From NCBI GenBank assembly GCA_004794655.1, contig SMMW01000622.1:124001-188000 (forward strand): DNA of 64,000 nt, given 5' to 3'. The DNA comes from Marisa cornuarietis (Eukaryota > Mollusca > Gastropoda > Architaenioglossa > Ampullariidae). The position numbers and the translations under genes are program-made. Of the stretch, positions 1-64,000 are shown piece by piece. The notes beneath the pieces were generated by a model. That model ran no database searches. It was not told the origin of the DNA and saw only the letters and a program-made list of their open reading frames with translations. The stretch's first letter is position 1. Every line of letters begins with the position of its first letter.

Positions 1-380
1 TGGAGCACATGGGATCTTTCTCTTTCTTGACATGGTAGAGGCTGGCTTAGATGCCAGCAGAAGGCTGACTGGTTGGCAGCACTAGTGATCAGTGCTGATT
101 GGCAGGCAAGTTTGTGCTGTCCTGAGATGGAGGGCAGTGGGGAGAAGGAGGGAGCCACACCCAATCTCCTGCTAGGCAGACCACTGCAACACAATTAGCT
201 CTATCTTCCAATATGGCTGGGCACCCATGGCACATTAATCCTCCCAGTGGGTATAAAAGGGGGTGGGGTAGGGCGTGCAGCTGAGAGAGAAGCATGGAGA
301 GAGCAAGATGTGACAGCAACACCAGCGGATCACCATATCAACTAGCCCGGTTGAGGACATAGCAAAAGTTTGGCTAGAGT
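1..380. other. Unassigned left flank with a TATA-like box
   Basis: No coding region is recognisable. A TATA-like motif (tataaaag) lies at about 252-259 in a G-rich context, followed by purine-rich sequence, so this could be an old retroelement LTR or a host promoter. Nothing downstream on the plus strand is a gene it could serve, because the next recognisable sequence is the 3' end of a minus-strand LINE. It is described only as unassigned sequence. Confidence 0.3.
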
Positions 381-535
381 TGATGATGATGATGATGTCA
401 ATTTATAATGCACAGGTATCCATTCAAAATAATGCTCATTGCACAGCAAAAACAGAAGAGAAGAAAAAAATAAAACAACAGGAAAGTAAAAAACATAATA
501 AAGACAGAAGTGATGCTAGGTTGTTTAAGTCCGTC

Positions 536-1300
536 TTAAGTAAACAAATGGGTCTTCAGTCTTTTTCGAAACGTGGTTGCTGAGGTGATGGTGGACAGTG
601 ATGATGGCAGTGCTCCAGTGCGCTTCTTGTTTGTGTCTTCCACTGCAGAGAGACAGAAGCGTGACTGGGAGCCAGAGCGCAGGTCACGTGATGGCTGGTA
701 AGGAGGAACTACCTCTTGCAGATAGTCAGGAGCAGTTTTGAACATGCAGGACTGAGCAATCAAAAGCACTTTGTAATCAAGACACTTGTTTACTGGGAGC
801 CAGTGAAGGCTCCGTAGTATAGGGGTGATGTGCTCAGTGGACGACTTTGCATGGGTGACATTCCTGGCAGCTGTGTTCTGAACTCTTTGGAGTCGATCTA
901 ACTGCGTAGCAGTTATACCCCAAAATGCACTATTGCATTTGTCTAATCTCAATATGATGGTAGCCAGAGCAAGAGAGTTGGCAGCAGCTTGAGTCAGCAT
1001 GGGCCATAATCTACCTAAAGTCCTCAAAAAGTAGTAGGATTTTGCCACAACAGAACTAACATGATTGCACATGGAGAGCTCTGCATCAATAAAGAGCCTT
1101 AGGTCCCTGACACAGTCAGCAAAGGCTATGGAGGCATCACCGACCTGCACAGCACTAATGCTGATCTGCTCCCGTCTGGTCCTGGGGCCGCACAGTAATG
1201 CTTCTGTCTTGTCGTGGTTGAGTTTAAGACGATTCCTGGTCATCCAGGCCTTCACCGCAACACAACAAGATTCAAGTCTTTGAAGCCCGATCCTAGCCAC
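536..1300 (-). pseudogene. RT C-terminal part of the CR1/L2-like LINE
   Basis: About 250 residues remain open on the minus strand. They cover the RT thumb and C-terminal region: KLNHDKTEALLCG after the catalytic palm, then RLQRVQNTAARNV and ITPILRSLHWLPV, which are typical of CR1/L2/Rex1 RTs, ending with FRKRLKTHLF. The YADD catalytic box lies in the other fragment beyond the Nimb insertion. The usual YLG motif is degraded to a DLRLF-like sequence. It is a decayed retrotransposon fragment with no cellular role. Confidence 0.75.
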
Positions 1301-1311
1301 TGCTGGGTAAG

Positions 1312-1386
1312 GCCCCCGTGGGCCCGGCTCCTAGTGCCGGGGGTGGACACCCAACTTCTCTCTGGATGGGTGACGAAGTGGCCTGC
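1312..1386 (+). ncRNA. HDV-like self-cleaving ribozyme fold at the 5' end of Nimb A
   Basis: The first 75 bases can form the nested double pseudoknot of HDV-like ribozymes. P1 is gccccc with gggggt, with the conserved G·U first pair. P2 is gtgggcc with ggcctgc at 1380-1386 (seven pairs, two of them wobbles). P3 is ggc/gcc around a seven-base loop. P4 is a hairpin from cacccaa to gatgggtg, weakened here. A joining segment (acgaagt) follows with the expected catalytic C. Loop L3 is mutated relative to copy C (ctag instead of ctcg), so this copy may be inactive. The single base between the target duplication and the P1 G fits reverse transcription of a cleaved 5' end. Confidence 0.62.
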
Positions 1387-1937
1387 CTCTTTCCTCCTCA
1401 CTGTACTTGTATCTGTCTCACAGGTCCTTTCACCTTTATTCCTTTTTCGTCAAAACACTTATCTCCTTCACGCCGTTTTTCCTATTCTATCCTCTGCCTT
1501 TTGGTCCTTTCCCCTTTTTCAATGCTTCCCAAAATATCTCTTTCTCTTCCTTTTTTGCTTTCTCAGTGGCCTTTAGGCCCCCTGCGTTTGCCGTGCAGGG
1601 CGACCTGTGTCGGAGGAGAATGGGACCTTGGAGGCTGAGGTCACTGATGGGTTGTGGCCCATCATACCAACATTCCTCTTTGGCCCAAACTTCTCCTAGA
1701 CAGGAGGTTGGTGCTGGCCCGCACCAATCAATCGGCTGGTCGTGCAATGCCCTAGTTTTGCTAGAAGGCTGCAGCCTGGGTCAATCTGTTTCACATCCTT
1801 GTGGGTCAGAGTATACTTCTCCTGTAGCCCTGGTGCAGCCCTGCTGGATATACCCATGTGGTACCACTCGGCTGCATCCCCTTGTTGGACTCCGTGGTGG
1901 ATGGGGAACAGGAGAAATGAACCTTCATCTTTTCTCA

Positions 1938-3289
1938 TGGCTAAAAAATTTTCACATCCTGGAAAACACTCTCGACCTTTTGATGACAATTCCTCAGACA
2001 GTGAGGAGGAGGCACGTGATGATTTGACAAAGTTTGTAGAAAGGGCATGGCCACGTTATTTGATTGTGGAGAGTGGGGATCCGGAGAAACCTATCTCCGG
2101 ACTGTCCCCCTTTGCCGTCCAGAAAGGTCTACAAAGGTCTATCTTCTAACTTTTCGTCAGTAAAGCAGCTAAGATCTGGACAACTCCTAGTCCAATGCAA
2201 ACACCAAAAAGCATCAGAAGCTTTAAGAAAATGGGACGGAAAACAATTTGTGGACCGCCCCATAAAAGTGAAACCTCATAAAACTTTAAACTCATATAGA
2301 GGAGTAATCAGGTGTAGAGATCTTGCTGGATTGTCAGAAGTAGACATACGTACTGAATTGTCTCAGCAGGGTGTAACCCATGTACATAGGGTCACCCTTA
2401 AGAAAGATGAAAGTTGATTCCCACAAATACATATTTCCTCACCTTCTGTTTTCCAAACCTTCCAAACTCCATTGACATTGGCTATCTTCGGGTGAAGGTG
2501 GCACTTTTTATCCCTTCACCTTTACGTTGTTTCAAGTGTCAAAGATATGGACATGGATCATCTGCTTGTAGATCAGAAGCACGCTGTGTAAAGTGCAGCG
2601 AATCTCACACCCCAAATGATTGCCATGGAACAATCAAATGTGCAAATTGTGCTGGATGTCACCCAGCCTCCTCCCGAGACTGTCCTCGTTGGAAGGAGGA
2701 AGATAAAATCCAGCGGATAAAATCAGAGCAGGGTTTGTCGTACCCAGAGGCACGTCGCCGTGTGTTAGGAAACCTTCAAGTCTCCACGCAAACAGCCGGA
2801 AACCCCTCTTTTGCAGGGGTGGTTTCCCGGCACTCGGTAAAATCTACATCTTGCCAAACTGACATCACATGGATACATACAGAAACCCCCAAACCCACAC
2901 ACACACTCATGCCACCTCCACCTACAGAACAAACGCAGCAGCCCAAACCTTCCACACCTCAACCAATTCCAGCATACACCTCAACCAGATCAACAGCACG
3001 TGCACCCACACGTACTCATCAAAAAACTGCAGCAACAAAGTCCCAAACTACAATTACCACCACTCCTCAAAAGTCCCCTCTTAAACCTTCACAAACCTCC
3101 CGTCCCCCTGTGTCAAAAACATTTAGCCCTTGCACACGACGACACCCTCCATCACCTACTTCAGATAGGTTTGCACCCCTTTCAGATAGCTTGATGGACA
3201 GGGAGGAACGAAGGGTTCCTTCATCCTCACCCCCAGGTCGCACAAACACCTCCTGTACACGACATTCCAGGTCGTCTTCTCATACTTAA
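1938..3289 (+). pseudogene. Nimb A ORF1, zinc-knuckle RNA-binding protein (frameshifted)
   Basis: By similarity to the intact ORF1 of copy C, this starts at the ATG near 1938 (MAKKFSHPGKH) and ends at 3289. Two frameshifts, near 2140 and near 2410, split it. The N-terminal RNA-binding-like domain (VERAWPRYLIV, RGVIRCRDLAGLSE) is followed by three CCHC-type knuckles at about 2535-2690 (CFKCQRYGHGSSAC, CVKCSESHTPNDC, CANCAGCHPASSRDC) and a Pro/Thr-rich tail. In the family this protein coats element RNA. The ORF2 start follows seven bases after the stop. Confidence 0.8.
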
Positions 3290-3296
3290 ATTATAA

Positions 3297-6200
3297 ATGA
3301 CAAATCTGTTACAGTGGAACTGCCGAGGAATTAGGGCAAATTTTGAAGAACTAAAAGTTGTTTTACATCAAACAGATACTAAAGTGATTGCCCTCCAAGA
3401 GACCTTTTTGCAGGACACAGATACTTTTACCTGCAAAGGTTTTCAGATACTCCGAAAGGCATCCACAAGTGACTCTCATGCTGGTGGAGTAGCTCTTTTA
3501 ATTCATTCAGATATTCTTTTCAGCCCCATCCCCCTTTCCACCCCATTACAAGCTGTGGCAGCCAGAATATCCCTAAAGAAAACCATCACAGTATGTGGTG
3601 TATATCTCCCCTTCAATTAGCGTTTCTCGTCAACACCTGGAGGATCTTCAACAGCTTCCTTCTCCTGTACTCCTCTTGGGGGATTTTAATGGACATCATC
3701 CCCTGTGGGGTGGGGATATTAGTGATTCACGTGGTGAACTTTTATCAGGCTTTTTTAATGATATTGACTTATGTGTGATGAATGATGGTAGTCCAACCTT
3801 TTATCGACCCCATAATGCATCTGCAACTGCAATAGATCTCTCAGTATGTGATCCCACACTGACAGTTGACTTCAACTGGCATGTGTGGGATGATCTTTGT
3901 GGAAGTGACCACTACCCTATCATCCTTTCCTCTGTCTCAACCAATACAGCTAAACAGGAAGACCACTGGAATTTAGCACGGGCAAATTGGAATTCTTTTA
4001 AAACACTCTGTGAATCAATGCTGTCTCCCTTAGAACGATTCAGCTCACCTGTGGATTCCACAACCTCTACAGGCCATCCAATGGAAAGTTTTTCCTTAGC
4101 ACTACTGGAGATCATGAACAAAAGCATCCCTCGTTACAGCCACCACAGGAGACTCCCCAAAGTTCCCTGGTTTAATGAGGATTGCCGAAAGGCAATACAA
4201 AATAGGAAAAAGGCACAGAGAACAGTTTTTCGATCTCCCACCCCCGAAAATGTTCTAAATTTCAAACGCCTTCAAGAACAGGCCCGTCACATCTGTAAAC
4301 AACAAAGAAGGCTCTCTTGGCAACATTTTGTTTCCTCACTGACAAACCGTACCCCATCCCGACTGGTATGGTCCGCTATCAAAAAACTAAAAGGAAAGAA
4401 TATCAATAGAGCGGTTGGACACCTGAGAACCGAGCAAAATTTGCTTACTGATCATCGAGAAATTGCAAACCAACTGGGCTCCACTTTTGAAATGACAACC
4501 TTGTCACTACAATATTCCACAGCTTTTCAGCAAGTGAAGGCTTGCAAAGAATTAACAAAATGTAACTTTCAATCGGACAACTTGGAATCCTACAACACCA
4601 ATTTCTCTATGTCTGAACTTAAACAAGCACTTTCAAAGTGCTCCCACTCGGCCCCAGGACCAGACAGTATCTCATACCAAATCATAACCAAACTCCCAGA
4701 ATCATCTTTGAGGACATTATTGCAGATTTTCAACCATATATGGAATACAGGAAACCTTCCTTCCGCTTGGCACGAGGCTATAATAGTTCCTATACCAAAA
4801 CCAGGAAAAGATCCCTCAGATCCAAACAGTTACCGTCCAATTGCTTTAACAAATTGTTTCTGTAAGGTACTTGAAAGGATGGTAAATTCACGATTGATTT
4901 GGGTGTTAGAGTCCCAAAATCTTCTTTCCAGCATTCAGTGTGGTTTTCGAAAAAACTGTAGTACTACAGATCAAATGGTCAGATTTGAAACGTTTATAAG
5001 GGATGCCTTTATCAAAAAAGAGCATGTCATAGGAGTATTCTTTGACCTAGAAAGAGCCTATGTGGAGGCAAGGTATTTTGTTGGACCTATTTTCTCTAGG
5101 CTTTCAAGGCCGACTACCAATTTTCATCAAAAACTTTCTAACATGTCGTATGTTTAGAGTCCGGATACAAAATACCTTTTCAGACACCCATGAACAGCAG
5201 GTGGGAGTCCCTCAAGGAAGTATCCTGTCACCTATTTTGTTCTGTATTAAAATAGATGGCATCCTGAAGTCTATTCCCAAAAATATAGCTGCCTCGTTAT
5301 ATGTTGATGATTTTGCACTTTGTATACGAGGAAAGTTTCTACCTGGTCTGGAGAGACAATTACAGTTATGTGTAAACCACATCTCAAAATGGGTATTAGA
5401 AAACGGTTTCAAATTTTCTCCCTCAAAATCTGTGTGCATTCACTTTACAAAACTAAGAGGTCCTTTTCCTGAACCATCAATTCATGTAAATGGAACAGCA
5501 CTCAAGGTAGTGGAAGAGGTCCATTTCTTGGGTGTTATTTTTGATCGTAAACTTTCTTTTCAGAACCACATCCGTCATCTTCAGGCTTCTTGTCTGAAGG
5601 CTCTAGATATATTGAGAGTGATAAGTAACACAAACTGGGGTGCAGACCAAATCACTTTACTCCGTTTGTATCGTTCCCTATGCGTTCAAAATTGGATTAT
5701 GGATGCATAGTCTATGGATCTGCCAGGACATACCTAAAAAGGCTACACACTGTGCACCATCACAGCCTGAGAATTTGTCTTGGAGCTTTCAGAACTACTC
5801 CAATACACAGTCTATATGCAGAGGCAGGTGAACCCCCTCTAGAGTTACGCCGACTAAAACTAATGTTATCCTATGTCTCAAAACTTCGAGCTCTGCCCCA
5901 AAACCCTGCTTTCCACTCAGTTTTCTCCGTTCAGTTTCTGGAGAAATATAGGGCACATGAACATGAACAAAAACCTCTACCCATACGAGCTCACCCCCAT
6001 CTTCAGAAATTGGGAATGGACCCCCCCAAAAACTGCACCAATTGTACTGACCAGAACACCACCATGGCTACTTCCCACACCTGAAATTCGTTTTGACCTC
6101 TCTAACCAAAAAAAAGGTGAAACGCCTGACATAGTCTATCAACAACTTTTCAAAGAAATAGTCACAGACTATCCTGACTTTTGTCACTTATACACTGATG

Positions 6201-6998
6201 GATCCAAAAATACTGAAAAAGAAACTGTAGCAGCTGCAGCAGTGCTGATGGACATTTCCACACCACCGCTGACAGCTTCGCTTGGAAGGTCATAGCTCCA
6301 TTTTTTCTGCAGAGTTAAAAGCCCTTCTACTTGCGCTGCAGTATATCCATGCATCTAACGAGAAAAACTTCTTAGTTATTTCAGTTTCTTTGTCATCCCT
6401 ACTTGCACTTCACTCTCAACGTTTAGATCACCGACTACTGGTTCAACTCTTTGAACTTTTATCATTACTACAAAATAACAATTTTGACATTATCTTTATT
6501 TGGGTTCCTGGCCATGCAAATATTCCAGGAAACACTAAAGCTGATGAGGCAGCAAAAAGGGCCCGTCAACAACCACTTATGGTCCATACAACATTTGCCT
6601 CAGATTGGTATGCCTCTGTTAAAATGTATATCTCACAACTTTGGCAGCTTCATTGGGACTCCATGAAGCACAGCAAACTTCATGCTGTTTTTCCAAAACT
6701 ATCAGACTGTATAACACAAGAATTTCTAAACCGACGAGAAAAAGTGGTTATAAATAGACTAAAAGCTGGACACTCATTTATCACTCATCGATTTTTGCTT
6801 GCAGGAGAAAACCCCCCACTTTGTCCTTGGTGTAAAGACCCCCTAACCATAGAACATTTGCTCATCTCCTGTTCAAAACTAGCTACAATTCGTCAAAACT
6901 ATTTTACAGCACAGACTCTCGCTGACCTTTTTGCCAAACACTCTTCCAAATCAATCCTGGCATATATAAAGTCCATTCAGATGTTTCACCTGATATGA
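3297..6998 (+). pseudogene. Nimb A ORF2, endonuclease-RT-RNase H (frameshifted)
   Basis: The order is APE-type endonuclease (LLQWNCRGIRANFEELK from 3300, LQETFL with the catalytic Glu, LLGDFNGHHPLWGG near 3680, GSDHYPI near 3905), RT (IPKPGKDPSDPNSYRPIALT near 4800, FFDLERAY near 5040, LYVDDFAL near 5300), and RNase H (YTDGSKN near 6190, AELKALLLALQ near 6310, WVPGHANIPGN near 6500), ending in a CPWC...H...C finger near 6830. At least five frame changes (about 3600, 5060, 5690, 6060 and 6290) make it non-coding as one protein. The enzymes would nick target DNA and copy the element RNA there. Confidence 0.82.
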
Positions 6999-7165
6999 TA
7001 GAACTTGTGTGTTAAAAAACTGTTATTTTATAAAACTAAGAAAAGAGAAATCTCTAGACTTGTACAATTATATCAACCTTTGAATAGTCATGTACATTGT
7101 TTTTGCCATGAGATAGCCTTAGTTGCTGACTTGGCATAAAACAACAACTAACTAACTGCTGGGTA

Positions 7166-7615
7166 GGGGGGGGGAACTGTTCAGAATCTGTGTATCATCG
7201 TAAAGAACTGACGTCCCATCTGAAAACATTCAATTACACGTCCAAGCTGTGAAGTGTATACAGAAAATAATAAAGGACTCAGAACGGATCCCTGTGGCAC
7301 GCCACACACCAGAGGAACTGCCTCAGAGCTCGCAGAGCCGACAATCACTCTCTGAGATCTATTGGTAAGATAGAGTCAATCCACTGCAGCTCAGCGCCCT
7401 CGATACCAGCCTCCGACGACAGTCTCTGGAGCAGCAGGCGGTGGTTGATAGTGTCAAACCCACTACTCAGGTCAAGTAATACTAAAAGCACTAAGTTGCC
7501 AGAGTTGACACTACAAAGAATGTCATTGGTCACACAAAGAAGTGCAGTTTCTGTGCTGAAGCCAGGAGGATATGCTGACTGAAATTTATTATAAGCTGCT
7601 CTGCGACCACCCAAT
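7166..7615 (-). pseudogene. RT palm fragment of the CR1/L2-like LINE
   Basis: Read on the minus strand from 7614, the frame shows QSAYPPGFSTETALL, then LLDLSSGFDTINHRLLLQRL (the RT block with the first catalytic Asp), and then, after frame changes, CGVPQGSVLSPLLFSVY at about 7290-7240. The catalytic YADD box is garbled next to the Nimb insertion point. The sequence continues directly into the fragment at 1300-536, which confirms that the two are one element. Stops and frameshifts show it is dead. Confidence 0.72.
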
Positions 7616-7701
7616 TTTTGATAGCTATGCCATGTGGCACATGGCTAGTTTTGAAATTGTTTTTGTAGTCCATTACACTTGTCTTGAACATTTCACTTGC
7701 A

Positions 7702-8127
7702 TGTAACCGAGTGGTGAGGTCTTTTGATGTCTCAATCTCAGCAAAGTTTCAACACCCACTCCAAAATACGCAGGAACAGTCAGCAGGTCTGCAACCTTTT
7801 ATTTCACAGACTGGTACATTGTAATGGCCATGGCTGCGCTGTGTCGTCAGGGAAGCTCGAAGTCAGGGATGTCTCTTCTCGTCTTCCGCTATCCGCCTCA
7901 CGTCTGTTCTCTTCTCTCTGTCAGCTCTTTGACTTGTCTCAGCTCCTTGACTTGCCTCATCTCTGCCCTTATATACCCCTCGCAGAACTATCTTTTTCGC
8001 AATGTTCAGCGTTTTTGTGCCGATATATTTCAACACTGTGTCGATACACTGTTCCAGTGTACTTCAACACTTTACCGATGTGCTGTTTTTCAACACTGTG
8101 CGATGCGCTGGTACTATTTACCTAGCA
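7702..8127 (-). repeat. 3' LTR of the gypsy element
   Basis: This block matches 29327-29724 along most of its length: both start tgtaac and end near tagca on the plus strand, giving TG...CA termini. On the minus strand it carries a TATA-like tatataagg near 7975, as an LTR promoter would. Just inside it, a purine run on the minus strand (aaagggaaa, 8140-8150) could be the polypurine tract. Tandem short motifs (ttcaacactgtg) occur near its right end. The exact right edge is inferred from alignment with the other LTR. Confidence 0.65.
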
Positions 8128-8417
8128 GAGAATAGATTTCCCTTTAAACTAAATATTTGAACTCTGCCTAACAACTGAATCTGACCATTTTTCCTGTTAT
8201 AGCGACTGTAAAGCACAATTATAAGGGCAGAGCATCTCGTCTGTCTCGTGTACCATTGTCCAGTCATCTCCAAAACGAAAATGCAACAAAGTTAACAAAC
8301 TAATCAATACTTACAACATATGTGCATGTTATCCAGTGTCACCGCGATTTAAAATAATATGTCCACGTTATCCATAAGGTCTCTGAACAATGTCACACGA
8401 AAACAGTTTTCTACACA

Positions 8418-9560
8418 TTATGTATGTCTTGCCTGTCTCACAGAAAGCTGTTGCGATCTGCGTGGCTGGAGTACTGCAGGTACTGTCACTTCCGGCATCC
8501 CAAGAGTCCTGGATTGATGGGATGGAAAGCTAGCATACCAAAACGGCGTTTCTTCGTCACTGTCTTCATCATAATAGTTCGGCGCCTCCGGCAGTTGTAT
8601 GTCCTCTAACTGCAGAGGCGATTTCGCTGCTTTGAAGTCATTTCTACTGAGGGTTAGTGTGGGTGACCCCTGCGAGGGGCCTAACTGTGTACACAGCACT
8701 CTCATCGCCAAATGGCAGGTTGGTGACCACAGACAAGTCGGGTTTCCAGATGTCCTGCATTTTATTTTGGCCGGTGACCCCGTTGATCACATACATGTAC
8801 TGCCCAACGTGTAGTGGCTGGTCTTTCACCCGCTTGTCTGTGTGACGCTCACTGTTCCTTGCTGCCTCCTTCATGTTACGCAGAGTCTTATGGAAAGCTT
8901 TCCGCAGTCAAAGGCGATGTTGTCGTACCCAGTCTGTTGGGTTCACGGCAGCAAGGTCTGGTCGGCCCAGGAAATAGTCAACTGGAAGACGTGGCTCTTG
9001 ACCAAACAGTAAAAAGAATGGTGCGAAACCTGTTGACGCACGTGGAGTATTGTAGGCCTGAAGTAGCTCTGGCAGGTATTCTGGCCATCGCCGCTTATGC
9101 TCAACAGGTAGCGTCCTAAGAAGGTCGTGCATAGATCGATTGAATCGCCCACACTGACCATTTCCTTGGGGGTGGTACGGCGTTGTGCGGAACTTCTTGA
9201 TATCATACAGTAGGCACAATTCTCGCACAACTTTGCCTTCAAAGTCACGACCCAGATCACTGTGAAGTCGCTGAGGTACACCAAACCTCTGAAACCATTC
9301 CTTTACCAATACTTTTGCGACTGTTTCGGCTTCCTGGCCTTTTGCTGGGGATGGCCTGTGCGAACTGTGTAAAAACATCAGTGATTACTAACACATTGTC
9401 GCTGCCGTCACTGGACATTTCTAATTTGGTGAAGTCAATAGCCAGCACTGCAAGTGGGCAATCAGCTAACAGATGTCCTGAAGGTGTTTGTACATTTTGT
9501 CGACAGTTTAGCACGCATCTATCACACTTTTCGATATAGTTTTTCACATTGGGGTACAAT
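8418..9560 (-). pseudogene. Gypsy integrase and pol C-terminus (decayed)
   Basis: From 9559 downwards the frame shows the zinc-binding end (EKCDRCVLNCRQ), then the core: AIDFTKLEMS with the first catalytic Asp, and after a frame change HSDLGRDFEG with the second. The third catalytic residue should be Glu in GQCERFNR, but here the sequence reads GQCGRFNR (near 9150), so the active site is lost. WPEYLPELLQAYN and FLLFGQEPRLPVD follow. The C-terminal part to about 8418 is in shifted frames. No chromodomain is visible. It would insert the element cDNA into DNA if intact. Confidence 0.78.
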
Positions 9561-9742
9561 CCCGGCCAGTATACTCTTGATTTTAAAAGGGAAATGGTTC
9601 AATCTTATCCTTGATGACCCTTGCGATCATGGAATAATGCTAGAACATCCGGTCTGAGGGCGCTGGGGTGCACAAGTTGTTTCAGCTTACCAAGTGTAGC
9701 ATCACTCATCCTTCGAAACAGCAGCTCGTCCTGACAAAACAG

Positions 9743-10656
9743 TCAGGCATGTTGTTTGCTCAGTATGTGTGCTTCATGTTCCCATGAAGGTGAGTGTCTC
9801 TTTGGCCAGGTGTAAATGACAGCGCCGAGAATACGATCCTTGGCCTGCAGTGTCCTCAATGTGGCGGTTGAAAGCTGTGGAAATACTCCAACAGAGGGTA
9901 TAATTTCATCGTCCACGGACTGTTCAGATGTGTACACATCACATGACTGTTGTGCACACCACAGCTCACACGATTCGGCAACTTTTACTGGAATGGAAAT
10001 GCCATTAAAGTCACAAAAGTACATACAGTATGGCTCATCGTCACGGTTTGAAAGTCTGGACAGCGCATCTGCAGGATTCTGGTGGCCTGGTCGATACACA
10101 ACGGTCATATCAAACTGCGCCAGTTGCAATGCCCATCTCTGTTCTACTGTTCCCAGTTTTGCTGCAAACACCAGCAGTTATATAGTTAACAAGGTCGCAA
10201 ACTACATATACGAGGCATTCGAAATACGTAATTTAATTCATATTTGATTATTTGTCTCAATATACTGTGTGTGGAACTTATATGTTCTATATATTGCATT
10301 GTATAGATTGTATTATGACTGGATCCCCCCTTGAAATGGGCTGAAGGCCTCTTCAATAATAAATCAATACTCAATACTCCCAGTTTTGCTGTCTTGAAAT
10401 GGACAAGCACGTTGTTGTCGGTGTACACAATGAACTGCGCACCGAGTAGGTAGTGTCTGAACTTGTCAGTCACCGCCCATTTCATAGCAAAAAATTCCAC
10501 CTTCATGCTGCTGTAATTCTCTTCATTTCTTTCTGTGGGGCGCAGACGCCAACTGGCATAGGAAATAAGCCGTTTTCTGCCCTCCTGTACCTGCGACAGG
10601 ATGGCGCCGTCCATCGTTACTAGCATCAGTCTCAACAATAAAAGGCTGTGTAAAGG
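9743..10656 (-). pseudogene. Gypsy RNase H and linker (interrupted)
   Basis: Beginning near 10655 on the minus strand: FTQPFIVETDAS (RNase H start with the first catalytic Asp), SQVQEGRKRLISYASWRL, ENYSSMKVEFFAMKWAV, and FIVYTDNNVLVHF near 10400. A 213-bp LINE fragment then interrupts it (10165-10377). The frame resumes as LGTVEQRWALQLAQFDMTVVYRPGHQNPADALSRL near 10150-10060, the usual end of the domain before integrase. One frame change near 10610 and the insertion make it non-functional. It would degrade RNA in the RNA-DNA hybrid. Confidence 0.78.
10165..10377 (+). mobile_element. 5'-truncated LINE 3' end inside the gypsy RNase H
   Basis: This 213-bp insert is flanked by exact 14-bp repeats, tcccagttttgctg, at 10151-10164 and 10378-10391. 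Its 3' part (ttgaaatgggctgaaggcct, then short repeats tcaatactcaatac) resembles the 3' end of the 2A-bearing LINE at 56920-56978 (a gaatgggcctaaaggcct hairpin followed by repeats of attcgt). It is therefore probably a severely truncated member of a related LINE family. No coding sequence remains. Confidence 0.7.
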
Positions 10657-10669
10657 CTCCAGGCGACCC

Positions 10670-11444
10670 CATGTCCAGCCCTTTCCTTTCATCTCCCTTT
10701 CCACTGTTCTTCTCCAGGTTTCCTTTGCCTCGTTTTCTTCGGCCATCTGGAGTCCATCGTAGGGCGATTCTGGAGAGGTCTGCTGTCTGCTGGCGGAGCA
10801 CATGTCCAATCCATCGCCAACGCCTTCGTTGAACCTGCGTGGTGATGGACTCGGTTTCAGTTCTTTGGTGGAGTTCTTCATTGGTGATGGTATTTGGCCA
10901 AAAGATGTTAAGTATGCGCCTGAGGCATCTGTTTTGGAAGACGTCAAGCCTGTTACCGATGTTTTTGGTCATCTTCCATGATTCTGATCCATAAAAGAGG
11001 GTGCTGATCACATTTGACTTTAAGATTCTGAGTTTGGTCTTCTGACTGATGTTTTTTGCCTTCCATGTGCTCCTGAGTGAGGCGAAGGCCTGGCTGGCTT
11101 TCGCCAGTCGGGCTCGAATCTCCACCTCCGCATCCCCGGTGTTTGACATCTTGGACCCAAGATAGGTAAAGCTGTCAACTTCCTCAATCTCTTCTCCATT
11201 TAGTTTGATGTTTTCTTGGACTCTGGCGTTCATTTTCATACTTTTCGTTTTCTTTGCGCTGACCTTCAAGCCAAGGTTTCCAGCTGTTTCTGAGAAAGCA
11301 TTTGTTTTCTCCTGCATGTCTTGGTGGCGGTGTGACAACAGGGCAATGTCATCAGCAAAGTCCAAATCTTCCAGCGTTGTTGTTGCTGTCATAGTCATGG
11401 TCCATTTCATCCCTCTCCTCTCTCTCTCGGTGGAATTCTTTATG
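10670..11444 (-). pseudogene. RTE RT, C-terminal half
   Basis: From 11444 downwards: DLDFADDIALLSHRHQDMQ (catalytic palm box FADD near 11365), GLKVSAKKTKSMKMN, EVDSFTYLGSKMSNTGD, ISTLFYGSESWKMTK, and then the RTE C-terminal block RRWRWIGHVLRQ with RIALRWTPDGRRKRGK. The frame is nearly clean to about 10740 and then shifts, leaving TWRRTVEREMKGKGWTWG in another frame up to the gypsy junction. The product would reverse-transcribe RTE RNA at the target site. Confidence 0.8.
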
Positions 11445-11457
11445 ATCCAGTCCATAT

Positions 11458-11522
11458 GCCCCCGTGGACCCGGCTTCTCGTGCCGGGGGTAAACACCCAG
11501 CCTCTCTCTGGCTGGGTGACTA
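11458..11522 (+). ncRNA. Truncated HDV-like ribozyme of Nimb B
   Basis: P1 (gccccc/gggggt with G·U), P3 (ggc/gcc), loop L3 (ttctcgt), a perfect nine-pair P4 hairpin (cacccagcc/ggctgggtg) and the joining segment actaagct are intact. The 3' strand of P2 has been removed by the internal deletion at about 11525. The P2 5' strand reads gtggacc instead of gtgggcc. The missing strand predicts no folding into the active pseudoknot, so this copy is a useful natural negative control. Confidence 0.6.
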
Positions 11523-11529
11523 AGCTCGG

Positions 11530-11975
11530 CAGTCGTAGTGAAAAGACTGTCAGCCTCTGTCTCTGTCCAGACGGACATGACATGGATCTCTTCAAGCAGT
11601 GGTGGCTCCCAGTCATCACAAACAACGCAGACCACACAAGTGCCAACAACCAAGCAAACCTCACCAATCAGACTGACACGGCAACAAACACGAAACACAA
11701 AATCACCAAAAGGCAAAAACACTACATCACAGACAAAAAAGAAAGACACAAGAAAAAACAAAATCACCAGACAAACACACTCCACAACAACAAACATCTG
11801 GGGCCACCACAGTAGCAAATTCTGTCCCTGTGTCAAACCGTTTTGCCTCTCTTGGCGAGCAGGGGATGGACATGGACAAGCGAAGTCTTGCGTCGCCTTC
11901 TCCATCCTGCCGCCCCCTGCCCTCTCCTTCTCCTACTCCTTCTTCTATGAGGCGCTCTGCGTCATACCCACGATC
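11530..11975 (+). pseudogene. Nimb B ORF1 C-terminal remnant
   Basis: This matches the C-terminal third of ORF1 in copy C: VSVQTDMTWISS, a Thr/Gln/Lys-rich low-complexity stretch (TRQQTRNTKSPK), NRFASLGEQGMDMD and SPSPTPSSMRRSASYP, in two alternating frames. The N-terminal domain and zinc knuckles are absent because of the deletion that joins the 5' leader to this point. No start codon in context is left. Confidence 0.7.
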
Positions 11976-11976
11976 C

Positions 11977-13750
11977 TTCAGTGGAACTGTTGAGGGATCC
12001 GAGCAAACTTTAAAGAACTTCGATGCCTAGCATCTCGCTTCTTTCTTGATGTTATAGCTCTTCAGGAGACTCTTCCCCTACCTTCTACCACCTTTTCTTT
12101 TAAAGGCTTTCACATTTTGCATCAGGATTCACAGACTGATGTCCCTTCAGGTGGGACTGCTCTTCTTCTTCGTTCCCACCTTCTGTTTAGCCAGATACCA
12201 CTTTCCACTCCTCTTCAAGCAGTTGCTGCCCGGATTACCTTGGGCAAAACTATCACTATCTGCAGTATCTATCTTCCTCATTCTGCTCGAATCTCCCGTC
12301 AAGACCTTGAGGGTCTTCTGATTCAACTTCCTTCTCCCGTCCTTCTTTAAGGGGACTTTAATGGGCACCACCACCTTTGGGGTGGAACTTCAAGTGACCC
12401 TAGAGGAGAGTTGTTGGGATCACTTTTTATGGAAAGTGATCTCTGCCTTTTGAACGACAGCTCCAACACCTTTTGCCGTCCATACAGTAGCACAGTGTCA
12501 GCAGTTGGTCTATCAGTGGTCAGCCCAGCACTGTTACTAGATTTTAACTGGGCTGTACACGACGACTTATGCGGCAGCGATCACTTTCCTATAATTTTAA
12601 AATTTTTAAGTACTCTGGAGCGGGACAAAAATTTTTATAATGGCGGGTGTAACCTGACTAAGGCAGACTGGCCTGTTTTTCAAGTCCTCTGCACCACCCG
12701 CCTTTCTTCTACTTCAGGTATCAACCTAGAAATGTACAGTAACGATAAAGAGCACCCTGTTCGAATTTTTACAACTATATTAACCTAGGTTGCTTCGGCA
12801 ACAATACCGAAAAAAAGGGACACGGAATCACCATCTACGTGTCCCTTGGTTTACAGAGGAGTGTCGGATGGCTCAACACGACCGAAAGAAGGCTCAGCGC
12901 CTTGCCTTTCGCCATCACACTCCAGAAAATTACTAAATTTTAAACGCAGCCGAGCACCAGCGCATTACATTTTTAAAAAGAATAGAAAGCTTGCGTGGCA
13001 GAGGTTTGTGTCCTCGTTGTCTTCCCGCACCCCCTCCTAGGCGGTGTGGGCGGCCATAAGGAAGATTAAGGGAAAGTTTCAGGCGGGCTCAGTAGGCCAC
13101 CTGCAGGTTGGAGACTCCATCCTCACAGAGGTACGGGATGTTGCAAACTCATTGGCATCCACCATTGCACAAAACTCTTCTTCTTCCCACTACTCTCCAG
13201 AATTTCAGCACCTGAAGTCTGTTCAGGAATCTTCTAGCTGTGACTTCTCTTCTGACAACTCTGAACAGTACAACCTACCTTTCTCTCTTGAAGAATTGCA
13301 GCAGGCCCTCCAGAAGTGCAAGGACTCTTCACCTGGCCCAGACAACATTTCTTATCAGCTGCTGACTCATCTTCCACAAGTCTCTCTCCGCCTCCTCCTA
13401 GATATCTTTAACTTTATTTGGGTGTCTGGCTGTTTCCCTCCCTCGTGGAGTGAGGCAGTCGTGGTGCCCATCCCAAAACCTGGTAAGGATCCCTCTGATC
13501 CCAACTCTTACCATCCTGTCGCCCTTACTAGTTGTCAATGCAAAACTCTAGAACACATGGTGAATGCCCGGCTCACGTGGCATCTTGAGTCTCATGGTCT
13601 CCTCTCCAGCCTGCAGTGTGGCTTCAGAAAACACCACAGTACCACGGACCATCTGGTCCATTTTGAAACTTTCCTTAGAGATGCATTTGTCAACAAAAAA
13701 CATGTGTTAGGGGTCTTTTTTGATTTGGAAAAAGCGTACGACACAACCTG
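11977..13750 (+). pseudogene. Nimb B ORF2, endonuclease and first half of RT
   Basis: Recognisable pieces are ILQWNC followed by a stop replacing Arg, IALQETL near 12050, a stop before GDFNGHH near 12350, GSDHFPI near 12585, the linker FQVLCTTRLSS, and then RT: PGPDNISYQLLTHLPQ near 13340, IPKPGKDPSDPNSYHPVALT near 13475, QCGFRKHHSTTDHLVHFETF near 13615, and FFDLEKAYDTT at 13720, where the hAT-like element enters. The protein is about 85-90% like copy C by eye. It is inactivated by several stops and frame changes between 11990 and 13040. Confidence 0.8.
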
Positions 13751-15294
13751 CAGAGGTAATTCTAGGCTGCGGCCTTGCGGGATTCCCGCAAAATTTCGCT
13801 GAGGGGTGCATAGTCTGAAAGTCAGCGCGACCATGTGCCCGCAAAAATACCGTGGCTGGCGTGCTTTTGAACATGCGATGCGGCACTTCAAAGCCCACAG
13901 CGAAAACATTTGGACGGGAGAGATCAAAGGGTATTGGAAGCAAGCGAGTTGAAAACGAAGTGAACGCGACTGTCAACTCTGACTTTTCGTTCATGACAAA
14001 AACAGCAGAAGATGCCCTGGAAAGTAGAAATCGACAAGGACAGGAAGAAACAGAAACTCATCAGAGTGTGCCGCACACATTGTTGGAACTGAAAATGTAG
14101 ACAACGAAATAGACAAATTGAGACAGAGACTTCACGTAAAAAAACACGCATCCAGAGAACCTGTCAGTGTGAATGGCTGAAGAAATGGCCTTGGCTAATG
14201 AACGAGGAGGAAGGCATGAGATCTATAATTGTGCCTAAAACAATAAGAATAACGCGTGTACAACCCCGGGTGTGTTAAGTACCGAACAAGGACGCTGCAG
14301 AGACATTCAGACTTACGACCACAGGCACTCTTTGGAGGCAGAAATTCTTCATAAAGATTTCAATTTTCAAATTATTTTCAATTCTAATTTATTTCTGTCC
14401 TCATGACCTTTTCGGAATTTATACCGGTGGTATTATATAACACTTAAAAACAATGTGTTGGGAGCTTGATACAACATCACAGGACACAGAAGCTGTCAGG
14501 GTTGCTTTTGCGACAATCTGTGCAAGAACATTAATGACAGGTTCCCAAAAGATGCAGGTGATGTTGCCTCTGCATTTTTGAGTTCTTTCCATGCGCCCCA
14601 TCTTTTTCCTGTCTGCAGAAGACAGAACACCCTATGGAGACAAAGAATTAAATATCTTAACAGATTTCTTTGGAAAACCAGCACAAGTGGGCAGCAAATT
14701 CAGTCAAATCTTGCTTGACAAAGCAGCATGTTTACAGGAATGGATTGTGGTCAAAGAAACTGTAACGCAGAATGCATATCGGAGAGATTCCACAAGCTGT
14801 TTAAACTGTTATTTGATTTTTACAGGGATTCATTTCCCAATTTGCTGGTTCTTGGAAAACTGTGCCTTCTTATGCTATACCACAATGCAGGCTATGAGAG
14901 GGGGCTTCAGCCATCAAAACCTAATAAAGTCTTCTCGTAGAAGTTTCCTCAAGGAGAAACATTTAAACCCCTGCATTAATGAGACATAGTGTCTAAACAT
15001 TAGCTCATAGCCCAATGAGATGGACACAAAGACTAATTGGTTTGCGAATTTAGGATGCTATGATCACACTAATGATGAAAGATAATTTATCGATATAGAA
15101 GAAAAAGATATCTATGTGATCAATCTTCAATTTCTTGTGATTAATAAAGTATTTTGTTGTTTACCAAATATTTATCAAAAAAGCAGTGAAAATGTGTTTG
15201 TTTCAAGGGACCCCTTGTTTCATTTGAAGGGCCCCTTTTTTTCCATTGAGAGGGCCCCAGGGCCCCTCTTTTTGAAATCCTAGAATTACCTCTG
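13751..15294 (+). mobile_element. hAT-like DNA transposon family, copy 1, 6-bp TSD
   Basis: Inverted ends cagaggtaattctagg and cctagaattacctctg are flanked by aacctg on both sides (13745-13750, 15295-15300); the uninterrupted RT in copy C confirms the empty site. Inside, two remnants of a ZNF862/KIAA1586-type hAT protein remain: an N-terminal TTF-like finger (EWLKKWPWL, then NNACTTP-like wording at 14170-14290) and the C-terminal dimerisation region (FYRDSFPNLLVLGKLCLL, then NAGxERG and HQNLIK, near 14815-14935). The catalytic middle is missing, so it is non-autonomous. Six-base duplications are unusual for hAT, which typically gives eight. Confidence 0.78.
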
Positions 15295-15300
15295 AACCTG

Positions 15301-16001
15301 GAAGCAAGGTATTCAGTTAGACCTTCACGACCTTGGCTTCTGGGGTCGTATGCCTATCTTCATTTAAAACTTTCTATCGCACCGACTTTTTCAAGTTCAT
15401 GTAGGATCTATTCTGTCTGATCCTCAGGAACAGGAAATGGGCGTCCCACAGGGCAGCATCCTTTCACCAACTCTCTTCAACATTAAAATAGATGCTATCC
15501 TAAAATCTGTCTCTCCAGGTTTGGAGGCCTCATATGTAGATGACTTTGCTCTGTACATTCGAGGCCGTTTGCTGCCATGCCTCGAACGCCAGCTTCAGCT
15601 GTGCGTAAACAGTGTGCAGAAGTGGGTGACAGAAAATGGCTTCAAATTTTCTCCCACAAATACAGTATGCATCCACTTTTGTAAACTAAGAGGCATGTTT
15701 CCAGACCCTTGTATTTCTGTCAATGGCACGGTACTCAAAGTGGTTCAGGAAGTAAAATTTCTTGGGGTCATCTTTGACCATAAACTATCCTTTCTTCCTC
15801 ACATCAGATCTCTCCGCCTTTCATGTCAGAAAGCCTTGGACATTCTTCGAGTAGTTGGCCATGTCAGCTGGGGGGCAGACCACACGGTCCTGCTTCACCT
15901 GTATCGTGCCCTGGTCCGCTCCAAGCTAGACTATGGATCCATCATCTTTGGCTCTGCCCGAGAGTCCTATCTCAAAATTCTTGATCCTATTCATCATCAA
16001 G
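15301..16001 (+). pseudogene. Nimb B ORF2, central RT segment
   Basis: The RT continues from the hAT-like insertion: an EQEMGVPQGSILSPTLFNIKID block from about 15430, ASYVDDFALYIRGRLLPC with the catalytic DD near 15540, VTENGFKFSPTNTVCIHF, KFLGVIFDHKLSFLPHI, and LVRSKLDYGSIIFGSARE, stopping at ILDPIHHQ where Nimb C was inserted after tcatcatcaag (15991-16001). One residue is missing before YVDD compared with copy C (ASLYVDD). Confidence 0.8.
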
Positions 16002-16003
16002 TG

Positions 16004-16079
16004 GCCCCCGTGGGCCCGGCTTCTCGTGCCGGGGGTGAACACCCAGCCTCTCTCTGGCTGGGTGACCAAGCTGGCCCAC
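16004..16079 (+). ncRNA. HDV-like self-cleaving ribozyme fold at the 5' end of Nimb C
   Basis: All elements of the fold are present. P1 is 16004-16009 with 16031-16036, including the G·U pair at the cleavage site. P2 is gtgggcc at 16010-16016 with its exact reverse complement ggcccac at 16073-16079. P3 is ggc/gcc with loop ttctcgt. P4 is a perfect nine-pair hairpin at 16040-16064. The joining strand accaagct (16065-16072) matches the C-N-A-A-G pattern that holds the catalytic C in the antigenomic HDV ribozyme. Cleavage would fall just before 16004. Two bases lie between the target duplication and that point. Self-cleavage itself is inferred, not seen. Confidence 0.7.
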
Positions 16080-16592
16080 CCCTTTCCCTTAGGCTTTTCT
16101 CCTTTCTCCCTCACTGGCCCTTTCACCTTTATTCCTTTTCTAAACAAACATCTCTCTATCACACTGCAGTTTTGTCTTCTCTATCTTCTGCCTACACTGG
16201 CCTTTCCCTGTCTTCTTCTCCAATCATGCCTCTCTTTTAATGCAGCTCCTTTCTCTGTGGCCTCCTTTAGGCCCCCTGCGTTTGCCGTGCAGGGTGACCC
16301 GTGTCGGGGGAGGATGGGATCCTGGAGATTGGGGCCCACTATACCAACACACCTCTTTGGCCCGGACTTCTCCTAGACTGGAGGTTGGTATGGCCCACAC
16401 CAATCAAGCGGCTAGTCGTGCATTACACTAGCTTGGCTAGAAGGCTGCGGCCGGGGTCAATCTGGTCTACACACTCTGTAGGCCAGAGTATATTCCTTAT
16501 GTATCCCTGGTGCGACCGTGCTGGAAATGCCCTATGTGGTACCGCTCGGTCGCATCCCCTTGTTGGACTCCGTGGTGGGTGGGGAGCATAAG

Positions 16593-16989
16593 TCAATCAA
16601 TCAATCCTCTTCGTGCTATTTGCACATAAGGCCTCAACCAGAGCCCTCCACTGATGTCGATCGGCTGAAACCCGCTCCAGGCGACCCCATGTCCAGCCCT
16701 TTCCTTTCATCTCCCTTTCCACTGTTCTTCTCCAGGTTTCCTTTGGACGGCCTCGTTTTCTTCGGCCGTCTGGAGTCCATCATAGGGCGATTTTGGAGAG
16801 GTCTGCTGTCTGCTGGCGGAGCACATGTCCAATCCATCGCCAACGCCTTCGTTGAACCTGCGTGGTGATGGACTCGGTTTCAGTTCTTTGGTGGAGTTCT
16901 TCATTGGTGATGGTGTTTGGCCAAAAGATGTTAAGTATGCGCCTGTGGCATCTGTTTTGGAAGACGTCAAGCCTGTTACCGATGTTTTT
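16593..16989 (-). mobile_element. 5'-truncated RTE copy inside the Nimb C 5'UTR
   Basis: This 397-bp minus-strand RTE 3' fragment is nearly identical to 10660-10970 and is flanked by gggagcataag at 16582-16592 and 16990-17000. The plus-strand start tcaatcaatcaatc is its 3' tail, followed by the segment that the copy at 10656 has lost. It encodes only the RT C-terminus in part (EELHQRTETESITTQ, WIGHVLRQ region). It interrupts the leader about 30 bases before the ORF1 start codon, so it probably damages expression of copy C. Confidence 0.85.
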
Positions 16990-17023
16990 GGGAGCATAAG
17001 GAACGAACCTATTTCATTTCATT

Positions 17024-18415
17024 ATGGCACCAAAAAATTCAAAACTGGGGAAAAGAACTAGAGAGGATGTATTTTCGTCTCATAGCGAGGATGAAGTGCG
17101 TGAGGATGTGAATGTTCGAAAGGCTGTAGAGAGGGCTTGGCCCCGTTTTCTTGTTGTGGAGGGCGCAGAGTCGGCTCGGCCACTCTCGTCCCTCTCCCCT
17201 TTCGCTATAGACAAAGGATTTAAAAATATTTCCACAACTGGTTTTGTATCTATAGAATCTAAGAAACTTCGCACTGGACAATTTCTGGTCCAGTGCAACA
17301 CTCAGAAGGCATTGGAGGCTCTACGCCGATGGGACTCGAAACAGTTTGTTGACCGCCCCATCAAAGTGACAGTCCATAGATCCCTCAACTCCTCCAGGGG
17401 TGTCATTAGGTGTCCCGACCTTGCTGGGATGTCGGAACTTGACATCAAGTCAGAACTGGCATCCCAGGGGGTTACAGCAGTCCAGAGGGTCCACCTCAAG
17501 AGGGATGGGAACTCTGTGCCTACCAATACACTCTTTCTGACTTTCTGCCTTCCCAAATTACCCAAATCTATCCTGGTCGGGTATCTACGGGTCAAGGTCT
17601 CTCTATTCATTCCATCTCCTTTGCGCTGTTTCAACTGTCAGCGTTATGGCCATGGGGCAAGCTCTTGCAAGTCCCAAGCCCGCTGCTTCCGCTGCGGTGA
17701 GGTTGGCCACGCTGCAGCTGACTGTTCTAAAAGCGCACACTGTGCTAACTGTGACGGTGCGCACACTGCCTCTTCAAAAGACTGCCCGAAGTGGAAGGAT
17801 GAAGCAACCATCCAGCGTGTACGCGCAGAATCTGGCATTTCGTATGCCGATGCACGCCGTCGCATGGTGGCTGACCCTCCTACATCAGGTTCCACCTCTT
17901 TTTCAGCAGTTGTTGCAAAGCGACCGTTAGTTTCTGTGTCTATCCAGACGGACATGACATGGGTCTCTTCTGAGGGCCCAGTCCCAGTCCGTCAAAATAT
18001 GCCTCCTCCTCCTCCTGCAAACAGTGGTGGCACCCAGTCAACACAAGCATCTCAAACAACTCAAACATCACAGCCCAAACAAGCTTCACCAGCCAGGAAC
18101 ACTACACGTCAACAAACACGAAACACAAAATCACCAAAGAACAAGAACACCACACCGCAAACAGACAAGAATACAAAATCAAAAGCAAAATCACCAGAAA
18201 AACCCATCACTCAGCACAAAACATCTGGGCCCACCACAGCTGAAATTTCAGTCCCTGTTTCCAATCGTTATGCCTCTCTTGGCGAGCAGGGGATGGACGT
18301 GGATGAACGACGCTTAGCGTCGCCTTCTCCGTCCCGCTGTCCCCTGCCCTCTCCCTCTCTTTCTCCATCTCCTGTTGCTCCTGTGAGGCGCTCTGCGTCT
18401 TTCCCTCACAGATAA
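17024..18415 (+). CDS. Nimb C ORF1, three-zinc-knuckle RNA-binding protein
   Basis: This intact 463-residue frame starts MAPKNSKLGKRTRED. An acidic/basic N-terminus is followed by a domain at residues 35-165 (AVERAWPRFLVVEG, QFVDRPIKV, RGVIRCPDLAGMSE) that looks like the RNA-binding part of ORF1 proteins. Three CCHC-type knuckles lie at about residues 205-255: CFNCQRYGHGASSC, CFRCGEVGHAAADC and CANCDGAHTASSKDC. The C-terminal 200 residues are low-complexity Gln/Thr/Lys and Ser/Pro. Such proteins bind the element RNA in a cytoplasmic particle. The stop is separated by one base from the ORF2 ATG (TAAAATG), which suggests coupled re-initiation. The RTE insertion just upstream may silence it. Confidence 0.87.
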   Translation: MAPKNSKLGKRTREDVFSSHSEDEVREDVNVRKAVERAWPRFLVVEGAESARPLSSLSPFAIDKGFKNISTTGFVSIESKKLRTGQFLVQCNTQKALEALRRWDSKQFVDRPIKVTVHRSLNSSRGVIRCPDLAGMSELDIKSELASQGVTAVQRVHLKRDGNSVPTNTLFLTFCLPKLPKSILVGYLRVKVSLFIPSPLRCFNCQRYGHGASSCKSQARCFRCGEVGHAAADCSKSAHCANCDGAHTASSKDCPKWKDEATIQRVRAESGISYADARRRMVADPPTSGSTSFSAVVAKRPLVSVSIQTDMTWVSSEGPVPVRQNMPPPPPANSGGTQSTQASQTTQTSQPKQASPARNTTRQQTRNTKSPKNKNTTPQTDKNTKSKAKSPEKPITQHKTSGPTTAEISVPVSNRYASLGEQGMDVDERRLASPSPSRCPLPSPSLSPSPVAPVRRSASFPHR

Positions 18416-19646
18416 AATGTCAACAATCCTTCAGTGGAACTGTCGAGGGATCCAAGCCAACTTTGAAGAACTTCGAGTCTTAGCATCTCGTCTCTCTCTT
18501 GAGATCATAGCTCTTCAAGAGACTCTTCTACTACCTTCTACCCCTTTTACCTTCAAAGGCTTTCACATTTTACGTCAGGACTCGCAGAATGACGTTCCTT
18601 CAGGTGGGACTGCTCTTCTCCTTCGTGCCCACCTTCTGTTTAGCCAGATACCACTTTCTACTCCTCTTCAAGCTGTTGCTGCCCGGGTTTCTCTGGGCAA
18701 AACTTTCACTGTCTGTAGTATCTATCTTCCTCCATCGGCTCGGATCTCCCGACAAGACATTGAGGGTCTTCTGACCCAACTCCCTCCTCCCATCCTTCTT
18801 TTAGGGGACTTCAACGGACACCATCCCCTGTGGGGCGGGGCATCGGGTGACACCAGGGGGGAGTTGTTGGAATCCATTTTTATGGAAAGGGATCTATGCC
18901 TTCTAAACGACGGCTCAAACACCTTTTGCCGTCCTTCCTGTGGCATTGTCTCTGCTGTGGATCTGTCGGTCGTCAGCCCCACACTACTACTCGATTTGAA
19001 CTGGACAGTGTATGACGATCTGTGTGGCAGTGACTACTTCCCAGTAGTTTTACAGCTCTTAACTCCTCTAGAGCAGGAAGGTACTTTCCGCGAGGGCGGG
19101 TGGAACCTGTCTAGAGCAGACTGGCCTGCTTTTCAGGCCCTCTGTAACACCCGGCTTTTCTCAGACTCTAGTTTTAACTTAGATGTAGAGGACTCTAGGG
19201 ACGATCATACATTACACCCTATTAACCAGTTTACCTCTACTTTAACTGAGATAGCTTCAGAAACAATCCCTAGACAAGGACTTCAAAATCGCCGACCACG
19301 CGTACCGTGGTTTACTGAGGAGTGCAGGGTGGCCCAGCATGCTCGGAAGAAGGCCCAGCACCTTGCCTTCCGCCACCCAACTCCTGAAAATGTGATAAGT
19401 TTTAAACGTTGCAGAGCTCAGGCTCGTTTTACATTTAAACAGGCAAGAAAACTTGCGTGGCAAAGGTATGTGTCCTCTTTGTCCTCCCGTACCACTTCTC
19501 AGGCGGTGTGGGCAGCCATTAGGAAAATAAAGGGAAGGTTTCAGGCTGACTCAATAGGCCACCTGCGGGTTGGAAACTCTGTTCTCACAGAACCACGGGA
19601 TGTTGCCAATTCGCTGGCATCCAACATTGCCCAAAACTCCTCCTCT

Positions 19647-20174
19647 TCAAATTACTCTCCTGATTTTCAGCGTATGAAACTTTTTCAGGAATCTCTTCCC
19701 TGTGACTTTTCCTCAAATAACTCAGAACAGTATAACTTACCTTTTTCTCTTAACGAACTGCAGCAGGCCCTTCAAAAGTGCAAGGACTCTGCACCTGGCC
19801 TAGACAACATTCCATATCAGCTTCAAATTACTCTCCTGATTTTCAGCGTATGAAACTTTTTCAGGAATCTCTTCCCTGTGACTTTTCCTCAAATAACTCA
19901 GAACAGTATAACTTACCTTTTTCTCTTAACGAACTGCAGCAGGCCCTTCAAAAGTGCAAGGACTCTGCACCTGGCCTAGACAACATTCCATATCAGCTTC
20001 AAATTACTCTCCTGATTTTCAGCGTATGAAACTTTTTCAGGAATCTCTTCCCTGTGACTTTTCCTCAGATAACTCAGAACAGTATAACTTACCTTTCTCT
20101 CTTAACGAACTGCAGCAGGCCCTTCAAAAGTGCAAGGACTCTGCACCTGGCCTAGACAACATTCCATATCAGCT
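19647..20174 (+). repeat. Triplicated 176-bp segment in the Nimb C RT
   Basis: Three head-to-tail copies start at 19647, 19823 and 19999, each 176 bases and differing by only a few bases. Each encodes SNYSPDFQRMKLFQESLPCD through APGLDNIPYQL. Because 176 is not a multiple of three, the frame is lost at each junction. The single-copy state is seen in Nimb B (13180-13360). Slippage, unequal exchange or an assembly error could explain it. The two extra copies are nearly identical, so the event is recent. Confidence 0.93.
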
Positions 20175-20465
20175 GCTGACTCATCTTCCACAGGCCTCTC
20201 TAACTCTTCTTTTAAACATCTTTAACTATATCTGGGTGTCCGGCTGTTTTCCTCCCTCGTGGAGAGAGGCAGTCGTGGTGCCTATCCCAAAACCGGGAAA
20301 GGATCCTTCTGATCCAAACTCTTACCGGCCCATAGCTCTCACTAGTTGTCTATGCAAAACCTTAGAACGAATGGTGAATGCCAGGCTCACCTGGCAACTG
20401 GAATCTCTTGGTCTCCTCTCCAACCTGCAGTGTGGCTTTAGACAATACCGCAGTACCCTAGACCA

Positions 20466-20642
20466 CCGCGGTTCTCAACCTGGGGGGCGCGCCCCCCAAG
20501 GGGGGCGCAAGCTGCTGAAAAGGGGGCCGCAAAGGCGGTCATTTTCTCATATCTCATATAGGTATTAGTGGCTAAGGGGGGCGCGCGGACGTACCTTTAT
20601 TCGTCTGGGGGGGCGTCACAAGTAAAAGGTTGAGAAACGCTG
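20466..20642. mobile_element. 177-bp hAT MITE in the Nimb C RT
   Basis: Inverted ends ccgcggttctcaacct and aggttgagaaacgctg are flanked by the 8-bp duplication ctagacca (20458-20465 and 20643-20650). The end sequence (ttctcaacc) is typical of hAT elements. The interior is very GC-rich (runs of ggggggcgc on both sides) and can fold back on itself. It lies in the RT sequence between the STLDH and HLVRFETF motifs. No coding capacity. Confidence 0.9.
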
Positions 20643-22932
20643 CTAGACCATCTGGTCCGTTTTGAAACTTTTGTTAGGGATGCGTTTGTCAACAAGGAAC
20701 ACGTCTTAGGAGTTTTCTTTAACTTGGAGAAGGCGTACGACACCACCTGGAAGCAAGGTATTCTGTCAGACCTTCACGCCCTTGGCTTCCGGGGTCGTAT
20801 GCCTCTCTTCATTAAAAACTTTCTCTCTCAACGGCTTTTCCAAGTTTGTGTGCGATCTATCCTTTCTGATCCTCAGGAACAGGAAATGGGCGTCCCGCAG
20901 GGCAGCATTCTTTCACCTACCCTTTTTAACATCAAAATAGATTTTATCTTGAAATCTGTCTATCCAGGTTTGGTGGCTTCGCTGTATGTAGATGATTTTG
21001 CTCTCTGCATCCGAGGCCGATCCCTACCGTGCCTCGAACGCCGGCTTCAGCTGTGCGTAAATGGTGTACAGAAGTGGGTGACAGAAAATGGCTTCAAATT
21101 TTCTTCTACGAAGTCAGTATGCATCCACTTTTGTAAACTTCGAGGCATGTTTCCAAACCCATCTATCTCTGTCAACGGCACGGTACTCAAAGTGGTCCAG
21201 GAAGTAAAATTTCTTGGGGTCATTTTTGACCAAAAGCTTTCCTTCCTTCCTCATATCAAATCCTTACGTCTATCATGTCAGAAAGCCTTGGACGTTCTTC
21301 GAGTAGTTGGCCATGTCAGCTGGGGGGCGGACCGCACGGTCCTGCTTCGCCTGTATCGTGCCCTGGTCCGCTCCAAGCTAGACTATGGATCCATTATCTA
21401 TGGCTCTGCTCGAGAGTCCTATCTCAAAATTCTTGATCCTATTCACCATCAAGGGCTCTGCATCTGTTTGGGTGCCTTCCCCACCACTCCTGTACAAAGT
21501 TTGTACGCAGAAGCTGGTGAGCCTCCACTTTCTCTCCGTCGTCTGAAACTCATGCTGTCTTATGTCTGTCGCTTAAGAGCTCATCCTGGAAACCCTGCTT
21601 ACCGTGCTGTTTTCGGACCTTAGCGTGCTGCCCTGTATGCCATTCGTACCAAGGAGATAAAACCAGTATCACTCCGTGTTAAACCTCACTTGCAAGCAGC
21701 CGGAGTAGATATTCAGCAGGTAGAGACTCCCTCTCTTACCAGCTCCTCCTTGGACTCTACCTGTTCCAGAGATCCGTCTTGATCTTTGCGCTTTCAAGAA
21801 AGGAGACACCTGTGATCTCATCTTTCTTCAGCGTTTTCAAGAACTGCTTTCTGACTATCCTGGTTTCTGTTCTGTCTTTACAGATGGCTCCAAAGTCCCG
21901 AATGGTGGCCCTGTGGCTGCGGCAGCAGTCCCGTCCTGCCAACCGCAACGGGCATCTTCTGCCCGACTTGCGGATGGCTGCTCTATCTTCTCTGCAGAAC
22001 TTCAAGCCATTTTGCTAGCCTTGCAGCATGTTGACCGCTCTTCGGAACAAAATTTTCTGATCATTTCAGACTCACTATCAGCTCTCCAAGCTCTTCTTTC
22101 CCAACGTTTCGACCACCCCATGGTGGTCCAGATTCATACAACCCATGCAGCCTTACTGCGACGGAAGAAAGACATTGTTTTCATCTGGGCTCCTGGCCAT
22201 GCAGGTATCCCAGGCAATGTTCGAGCGAACCAGGCCGCCAAGGCTGCATGTCAGTCTCCTGGTAAACTACTCTCAATTGTATCAGCAGACTGTAAATCTG
22301 TCCTCTCGGCCTATGTTCAGTCCCTGTGGCAACGCCATTGGGACACTCTGGGCCAAAATAAGTTACACGCCACCCTTCCCTCTCTTTCAGAATGCCTGCT
22401 TTCATGCCGTCCTGTGCGGCGGGAGGAGGTAGTACTTACTAGATTAAAGGTAGGACACACCTATGCCACGCAGTCACACCTCCTGAAAGGTGAACCACCG
22501 CCAGTTTGTCCCTGGTGCCGGGGAGTTTTGAATGTCGAACATGTCTTGATTGCTTGTCCTGGACTCCAGAGTGTCCGACAGCAGTTTTTTTACTGTAGAC
22601 TCTTTGTTTTCTTTGTTTAGGTCCATCCCACTGGCAACTATCTTTACATTTTTAAGGAGGATAGGGCTTTATCACAAGATTTAAGGTTTTATAAGTTCAT
22701 TGTTTTTGGTTTTTGCTTAGTTAGTGGCTTTTTGGGCCACAACACCCATTTTTATATGTCACTCCCTTTTTTTATGTTTGTTCCTGCACCTTGTGTTGGT
22801 TTTTAAGATGTTGTTATTATACATAGGGCTTGGTCCCTAAACTTTTTAAAGCTAAGTAACTGTTCCCGCCGTGATATAGCCCTAGTTGCTGACACGGCGT
22901 TAAACACAAACAAACAAACAATCATCATCAAG

Positions 22933-24170
22933 GGCTCCGCATCTGTTTGGGTGCCTTCCGCACCACTCCTGTACACAGTTTGTACGCAGAAACTGGTGAG
23001 CCTCCACTGTCCCTTCGCCGTCTGAAACTCATGCTGTCCTATGTCTGTCGCTTGAAGTCTCATCCTGAAAACCCTGCTTACCGTGCCGTCTTTGGACCAC
23101 AGCGTGCTGCCCTGTATGCTATTCGTACCAAGGAACAAAAACCATTATCACTCCGTGTGGCACCTCATCTGCAAGCTGCCGGAGTAGATATCCAGCAGGT
23201 AGAGCCTCTCCCTCTACTGCCAACTCCTCCTTGGACTCTTCCTGTTCCAGAGATCCGTCTTGATCTTACAGCCTTTAAAAAGGGGGACACTAGTGACCTC
23301 ATCTTTCTTCAACGCTTTCAGGAACTTCGTTCTGACTATCCTGGATTCTGCTGTATCTTTACAGATAGTTCCAAAGTTTTGAACGGTGGCCCTATCGCTG
23401 CGGCAGCAGTTCCATCATGCCAGCCGCAACGGGCCGCTTCAGCCCGACTTGCGGATGGCTGCTCTGTCTTCACAGCGGAACTTTATGCCATCTTGCTAGC
23501 CTTGCACCTCGTTCATCGCTCTTCGGAGCACAACTTTTTGATCATCTCAGACTCCCTTTCTGCCCTCCAAGCTCTTCTTTCTAGTTGTTTTGACCACCCT
23601 CTCTTGGTACAAATCCACAAAATCCATAGAGCACTCATTCACCGAAACAAAGATATTGTTTTCGTTTGGGCACCTGGCCACGCTGGAATTGCTGGCAATG
23701 TCCAAGCAGACCAGGCTGCCAGGGCTGCTTGCCAGTTGTCTAGTCAGTTGAAATCGCTTGTATCATCTGACTGCAAATCTCTCTTCATGGCATATGTTCA
23801 GTCCCTGTGGCAACGCCACTAGAACACTCTGGGCCAAAACAAGCTACGCGCCACCCTTCCCAATCCTTCTGACCGCCTGCCTCCATGCCGCCCTGTGCGA
23901 CGGGAGGAGGTGGTCTTAACTAGACTGAGGTTAGGACACACTTATGCCACGCAATAGTATCTCTTACGAGGTGAACCACCACCTGTTTGCCTGTGGTGTA
24001 CAAAAGTTTTAAATGTTAAACATGTATTAATTACTTGCCCTGAGCTCCAGAGTACCTGTCAGCATTTTTTCACAGCAGTTTCTGTGTCTGCTTTGTTTAG
24101 GTCCGTCCCATCGGCAGCAATTTTTGCATTTTTAAGAGGGATTGGACTCTTTCATAAAATTTAAGTTTTA
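22933..24170 (+). pseudogene. Nimb B ORF2, end of RT and RNase H
   Basis: This continues directly from 16001: LGAFRTTPVHSLYAETGEPPL, then RNase H with FTDSSKVLNGGPIAAAA (first Asp of the site; Gly of DGS is Ser), AELYAILLALHL, IISDSLSALQAL and VWAPGHAGIAGNVQADQAA. A stop in place of Trp follows at 23821 (RH-stop, where copy C has RHWDTL). The finger CLWC...H...C near 23990 is preceded by further stops. About 900 bases are open from 22947 to 23822, so this half decayed less than the first half. Confidence 0.83.
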
Positions 24171-24445
24171 AATTCCTGGTAGTTTTTGGCTTATGGTTTT
24201 GGTTTGTTGACGGCCTTTTGGCCACAACAACCACTTTTATACTAGACCCACTCTTTTAAAATTCTCTTGTTTGTGTTGTTTTTATTGGAATGATGCTGTT
24301 ATATCTTTTGAAGATTTCTCTGATTCCTGGAACTTTTGTCATAAATTTGTCTTTCATCACCGTGATATAGCCTTAGTTGCTGGCACGGCGTTAAACACTA
24401 ACAAACTAACAAACATCCAGTCCATGGCCAGGAAGAGGAACGGTG

Positions 24446-25216
24446 TCAGAATGCAGCCCTGCTTCTCCCCAGTACTGACGTTGAAGGGGGCTGTGAGCTC
24501 CGTGTCACAGACCACCTGAGATTTGAAATCGCTGTACAGTATTGCAACGACCTGGACAAGTTTTGCCTCAGAATCTTCCATAAGGACTCGCGGTGGATGC
24601 TGTCAAAACCCTTCTCCAGGTTGATGAAGTTGATGTACAGCGGTGTGTTCCACTCGTTGCTCTGCTCCAGAATCTGACACAGAGCGAAAATGAGTTCAGA
24701 GCAGGATCGCCCAGGGTGAAATCCTGCTTGCTGGGGCCAGAGGTCTTTCTCAATGGTTGCCATCAGTCTTGACAAAACAACCTTGCTGAAGACCTTGCTG
24801 GTGAGGGAAAGAAGTGCTATACCCCTCCAGTTATTGGAGTCTCCAAGATCTCCTTTCTTGGGTAACTTGAAGATGAGCCCTGTCTTCCATGCATCGGGGA
24901 TCTGTCCTGATTCCCAAACTTGCCTGAAGATTTCAGTCAACATGGGAGCTGTCACATTCACATCTGCTTTCAACATCTCTGCTGTTATTCCATCTGCCCC
25001 TGGTGCTTTGCCACTTTTCATTGCCTTGATTGCTGCTCTCACTTCTTCCAGGCTTGGCGGGTCTGTGCAGATGTCAAGGTCTGTATCTGCTGGCTGGATG
25101 TCTGCGAGCTGAAGGGGGTCTGGTCTGTTCAGAACTGACTCAAAATGTTCCCTCCAGCGCTGTAGTTTTTCTGCCTCTCCCTGGATAACATTTCCGTTCA
25201 TGTCTTTCACTGGCAC
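24446..25216 (-). pseudogene. RTE RT, N-terminal half
   Basis: From 25216 downwards: MPVKDMNGNVIQGEAEKL, EVRAAIKAMKSGKAPGADGI, WKTGLIFKLPKKGDLGDSNNWRGIAL (fingers), ATIEKDLWPQQAGFHPGRSC, and YINFINLEKGFDSIHRESLW with the first catalytic Asp. A one-base slip follows near 24590, then QVVCDTELTAPFNVSTGEKQGCILTPFLF at the Nimb B border. It would join the palm at 11444. The wording is typical of the RTE clade. Confidence 0.82.
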
Positions 25217-25790
25217 TTTTTGAACCTGTTGTTTAGCTGTTTATTGATTTTATAGTGTCTTCAGGTCATTTTTTTCTTCTGCTTCACCTGCCAGTTTTTC
25301 TAAGTAGTCCCTTTTGTTGGTTTTGGTCATCCTCTTTACCTCTTTGTTTATTTCTGTATATCTTTGTCTGTGTTGTTCGTTCAGACGTTGTTATGTTTCT
25401 TTTTATCAAACTGTTCTGCGCAGAGAGTGCGATCCACCTTATTCGTGATTCTGCGCACTAAAAGTTCGCATTATTATTATTATCTGGTGTTGATTTTCTG
25501 CTTGGTTGACGTTCTCTCGTCTATCCTTTTCCATGTCTCTTCTCTGATCCACTGTTTTTTCTTTTTTTGTTGGAAGCCCAGTCTTTTCTCTCCTGTTTCC
25601 TGTAAGACTCGATTGAAGTCCTCTAAGGTCATCTCCTGTTGGTCCCCTAGTGCCTGGAACCTGTTCTTAACTTCCACTACAAAGGCCCGTTTGGTGGCTG
25701 GGTCCTTCAGTCTGCCGGAGTCCACTCTCTGCTGACGTGCCTGTTTTCCTCGCGATCGACGTAGCTTCAGAGAAACTGCGGCTATCACAA
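25217..25790 (-). pseudogene. RTE linker between endonuclease and RT
   Basis: The 25788-25480 frame encodes a Lys/Arg-rich linker (LKLRRSRGKQARQQRVDSGRLKDP, VEVKNRFQALGDQQEMTLEDFN) that in RTE elements connects the APE endonuclease with the RT. The rest, to 25217, has lost the frame; a small attattattatt run lies at 25470-25482. It has no independent function. Confidence 0.65.
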
Positions 25791-25857
25791 GAGTGTGGTC
25801 ACTGGCAACGTCTGCTCCTCTGTAGGCTCTGACATCTTGAAGTGAGCTCCTCCATCT

Positions 25858-26655
25858 TCAGTTGATGATGACATGGTCTATCTGGTTCTTTGTGATCCTG
25901 TGTGGTGATGTCCGCGTTGCCTTGTGGATGTCTTTGTGTTGGAAGAGTGTGCCTCCAATCAGTAGATTGTTTTCTTCACAAAAGTCTGCCAGTCTCTCTC
26001 CGTTGTCATTGATGGTTCCAATTCCATGCTTGCCCATGATATGCTCCCTGCAGGTATTGTCACTTCCCACCTTGGCATTGAGATCGCCGGTGATGAGCAA
26101 CATATCATGGGCTCGGATGCTCTCCGTGGCTGCCTGGAGCTGATCGTAAAAAGCATCCTTGTCTTCTGCCTCGGAGTCTTCTGTTGGTGCATAGCAAACT
26201 AGCACTGTCAGCTTGGTGTACTTTGAATGGAATCTTGCTCTCAGAAGCCTGGGTCCATAAGGCTTCCATTCCACCAGTGTCTTTTCAGTTTTCCTATTGA
26301 GGAGTAGTGCTACTCCTTCAGAGTGTTGATCGTCTGATCTTCCTGAGAACAGGATAGTATGCCCTGATGCTAGTCTCCTTTTCCCCGTGCCGGTCCATCT
26401 GACCTCGCTGACTCCCAGGATGTCCAAGTTGTACTTGTCAAACTCCTTGACTAGTTGGGGCAACCTGCCAGTGTGATACAAGGTCTGGACGTTCCAGCAC
26501 CCCACCCTCAACTTCTGCTTAAGTAAATCCACCATCGGGGCGCCAGCTCCCTCTTGGGTTTGACTGTCGTCCGTCATAAGTCCATTTCCCTGGTATGTTT
26601 CATTACCTTCGCCATCCGTAACGAGTGCTCTCATGTTGGTTTCTGTAACGTGCAT
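25858..26655 (-). pseudogene. RTE APE-type endonuclease
   Basis: An open frame of 265 residues starts MHVTETNMRALVTDGEG. It contains KLRVGCWNVQTLYHTGRLPQL (catalytic Asn region), LDILGVSEVRW with the metal-binding Glu, EGVALLLN, VLVCYAPTEDSE, LLITGDLNAKVGSD (Asp and Asn), and ends with KNQIDHVIIN. It would nick target DNA to prime RT. This is the best-preserved RTE segment; the frame breaks right after it. About 200 bases of 5'UTR precede it up to 26862. Confidence 0.83.
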
Positions 26656-26864
26656 TTTTTATATGATCAGGTTGTTAATTTATCTCTAGGTGAGATGTCC
26701 ACCTTAGTTGCCTCTTACCACATGCCTGGCTTAATGGCATGGACCATATTCTTACAATGCTCGCTAGGCAAGCATACCCCGGGGTCCTACGGGGGTTCAC
26801 AGCTGATACCTTCAGTGCAAATTGTGTGGCCTAAGTTAGTGACTTCTCTGCGGAGAAACTGGCA

Positions 26865-27697
26865 TTTGTCTGGCTACAGCTTTAGCCCAGTCTCCACTAT
26901 ATGTCCCAGAAGCCGGTCCAGATGTTCTAGATGTTCATCAAACATTCGGGAATATATCAGAAGGTCGTCCAGGTACACGAGGAGAAATGAGAATAGGAAG
27001 TCTGACATGGACATCTGCATCAACCTCTGAAATGTTGCTGGTGGTGACGTCAGGCCCATCGGTGTCCTGGTATACTCAAACAGCCCCATAGGAGTCACAA
27101 ATGTTGTCTTGTTTCTGTCCTCTGGGTGCATTGCTATCTGGTGGTAGCCAATGGCAAGATCAAGCGTTGAAAAGTACTGGGCTTCCACTAGTGCATTGAA
27201 GGACTCTTGGATGCGTGCGGTAGTGGGTAGGCATCTTTTACCGTCTTTTCATTCAGTTGTCTATAGTCCACACACAGGCACACACTACTGTCCTTCTTGC
27301 GCACAATGACAATGGGTGCAGCGTATGCACTGTTACTCTCCTCAATCACTTTTTGATCCAGCAAGTCTTTGATATGATCTTGCACTTCCTTCAGCTGGTG
27401 GGGTGGAATGTGTCGGTAGGGCAGCGCGACCGGCATCTTGTCAGCGGTACGCAGACAATGGAAGACAGCGTTTGTGTATCCCAGGTCCGTCGAGTTCTTA
27501 GAAAAACCAGCCGCATGCTTGTTCAACAGTGCCTGCAGTTGCTGGCATTGACTGAAGGTGCCATCAAAGTCCGGGCATGTGACGACAGGTGTTTTAGTGA
27601 CAATGGCCCAATTAGAACTGCTGGCCTGATTGCAGATGACTAATTCATTCGCACTAAGATCCACCGTGACACCTTGTTGGCAATCAACACTTTCCAC
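26865..27697 (-). pseudogene. Gypsy reverse transcriptase, fingers and palm
   Basis: From 27697: VDLSANELVICNQ, AVFHCLRTADKMPVALPYR, VIEESNSAYAAPIVIVRKKD and LCVDYRQLNEKTVKDAYPLP. After a slip at 27188: YFSTLDLAIGYHQIAMHPED, TAFVTP-like TTFVTPMGLFEYTRTPMGL, PATFQRLM, LVYLDDLLIYS (catalytic YLDD near 26965) and VETGLKL, then a stop and PDKC at the RTE border. This is the Ty3/gypsy RT order. The remaining RT and connection are missing. Confidence 0.83.
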
Positions 27698-28039
27698 AGT
27701 CTGTAAGGTTGCGATGACAGTACGCCAGCAACTTAATGCTGTTGCTTGTCAGGTTTGCCACCCGCACGTAACGGCTTGTATACTGTGCCCCCGTGAGGGT
27801 GGGGACCAGCACTAGTCCCCCTGGCAGCGGCTGTGCACTGGGGACGGCGAGTAGAGAGCGATGGTACGGCACACCCGTCACTTAAACTGTAGACATGGAG
27901 AATGCTGGCACATGCGTGTTGACAGCGACTCTTGCCAGTCCTTTTGTCGACACTGTCCTATCAAGGTGAGCTTCACGCACTGCTGCCTGTACTGCTTGCG
28001 GTACATCTGCAGTGGCTTCCAGTGCACGACCAAGGACGT

Positions 28040-28321
28040 TTATCTTGAATAAAGCGGCACGCGCCTCCTGCGCTCTCTTGTGCTCGCATCAACAGGGTCT
28101 TTGACTACTAAGATAGGAACATCCTTCAAACACTGGTCAAAAACTTCTATGTCCACCAGCGCCACTCCTGAGTATGGTACCTCTGCTCCGCCAGTCCCTC
28201 GCAAGGTGATGGGGAGATGATGTAACTGCAAGTCCAGTATGTGCCCTCGGACCCATTCGCTAGTGACTGTTGTCACCTCACTGCCGGTGTCGAGTAGCAC
28301 CATCACGCATACGCCATTCAT
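28040..28321 (-). pseudogene. Gypsy aspartic protease
   Basis: The frame contains VMVLLDTGSEVTTVTSEWV, with the DTGS active-site motif of retroviral-type aspartic proteases, and later ALVDIEVFDQCLKDVPILVVKD. It sits between gag and RT as expected. About 90 residues are open, short of the usual full domain boundaries, and the junction with RT (28040-27700) is in broken frames. It would process Gag and Pol. Confidence 0.72.
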
Positions 28322-28562
28322 TACAGCTTCCGTCGTCGGACACGTTCCAGTCAGTCTGGCGACACTATCTTGCCCCGTTGTCTTGTTACAGGCGACGGGG
28401 ATGGTCAGTTTCCCTGATCGGCTGGTGTGCGGCTCTCGGGGTTATTACTCCATATCTCTTCGCTGCTGCGCCACCTTGCGCCTCGCCTGCCGCTGCTATC
28501 ATTGGGGGTCTTGATCGCTGACCTCCGCGCCGCGTCGCCTGCCGTTGTAGATATCACTGCTT

Positions 28563-29276
28563 TTATTGGCAGTTAACCTCCCAATGCCCTTCTCGCTCGC
28601 ACCAGTAACACAAAAACACAGCCAATTGAGTGGAGAAAATTGTTTGTTGTGTGTCGCGGGGCGGGGCCACTGTCTCCATCTCCAACTGTCTGACGCTTGC
28701 TGTTAGTCGGTCTATCTCCTCCTCCCAGTCGTCATAGCCCTCCTCCTCTTTCTCCACTCGTCGTGCCATTTGGAGGAGGTCGGTAAAGGCGGGGGTGCTG
28801 GCTGTCGCCTGATGCCTTGACGTCTCCCGGTGAACATGACGATTTCTCAACCCCTTCATGAACTGAGCTGCCAGGTGGGTGCTCGACACGGAGTTGCGCT
28901 GCAGACTGTTTGCTTTCACCTGTAGATTGTGCAGCGCCGCGGCATATTCATCAACAGCTTCCTTCTGCCGCTGTCGCCGGTCGTAGAAACTTGCAATGAT
29001 GCTGACGGCATCTTGCTGCTCTCCATATGCTTCTGCCAACACATCTAAAATCTTCTTCGGCGTGTTTATCAACTCGTGAGGAAGCATCAGCACCCGTCGT
29101 CTGGCAGGCCCCTCCAGAGCGCTGAGTACATAACCACAGGCCGCATTCTGTGGCATCGGATTAAGGGCAAGAGCTACCTCTACCTCCACCGCCTGGCCTG
29201 GCTCCCCACAAAACTTTTGCTGGCGGAATGGCTATGTTCGCAGAGCCTCTGCTGTGCTGTTGCCCTCCGTAGCCAT
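28563..29276 (-). pseudogene. Gypsy gag with zinc knuckle
   Basis: The probable start is MATEGNSTAEALRT at 29276, followed by a stop near 29236, then an open frame from 29189. It has a capsid-like region (AACGYVLSALEGPARRRVL, ILDVLAEAYGEQQDAVSIIASFYDR, EAVDEYAAALHNLQ), a helical segment (EKEEEGYDDWEEEIDRL), and a CCHC knuckle at the end (CYWCEREGHWEVNC). Gag packages the element RNA. The stop after 14 residues inactivates this copy unless it is bypassed. Confidence 0.76.
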
Positions 29277-29326
29277 TCTTCTTCGCTTTTCTGCTGACAC
29301 TGGATCCTGCTTGCAGTGCCAATTGA

Positions 29327-29724
29327 TGTAACTGAGTGGTGAGGTCTTTTGATATCTCAGTCTCAGCAAAGTTTTAACACCCACTCCAAAATACGCAGGA
29401 ACAGTCAGCAGGTCTGCAACCTTTTATTTCACAGGCTGCTACGTTGTAATGGCCACGGCTGCGTTGTGTCATCAGGGAAGCTCGAAGTCAGGGACGTCTC
29501 TTCTCGTCTTCCGCTATCTGCCTCACGTCTGTTCTCTTCTCTTTGTCAGCTCTTTGACTTGTCACAGCTCCTTGACTTGTCTCAGCTTTGCCCTTATATA
29601 CCCCTCACAGGACTAACTTTTTCACAATGCTCAGCATTTTTGTGCCGATATATTTCAACACTGTGCCGATGCGCTGTTTCCAGTGTACTTCAACACTGTG
29701 CCAAATCTTTACCAACTTATAGCA
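29327..29724 (-). repeat. 5' LTR of the gypsy element
   Basis: This is homologous to 7702-8127. Its inner edge (tgtaac at 29327) is followed on the minus strand by a few bases and tggcactgcaagc, the expected place for a tRNA primer-binding site. The minus strand carries a TATA-like tatataagg near 29600. Compared with the other LTR it has scattered substitutions and a small internal deletion near its right end. Confidence 0.66.
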
Positions 29725-30611
29725 GTGGCCTACCGGCCCCCTACATGCATGCTGGATGACTTTTAAATTGTGGTTGTCAGCTCTGGGCAGGAGGAGGGAA
29801 ATAAATTAAAAGTGTAAAGTGTCCCTTCTGATCAAAAACCATGTCCCAAAGAGACATCTGTCACAATCCAACCCATCAAACACTTCAGCTGAAGCTATCC
29901 GCTACACCAGATGCATTTACTAACATTGAAACATTGCAATGAAACAGACTACAGTTACTGCCTTATTAGCAGAAAGTGAAAGGGGCTATGAGACCCAGCC
30001 TCAGTCTGAATCCGTAATTTTTTGTTCTTGCTATTCTAGTTGGCCGACTTCTCATGCCAAGGGTGAGCACCCAGCCTCACTCTGGCTGAGTGACTGAGCA
30101 GGCCCGCCTCTTTTTCTTTCACAGTTCAACCCGGATGAGGGAAGGTATGATCACATGCCATGCTGACTTTTTCATGCAGTCCGCAAAATACTTTCATCTT
30201 GCCCGACAGTGATGCTGACTGCCCCAGGTGTCTTTCTTGCCCACCCAGTACTTGTGGTAGGAGATGAAAACTCGAATATTTTATTGACTTAAGGCCATTT
30301 TTCAGTCATTGTCACTTTTACAGGGTGAGCATATAGAGATCATCCTCTCATTCATCCAATCACCTATCCATTCACACCCGTCCCATCATACATACATACA
30401 ATTTGTATACATGCACTGTATAGCAGTCCTCTCACTCACCCACTCATCCAATCACCTCTCTATTTATACCCCTCTCATCCCTATCCTACATATATACATA
30501 TATAACTATAGTCTGTATGCACATGTTATGACTACTTCCTAATGTTGATATTATGAATCAAAAAACACATTTCACATGCAGAGCAGCATCAGTATACATG
30601 GACATGGGGTA
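29725..30611. other. Unassigned spacer with a Nimb leader remnant and an imperfect repeat
   Basis: No gene is visible. At about 30040-30125 there is a degraded Nimb 5' leader (gacttctcatgcc, gagcacccagcc, ggctgagtgactgagcaggcc), enough to recognise the ribozyme P4 and joining strand. The block at 30344-30530 repeats itself imperfectly at an offset of 84 to 92 bases (catccaatcacct in both halves) and is followed by catata-type low-complexity sequence. Confidence 0.5.
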
Positions 30612-31634
30612 TCAATCACATTTCACATACATCAGGTTCACTTGTCTTCCTTCTTGAAACATATGTGAATGAACCATGTTAGTTGTTCTTCCTGCATTAT
30701 CAGATAATAGTACTTGAAGACGGTATTGTTCTTCATTGTGTGGTATGACATGTTTGAGATATTTTGGCCAAAAGTCTACAAAATGGAACAATGGAAAAGA
30801 ACATCCTCTGTATAATTTATGCAGAAAGGACATTTATTTGAATTCTCTGCCCTATTTTGTACAAAACGATTTTTGTGAGTATTTATATCACTCACTCCTA
30901 GATGGCAGCATATTAACCCACTTAGCCCAGGATAAAAATATTTCTATGTTCAAAAACATGGGCTTAAAATTCACGATTTTGAAGACGATAGTGAAACTGC
31001 AGAGCCAGGCTCGTGGAGCACGAGCCACAATAGTAAGCATATCGTTGCTCATTGTGTTCTGCCAGTAGGGCCACAATCGTGCAAAGAGAAAATCACGATC
31101 GCGCTCTGCCGGGTAAGCCAGTAAACTGGCGCTACGGACCCAGCGGATTAAAACATCCCTGAAATTTTTTACTTTGACTATGTCAAAGTACAGTTCTGGC
31201 ATGAGAGTGGATTTATGCAATCAGTATAACTGGAAACGTCCAGTGTGCCTTATGTTCACAACCCATGTTTGCTGAGTGACAGATGTCACTCTAAGTTTTA
31301 GAGTAGCCAGAAACTTTTTATGGTCTTCTACTCCTTGATTTAACCATACCTGAATAAAATCCATAGATCGTAGGGTTACTCTCACTTGTGTTACCTAGTT
31401 TGGTTTGCCTTGATTAAGATTAAAAAATAATTGATATGCTTGTTTAGGTAAAAGTCCATGTACATTTTTGTCAATCAGAGCCAGAATTTGATAGTTCTTA
31501 TATAGCAGCTGACTAGGAGCAGATACCATCTAATTTCCCCATATATCATATCTGATGATGTATGTATTGGAACATTCAAAAACACATGCGTAAAGATGTA
31601 CCTTTTCGACAGGGCTATTATCATGGAGAAGTCC

Positions 31635-32060
31635 CTATAGTTCAGATGCACATAGAAGAGTTGGTTGTACTACAGCATCAAAAAGTTTAAAAAACGTCTG
31701 TCTACTCATGTTGTCAATATTTTTTAAGGCTTTAACTATGTCAGAGGTAGCATTTTTCCCTTTGACCTCTAACTGCTTATCCCCTTGAAATGAACTCATG
31801 GTTGTCGTAAACGTAAAACTTAAGTATACATAGCTGTTGACTACTTCTAGGACCGTTTCTCCTAAAAACCACTTTTCCTGTCTTCCCCAAAATCCCCCTT
31901 TCCTAAAGACCACTACATTAGTTTTGCTACAGTTGATTTCTAATCCTAGTTTCTGGCATGAGTTAGCGAGGCAGTTGATCTGGTTTTGGAGTCCAGCTGG
32001 TGTGCTTGATAAATAATCATCTGCAAACATTAGAATGAACAGTTCAGCTAGACTGGGCAA
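31635..32060 (-). pseudogene. RT C-terminal half of the old LINE
   Basis: An open frame of about 140 residues covers the catalytic box FADDYLSST (one catalytic position changed relative to FADDMVLMS), LGLEINCSKTNVVVFRKGGF, YVYLSFTF in place of YKYLGxxF, and FKLFDAVVQPTLLCASEL. The YLG motif, important for primer grip, is altered. Further C-terminal pieces continue at 31220-30888 and 30833-30612. Confidence 0.7.
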
Positions 32061-32121
32061 AGCTGAATACCGTGTTTACCTTCGCTTGACAATGCATTGG
32101 CTATTTCATTCATGATAATAG

Positions 32122-34907
32122 CAGAGGTAATTCAAGGCTGCGGCCTTGCGGGATTCCCACAAAATTTTGCTGAGGGGCGCATAGTCTGAAAGTCAGCGCG
32201 ACCATACGCCCGCAAAAATCCCGTGGCTGGTGCACTTTCGAACACGCGATGCGGTACTTCAAAAATAATTGTTGTCATTCTTCGCGCTGGTTTGAAACCG
32301 ACCCACTAGAATCGATGCTAATGACTGGACAGTTTTCAGACTGACCAGTTGTTGTCCATCTGATGCAACCTGCTCCAAATTTCGCACCAGGAAGTAAATT
32401 GTTGACGCACCCACAGCGAAAACATTTGGGACGGGAGAGATCAAAGGGTATTGGAAGCAAGCAAGTTGAAAACGAAGTGAACGCGACTGTCAACTCTGTT
32501 TGACTTTTCGTTCACGACCAGAACAGCAGAAGGTGACCCGTAAAGTAGAAATCGACAAGGACAGGAAGAAACAGAAACTCGTCAGAGTGTGCCGCACACA
32601 TTGTTGGAACTGAAAATGTAGACAACGAAATAGACAAATTGAGACAGACTGCACGTAAAAAACCACTCACCCAGAAACCTGTCAGTGTGAATGGCTGAAG
32701 AAATGGCTTTGGCTAATGAACGAGGAGGAAGGCATGAGATGTGAAGTTGCCTAAAACATTCAGAATAACACGTTTACAACCCCGGGTGTGTTAAGTACCG
32801 AACGAGGATGCTGCAGACATTCAGACTTCCGACCACAGGCACTCTTTGGAGGCTGAAATGAGGGTATTTCATCAGGGTCGGTGACGTACGGTAACATCCA
32901 ATCAGAATTTAGTAGCTTTCATACTGCGGACAGCTAGTCGGAAGTCGGGTACACGCGTAGCGGTCTTTTGAGTAGTTTCACTGTAAGAATCAGCCATGGC
33001 TAAAGAAAGTTTTGAAGCAAAAAGAAGTTCCGAGTGGAAAAAATCACTTATTCTGCTACCTGTTGTTGGCGATGTAATCACTATTTTACACAGGGAGCAG
33101 AAAAACAAAAAAACCAAAAAAGCCATCAAGTTTGTACGCGATGGCCATGTACAGCAATAACAGTCATACTCCTTTCTCCTTGTTTTTTTTATTACAGGTG
33201 AATTTGACTTTTCTTCTGATGACCATATCATGGTAAAAGAAAAATAAGACGCAGACAAACATCACTACACATCCCTAATACTAAAGCCAAATTGTTGTAC
33301 TATATAATATGTACTGATAATATCTTCTATAGTATTTGTTCCTGAGAATTGTTTACGTAGTTTTGTAGAAATTTATTAATGGAATCTTGCGACAGAAAAA
33401 AATGTTCACTTAAGCGGTTCTCCGCCCACTGTTATTTCAGCACCGATGTCTGGTGCGGCAAGTCCACACAGCTTTCTTCGACCGTCTTCTCCAAGACTGG
33501 CAACAATTTCTGAAGTAGTACAATAAGAATTTTTTTTGCTTGTCGAAGTGACCCTCCTTTTCACTGATTTTTCATACCCAAGATGTAATGTTGGGACGTA
33601 GTCGATTGAAGACAGACGGGTCATTTATCTGAAATCCCGACACGAAGTGTCGACCGCATACTTTAGAGTGCGCTTTCGGCACAAAGTTCTCTCTTCGGAT
33701 CGCTTGCAGCCACAGTTTGTCTTATTTTTTGAGCTTTTAGGCCTTTACCCATCGGGATACTAGAAAATATTAACGTTTCTCCTCTCTCTCTCTCTCTGTA
33801 TTTTGATCTACGATTGTGGCAGTTAATAACACAACAGTGATCATGCTTACCCATCTCGATCTGTAGTAAACACTAATGACTGTACCCGATTTCCGCTTTG
33901 ACCACCGACGAGTGTGTACTGCGCATGCGCTGAATAATTGACGAAATAGGGTCATTCTTCAGAATGATTTCAGCTAGGTAAACTATTTTCAATTCTAATT
34001 TATTTCTGTCCTCATGACCTTTTCGGAACTTATGCCGGCGGTATTATATAACACTTAAAACTTGCGAACTTGAAACAACATCACAGGACACAGAAGCTGT
34101 CACGGTTGCTTTTGCAACAATCTGTGCAAGAACATTAATGACAGGTTCCCAAAAGATGCAGGTGATGTTGCCTCTGGATTTTGATTTCTTTCCATGCACC
34201 CCATCTTTTTCCTGTCTGCAGAAGACAGAACATGCCTGTCTGCAGAAGACAGAACACCCTATGGAGACAGAATTAAATATCTTAACAGATTTCTTTTGAA
34301 AACCAGCACGTGGGCAGCAAATTCAGTAAAACCTTGCTTGACAAAGCAGCATGTTTAGAGGAATGGATTGTGGTCAAAGAAACTATAACTCAGAATGCAT
34401 ATCGGAGAGATCCACAAGCTGTTTAAACTGTTATTTGATTTTTACAGGGATTCATTTCCCAATTTGCTGGTTCTTGGAAAGCTGTGCCTCCTTATGCTAT
34501 ACCACAATGCAGGCTGTGTTAGAGGGGGCTTCAGCCATCAAAACCTAATAAAGTCCTCTCCTAAAAGTTGCCTCGAGGAGAAACATTTAAACCCCTGCAC
34601 TAACGAGACACATGAAAAGAGTCTAAACATTAGCTCATAGCCCAATGAGATGGACACAAAGACTAATTGGTTTGCAAATTTAGGATGCTATGATCACACT
34701 AATGATGATGAAAGATAATTTATCGATATGAAAGAAAAAGATATCTGTGCTATTAATCTTCAATTTCTTGTGATTAATAAAATTTCTTGTGATTAATAAA
34801 GTATTTTGTTGTATACCAAATATTTATCGGAAAAAGCAGTGAAAATAAGTTTGTTTCGAGGGACCATTTGAAGGGCCCCTTTTTTCCCATTGAGGGGGCC
34901 CCAGGCC
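32122..34907 (+). mobile_element. hAT-like transposon family, copy 2, with an extra 1.1-kb segment
   Basis: The left end cagaggtaattcaagg matches copies 1 and 3; the right inverted end is gone (homology stops at about 34907 after ggggccccagg). It carries the same N-terminal finger remnant near 32690-32860 and the same C-terminal dimerisation remnant near 34400-34560. Between about 32858 and 33966 it has a segment absent from the other copies, with a decayed THAP gene on the opposite strand. It interrupts the minus-strand LINE RT. Confidence 0.75.
33406..33860 (-). pseudogene. THAP zinc-finger protein remnant
   Basis: On the minus strand from 33854: MGKHDHCCVINCHNRRSKY, then LIFSSIPMGKGLKAQKIRQ. 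After a frame change near 33660 come VCGRHFVSGFQIND and, after another, SIDYVPTLHLGYEKSVKRR. The C-x4-C, CxxH spacing, the short Phe-Pro-like motif (FSSIP) and the trailing DYVPTLHLGY are those of a THAP domain, a DNA-binding zinc finger found in P-element-type transposases and related animal proteins. Two frameshifts kill it. Whether it is a second transposon nested in the hAT-like element or a captured host gene is open. Confidence 0.72.
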
Positions 34908-36990
34908 ATCGGAGGCCATGGGGACAGTGAAAAGACTCAGTGAGTTCAGTTTTTGTCTGAATGCGTGCCTTCAGGGAGCCATACATTGCCATTACTGCTC
35001 TGATAAAGTGTCCAGTTACTCTGGATTTAAGTAATGCTCTCAAAAGAGTTGTGTGTTGGACTGAGTCTTAGGCCATGTGAAAATCCACAAAGCTTGTGTA
35101 AAGTTTACCGGGTTTACTAAGGTATTTCTGGCCAATAGCATATAATGAAAATATATGGTCAGTTGAGTATCCCTTTCTAAATCCTGCTTGTGATTCTGGA
35201 GTAATCTTGTTTTCTTCCAGCCATTCATGCAATCTAGTGTTCAGGATTGACGTATAACATTTACTAATCTCACTCAGTAGCGAGATTTATCTATAGGTAC
35301 TGGGGGACTCTCGCTCTCCTTTTTTGAAGACTGGTTCAATGCTTCTTTCCACAGGTTGGGACATTTCCCATTTACAAACATATTATTGAAGTGTTTAGTC
35401 AGAAAGCCCAGTACATGTTCTTTGGTGACTTTTAACATTTCCGCCGAAATGTTATCTACGTCACATGCCTTTCCAGATCTTAGGCCCCCTGATTGCTGAG
35501 CGTACCTTGTTTTCACTGATAGTGTCGTCTAATGCTTCAACTCCAGGCAGTAGGTCAGTATCAGAGAGGTTTAATCTGGGAGAGCTCACAGGATCCAATT
35601 TAAAAACTTCAGTCAAGTGGTTCATCCATTCATCTGTAGTAATTTTTTTAGCTAGCTGTTTTCCTGTCTTACTTGTTAAGACATGAGTTAATTTCTGTTC
35701 AGAAAAGCTTGGGTTCTTTATTTGTTATGACAATCACTCTGCTTTCATCTTTTAAAATTTTTTCTTTTTCTCCTTGATTATTCTCTGATACTGACGTCTT
35801 GCCTCCACATGCTGTATTTGATACCGCTTCAATATATTGTGCCCAACTTGCATAGGTAACACTTAGCAAGTTTCTTGGCTTCTACACCATCATGGTCAAA
35901 CCAATCTGCATCTTTTTTACAATTACCTACAAAGATTCTTTTCTTCATGCATGTCGCAGCTGACTGAAAGCAATTCACAAAAAGCCCCATATCGTTGTTC
36001 AAATCCTGTTCTATTTCACAACCTACATGTGTTAGCTTCCTCTGTACTCAGTGCATCTAAAAATAGATGTGTCTTTTCCTTATCCCACACCACTTTCTCT
36101 ATGTACCGCCCATCTGCACATGCATCAGCTCGGTCTGCATGTGTCACACTTACCATCAATGAGACTGGTAAGTAGTCTGACTCTATTTTTGACTTACTTT
36201 CAGCGACAAAAATATGCCTTTATCGCACAGATCATTCCATGCACAATAGTAATCTAGCAAACTGGATCCAGCCTGTGAACTAAAAGTCATACTACTATCT
36301 GCATCAAGAAAACTATAATAGAACACTCATACAACTGACACAGGTCAAGTAATTTCCTACCAGTGGTGTTGGTTACTGGATCATCTGACGTCCTCAAATA
36401 TTTCTTCCTTGTCTTTCGAAAATATATGTCTTGGGGATATACAATTATTGGACATACCAGTTCATGCGTTCATGTCTCCACACAAAAGGATATAGAAATC
36501 TTTCATTTCCCTTAAGTCTAAGAGGCACATTTCTAAAGCATCAATACCGTCATTGTCGTTCGTGGAGTTATAATATGGTGAGTCATACGGTGTTATATAA
36601 GTACATATGCAAATTAGATCTTTGTCTAAATTTCTTTTCATGTTAAGTACCACTATTTGATTGTAGGCAATACTTTTATGTTCTATGGAACGGGTTGTGT
36701 TTTTTCACCAGGACTACAACCCCACTGGACGGTCTGCCATGATAAGTTAGTTTTTTTTTACCAGGGGCAAAGTACCACTGGAATTCAAAGAGATTGTCTA
36801 ACTATATAATGTTTTTGATATAGGATTCTGTTATGCATACAACATCAAACGATTCCAAATATTTTACCAGATTCTAATAAAAAAAGTTTAGGTAAAAGTC
36901 CTCCCACATTCCAGTTCAATATTCTAAGACTGCCTTGATTGTAGAGTCTGTATTGTTCCATATTCAGTCCTGTGTGGTAGCTGAGTTACA

Positions 36991-39621
36991 GTTCACAGTT
37001 GATGCATTCATGCAATGTGTGTCAACAATATGCCTGTGGGCAATTTCCTATTTAAAGGGAATTTTGTAGTTATTAGTTCATCCGTTTGTCGACAGTCGTC
37101 GAACATTTGCCATACTGTCGGGTGTAAAAGCCTGGTTTTTCTTAGGTAGTGTTGCTGTTTGAAGCTTTAGTTGTAGTAGTTGGATTGCAGGTTGGTGGGC
37201 TCCCCAGCATTGATAGGAGATGGGAACAAAACTGGGTGAAGAGAAAGCTGAGGAAAAATGGCTAACAACATACCCTGAGGGTTAGGACGGCTGGTGTTCT
37301 CTATTGTATAAAAATAATGTGAGAGAGAGAACGAGATAGTAGAAAAGGATGAACAGTACAAATGACACAAAAAAGCAACTGAATTTTGTAAACTATACTT
37401 TTTGTCAAAGTGAATGACAATGTACCTTGGATACATTATGTCAGGTATTATATATAATATGTAAGACATTTCGGACTTGTATTGGATCAACTTTTGAGTA
37501 AGTGGCTGCATTGGGGTTTTTTGCGGAAGCTTTGGTTTGTTGCAGCTGCACTTCAAGCAGAAGAGTCTCCCCTGACCAATGGGATCAGTGTAATGACATA
37601 TAAGACATGCGTGTCAAAAAAATTATATGACACTGATCATGTTACTCAAGGACTGTTGACTCACAATGTTATAAATCTTCAGCATATCACCAAAGAAGAT
37701 GATGTGTGCACCCATCAGCACTAGACTGTGAAAGAACTATGAAAGCATAAATGCATCAGGTGTTATGATTCAAAACCATGTTCATGATCATGATGTAACA
37801 ATACCTTGGTGAAAAATAAAGGTGTCAGAAATATAATGAAAGATGACATGTTGCCAAAAGTATAAAAGTTGGGGTGAAGAAACTGGCGCAGGTAGGAGAG
37901 CACATATTGACAAGACATGGCACCCTCAGTGACAGGACAGCAGTGGTGAAGGATTATGTCTCCTGAATTATTGAAAATTGTGATGGTGACCCTGTGAGAC
38001 TGAGGCACTCTTGAATGGATGTATTACACATTTCCAAAGCATCAATGACAAATGTAATCAAACTTCACCATGCAGGCAATTGCAGTATATTCCTTTAACA
38101 GTACTGACTGATCCCGCTGCTGTCAAATCTTTCAGCGACTCTCTACATGGCCATGCACTTTATAAAAAAATCCATGAGACTATTTGCGGTCTGGGGAGAC
38201 ATTTTATGTTAAAAGTTTAATAATGTCTGCCTGCTATATTTTCCTAAGCATGTCCACATTAAAAATAGAGGTACTATGGCATGCGAGTGGGTCTTGCTAT
38301 ATTAGACTGAAATGAACATGTCAATACAACCTGCAGGGACTTGGAGAATGCTCTTTGAAAAACAAAATGTAGAGGATATCTTTGAGATGTGTCATTGAAC
38401 AGTGCTAATTTGAAGATGTAGAAAACACAGTAGTTCTGATGCAGATTTGGAAATAAGCAATATAATTTCAATAACAGTTCATTGAAAAATGAGAAAATAT
38501 TTAATTTGTTTGCACATTCAAAACCAAAATTGTATTAATCAGCTGCACAGCTCCACAACTGTGAATTTCAATGTTCAAAGAATTTGTCTTTATAGATAAC
38601 CATGTTCATTCCAGTCTAAAATGGCAAGTATGCATGAGAACTGGAAAATAAAATAGCACTATAGTGTACACACCAGCATACACCAATGTACAGGTACATC
38701 ACACTCAAAACGTCAGTCAGCTATACTAATAAAGGCACACAAAATAATAACAAAACCAGGAGTGCTAATTGGAGTTCTAATCCACTATCTATATGTGTAC
38801 TTGCAAGCCATTTATTTCTTCTCAGCCTCTTCTTCCTACTCAGTTTTGTTCTCAGCCCCTGGTCAGAAACCGCGGAGCAGTCGCACCACCTGTGACCTCC
38901 ACCAGGCATACTTGTCAGGCCAGATGGAAGCAGTTATTGAAGACTGACCGCATGTAATAGCACCATGTGTCCTATCTCCCTTGCCTGGGTCAAACCCGGC
39001 CATTCTTTCCTGCCCTTAGTAAAAAGTTTGTCCTTTAAGACCTGGACAGTTACTGGTATAGTGTGGGACACAGAAAGCCTCTAAGGCTCTGTTTTAATAA
39101 TGGCTTTTTTGGAGATCACAAAAGATTTTTTTTAAAGAATTTTTTATCATTCCTAATAAATTTTTGAGTTTATATTGTTTACTTTGTGGTTTTATTATGA
39201 AAGTCTTGTTTTCCAGAGTTTCGAAAAATGTTCTTATCTCTGTCATGATTTGGCTTTCATTGCTTGCATGGTGTGAAACACAGCCAACCAACCACCATCA
39301 TTTGCTGCTGATGCAGTGTTAAACGACAACAATCAAATCCAAAATCATAACCTCAAGTTAAAAGTCGGAAGTCAATACCATTACTTCAAATCATTGGGTG
39401 TGAAACACTTAACCATTTTGAAGCATTGGCAATATTTCTGCTGCTGTGAGCCTTGCTGGTGTGAGCATGGTGGAGTATTTATCACAAGATTTTATAACTT
39501 TTTCTCATTTTTATCTGAAGAGGAATATACTTAACAAACTTTATTTAAACATATCAAAACATAAATTCACATTGTCACAACACTGCTGATATTACACATC
39601 TGTGCAAATTTTGTTTTGCAG
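36991..39621. other. Unassigned AT-rich sequence before the first recognised l(2)gl exon
   Basis: I find no convincing exon, RNA gene or transposon protein here. The short open frames have no recognisable motifs and no splice signals in the expected phase for the upstream part of l(2)gl. Near 39240-39350 there are two tail-like fragments (ttgcatggtgtgaaacac, gcagtgttaaacgacaac) resembling the Nimb/SINE 3' tail, suggesting old SINE remains. Most of it is probably intronic or 5' flanking sequence of l(2)gl. Confidence 0.4.
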
Positions 39622-39768
39622 CAAGATGAAGACTATCTCAACATGTTGTTTGACACCTGGAAGTCAGACTTTGCTTCTTGGTACTGAAGGGGGCAACATT
39701 TACATTCTTGACGTCACATCTTTTACCCTATTGGACCAGATCATCTATCAAGATGTTGTCATGCAAAA
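39622..39768 (+). CDS. lethal(2) giant larvae homolog, exon (first seen here)
   Basis: The exon is bounded by ttttgttttgcag and gtatgt. It encodes MKTISTCCLTPGSQTLLLGTE, then GGNIYILDVTSFTLLDQIIYQDVVMQ, closely following the L(2)gl WD-repeat segment that in Drosophila reads like SSLCCSL...GTEGGNIY...VIYHDVV (from memory). L(2)gl is a cortical scaffold of 14 WD repeats that restrains aPKC/Par6 and sets basolateral polarity. The exon starts in phase with one leading base and ends with two bases of a codon that the next exon completes. Upstream exons (N-terminal repeats) are not found in the window. The paralogous tomosyn family is less similar. Confidence 0.85.
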
Positions 39769-40100
39769 GTATGTCTTTCGTTATTAAGAATATTTTGATG
39801 TTTTTTATACAAAGCTAATTTTAGTCAATTGTGAAATTAAGCTCAAAGCTGCTGGCCTGTTGACAAGACATTATGGTGTCCCTAGTTTCTTATGAAAATT
39901 GGATTGTGTTTTTAAATTAAAGCGAAGGCAAGAAAAGAATACTCTAGTGGTTTGAACAATGGCATCCTAACATGGGATGTCCACATTATCTGGTTTGATA
40001 CCCTTGTGGAGTTTACTTCCAGCTTTAATTATTGGCTAGGTTGTCCTGGCCTTGAACCCATCTGGTTCATGACATTTTCCTAGCTTGGGAAGAAATGTGT

Positions 40101-40690
40101 TGCCCGGTGGCACAACAGCTAGCTCCTGTCACCAATACAGTGAAGGTTGGCTGTCCTGGGTTTCACTCTCGTCTTGGGCATGCTGTTCTTTCTCTGCATA
40201 TGGCATCTGTTTACAGGGCTACCTTGCCATGATATAGCCTTAGCTGGGTAACCGATCGTTTTGACTAGGGTCAGTTCAACTCCCGGTCGTTTCGACTAAG
40301 GTCAGTTCTACTATGTCGTCTATAGGACGCATGAAATGTTATAGGACGCGGGCCGCTTCACGACAACTTGGCTCCTCGCAACTCTCACTTCAACTTTCGT
40401 TATAAGGTGCATCGGGGAGGGGTGTTGTCTTATGTTTTACCCGCCTTACGTATGGTTGCACCCCTGTACGGTGCTGCACGGGTTCCCATTAATTTGTTCA
40501 TTCTGCAGGGACATTTATTTGTATGTGTTATCTTGACATTATTTTTATAGCATTTCATGCATCCTATAGACGACTCGACCGTTAGACGAAACGACTTAGT
40601 CGAACCGACCTTAGTCGAACTGACTCTAGTCAAAACGACCCTAGTAGAAACGACTGAGAACCCCTTAGTTGCTGGCTCAACATAAAACAC
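40101..40690 (+). mobile_element. tRNA-derived SINE with a Nimb-like 3' tail, split by a MITE
   Basis: The head contains an A-box match (tggcacaacag) and about 50 bases later a degraded B-box (gggtttcactctcg), as in tRNA-derived SINEs transcribed by RNA polymerase III. The tail, gccatgatatagccttag then ttgctggctcaacataaaacac, is the same as the Nimb 3' end (atagccctagttgctgacacggcgttaaacac in copy C, with differences). The MITE at 40244-40662 separates the two halves. A shared tail means the SINE RNA can be taken up by the Nimb RT. It lies in an l(2)gl intron. Confidence 0.72.
40244..40662. mobile_element. 419-bp MITE with long inverted ends made of tandem sub-repeats
   Basis: It is flanked by ccttag at 40238-40243 and 40663-40668. 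The two ends are inverted copies over roughly 95-110 bases: left gtcgtttcgactaaggtcag..., right its complement, each composed of several units of the type cgttttgactagggtcagtt. The inner arm ends at ggacgcatgaaatg and catttcatgcatcc. The centre is unique. It has no coding capacity; the short frames over it are chance. The family is unknown to me. Confidence 0.8.
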
Positions 40691-40694
40691 AAAT

Positions 40695-40860
40695 TCCCCC
40701 CACCTCCTGGCATCCAGAGTGTCGACCAGCAGGTTTTTTTTTTACAGCTTGCCCTTTGTTTTTCTTATTTAAGTCCACTACACCAGCAGGTGTTTTTTTC
40801 ATTTTGTTAAACTGGTAAACCTTTACTCAATCAGATTTAAGGTCAGGATGGTACTCCAAA
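40695..40860 (+). mobile_element. Nimb ORF2 3' end fragment
   Basis: The sequence cctcctggcatccagagtgtcgaccagcaggttttt, then gcttgccctttgtttttcttatttaagtcca, aligns by eye with the end of ORF2 in copy C at 22560-22640 (ggactccagagtgtccgacagcag). It follows immediately after the SINE tail. It is non-coding debris within an l(2)gl intron. Confidence 0.55.
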
Positions 40861-41410
40861 AATTAAAATCTTTGTTATGAATATCTTTAAAGGTTTATTC
40901 TCATGAAGTGTTAAAATAATGTATAAATTGCAAATAAAAATGGTTTTGAGTACCTGCAATGAAAATTTTGACTTAAATCAATGTTTCTATTCAGAAACAT
41001 AAGTATATTATTTACATAATATCATAAGTTATATACCAAGACTCTTGGCATTTTGTAAACTACAGAAAATATCTAACAGTTGGTGCATGAACATTTTTAT
41101 ATCTCAAGAGTTCTAGGAGATATAATCAACCAAACATGGTACCCACCTGTGAACTTGGCATATTGAGAGGGTTTTTTCTGCACATGTCAGTTTCAGCCAA
41201 AATAATGTTCATACCAGAATATCTTTGATATCCTTGTTTGGTGGTGCTTTGGGATGATGATTTCTATGCATTTAGTTCTTAATAGTTGGTGTAGTGGACT
41301 TTCACAACCAACATTTTATTCATTTTCGGTTTTGAGCATAAAATTACCCAGAAATTAAAAAATTAAAAAATTCATAACCATTCATTTATGTTTACTCATT
41401 ATTCTTTCAG

Positions 41411-41483
41411 TGTTCCAGATGACTTTAAAGTGTGTCCAGGAGCAGTAGAAGCAATTGCAGTACATCCGGCTAATCCAGAAAAA
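41411..41483 (+). CDS. l(2)gl homolog, exon 2 of those seen
   Basis: It is preceded by ttctttcag and followed by gtataa. With the last two bases of the previous exon it reads NVPDDFKVCPGAVEAIAVHPANPEK, matching the L(2)gl segment that links two WD repeats (PGAxExIxxxPxxPxK). It ends in phase 0. The donor gtataa is weaker than consensus. The intron before it (39769-41410) holds the SINE, MITE and Nimb fragment. Confidence 0.85.
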
Positions 41484-42137
41484 GTATAAAACAGTTTTTA
41501 TGTACTATTACCCAGATTAATAATATATAAATTCTTTCAATTTTAGAATGTAAGGCAGTTTGCTTGTCTGTAATTGACCACCCTGGCAAGCCCTTATAAC
41601 TTTGAACATGCAGTAACCAAAATTTTCGAGATTTACAATGGTCACACTAAATGTAATTGCTGATAATTGGCTTATCACTTTACGTTAATTGGAACATGTA
41701 TAGTAAAATAAAAACCATTTTTGATCCATAGAAACTGAATGTTTTCCAGTGTTGTTAGTTTTCCAGGAGTTTCTGCTGACAGAAAGCTTTCTAATGTCTT
41801 TAATGCCATGCAGTCATAACATGAAAAAGGTGTAGAGGGGGTAAAGATGCTATACTAGAATAGTGCATTACATTCTGATTGAGCTATTTTGATGTCCTTA
41901 CACCAAAATGGGTTTTTGTGAACAAGGTAGTAATTTAATACATTTATTTACCATTATTAGTTACCAATATTTAATACATTCAACCAGATAAGTTGTATTG
42001 CTGGTGTTAATTTTGATTTTGGACTGGTAAATTTGTTTTTTAGAGTACTTTTTTTGTTCCTGAACTTTACATGCTAATGAGACTCTAGGGTTCTGCATTT
42101 CCCCTGGGAATCTTGTTTTTAATTCTTTTTTCTTCAG

Positions 42138-42221
42138 TTCCTCATTGGTTACAACAGAGGTCTTATTGTAATGTGGAACAACAGAGAATGCAACACTGAA
42201 AAAACCTATAATGCAACACAG
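42138..42221 (+). CDS. l(2)gl homolog, exon 3 of those seen
   Basis: Exactly 28 codons between ttttttcttcag and gtaaca: FLIGYNRGLIVMWNNRECNT, then EKTYNATQ. The LIGYNRGLxVxW string is a hallmark of the L(2)gl/tomosyn beta-propeller. It is phase 0 on both sides. The intron upstream (41484-42137) shows nothing else; the one downstream is 5.1 kb and full of Nimb copy D. Confidence 0.88.
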
Positions 42222-43430
42222 GTAACAGTTATTATTACCTTTATTTCTTCAGTGATTTCTTCCTTCATTGAAAAAAAAACTAGATGATAGAACAGCCTTC
42301 ACTACTAATGTTATTTGGAAAAGGAGCCCTCCACTATGTGATCCAAAGAACTTCCCAGGCTTTGATTTTTTTTCCATTTCACAAGTAACTTTTTTTTGTC
42401 TGCTTTGTTAGCCTGATTGGGTAGGCATTTCTAGTGGACTGAAAGCCTGTAATATTTGAATGATGCTTATTTAAAAATAAATATCAAAGATTTCGGTGAG
42501 AAGAAATATAAGACATCTTGAGATTCATTTACGCTTTGTGACTGTGTACCAGACTTGATAATGTGAATAATTGCATGGGTAATGATCACTTGTTGCCATT
42601 TTTACTGTTCCTGTTGGCCTGAGTTTTTCTGTGCTGGGATAAACACCAGACTGTGCCCAGCCCTTGAATCATTCTGCATTTCTTCAGTGCAGAGTCTGCA
42701 TTAACTGTCTCTCACCCTATCTTCAGCTGTCCATGTGTTTTAATGCTTAAAGCATTCTGAGAAACTCTACCTATGCTTATATTTTTCATCACATTCCTGT
42801 ACTGTTCTACCCTTCAGAGTCCTGCTTGCAACACTTCCCATTGATTCTTCTCCATCCCTAGACAACTCCTGAATATTGCTTCGGTCTCCTACACCTTCCT
42901 CCCTTGACCCCAAGGAATACAATTTTCCCAGACTATCCTAGCAGATTACCATGTTTTTTCATCTGCAGATGGTTCTAAACTGAAAAATAAAGTGGCAGTA
43001 ACTACTGTTTCATTCACTCAGCAATACCTTTCCTTTTAGTGTAAACTTTCCAATGAAAACTTTCCTGTTTTATTGCTGAATTCTGGGCTGTTTTTTTTTT
43101 TGTTGATTCCATGCCTTATTTCTTCAGTTTCTGTACATTTTGTAACCTCATTAATATTAACCCTTTCCCCCATGGGCCCAGCTTTTCATGCTGGGGAAGA
43201 ACATCCAGGCTTTCTCTGGGTGGGTGACTAAGGTGGTCTAGGACTTTCTCTTTCACCTTTCTTTTCCCCAACACTTTCTGGTCCTATCATCTGTATTCTT
43301 TTCCAATAAACTCTTCCCCTTCTATCCTCCTGTTTTATCTGATTTTCTTTTTATGGTCTTTCTTTTCACATCGTGTGTTTGTTTCTATTGTTTCTCTTCT
43401 CTGTGACCTCCTTTATTCCCTGTGTTTATT
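42222..43430 (+). other. l(2)gl intron with degraded Nimb remnants
   Basis: The first 500 bases show nothing. At about 42880-43020 there is a decayed RNase H stretch (cagactatcctagcagattaccatg, then tcatctgcagatggttctaaactg, corresponding to the DYPG...FTDGSK region). A degraded Nimb 5' leader lies at about 43163-43240 (P3 strands cccagc/gctggg, which keep pairing despite two changes). The remaining sequence is CT-rich like the Nimb 5'UTR. Confidence 0.5.
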
Positions 43431-43506
43431 GTCCCCGTGGGCCCGGCTTCTTGTGCCTGGGGTAAACACCCAGCCTCTTTCTGCCTAGGTGACTAATCTG
43501 GCCCAC
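43431..43506 (+). ncRNA. HDV-like ribozyme fold of Nimb D (degraded P1)
   Basis: P2 is perfect (gtgggcc, and ggcccac at 43500-43506) and P3 ggc/gcc is kept. P1 is weakened (gtcccc against tggggt, with a mismatch). P4 has a mismatch (cacccagcc against gcctaggtg) and the joining strand is actaatct instead of actaagct. The fold is recognisable but this copy is probably inactive. Confidence 0.5.
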
Positions 43507-43649
43507 CTCTTTCTCTTATGCCATTCTTGTTTCTCCCTCACTGGCCTTTTTACATATACTCTTTTTCTAACAAACCATCTCTCTATCCCACTACAGTTTT
43601 ATCTCTCCTATCTTTTGTCTACACCGGTCTTTCTCCTGCCTTCTTTTGT

Positions 43650-44885
43650 GGCTTTAGACAATACCGCAGCACCCTGGACCATCTGGTCCATTTTGAAACT
43701 TTTGTTAGAGATGCGTTTGTCAACAAAGAACATGTCTTGGGAGTTTTCTTTGACTTGGAGAAGGCGTACAACACTACCTGGAAGCAAGGTATTCTGTTGG
43801 ACCTTAATGCCCTTGGCTTCCGGGGTCATATACTTCTCTTCATTAAGAACTTACTTTTTCAAAGCCTCTTTCAAGTCCGTATAGGGTCTATCATATCTGA
43901 TCCTCAGGCGCAGGAAATGGGCATCCCACAGGGCAGCGTACTATCACCTACTCTTTTTAACATTAAAACAGACTTTATCTTGAAATCTGTCTTAGTTTGG
44001 CAGCCTCCTTGTATGTGGACGACTTTGTTCTCAGCATCCGAGGCCAATCCCTACCGTGTCTCGAACGCCGGCTTCAGCTGTGCATAAACGCTGTGCATAA
44101 GTGAGTGACAGAAAATGGCTTCAAATTTTCTCCTACAAAGTATGCATACATTTTTGTAAAATGCGAAGCATCTTTCCAAACCCTTCGTTTTCTGTCAACG
44201 GCACGGTACTCAAAGTGGTCCAGGAAGTAAAATTTCTTGGGGTCCTCTGTGACTGAAAACTATCCTTTCTTCCACACATCAAATCTCTACGCCTTTCAGT
44301 CGGAATGGCTTGGACATTCTTCGAGTAGTTGGCCATGTCAGCTGGGGGGTGGACCACATGGTCCTGCTTTGCCTGTAACGTGCCCTGGTCTGCTTCAAGC
44401 TAGACTATCCATCATCTGTGGCTTAGTTCAAGAGTCCTATCTTAAAATCCTTGATCCTATTCACCATCAAGGGCTCCGCATCTGTTTGGGTGCCTTCCCC
44501 ACCATTCCTGTACAAAGTTTGTATGCGGAAGCTGGTGAGTCTCCACTTTCTCTCCGCTGTTTGAAACTAACCCTATTCTATGTCTGTTGCTTGAAATCTC
44601 ATCCTGGAAACCCTGCTTACCATGCTATTTTTGGACCTCAGTGTGCTGCCCTGTATGCCATTTGTACCAGGGAGCAGAAACCAGTATCACTCTGTGTTGC
44701 ATCTCACTTACAAGCAGCTGGAGTAGATATGCAGCAGGTAGAGGCTTTCCCTCTATTCCCAGCTCCTCCTTGGGCTCTTCCTGTTCTGGAGATCTGTTTC
44801 AAACTTATGTTTAGTCCCTGTGGCAACACGACTGGGACACTCTGGGCCAGAATAAGTTACATGCCACCCTTCCCTCTCTTTGACA
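43650..44885 (+). pseudogene. Nimb D RT remnant
   Basis: GFRQYRSTLDHLVHFETFVRD, FFDLEKAYNTTW, EMGIPQGSVLSPTLFN and a garbled YVDD box (about 44005-44025, shifted frame), then KFLGVLCD, and LGAFPTIPVQSLYAEAGESPL near 44490. Several frame changes and stops. RNase H is represented only by YVQ-like wording and QHDWDTLGQNKLHATLPSL-type sequence near 44815-44880. Confidence 0.7.
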
Positions 44886-45737
44886 CTCTCGCTTTCTCCT
44901 TAGTCTTTTATTACATACAGCGCACTCGCTGAATGCTAACCCCATGTTAGCCGCCACAAAATAAAAACATCAGTTCTAAATAATTTGTCTGCCTAACCCT
45001 CTACTAAGATTATTTAAGTTGCATGCTGGCTCAGTCCGAGCTTTAGTTCTAAAGGAAGGGGGGAGGTTTGCTGCGTCACGATAATCTGATGCAATCCTTG
45101 TAATTTGGTTGGTTTTGTCGTGATTGGCGCGTGAGGAAGGAGGCTGGGCGGTTAGAGAAGAGCAGAGAGGCAGAGGAAGAAAGATAAGCTGAGGAGCCAG
45201 AAGGCTGTGGACTGAATGGAATGACTTTCTTGAGTTGTTTATCCGTTGTTCGAGCGGAGTATTGAATATCCAGGGGAGACCGTTGTGAGAATGGGGAGCT
45301 TTCGTCTGCTGAGAAACTGTGAAGTGGATGGAGTGACTTTCTTGAGTTGATGATCCGTTGTTCGAGCGGAGTATTGAATATCCAGGGGAGACCGTTGTGA
45401 GAACAGGAAGCTTTCGTCTGTCAAGAAACTGTGAAGTGGATGGAGTGACTTTCTTGAGTCGATGATCCGTTGTTCTAGCGGAGTATTGAATATCCAGGGG
45501 AGACTGTTGCGTGTATGAGGAGCTTTCGTCACAGCTGTACTGACCCTAGAGCTCACGTGGTCAGTTTCTTCCAATCGTGGCCCTGCGTCCATACACCCCA
45601 CGCTACCCTAATAATCCAATGCTGACCTCCCTAACCCCATGCTATTCTGTCCGCTGGTCCCGTCTACCCAAACAAAGAACTAGCCTTATATGCCCCTTTC
45701 CCCATTCTTTTAGCGCTAAGTTTCTACTTTCTTATTT
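44886..45737. other. Unidentified 850-bp insert inside Nimb D
   Basis: It interrupts the Nimb sequence between RNase H and the 3' tail. It contains no protein motif, ends with tttcttattttag, and holds a 112-bp tandem repeat in its middle (45213-45530). The left part is purine-rich (gagaagagcagagaggcagagg). It might be an LTR or a non-autonomous element, but no inverted ends or target duplications were found. Confidence 0.4.
45213..45530. repeat. Tandem repeat, 112-bp unit, about 2.8 copies
   Basis: The unit runs from tggaatgactttcttgagtt through atccgttgttcgagcgg and gtattgaatatccagggg to gctttcgtct. The marker atccgttgtt starts at 45241, 45353 and 45465. Copies differ at a few percent of positions. 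An apparent 120-residue minus-strand frame crosses it but only because the unit lacks stops in that frame. Confidence 0.88.
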
Positions 45738-46370
45738 TAGTTGGTGGCACGGCGTTAAACACAACCAGCCACCCAATGAACCAACTCCCACAGTCAAGCG
45801 GAGGTGAAGAAAGATTTCTCAGAATACTTCATTTCAAGTTTCAGGGCAACACAGTTGAGTATCCAGGCACTGAAGAAGTGAACGCGACAGCAGCCTCAAA
45901 ACACAAATGGCACTGGATGACATAAAACCACGAATCCATGATATAACAGTCATCATCAATGATATCGATGAGGTGTACATCTAGTCTGCTAAACTTGCAG
46001 CCATAAAACACAGGCCCCCAGATCAGAAAATCGAAAAACCACTTGATTCACAGTGCCAAAAAAGTTAAAAGTTTCATTGAAGTAGGCACAAGTAATCCTG
46101 CAAAGTCAAAAACTTCAAGCAAGATGGCAAAGCGAAGAACAGGATGCAGAGACTGTTAGTGGATGATGTCTATGAGAAGAAACAACGTAGCACATGCATT
46201 GAATAACAGTCAAGAACAGAGGAAACTGTGAAACAAAAGTCACAGGTCAATTGGAAACATCAAAATTGGACGTGAATTCACGGACGATACAAAACAACAG
46301 AGAGCAGTCCCCTCAAGGCAGTTAGGCAAAAGGATGTCACTCTCAAGATGCATAAATGGCACATGAATGC

Positions 46371-46510
46371 AATCAACCAATCAATCCTCTTTGTGCTAGT
46401 TGCACATAAGGCCTCAACCAGAGCTTGACACTGATGTCGATCAGCTGAAACTCGCTCCAGTCGACACCATGTCCAGCCCTTTCCTTTCATCTCCCTTTCC
46501 ACTGTTGGCG
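46371..46510 (-). mobile_element. RTE 3' end fragment
   Basis: On the plus strand it begins caatcaaccaatcaatcctc and continues with cacataaggcctcaaccagag up to the ctttcctttcatctcccttt block, matching 16593-16740. It is a severely truncated RTE copy with its tail. The sequence on either side (45761-46370 and 46511-47335) shows no recognisable gene and lies in the l(2)gl intron. Confidence 0.7.
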
Positions 46511-47335
46511 CAGTTTTCTCTTAAATCATTTTTAACTAAAGTATATGCAGACATTTTGTTAACATCAGTCATGTGTTGCTGGTCATTGGAGGGTGGATTC
46601 GAATCAGGCAGAAGGTTAATATGACTGAGGGGATATGGTTTTTGGTCGAAATGATCAATTTGTATTCAGTCTGTTGACCCTTTGTTTACCAGTGCCCTTA
46701 AGTTGTTTGTGCTTCATTAATAACTTTTTGCAGAAGTCATGTATTTATAAAAATAAGATAAACTGTTTATGCTTTGTTGTGACTTTTTGAAAAATTCATG
46801 TTTAAAAAGAATATTAATAGTGTATTTTAAGAAAGCATCTTTGTCTGCGAGGGTATGTGTGGATCCATTGCTCTTGCATGGAGAGTTATTTCTCCTATAA
46901 ATCTTTGAGTGCAAAAATGGCAGAATAAGTAAGCGTGACCAAGTGAAAACAAAAAAGAAAAACACTATGGTATGATTTTCAAGAACTTTAATTTCAACAT
47001 TTGAATTTATAGGTGTTCAAAGTCATGATTCTTGGAACAAAAGTAGACTGATTATGACTTGATTTTGGCAGAATTTAGCAAACTTGAATTGGGAGGTTCT
47101 ACTGTATTCATATAATAATTTGCATGTGTGCACAACAGTAAGTCATATCTGAATATCATTATTTTCAGTTTTTGCTGATTTGTGTCTTCTTGATATACAT
47201 CTGCCTTGATTTGATACATTCACATAATAATAATTCTGTTATTACACTTATTTTGCTTTATAGTACATGACTAGAACTTAAATAGTCATTTTCTTTGTTG
47301 CATGAAACATATTCATGAGGATTCTTGATGTGCAG

Positions 47336-47456
47336 CAGCTTGAATCTTTGACCTGGCATCGTAGTGGAGATGAATTCATTAGCTCACATGCAGATGGAAG
47401 TTACATCACTTGGAGTATGTTTAATTCTACCATGAAGGCATCTGTCACACCATATG
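47336..47456 (+). CDS. l(2)gl homolog, exon 4 of those seen
   Basis: The acceptor is gatgtgcag and the donor gtaaga. It encodes QLESLTWHRSGDEFISSHAD, then GSYITWSMFNSTMKASVTPYG. Following the previous exon it restores QQLES, and HxDGSYxxW is the conserved L(2)gl propeller motif. It ends one base into the Gly codon that the next exon completes. The polypeptide matches L(2)gl better than tomosyn through SSHADGSY and PYGPFPCK. Confidence 0.88.
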
Positions 47457-47639
47457 GTAAGATTTTTGCCCTGATTGTATTTTTGTCCCTATTTTGTGAT
47501 TAGATTTGCCTTAAATTTATCGCTACACAATTTTGTAGTTATTGATATACCACTCACCCTGGTCTTATTACTAAAAAGCACTCTGCCCCACTTGTCCAGC
47601 ACTGGTAATGTCTGCACCACTGCATGCAAGCCTGGTGAA

Positions 47640-48180
47640 GTGCCTTTGTCAGTGGGCCCCTATGAGCCAGGCTTTAAGTGCCAGGTAAAACACCCAGCCA
47701 CATTCTGGTCGGGTGACCTATCTGGAGTGTCTGAGTTAGAGATTCACATGGAACTGTCATCCCACGGGGTTACAGCAATCAAATAAGTGACCCTTAAGAA
47801 TAACAAAATCTCTTTCTTTACCTTTATCCACTCTAAATTGAAATGCTAATTGCCTAAAAATGGTACAGCAGTGGATATCCTCGCAGTGTGGTATTGAAGG
47901 CAATGAGCAGGATGACAGAATGGCAAAATTAGGAGCTCAAGCCAGGCAGGATGAAAATAATATCAGCCTAGTGGAGATAAAGACCATCATCAAGGCTTTG
48001 CACAGACCACCCAAACCACCAGACAGCTACCATCAACTGTCCAGATCAGATCAGGTGATAACATCCACCTCAGGACAGGGCACAATAGACTAAAGCACCA
48101 CCTACCAACTTGCAAAAGGACATCGTGAATGCATCTCCACTCCAAGCATTGGGATTTCATTGACTATGCATCACCAGGAA
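47640..48180 (+). mobile_element. LINE debris: Nimb ORF1 piece and an RNase H fragment
   Basis: At 47640-47710 there is a Nimb leader remnant joined directly to an ORF1 piece (LSGVSELEIHMELSSHGVTAIK, about 47717-47785), another internal-deletion junction. At 47860-48150 a separate frame reads VQQWISSQCGIEGNEQDDRM and SLVEIKTIIKALHRPPK, DSYHQLSRSDQVI, which is an RNase H C-terminus of a different LINE family. 48180-48790 has short frames without motifs. Confidence 0.6.
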
Positions 48181-49222
48181 GAAGAATCGGTAAGAGGTGC
48201 ATATGACCAAGGCTATGCGGACTGACCATAGGCTCATGGTGTCCAACTCAAGCTCTGCATCCTGAGATCTGAAGACCTCTGGGACAGAAGAATGCAAGGC
48301 TTAATGTCTCCAAACTGCAGATCAACAGAAGTGGAGAAGAGTTCTTCTGTTCCCTGGACAGAAAGGTGCAGGGCATCCTCTGGGTCCAGTCCAGCAATGA
48401 GGAGCTGTGAAAATCCTTCAGAGATGCATTCCATTCAGTTGCTCTGGAAAACCTTGAACCAGCCATCTGTCATCATCAAGACAGATTTGGTGATGTAGAA
48501 ATTCAGGCCATACTGTTAGAGAAATTCCCTTTTCCATGCATCACCACACAAAATGGAAGTGTACTTCACGATGTACAGCAGAGTACAAAAGAGACTTCGA
48601 AGATGTGCAATGCCTAGATCAGCAGGAAAGTTCCACAATGTTCTCAAGGCTCTCTGTGGTCTGTAGTCATCTGGATCTCCCCCCATCCTCTGTACTGATG
48701 AGACAAAGCTTTTAACTGAAAAGCAATACATTCAAAGAGAGAGGCTGAGCACTTCGATAGTGTCCTAAACTGCTTTTTCTCTGTTAATGATGGCTGTGAT
48801 CCCAGCTTCTTGTGCTGGAAGTCAACTTCCAGCCTGTCTCTGGCTGGGTAACTAAGCTGGCTCACTCCTTTCTCTTCTGCCCACACTAATCAATTGGCTG
48901 GTCATGCAGTGCCCTAGCTTCGCTAAAAGGCTGAGGCCTGGGTCAGTCTGGTCTACATCTGCAGTAGCCCTAGTGTGACCCTACTGGAAATACCCTAGAT
49001 GGTACTACTCAGTTGCGCCCTCTTGTTGAACTCTGGGCAGTGATGGGCAGCAGAAGAAATTAATTGTAACAAAACAATCCAAAGTTGGGAAATGAAGCAG
49101 GGAGGATGAAGTGAGAGAGTGTACGTAAGTCTGTCAAGGGAGGCTTAATCCCATTTTCTTGCGGTAGAGAGCACTGTCGGCCCTGCTGTTCTCGTCACTC
49201 ACCCCTTTTGCAGTAGCTAAAG

Positions 49223-50259
49223 CAGAGGTGCCCAACATACGGCCTGTGGGCCACATCTGGCCCGTGAAGGTGCCTCATGTGGCCTGCTAATGTTTTGTCC
49301 TGGCGAGGGAAGGTAGATGCAGACTTTTACAAGTGGTCAGTCAATAGGCAGGGTAGAGATCACATGTGGGGTTGACTACCTGACTGCTAGTTGTGCTTCT
49401 ACCTTCCCTTAAACAGGCGAAACCATTTTCTTTTCCGGCGCCTTTAACTGGACACAGAGTGACATCACCCTGATGCCGCCACAAGGTCACCCTTTCCTAC
49501 ATGAGAAGCAAATCAAGAAACAGTGGCAGGGGTGGTGAAAAGTTCATCGTAAGTACACGTTTGTTGTCAGTCAGTTTGTTGTTGGCACTCGATTTGAGAG
49601 GTTGTTCAATCACTATAGCCATGGAAAATGCCTGCAGGAACTAAGAAACGTAGGTTGATTCTGAGAGCCGCAATTTTCAGGAAAAGTGTACGAATTTGTA
49701 CTTCTTTTTTGTGCAACAAGAGAGGAAGTCCTTGTGCCTCCTTTGTAAGGAGACTGTTGCTGTGTTGGAGTACAATATTAAGTGACATTACGAAACCAAA
49801 CTTAAGCTTATGTATTATCAATATGTTGGTTTGTACTGCGAACAGAAAATTACCAGACTGCATGAAGAAATTAGTGGTTTAACAAAACTGTTCAACAAAA
49901 GAAGAAATGTCAACAAAGTGGCTGTTCAAGCAAGTTTCTGGGTGGCTCATATATTGAGCAAGGAAGCCAAACCATTTTCTGAAGATGAATGTGTGAAAAA
50001 GTGCATTCTGTACTGAGGATCAACATGATAAAATTTGATCCCAACATTCCCAAACTGGTTTCTGAAAAACAACTGCAGACTTCACATTAATAAAATGGCA
50101 TCAAATGGTGATTGCAGAAATTACTTTTGGCTTATGATTTCTTTCTTTCTAGCAGAATCTTACACTTTGGTATTTCGCTGCATAATTTCAACGTTGGCAT
50201 GATTCTGGCAAAAGCACAGATTTCATATCGAGTATGGCCCTCGGGCAAGGGTACCACTG
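49223..50259 (+). mobile_element. hAT transposon remnant with 8-bp TSD
   Basis: Ends cagaggtgcccaacatacgg and (right, inverted) cagtggtaccc are flanked by agctaaag at 49215-49222 and 50260-50267. It is about 1.04 kb, much shorter than an autonomous hAT, and keeps only the start of the transposase. The end sequence cagaggtgcccaac is typical of hAT families related to animal ZBED/GTF2IRD2-type genes. Confidence 0.85.
49627..50016 (+). pseudogene. hAT transposase N-terminus (BED-like finger region)
   Basis: Pieces in several frames read MPAGTKKRRL at the start and, from 49810, YYQYVGLYCEQKITRLHEEI, then NVNKVAVQASFWVAHILSKE and AKPFSEDECVKKCIL. The last part matches the conserved ASYxVAxxIAKxGKPFxEGEFVKxC block of GTF2IRD2/ZBED-like hAT proteins. 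The expected BED finger between is frame-shifted. The catalytic core is absent. Confidence 0.72.
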
Positions 50260-50690
50260 AGCTAAAGGTTTTATAAATATTCCATCATAATTTTTTTCCG
50301 TTAAACACTACACACTCGTTTTTTGCCCTGACCTTGCTGGGATATCAAAGCTTGATTTTTAAGTCAGAACTGGCATGAACTTTGTGTCATCTTCCTCTTT
50401 TACACACATTTTGTTTTAAAAATTGTGCTTGAGTACAATTTAAATGAATTTATAATCATTTTTAAGTACTTCTAAAGTAATAAAATTTATTTTAACATGA
50501 AGTTTTAAAATAAACTGAGTGGCATTTTATAGTGGGTGGGGTACAACATTATAATTTTAAAATGGAGGGAGAGGTCAAATAATGAATTATCAGTGATCTG
50601 CTTTTCTTTTTTTATAAATTTAATATCTGAATATTAATTTTTAATTCATTTTAATATTTTAATTTTAAAAGCTTTGTCTTATTTTGTTAG

Positions 50691-50742
50691 GTCCCTTTCC
50701 ATGTAAAGCAATCAACAAACTTCAATGGAAAACATCAAAAGG
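50691..50742 (+). CDS. l(2)gl homolog, exon 5 of those seen
   Basis: A 52-base exon between ttattttgttag and gtcagt. It completes the Gly codon and reads GPFPCKAINKLQWKTSKG, the strongly conserved GPFPCKAI(T/N)K motif that follows HxDGSY in L(2)gl proteins. It ends after two codon bases. The next expected exon (the SGGMPRxSYGD motif) is not visible before 64000, so it is either beyond the window or beyond the LINE-rich segment. Confidence 0.84.
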
Positions 50743-51790
50743 GTCAGTAACATTTTATATTTGCCTACTAACACAAGCAGACTATCAAACTATCCACCTT
50801 CTGTTTTGTCAATAAAGGGAACAAAATATGATCATTTAACTCATAGGAGTCGGTTTGTAGACCATTGTTACAAAAGCATATTTAAGCACTGAAATCACTG
50901 TGTAAGGCAATGTTACAAAGGGTAGTCGATATTGTAGTGGTATGTATAGCATGACAATCACTCAAAGGTACAAACCAGGTCTGACCAAGACATTTTGATT
51001 TTAATATGAAGAAATTTCCCTTTATTCCTTTACTTTCATGTGAAACACTATAGTCTTGACAAAACCTAACATTATTACACACTAAAAACTTAAAATTCCA
51101 AACTACACATTCATTCTTCTAATACAGAGAAAATAACATTAACTAGTGATGCAATTAAATAAACATGAGCGAACAAACCAAACAATGAATTGCAAAAAGG
51201 ACCAACTTACAAAGAACAATAGAAAAAAGGAAAACAAATGCGAAGGACCTGGACAGATCACTACAAATTTTGGTTTCTCCTTTTCTATAGGTAGATTAAA
51301 GGATGTAACCGTGGATAATTTTTAAAAATTAAGGAATCTTTCACTTACCATCCTGAATATCTGTGACAAAAAACAACCTTCAAGCAAGTTTTATTAAGAA
51401 ATTTTGAATTTGTCTAATATTTATGAAGAAAAACAAAAACTACAGTTGTACCTTATATAGTTTTTTTAATACAAATTATTGAAAATTATAAAAATTGTGT
51501 TCAGAAAGAAAAGGCCTGTGCCGAAGGGGTAAAGCTCTGGTGAGTTAATGAGATGAGCTATTTTCAAATTAGTTATATCCTTTAACACTGGAACAGGAAA
51601 ACTTAAAGATTTGAAATTGTTTGAATGTACTGTTCTTTTCATAAGCAATAGCAATGGGTTGGCAGATCAAGATGGCCAGTTTTGTTCTTTTTTTTTTACC
51701 ATTTTGGAGCCTGTTTTCTTTTTGTCGGTATCTTCATGTGTAATGTTCATTCATTTCTTTATGGTGTATGACTGGAACAGACATCCCAGT
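50743..51790. other. l(2)gl intron, nothing recognised
   Basis: AT-rich sequence with no exon, transposon motif or RNA gene that I can see. Confidence 0.5.
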
Positions 51791-51995
51791 GATCATATCT
51801 TTAGTGTTTGTCGTGAACTCCGGGGAATGAGCACGTGAAGATGGTCAGAGGTTGCGATTGCCGTCGTCTTGGGCAAATCACACTCTCGACTTCTCTACCA
51901 ACTCATAGGCTTATAGTGTGGTCTCTGGAATATCTCAAGTTTTTCCACTAATTGCAAAAGCAGTTTTAGATTACTTTATGTTTTCTCAACATTAA

Positions 51996-53135
51996 GTGTT
52001 TGGAGGAATCATGCCAGCCAGTCCGCTGTTATTTCGTGCTAGTTGTGGACGTTTTACGGCGGTGTTTGTGCACTTCATGTGGAGACACGCCATGGCCACG
52101 CAGCGAAACCGTGTGAGTACAGTGCGACTGAACAGCCTCTCGCTGTCTCTTGTCTTGATTTTTGCGATCGCTACATTACTTCTACAGTATGGTGACATTG
52201 AAATGAATCCTGGGCCCCCCAAACAAACAAAAACGTATAAACCGTTTCATTCACCACATGTTTTGCCATGGTTAAGAAGTAATACAAGTGTTGTAGAAGA
52301 AAATGTTTCCAGACCCCCACCAGAGAAGGGGAATTCAAATGCTAACGGTTCTAAACCTACGGCAGCTTCTAAGCAGGAACCTACCCTAACGGACGTGATA
52401 AGTTTCCTAAGAGAACTGAAATCTGAAATGAATACCAAGATTGACAATATGAATGTAAACGTAAACTCTGTGAGTGCTGGCATCACATCTCTTGAAGAGA
52501 AAGTGAAAGATTTGATGATAGAAATAAAGACACTCAAAGAAGAAAATGAAGAGCTAAGAGGAGAAAATATCGAGCTCAAGAGGAAACTAGAAGAAATAGA
52601 ACACAAAGTGGACGACTTTGAAGGAAGATCACAGCGGAACAACATCATCATACATGGTGTGCCGAAGACTGGCGACGAACCGGAAACGTGGGAACAATGT
52701 GAATCCACAGTGAGAAATATGTTTAAGGAACATCTAAAAATTGACGATAACATCGTTCTTGACAGAGCACATAGAACGAACCCTAGAAATGCTAACTCTC
52801 CGATTGTTGTACGTTTTGCCTTCCTCAAGGATAAGGAAAAAGTCCTTAGAGAGAAACGGAACTTGAAAGGCACAAACATCTTTATTGGAGAAGACTTGAC
52901 AAAACGGGTGAGAGATATACGAAAAGAACTCTACCCACTGTTGAAGAAGGCGAAAGAAGATAACAAAAAGTGTAAAATGGTTTACAACCATCTGATCATA
53001 GACGGTAAGAGATTCAACTACCACATTCATGCAGGCAAACAGACCAGAGCTAGAAAACCGGCCGGGCCACAAGGACTGCGTTCATCACTCAAGACACCAA
53101 GAAAAACATCGCGCATGCCAGTAACAAATGTGTAA
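51996..53135 (+). CDS. LINE ORF1 with 2A leader, coiled coil and L1-type RNA-binding domain
   Basis: An intact 379-residue frame. Residues 1-45 are basic. Residues 45-63 are hydrophobic (LNSLSLSLVLIFAIATLLL), followed by the 2A motif (GDIEMNPGP, residues 66-74). After a low-complexity segment, residues 130-205 form a coiled coil (SLEEKVKDLMIEIKTLKEEN region). Then comes the L1 ORF1 RNA-binding domain: RSQRNNIIIHGVPK, IVLDRAHRT, IVVRFAFLKDKEKVL, LKGTNIFIGEDL. Ending near RFNYHIHAGK. Such proteins trimerise and chaperone RNA. The hydrophobic stretch plus 2A suggests that a short leader is released during translation. Met33 is an alternative start. Confidence 0.85.
   Translation: MFGGIMPASPLLFRASCGRFTAVFVHFMWRHAMATQRNRVSTVRLNSLSLSLVLIFAIATLLLQYGDIEMNPGPPKQTKTYKPFHSPHVLPWLRSNTSVVEENVSRPPPEKGNSNANGSKPTAASKQEPTLTDVISFLRELKSEMNTKIDNMNVNVNSVSAGITSLEEKVKDLMIEIKTLKEENEELRGENIELKRKLEEIEHKVDDFEGRSQRNNIIIHGVPKTGDEPETWEQCESTVRNMFKEHLKIDDNIVLDRAHRTNPRNANSPIVVRFAFLKDKEKVLREKRNLKGTNIFIGEDLTKRVRDIRKELYPLLKKAKEDNKKCKMVYNHLIIDGKRFNYHIHAGKQTRARKPAGPQGLRSSLKTPRKTSRMPVTNV
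52176..52217 (+). other. 2A-like translational recoding motif
   Basis: LLLQYGDIEMNPGP at ORF1 residues 61-74 fits the 2A consensus D-x-E-x-N-P-G followed by P, including the upstream hydrophobic residues and Gly. In 2A sequences the ribosome fails to make the Gly-Pro bond (here between residues 73 and 74) and continues, yielding two products. 2A sequences are known from picornavirus-like RNAs and from some non-LTR retrotransposons. Confidence 0.85.
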
Positions 53136-53256
53136 CACAGGACTTGAAGAAACAACACATAAGCAAGTCACCAGTGGCTCGACAACCCTGTGCCGACCAA
53201 CTGATTGGCTCTCACCCTTCCCCTGGCTATGACCCCAGCATGACGCAAGACTGTGA

Positions 53257-56200
53257 TGCAGAAAGAGAGAGAGTGAACATAGCTCACGTAAACTGGCACT
53301 GGACACTGCCGAGGTTGTTAGCTGTGTAAATAATGAAGCAGTTCAAGATATTAGAGATACCAGCAACTCCATCAGAGGTGAGCTGAGGGTTAGGAAGATA
53401 ACCGATGAGGGCAAAACAAAGCAAACGGGAAGTAATGGTAGTAAAGAAAGCAGTGGCGATAATCGGAACATAGGTCCTAACTATTTCAAGTTTTTGAACT
53501 GGAACATAGAAGGACTAATGTCAAAGCTAGAAGACACTGACTTTATCGCTTACGTGTCCACATTTGACTTTGTATGTCTAACTGAAACATTTATAAAGGA
53601 TTTCTACTCGAAGAACTTTCCTCATCACACAGCGTTCAGCAAGCCAGGTATTAGATTATCAGTACACGGAAGATTATCGGGAGGATTATTAATTTTGATC
53701 GAGAATGAATTAGTAGCCTATGTAAAGAATGTCGATAATAGTTTCGACAACATACTTGCATTTATCCTTAAGAAAGAACTTCTCGGAACAGACAAAGATA
53801 TGTTATATGTCTGTGCCTATGTGCCCCCTGAACACTCGGTCTGCTATGCCGTAACAGATAACGATAACGGCATCGGCATACTTGAATGTATAACTGATAT
53901 GAAAAGTGTATATGAAGATATATACCTCCTTATTTCAGGGGACCTAAATTCAAGAACTGGGTCAGAAAAGTGCCCTATGTATAGCATTAGTACATTGTAT
54001 GATATACATTTAAAAAATGATGAAACGATTACTAAATCCACACAGTTGGAGGATAAGGTGGTAAACAAATATGGCCGATTAGTACTAGATATGTGCTCTA
54101 CTTTGGACTTGACTATACTAAATGGAGTATGTAATAGCGACCCTTATGGAAGTTTCACATACTTATCAGATAATGGAAATAGTACAATAGACTATTACAT
54201 TATTTCAGACGAACTACATAAAAAGTCATCTGACTTTAAGATGATAGTGGCAGACAGGATTGAATCCAAACATCTTCCAGTAGAACTTAGCCTACAAGTT
54301 CAGCCAGTTGGTCATGTTAGAAGGAATACCATCAAAACAAGTAGACCTGTAAGGAAGATGGTATGGAACCCCGCTAATATCCAGAAATTTCACCAAGCTG
54401 TCCAGTCCCCAGAGATACAGGAACTATTAAAACAAGCAAGCGATAAGATAGACAAAGATATAAACGAAGCTCTTTCGCTATTCAACAGCTGTTTATTGAA
54501 CTGCACCCAGTGTATTAATAAATGGACTAATATAGACTGAAATGAACTTAAACAAAAATGGTTTGACACTGAATGTATCAAAGTGAAAAGAAATACAAGA
54601 AAACTTTTAAGAAAATTCCGTAGATCAGCTGACAGGAAGGATGGCCAGATATATGTTCTAGCACGTAAGGGATACAAAAAATTAGTTGAGAAGAAAAAGA
54701 TGCTATACAAAAAACAGTTATGTGCAGACCTTCTCAACCCTTCCACAAACCAGCAATTGTTTTGGAAGACTATAAAGAGTATATCATGCAAAAGTGTGTT
54801 GGCAAGAAATACGATAGATGTTGATCAGTGGTATGTCCCTTTCAAGTCAGTACTCAAAGTCAACAGTGAGATAGAGAATCCACCCATTCCAAATACACTA
54901 CAAGAAGATACGGACTTAGATTACCCTATCACTAAAACCGAGGTTATAGAAGCCATAAAATCCTTATAAAATGGTAAAGCACCAGGGCCAGATGGCATAA
55001 TTGGCAAAGTCTATAAATATTTGGACGGGGCTTTTATAAACTTTTTTGTAAAATATTTTAACACCCTATTTGATAAAGGCACATACCCAGAACAGTGGAC
55101 TGAATCCATTATTCAGCCCATTCATAAGAAGGGAGATTACTCGGTTCCAAACAATTATTGTGGAATATCTCTAAATGATATTAGCAGCAAGATGTAGAGC
55201 TACATCGTGAACAACAGGCTAAAAAAATGGGTAGAATTAAATGATATAGTGGGGGAAAACCAGGCTGGCTTTAGGAAAGATCGTTCTACGGTTGACCATA
55301 TTTTTACATTATTTGCCATCATCCAGAAACAATTTGCTATGAATAGTAAATTTTATTTAGCATTTATCGATTTTGAAAAAGCATTCGACTCTGTCTCTAG
55401 AAAATTACTTTGGCCAATCCTTACCAAGCATGGTTTACATGGTAAACTACATAAATGCATTCAAAATATGTATAGATCGGTTAAAGCTTGCGTGAGATGT
55501 GGAGGAGATTTCACGAATTACATTGAGTGCTCTAAGGGAGTTAAACAAGGAGATGTATGCAACCCTATACTTTTCTCATTTTTTATTAAAGAGCTAGCTT
55601 TAGAAATTATAAATAATGGAAAACATGGGGCAACCTTTACACATGAATTTATGGAAATATTAATTCCTTTATTTGCAGATGATATGGTATTGATGTCCGA
55701 AACTATAGTAGGACTACAACACCAGCTAAATACATTATATAACGCCTCAGTAAGACTGAGCCTAAAGGTTAATCTAAACAAGAGTAATGTTGTTTTTAGA
55801 AAAGGAGGATTCTTAGCAGTGAGTGAAAGGTGGCTCTATGGAGGCATGCAAATAAATGTGGTAAATACATATAAGTATTTAGGCCTTTACTTCTCTACAA
55901 GATTAAGTTTTTCCCATGCCTCTGAAAACCTAACTGGCAAATCCAAGAAAGCAGTATTTTGCATCATTAATACATCATACAAGATAGGAAACTATTCTGT
56001 TAATGTTTTTACCAGGCTCTTTGATATGCAAGTTAAACCAATCTTATGTTATGCAGCCAAGGTTTGGAGTCTTCATGGAAGTGTATGTATAGAAATTGAA
56101 AAAATTCACACATATGCTATGAAAAGATTTTTGGGCATGGGCACACGCACTCCTAACGTGATGATATACGGTGATTTTGGCATATATCCACATTTCGTTA

Positions 56201-56748
56201 ACATATACATAAGCTGTGTCAGATATTGGATAAAATTAACAAGGATGGAGCAACAAAGACTTCCATAGAGAGCTTACAAAATGTTAGAACAATTAGACAA
56301 TAATGAAAGGCAAAACTGGGTATCTGAGATCAGGTTACTTCTTTTTAGGTATGGTTTTGGACATATTTGGCTAAATCAAGGACTGGAATCAGAAAGCAAT
56401 TTTATAAAATGTTTTAAACAAAGATTGATTGATTGTCACTGGCAAGAATGGAATTCTTTAATCAATAGCAGTGAAAGGTTTAGTTTCTATAAGTCAATTA
56501 AATCTGTGACTCACAGAGAGATGTATCTGAGTCTGGATGTTAATAGATTCATCAGAAATGCACTAGCAAGACTTCGATTTGGTATTTCAGACATAATGAC
56601 ACATATTCTAAGATATTCTGACAATAATATAAATAAAATATGCCCTATGTGTCAAATTGATGAAGAGGATGAGTTACATTTTGTACTATGTTGTCCAGGC
56701 TTGAATGACCTGAGAAAAAAACTACATTCCGAAAATGTACTACATTAG
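53257..56748 (+). pseudogene. LINE ORF2, endonuclease and RT, with in-frame stops
   Basis: The single frame from 53257 has no frameshift through 56748 but four stop codons: near 54538 (TGA), 54967 (TAA), 55195 (TAG) and 56266 (TAG). Endonuclease: FLNWNIEGLMSKL, FVCLTETFIK, LLISGDLNSRTG, and SKHLPVEL, with Lys in place of the Asp before the catalytic His. RT: NGKAPGPDGI, FIDFEKAFDSVSRKLLW, GVKQGDVCNPILFSFFI, FADDMVLMSE (catalytic), VVFRKGGF, YKYLGLYF. A C-terminal CPMC...H...C finger is near 56640-56690. There is no good ATG at the frame start. No RNase H. Confidence 0.83.
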
Positions 56749-56978
56749 ACCAAATAATTCCAAACTGCAGATGCTTATGGCAACAAAAAATGAAAAAAAT
56801 ACTGTCCAATCTTGCCAAGTTTATATATTTATCTGCAAAGAAAAGAGATGGTATTCTTAGCTGAAGATACCCTGCATCTATTTATACTATATATCTTCCC
56901 AGTAACATGTTGCACGATAATCTTTTTTGAATGGGCCTAAAGGCCTAACAAAATAAACCATTCGTATTTCGTATTTCT

Positions 56979-57203
56979 ACCAACTCACGCCAACAATTAC
57001 GTGTACGCACACACTTATACTAAATTGCTAATAAAGATTCAACTGACTCCGAGCCCTCAGCGTACGTCCCCAAGAACAACACAAGGCAATTTAGTATAAT
57101 AAAACAGTTATTAATAATCGAGAGTTTTGACCAGTTGATCATAAAAGATACAACACTGCAAATTCCAACGTTAGCTCGCTCTCTAGATGTCCCAGTATAA
57201 TCT
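56979..57203. other. Unassigned sequence left of the hAT-like copy 3
   Basis: This is host or unknown-element sequence starting after the LINE tail. A run with tactaaattgctaataaag and, some 60 bases later, caatttagtataataaaacag gives a small imperfect inverted repeat. It continues after the hAT-like element at 58893. Confidence 0.35.
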
Positions 57204-58892
57204 CAGAGGTAATTCTAGGCTGCGGGATTCCCGCAAAATTTCACTGAGGGGCGCAAAGTCTGAAAGTCAGCGCGACCATGCGCCCGCAAAAATCCCGTGA
57301 CTGGCGCACTTTTGAACACGCGATGCGGCACTTCAAAAATAATTGTTGTCATTCTGCTTGCTGGTTTGAAACCGACCCACTAGAATCGATGCTAATGACT
57401 GGACAGTTTTCAAACTGACGAGTTGTTATCCATCTGCAACCTGCTCCAAATTTCGCGCCAGGAAGTACGCGTCCACAGTGAAAACATTTGGGACGGGAGA
57501 GATCAAAGGGTATTGGAAGCAAGCGAGTTGAAAGCGAAGTGAGCGCGACTGTCAACTCTGTTTGACTTTTCGTTCACGACAACAGAAGATGTCCCGGAAA
57601 GTAGAAATCGACAATGACAGGAAGAAACAGAAATTCGTCAGAGTGTGTCGCACACATTGTTGGAACTGAAAATGTAGACAACAAAATAGACAAATTGAGA
57701 CAGAGACCGCACGTAAAAGAAAACACGCATCCAGAGAACCTGTCAGTGTGAATGGCTAAAGAAATGGCCTTGGCTAATGAACGAGGAGGAAGGCTTGATC
57801 ATCTCGAGATGTAAAGTTGCCTAAAACAATAAGAATAACGCGTTTACAACCCCGGATGTGATAAGTACCGAACGAGGACACTGCAGAGACATTCAGACTT
57901 CCAACCACAGGCACTCGATCTTTGGAGGCTGAAATTCTTCAGAAAGATTTCAATTTTCAAACTATTTTCAAGTCTAATTTATATCTGTCCTCATGACCTT
58001 TTCGGAACTTATGCCGGCGGTATTATATACCACTTAAAAATAACGTATTGCGAACTTGATACAACATCACAGGACATAGAAGCTAGCAAGGTTGCTTCTG
58101 CGACAATCTGTGCAAGAACATTAATGACAGGTTCCCAAAAGATGCAGGTGATGTTGCCTCTGAATTTTTGAGTTCTTTCCATGCGCCCCATCTTTTTCCT
58201 GTCTACAGAAGACATAACACCCTATGGAGACAAAGAATTAAATATCTTAACAGATTTCTTTGGAAAGCCAGCACAAATGAGCAGCAAATTCAGTAAAATC
58301 TTGCTTGACAAACCAGCATGTTTAGAGGAATGGATTGTAGTCAAAGAAACTGTAACGCAGAATGCATATCGGAGAGATTCCACAAGCTGTTTAAACTGTT
58401 ATTTGATTTTTACAGGGATTCATTTCCCAATTTACTGGTTCTTGGAAAGCTGTGTCTCCTTTTGCTATACCACAATGCAGGCTGTGAGAGGGGGCTTCGG
58501 CCATCAAAACCTAATAAAGTCTTCTCGTAGTAGTTGCCTCGAGGAGAAACATTTAAACCCCTGCACTAATGAGACATGAAAAGTGTCTAACCATTAGCTC
58601 ATAGCCCAATGAGATGGACACAAAGACTAATTGGTTTGCAAATTTAGGATACTATGATCACACTAATGATGATGAAAGATAATTTATCGATATAGAAGAA
58701 AAAGATATCTATGTGATTAATCTTCAATTTCTTATGATTAATAAAGTATTTTGTTGTATACCAAACATTTATCAGAAAAAGCAGTGAAAATGTGTTTGTT
58801 TCGAGGGACCCCTTGTTTCATTTGAAGGGCCCCTTTTTTTCCATTGAGAGGGCCCCAGGGCCCCTCTTTTTGAAATCCTAGAATTACCTCTG
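57204..58892 (+). mobile_element. hAT-like transposon family, copy 3, 6-bp TSD
   Basis: Both inverted ends are intact (cagaggtaattctagg / cctagaattacctctg) and the flanks are taatct at 57198-57203 and 58893-58898. Length 1689 bp. The N-terminal finger remnant begins at an ATG near 57589 (MSRKVEIDNDRKKQKFV), then EWLKKWPWL near 57750; the C-terminal dimerisation remnant (FYRDSFPNLLVLGKLCLL, CERG) lies near 58400-58510. The middle of the transposase is absent, as in copy 1. It is the best-preserved copy. Confidence 0.82.
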
Positions 58893-60380
58893 TAATCTCT
58901 ACTCATAATCCAGATAACTTGAGTCACTGACCTATTAGCTTAACTACCACAGACAACACACTTCACTTGACTGACACACACACACACACACTTGCCACTT
59001 AGCTCTACACACGATGGAGGGCCCCCTGATGTTCTTGATATGTCCAGGAATCCATTGCTGTGACGTCTTCTATCGTTGCCGCCTCTCCCACAAGCACTGA
59101 GACTTTGGCACCACCACGTGCTACGTGTCTTTTCCTCAAGGCCAGACTGCGATCAGAGCTTAACCGTGCCTAATGAGGGACCAACGTTTATCAGCCTCTG
59201 CTGTTTGTGACCAAACAGCCACTAGAATGAAAACGCTGTGCACTCTGTGACAAGAGTGGGTCCTTACGCACTCTGAGTTGGCTGTGTCGGAGCTGTCACG
59301 ATTCCAAGACAAGACTCACAGCGGAGAATCTGAACACCCTTGAACAGACCTCTGTTAGAACCTTTCCCTCGAGCAACCAGTGTGAAAGACGCTGATTCCT
59401 CGGCTGACACAATGTTAAATCCTAATCTCTGGCGTTCGTCATCTCTCGCGATTGGCTAATCACCCATACTCACACTCACTGCCATTCCATCACCTGCCTA
59501 TAAACGATCACTACCTAGCTATTATGTGATGAACAGGTGGTCACTGACTTCCCAAGTAAGAGTTCTGCGTGCTACAACCAATCGCTACCTAACACAACGG
59601 CCAAGTGGTCAGTCTTGACTTATCCCTGCCCACTCTGCTTCCTTCTTACCTCTTCATAGTATTGACGCGATCTGCGACTGCGGCACCATCTCGTCTGACT
59701 CTCTATTCACTACTGATGTCCAGTCAGTGACAATAGCGAGAAGCACTGTTGTCCCGCACTAGGTACACCGTAGCCTTACAATTAACGCCTGCACCCAGGC
59801 CTGTGATCACTGCCAGCCTCTCCCCTCCTGGAAGAACCCCTGCGGCGATAACTGCCGTTCCCCGCTTCTGTCCTGCGCTAGCACTGACGTAAGCGGCCAT
59901 CCATCCCCGACCTAGCTGATCCCAAAGAGGTACACGGCGGTGAAGCATACCTGGTCCTTTTGTCCACCACACAGCCAGGTACTATCAAAGGCGGCTGTTG
60001 CCGTAACACCGCCTTACAAGCTAACTCGTTCCCCAAACTATCTATTCTACCTTATGATAGCCTGTCTGACAGCGCGTTCACACGACTCGTGCATAAAGCA
60101 GAAGTGCGACACCAACACCATATAGCCCTATCACCCAGTTATCATATGACAGTGTTACTGTGCTCATAATTTCATTGGAAATATCATTGGATATACCTAA
60201 TTCTTTTGGATTTACAAGAAACTGTTTTGAGGTAGGAATACTTTTTTGCGCATAATTTGAACTTCAGTTATACTTTATGAAATTTGGGATTGATGCAAGG
60301 CCACGAAGATTTCTACACCAGTCATTCATGAAATCCCTGAGTTATGAAGATCTTTTGGCACATTGATAATGCTGTTATTG
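58893..60380. other. Unassigned sequence, possibly an LTR or untranslated region
   Basis: It starts with an AT-balanced segment and a (CA)n run at about 58976-58992, then 1 kb of C-rich sequence without protein motifs. The 83-residue minus-strand frame at 59724-59972 has no recognisable domain. I see no ends, duplications or splice-linked exons. It could be part of an LTR retroelement or host non-coding DNA. Confidence 0.35.
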
Positions 60381-61395
60381 TTTTTGATGCAGGATGTTCA
60401 AGGTCTTCATTGATTTCTGTATCTTTGTCACTGCCTTTGTCTGCATCAACCATGTACTGATTACCCAACAGAATTCTCCAAGCCTCCAGCAACTTCTTTC
60501 TGAATATCTTGAATTCTGTTCTATCTTTATGGACAACTCCAAAGTTACACATTACAGACCTGTAACTACAGCAGCAGTTTGGTCCTTCCAGCTGGATCAA
60601 GCATCTTCAGCCCATCATGCCAAGGGCTGTTTCGAGAAACATCAGGCCATCTTGTTAGCCTTGCAGCTCTTTGACTGATTTTTTTGGGCTGAACTTCTTT
60701 TCATTTTCAATTCAGACTGTATTTTGCTCTCCATGTTTTTTCCTTTCATTTTAACCACCCTCTCATGGTTCAGCTCCATATAGTTTATGTGGTTCTTCTT
60801 TGTTGCAACAAGGACATTGCCTTCATTTGGACCATGGTGGCATCCAAAGAGGAGGCCACTGAGTCCATTTACCAGTCCCTGATCACCTGATCAGTGGTAG
60901 TGACTGGTGTCATCTGACTAGGTCTATTCTCTCAGCCTATGCTCAGTCCTTGTGGCAACGCTACTGGGACATTCTGGGCCAGCATAAGTTACATGCCATC
61001 CTGCACCATCTTTCTGACTGCCCACTTCCTGACCATTCTTTGCAGTGGGAGGAGGCAGCATGTAGTAGACAAGATATTTTTCTAAAGTCTACCCTACCAG
61101 CAGCTATTTTTTCATTTTGTGAAGATGGTAAAGCTTTACCATCAGATGAAAAGGTTTTAGTTTCATTCACAACCTCTGGTTTAATAGTGATCTTTTAGAG
61201 GTCCACAACATGTTTTTGTAACAAATTGTTTATCTTTTTTATATTGTCCTCTTTCCTTTCTTGTTTATATTGTTAGTGTTATTGTTATTGTATCAACTGG
61301 AAATTTTGTTTTTCACTGTTTTGATGAAGTGTAACTCTCTCTCTCCCCCATGATGTAACCTTAGTTGCTGGCATGGCATAAAACTCAAACAACCA
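60380..61395 (+). mobile_element. Nimb copy F remnant (RNase H and 3' end)
   Basis: Decayed pieces of ORF2: LLSEYLEFCSIFMDNSK near 60495-60545 (RNase H start, corresponding to DYPGFCSVFTDGSK), KHQAILLALQLFD near 60640, and SLWQRYWDILGQHKLHAIL near 60945-60990. It ends with atgtaaccttagttgctggcatggcataaaac, the family tail, at about 61350-61385. Stops are frequent. Confidence 0.65.
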
Positions 61396-62124
61396 TTTCA
61401 TTATTTCAGTTTGAGGTGTTCATTAATGCTTTGAATTGGGTGTTAAGAGTGCAACATGCTTTAGCATTTGATTTGATCGTTAAGTGATGTTTATTCATTT
61501 TTATATTGTGAAGGACTCTTAATTATCTTATGCACAATGACATTAGTCTCCTATTTCACTGGCAACAGGCCTCCATGGGCATGACTTCTCGTGCCCAGGG
61601 TGAACACCCAGCCTCTCTCTGGGTGGGTGACAAAGCTGCCCCACCCCTTTCTCTTACGCTTTTCTTGTTTCTCCCTCACTGGCCCTTTCACCTATACTCT
61701 TTTTCTAATCAATCATCTTCCTATCACACTACTGTTTGTCTTTTCTATCTTCTGTCTGTACCAGTCTTTCCTTGCATTCTTTTTCCATCATGCCGTTCTT
61801 TTGGTATAGCTCATTTCTCTGTGGCCTCCTTTAGGCCCCCTGCGTTTGCAGGACGACCCGTGTTGGGGGAGGATGGGATCCTGGAGGTTGAGGTCCCTGA
61901 TGGGTTGCAGCCCATCATACCAACACACCTCTTTGGCCCGGACTTCTCCTAGACAGGAGGTTGCTGTGGGCCACACCAATCAATTGGCTGGTCATATATT
62001 GCCCAAGCTTTGCTAGAAGGCTGCAGCTGGGGTCAATCTGGTCTTCCTTTCTGAAGGCCAGAGTATATTCCTTTTGTATCCCTGGTGTGACCCTGCTGGA
62101 AATGCCCTAAGTGGTACTGCTCGG

Positions 62125-63465
62125 TGTAACGTTTCACGGCTCAAACCTTTTCTTTATGTTATATCATCATTATCATTATTCATTTTTAGTAAGTGTCCAA
62201 AGGCCTGGGGAGGGGAACAGCGGCACGTTCCTGAATAGTCTCCTGAGCTGTGACGTTGACCTGTGTATTGCGTCACACCTTGATGTAACTAAGAAATGGG
62301 AGATCTTTGTTTTGAGAACAAAGATGAAATCTTAGTGGAAGGCGTCATGGTGTGATGTGATAGTGGCCGCCACGGACTATTCAACGTGATGATCCATGCT
62401 GACTACAATTGTACAGAAGTTAGTGTATGTAGTCATTCGGCATGGATTCCGCACAGCGATCGAGTTGCCAGGCAATCCTCATAGCAACCAAGCAGCTAGG
62501 GGCTTGATTGGCTGAAAACCGGAGGAAAAAGAATAGATAGGCACGGGGGCGAAGGATACGGGTCATTCTGCGGCAACCACTGAAAGCAAACCGAGTTATA
62601 TGACGGCATTCACAGAAAGCCGTTAGCGACTCCACGTAGGAGATGAGACGATCCACCAGAGAGGAGCGAGTTGTATGAAGACGGCAGACTGTCTCTGCAA
62701 ACCATTAACTCTACTCCTGAGTGACTGATTCTGTGGCAAACAGGTGGAGGAAAAAACTGTTCGGCACGGTTTTAGCAGGAGTCCTTACTGCAAACCATCA
62801 GTGTCACGACTGTAGAGGACAGGTCATCAGAGAGAGAACTTACGTAGTCAACAGAAGCTTTGCTGCGAACAGGTAGTGTCTTCAACACGGGGGTACGTCC
62901 AACTTCATAAACAATAATTTGGACGAATTGTTGTGACATCGTTTCATGTTGGATACCGGGTCACCTGTTCTCCTGTTTTGGATTATCTGCACATCGGAAC
63001 ATCTGTCTACTCCCCTAACGTACCTTGGAACTATTGGATACTGGATTATCAGTTCGCCTGTTTGAATTATCTGCACATCGGAACATCTGTCTACTCACCT
63101 AACGTACCCTTGGACTATTGGATACTGGGTTATTAGTTTGCCTGTGTTGGATTATCTGCACATCGGATCACCTGTTCACCCATCCATCGCACTTTCAAGT
63201 TATTGGATACCAGTTTACCCATTCACCTGTGTTGGATTACCTCATCTTCAGTTAGGTGGCACTGCTGCAGGGAGTATATCGTTGTCTACCCATAGTTAAT
63301 CCCGTTTATTCATTCATTCTTTTTTCGTTTAATATTAAATGTGGAAATCGTTGGTCGGCCCTTTTTCTTGAAAAAGGTAGAAGAGTGCCGCGAGCGCAGT
63401 TACATGAAGATGTACACACTTGCTCGCACCCACTCATAAGAGTACTCTTCACACAAAACGCTACA
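62125..63465 (+). mobile_element. Solo LTR, 1341 bp, 5-bp TSD
   Basis: It begins tgtaacgtttcacgg and ends acaaaacgctaca, giving TG...CA with matching short inverted ends (TGTAACG and, inverted, TGTAGCG). The target duplication is ctcgg at 62120-62124 and 63466-63470, and the Nimb 5'UTR is otherwise continuous across it. A tandem repeat lies at 62948-63245. No internal retroelement genes remain, so it was reduced by LTR-LTR recombination. Orientation is not certain. Confidence 0.82.
62948..63245. repeat. Tandem repeat inside the solo LTR, 84-85-bp unit
   Basis: About three and a half units containing attatctgcacatcgg (62982, 63066, 63151) and ctattggatactgg. The last unit is more divergent. 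Repeats of this size in LTRs often lie in the upstream promoter region. Confidence 0.85.
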
Positions 63466-63536
63466 CTCGGTCACATCCCCTTGTTGGAATCCATGGTGGG
63501 TGGGGAGCAGAAGGAACGAATCATATCGATTCCATT

Positions 63537-64000
63537 ATGGCACAAACAAGCAAAAAAAACACCTGGGGAAACACTTACCTAAAAGAGAAGAATCTTCAGA
63601 TAGTGAGGATGAGGTGCGAGAGGATGTGAGAAAGAGTTTAGAAGGGGCCTGGCCCCGTTTTCTTGTGGTGGAGGGTGTAGAGCCGGCCTGGCCGCTCTTG
63701 TCCCTCTCCCAATTTGCAATTGCTAAGGGTTTTAAAAATATTTCATCAGGTTTCTCCTCCATAAAGTGCCTGCGCCACTGGACAATTTCTCGTCCAGTGC
63801 GCAAATCAGAAAGCTTCAGAGGCCCTTTGCCGATGGGACAGAAAACAGTTTGTTGACCGCCCCATAAAAGTAACACCACACCGATCCCTCAGCTCTTCGA
63901 AGGGGGTCATTCATTGCCCTGATCTCATTGGGATGTCAGAACTTGACTTCAAGTCAGAACTTGCATCCCAGGGGGTTTACGCAGTGTAAAGGGTCACCAT
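63537..64000 (+). pseudogene. Nimb E ORF1 start (frameshifted, runs off the end)
   Basis: The start MAQTSKKNTW corresponds to the ORF1 start of copy C. Frames then alternate: SDSEDEVREDVRKSLEGAWP, then RFLVVEGVEPAWPLLSLSQF and AIAKGFKNISSGFSSIK, then FVDRPIKVTPHRSLSSSKGV near 63850-63905, CPDLIGMSELDFKSELASQG near 63918-63975. At least two frame changes. No zinc knuckles are reached before the window ends. Confidence 0.75.

Follow-up and report, generated by a model that had tools for sequence, protein, structure and literature searches.

A predicted HDV-like ribozyme very likely sets the 5' end of a LINE in the snail Marisa cornuarietis

Background

HDV-like ribozymes are carried by several groups of LINEs. 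In the available excerpts of PMC3774820, the ribozymes of R4, Dong, L1Tc and RTE are described as cutting at the 5' junction of the element, whereas most R2 ribozymes cut upstream, in rRNA. The same excerpts give the R2 ribozymes a P1 of typically 6 or 7 bp, a P2 of at least 5 bp and a variable P4, and name a catalytic C besides four further positions that are rigid. In the L1Tc/ingi elements of trypanosomatids, the 5' ribozyme is located within Pr77, according to the accessible part of PMC4035085.

Here we describe a LINE of the snail Marisa cornuarietis, several copies of which lie in a stretch of 64,000 nucleotides (the window, meaning the whole stretch of DNA that was analysed). The motif at the exact start of this element matches delta-type ribozymes, so that its RNA probably cuts itself free. 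Judging from the sequence, we predict with high confidence that the first 76 nt of the LINE form an HDV-like ribozyme, the cut end of which would set the start of each new copy. This putative assignment is supported by the fold, by the layout of the active site and, above all, by the fact that the DNA 5' end coincides with the predicted cut site.

Results

The leader of the copy designated C occupies positions 16004 to 16079 of the window (+ strand, as for all features below), and the cut is predicted directly 5' of G16004. Its 76 nt can be folded, as judged from the sequence and a descriptor, into P1, P2, P3, P1.1 and P4 plus the joining strand J4/2, and the order of the helices is that of the HDV-like nested double pseudoknot. 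P1 (16004-16009 with 16031-16036; GCCCCC/GGGGGU) begins with the pair G16004-U16036 at the predicted cut site. The P2 strands (16010-16016 and 16073-16079; GUGGGCC/GGCCCAC) are exact complements, as the first-pass annotation had stated, with 56 bases between them. P3 (16018-16020 with 16028-16030; GGC/GCC) closes the loop L3 at 16021-16027 (TTCTCGT, or UUCUCGU in RNA). P1.1, spanning 16022-16038, consists of T16022-A16038 and C16023-G16037 (UC/GA), and is CC/GG in the subfamily of copy A. P4 is a 9-bp hairpin at 16040-16064 (16040-16048 with 16056-16064), and J4/2 (16066-16072) reads C-C-A-A-G from 16066. The first-pass annotation had already pointed to the G-U pair at the cut site, the P3 loop, P4 and the C-N-A-A-G strand, all of which are present in copy C.

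The HDV-like family has characteristic letter patterns in L3 and J4/2, and these were used in the descriptor. By position, both the C at the start of J4/2 and the HDV-like L3 letters are present; C16066 is presumably the catalytic C. The first nucleotide of P1, with its G-U first pair, lies by position where a cut is expected, and the DNA of the element begins at that same G16004. The helices leave some freedom in drawing. The border between P1 and P3 may alternatively be drawn as 5 + 4 bp, and the first base of the P2 5' strand, which is A in many related copies, may be part of the joint between P1 and P2. Between P1 and P2 this leaves a spacer of 0 to 2 nt, according to the drawing chosen. 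According to the available part of PMC4908430, one studied ribozyme was inactive without this spacer and had little activity with one nucleotide; the short spacer of the snail leader is therefore a real point of doubt.

The descriptor represents the generic delta-ribozyme fold without stem letters, and was written after the finding had been seen. Across both strands of the window it identifies a single site, 16004-16079. Sites of equal or higher score occur 8 times per 204 Mb in first-order Markov shuffles of the window, and twice per 118 Mb in shuffles of 16000-17024. When the 78-nt leader itself was shuffled 2,317,500 times, 21 shuffles matched the descriptor at all and 2 reached the score. 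These rates serve as a guide, since the L3 and joining-strand patterns are general ones of the family and were chosen after the finding. The fold match at 16004-16079 is more than chance. A match to an HDV covariance model, proposed as a check by the first-pass annotation, did not materialise: the Rfam scans did not match a delta-ribozyme, with nothing in the window at gathering score and nothing in 15900-16200 at E values up to 10. Since Rfam contains models of described families only, such a match is not a defining feature of the fold.

The window contains nine copies of the leader, eight of which are in the alignment behind the leader model, with the one at 47655 outside it. Only copy C passes the strict descriptor. 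Copy A (1311-1388) belongs to the second subfamily, with P1.1 as CC/GG. Copy B (11457-11535) has lost the 3' end of the fold, copy G (48789-48867) is without P1, and copies F (30032-30109), H (47655-47732) and I (61568-61646) are decayed. Copies D (43165-43243) and E (43430-43508) are the first and second leaders of a tandem pair. The genome searched was the window's own assembly of 534,278,870 bases. The copy C leader has 417 candidates there, and the 40 that were scored are without exception 100% identical to it; for the copy A leader 40 of 260 candidates were scored, 17 of which show identity across 83 or 84 of the 84 nt. The copy C-type and copy A-type LINE subfamilies are young families. 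The copy H leader has no match in the genome besides itself. A pattern allowing all P1.1 combinations finds at least 156 near-intact leaders in the genome, and a pattern for other families sharing the inner 5' UTR finds one place.

L3 and the strand following the 3' half of P1 distinguish the two subfamilies, UUCUCGU going with GA in the first and UCCUAGU with GG in the second. For P1.1 this is a matched change from U-A to C-G, the other pair being C-G in both. Among 100 listed of the 156 pattern matches, 80 have the first combination and 20 the second, with no mixed leader; the leader L051 (numbers with L designate copies and relatives found in the searches) exhibits a U-G intermediate. Standard pairs are found at the outer P1.1 position in all 46 distinct leaders and at the inner one in 37 of 46. 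This double change is one evolutionary event, located where the second pseudoknot is formed. In the second subfamily the P2 changes lead to two wobbles with pairing kept, as had been noted for copy A. The A-U pair reported in P2 of copy G is likewise there, alongside a T/C mismatch in the same helix and no recognisable P1.

The A5 alignment (47 rows) omits window copies F, G and H, L031 (which is window copy D), L035, L050, L117, L130, L135 and L136, as well as repeats of identical second-subfamily leaders; covariation was counted over 46 distinct rows, one gap having been moved in the second-subfamily rows to line up P2. No supported covariation appears in P1 or P2 among the 46 distinct leaders, both helices hardly varying among the copies reached. 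The covariation test suggested in the first-pass annotation did not support P1 or P2, and the sole matched double change is in P1.1, which that annotation had not mentioned. It had instead cited P3 strands changed together to cagc/gctg in copy G and at 43165. The letters are as reported, but covariation in P3 is unsupported in otherwise intact leaders. In the mixed set of 46 leaders, older ones included, the first P3 pair is G-C in 23, A-U in 10, G-U in 7 and A-C in 4 (one-sided Fisher p 0.003, relatedness ignored). Among 100 listed of 151 otherwise intact leaders it is G-C in 89, A-C in 6, G-U in 4 and A-U in 1, such as independent CpG decay of the two sides would give.

Over 3003 pairs of positions, mutual information places the P1.1 pair at rank 7 and two P4 pairs at ranks 25 and 45, with other pairs lower; the top ranks reflect linked positions that are peculiar to the second subfamily. 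In a 27-row alignment the structure scores above every one of 500 shuffles for paired cells, for cells with a double change and for the covariation score, an excess that relatedness alone can yield, and is reached by 46 of 500 shuffles for pairs with double changes and by 53 of 500 for pair types. These data bear on the view that a G+C-rich, CpG-decaying stretch happens by chance to be drawable as a pseudoknot. P3 changes that behave as separate decay, mutual information dominated by subfamily linkage and a descriptor written with the finding in sight would all agree with chance, but the shuffle rates and the coincidence with the exact end of the element argue against it, and we consider it extremely improbable. 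A second view accepts that the leader descends from an HDV-like ribozyme and supposes that cutting has been lost in the young copies, the leader being kept for its structure, in translation or packaging. The second-subfamily P4, which has a mismatch, and the short P1-P2 spacer fit such a loss. Nevertheless, the young families retain all core parts as well as the exact G1 end, which makes the loss of cutting improbable in our estimation, and a ribozyme capable of cutting remains the preferred reading.

The 5' end of the element was examined in 56 young copies (37 of the copy C type and 19 of the copy A type), which provide 52 distinct flanks. Having been picked by their leader letters, these copies are identical after G1 by construction, and the information sits in the flanks. 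None of the 20 positions before G1 has a pairwise identity outside 0.24 to 0.36, and the value at -1 is 0.29 across the 52 distinct flanks; the shared sequence starts at G1, in agreement with the earlier proposal that the cut site defines the DNA 5' end. Three flanks are the element itself rather than host DNA (L011 and L012 share one; L029 is of another kind). Pyrimidines are enriched at -12 to -15 in the 52 genome flanks, where the target duplication begins; this is perhaps a nick preference of the endonuclease.

The 3' end was sought in 33 copies; a duplication counted as clear if it was plausibly placed and had at least 11 nt. Clear target duplications (11 to 14 nt) were found in 21 of the 33, and in 19 of these 21 the duplication abuts G1 with zero extra bases. 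The two others are L006, with one extra G, and L029, with ten bases repeating the first ten of the element. In L053, a whole copy, 6001 nt lie between the duplications. L030 was set aside because of its location in a tandem repeat, and the 5' flank of L003 ends in the duplication of L080, probably the same insertion. No element tail lies in the fetched stretch of L005, L022, L028 and L082, whereas L014, L015, L017, L023, L027 and L090 have a tail but no duplication, the tail of L015 being from another element. In the window, copy C spans 16004 to about 22921 and is inserted in an older, related copy, whose sequence continues from 22922. Its target duplication is TCATCATCAAG, located at 15991-16001 on the 5' side, where two extra bases follow, and at 22922-22932 on the 3' side. 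The extra bases at the window copies with a clear duplication are TG for copy C and AG for copy A. The first-pass annotation had described one or two extra bases at each junction, which holds for these two copies but not for the genome sample.

Unrelated flanks up to G1, together with flush duplications, place the DNA 5' end at the very base of the predicted cut. A constant DNA 5' end would likewise result from a precise transcription start, that is, from an internal RNA polymerase II promoter starting exactly at G1, the leader being only a structured, G+C-rich 5' UTR. Some LINEs do have RNA that starts at the exact 5' end (PMC3774820, in the excerpts available). Such a promoter predicts neither a delta-ribozyme fold at that very base nor the matched P1.1 difference, and an extra junction G, a possible trace of a copied cap under this explanation, is found in 1 of the 21 clear cases. 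The idea of a cap-derived extra G as a mark of the 5' end was dropped because of the 19 flush junctions. A promoter may also coexist with a ribozyme, as in L1Tc (PMC4035085, accessible part). We judge the promoter alone unlikely, and favour the predicted ribozyme as the determinant of the 5' end.

Two leaders occur in tandem in window copies D and E (43165-43508), and also in L033, L035, L036, L040, L046 and L132. By local alignment, five of these seven joins start at element nt 1-3, those of L036 and L040 at nt 10 and 16. At one locus (L093, G000:C404:4693100-4697900; L010-L012), head-to-tail units of nt 1-1717, with leaders 1715 bases apart, are joined exactly at nt 1, and a longer copy, also starting at nt 1, then follows. 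The extra leader units measure 10 nt, about 100 to 280 nt or 1717 nt, and their joins are mostly at or within 2 nt of G1. The tandem leaders may stem from template jumping at the cut end or from duplication at a later time. We tentatively suggest, as a possibility with the odds against it, that the ribozyme-cut RNA end is also a take-off point for template jumping, and that ribozyme monomers can in this way accumulate as an array in a lengthening 5' UTR. If this template-jump reading is true, each monomer in the array could cut, and the element, with its flush joins in 19 of 21 clear insertions, would offer a clean natural case of the integration of a ribozyme-made 5' end.

Downstream of the copy C leader, ORF1 (17024-18415) encodes a CCHC zinc knuckle. 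ORF2 is represented by an endonuclease part (18417-19853), after which the frame closes, and by a reverse transcriptase part (20724-21623). A stretch of about 176 bp is repeated three times in tandem, 99% alike, at 19645-20174 within this ORF2, which closes there. Both reverse transcriptase and RNase H are present in L053. Pomacea canaliculata has one close protein neighbour (72%, covering 27% of the query). As predicted from these coding regions, the architecture fits the I superfamily. The features of Nimb (an ORF1 with CCHC; an ORF2 with endonuclease, reverse transcriptase and RNase H) are all found, and other I-superfamily clades fit too. Gastropods carry both Nimbus and Ingi elements (PMC11203168, available part); for this reason "Nimb" stays a label of the first-pass annotation. 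Among the papers listed by literature searches, none joins Nimb with HDV-like ribozymes, and none of those on Baggins/RTE or snails reports such a case; priority is not certain.

Four relatives (L094-L097) lie on contigs filed as bacterial, in DNA of animal-like appearance. L095 (NZ_JRAA01000003.1:512965-530299) is a LINE with ORF1 and a 1236-aa ORF2, located beside bacterial-looking genes on a scaffold filed as Solemya velum gill symbiont; it is probably DNA of the host that was joined to the scaffold during assembly. L094, L096 and L097 are LINE endonuclease genes, and are probably host or eukaryote contamination. The leader model matches none of the four, L094 and L096 having too little upstream DNA to judge; in L097 (27% identity) the first 900 bases were inspected by eye. 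By eye, the L095 leader has a 5' UTR stretch in common, and it contains C-U-A-A-A-A followed by a 9-bp complement. As a ribozyme this at first promising candidate was rejected: a relaxed descriptor, applied to 300 bases, gives no fold. It has no blastn match to the snail leader, and its motif does not occur in the viral contigs. The snail leader pattern is likewise absent from the viral contigs and prokaryote genome contigs searched, and tblastn identifies no ORF2 relatives on viral contigs.

Discussion

The HDV-like ribozyme that the first-pass annotation placed at the 5' end of this LINE is supported by the fold, the active-site layout and the 5'-end coincidence, but not by the covariation argument advanced for it. 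In the course of events that we propose, transcription from a host promoter, or from one of the element, would probably yield a longer RNA that includes the element. Within it the leader would fold into the nested double pseudoknot and cut directly 5' of G1. The freed RNA, with a 5'-OH at G1, would serve for translation and as the template of target-primed reverse transcription; copying would proceed as far as the cut end, which would be joined flush to the target, and each new full-length copy would again start at G1 with the ribozyme. Cleavage, the 5'-OH end and co-transcription from upstream are steps that we infer.

If the leader cuts, an animal LINE with endonuclease and RNase H joins those whose 5' end is set by an HDV-like ribozyme. 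Its two subfamilies are natural variants of P1.1 (UC/GA and CC/GG), and the flush joins between duplication and G1 bear on the 5'-end integration of LINEs. The snail LINE is a new carrier of an already known working principle, and may extend the mechanism to a further LINE branch. The LINE with this leader is probably a further clade among the carriers of HDV-like ribozymes; should it prove to be Ingi, not Nimb, the clade is one already known for such ribozymes. Nimbus (BgI) of Biomphalaria glabrata is likewise an I-superfamily LINE of a snail (PMC11203168, in part), and Nimb-1 of shrimp likewise has endonuclease, reverse transcriptase and RNase H (PMC5055719, in part). In the available text of these two sources ribozymes are unmentioned, with term counts of 0.

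With R4, Dong, RTE and R2, the snail LINE shares the type of fold at the 5' end of the element, and with R4, Dong and RTE the predicted location of the cut site at the element's 5' junction, on the strength of the available excerpts of PMC3774820. It differs from all four in belonging to another group, with endonuclease and RNase H and no fixed target seen. In the same excerpts, R2 ribozymes resemble the snail leader in helix lengths (in the snail, 6 bp for P1 and 5 bp or more for P2), but most of them cut upstream in rRNA, in contrast to the cut predicted at the end of the snail element. The accessible part of PMC4035085 reveals further likenesses with L1Tc/ingi: a 5'-terminal HDV-like ribozyme, an element with endonuclease, reverse transcriptase and RNase H, and leaders in tandem (SIDER2, two Pr77). 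There, however, the hosts are trypanosomatids, and Pr77 is a 77-nt hallmark that is also a promoter.
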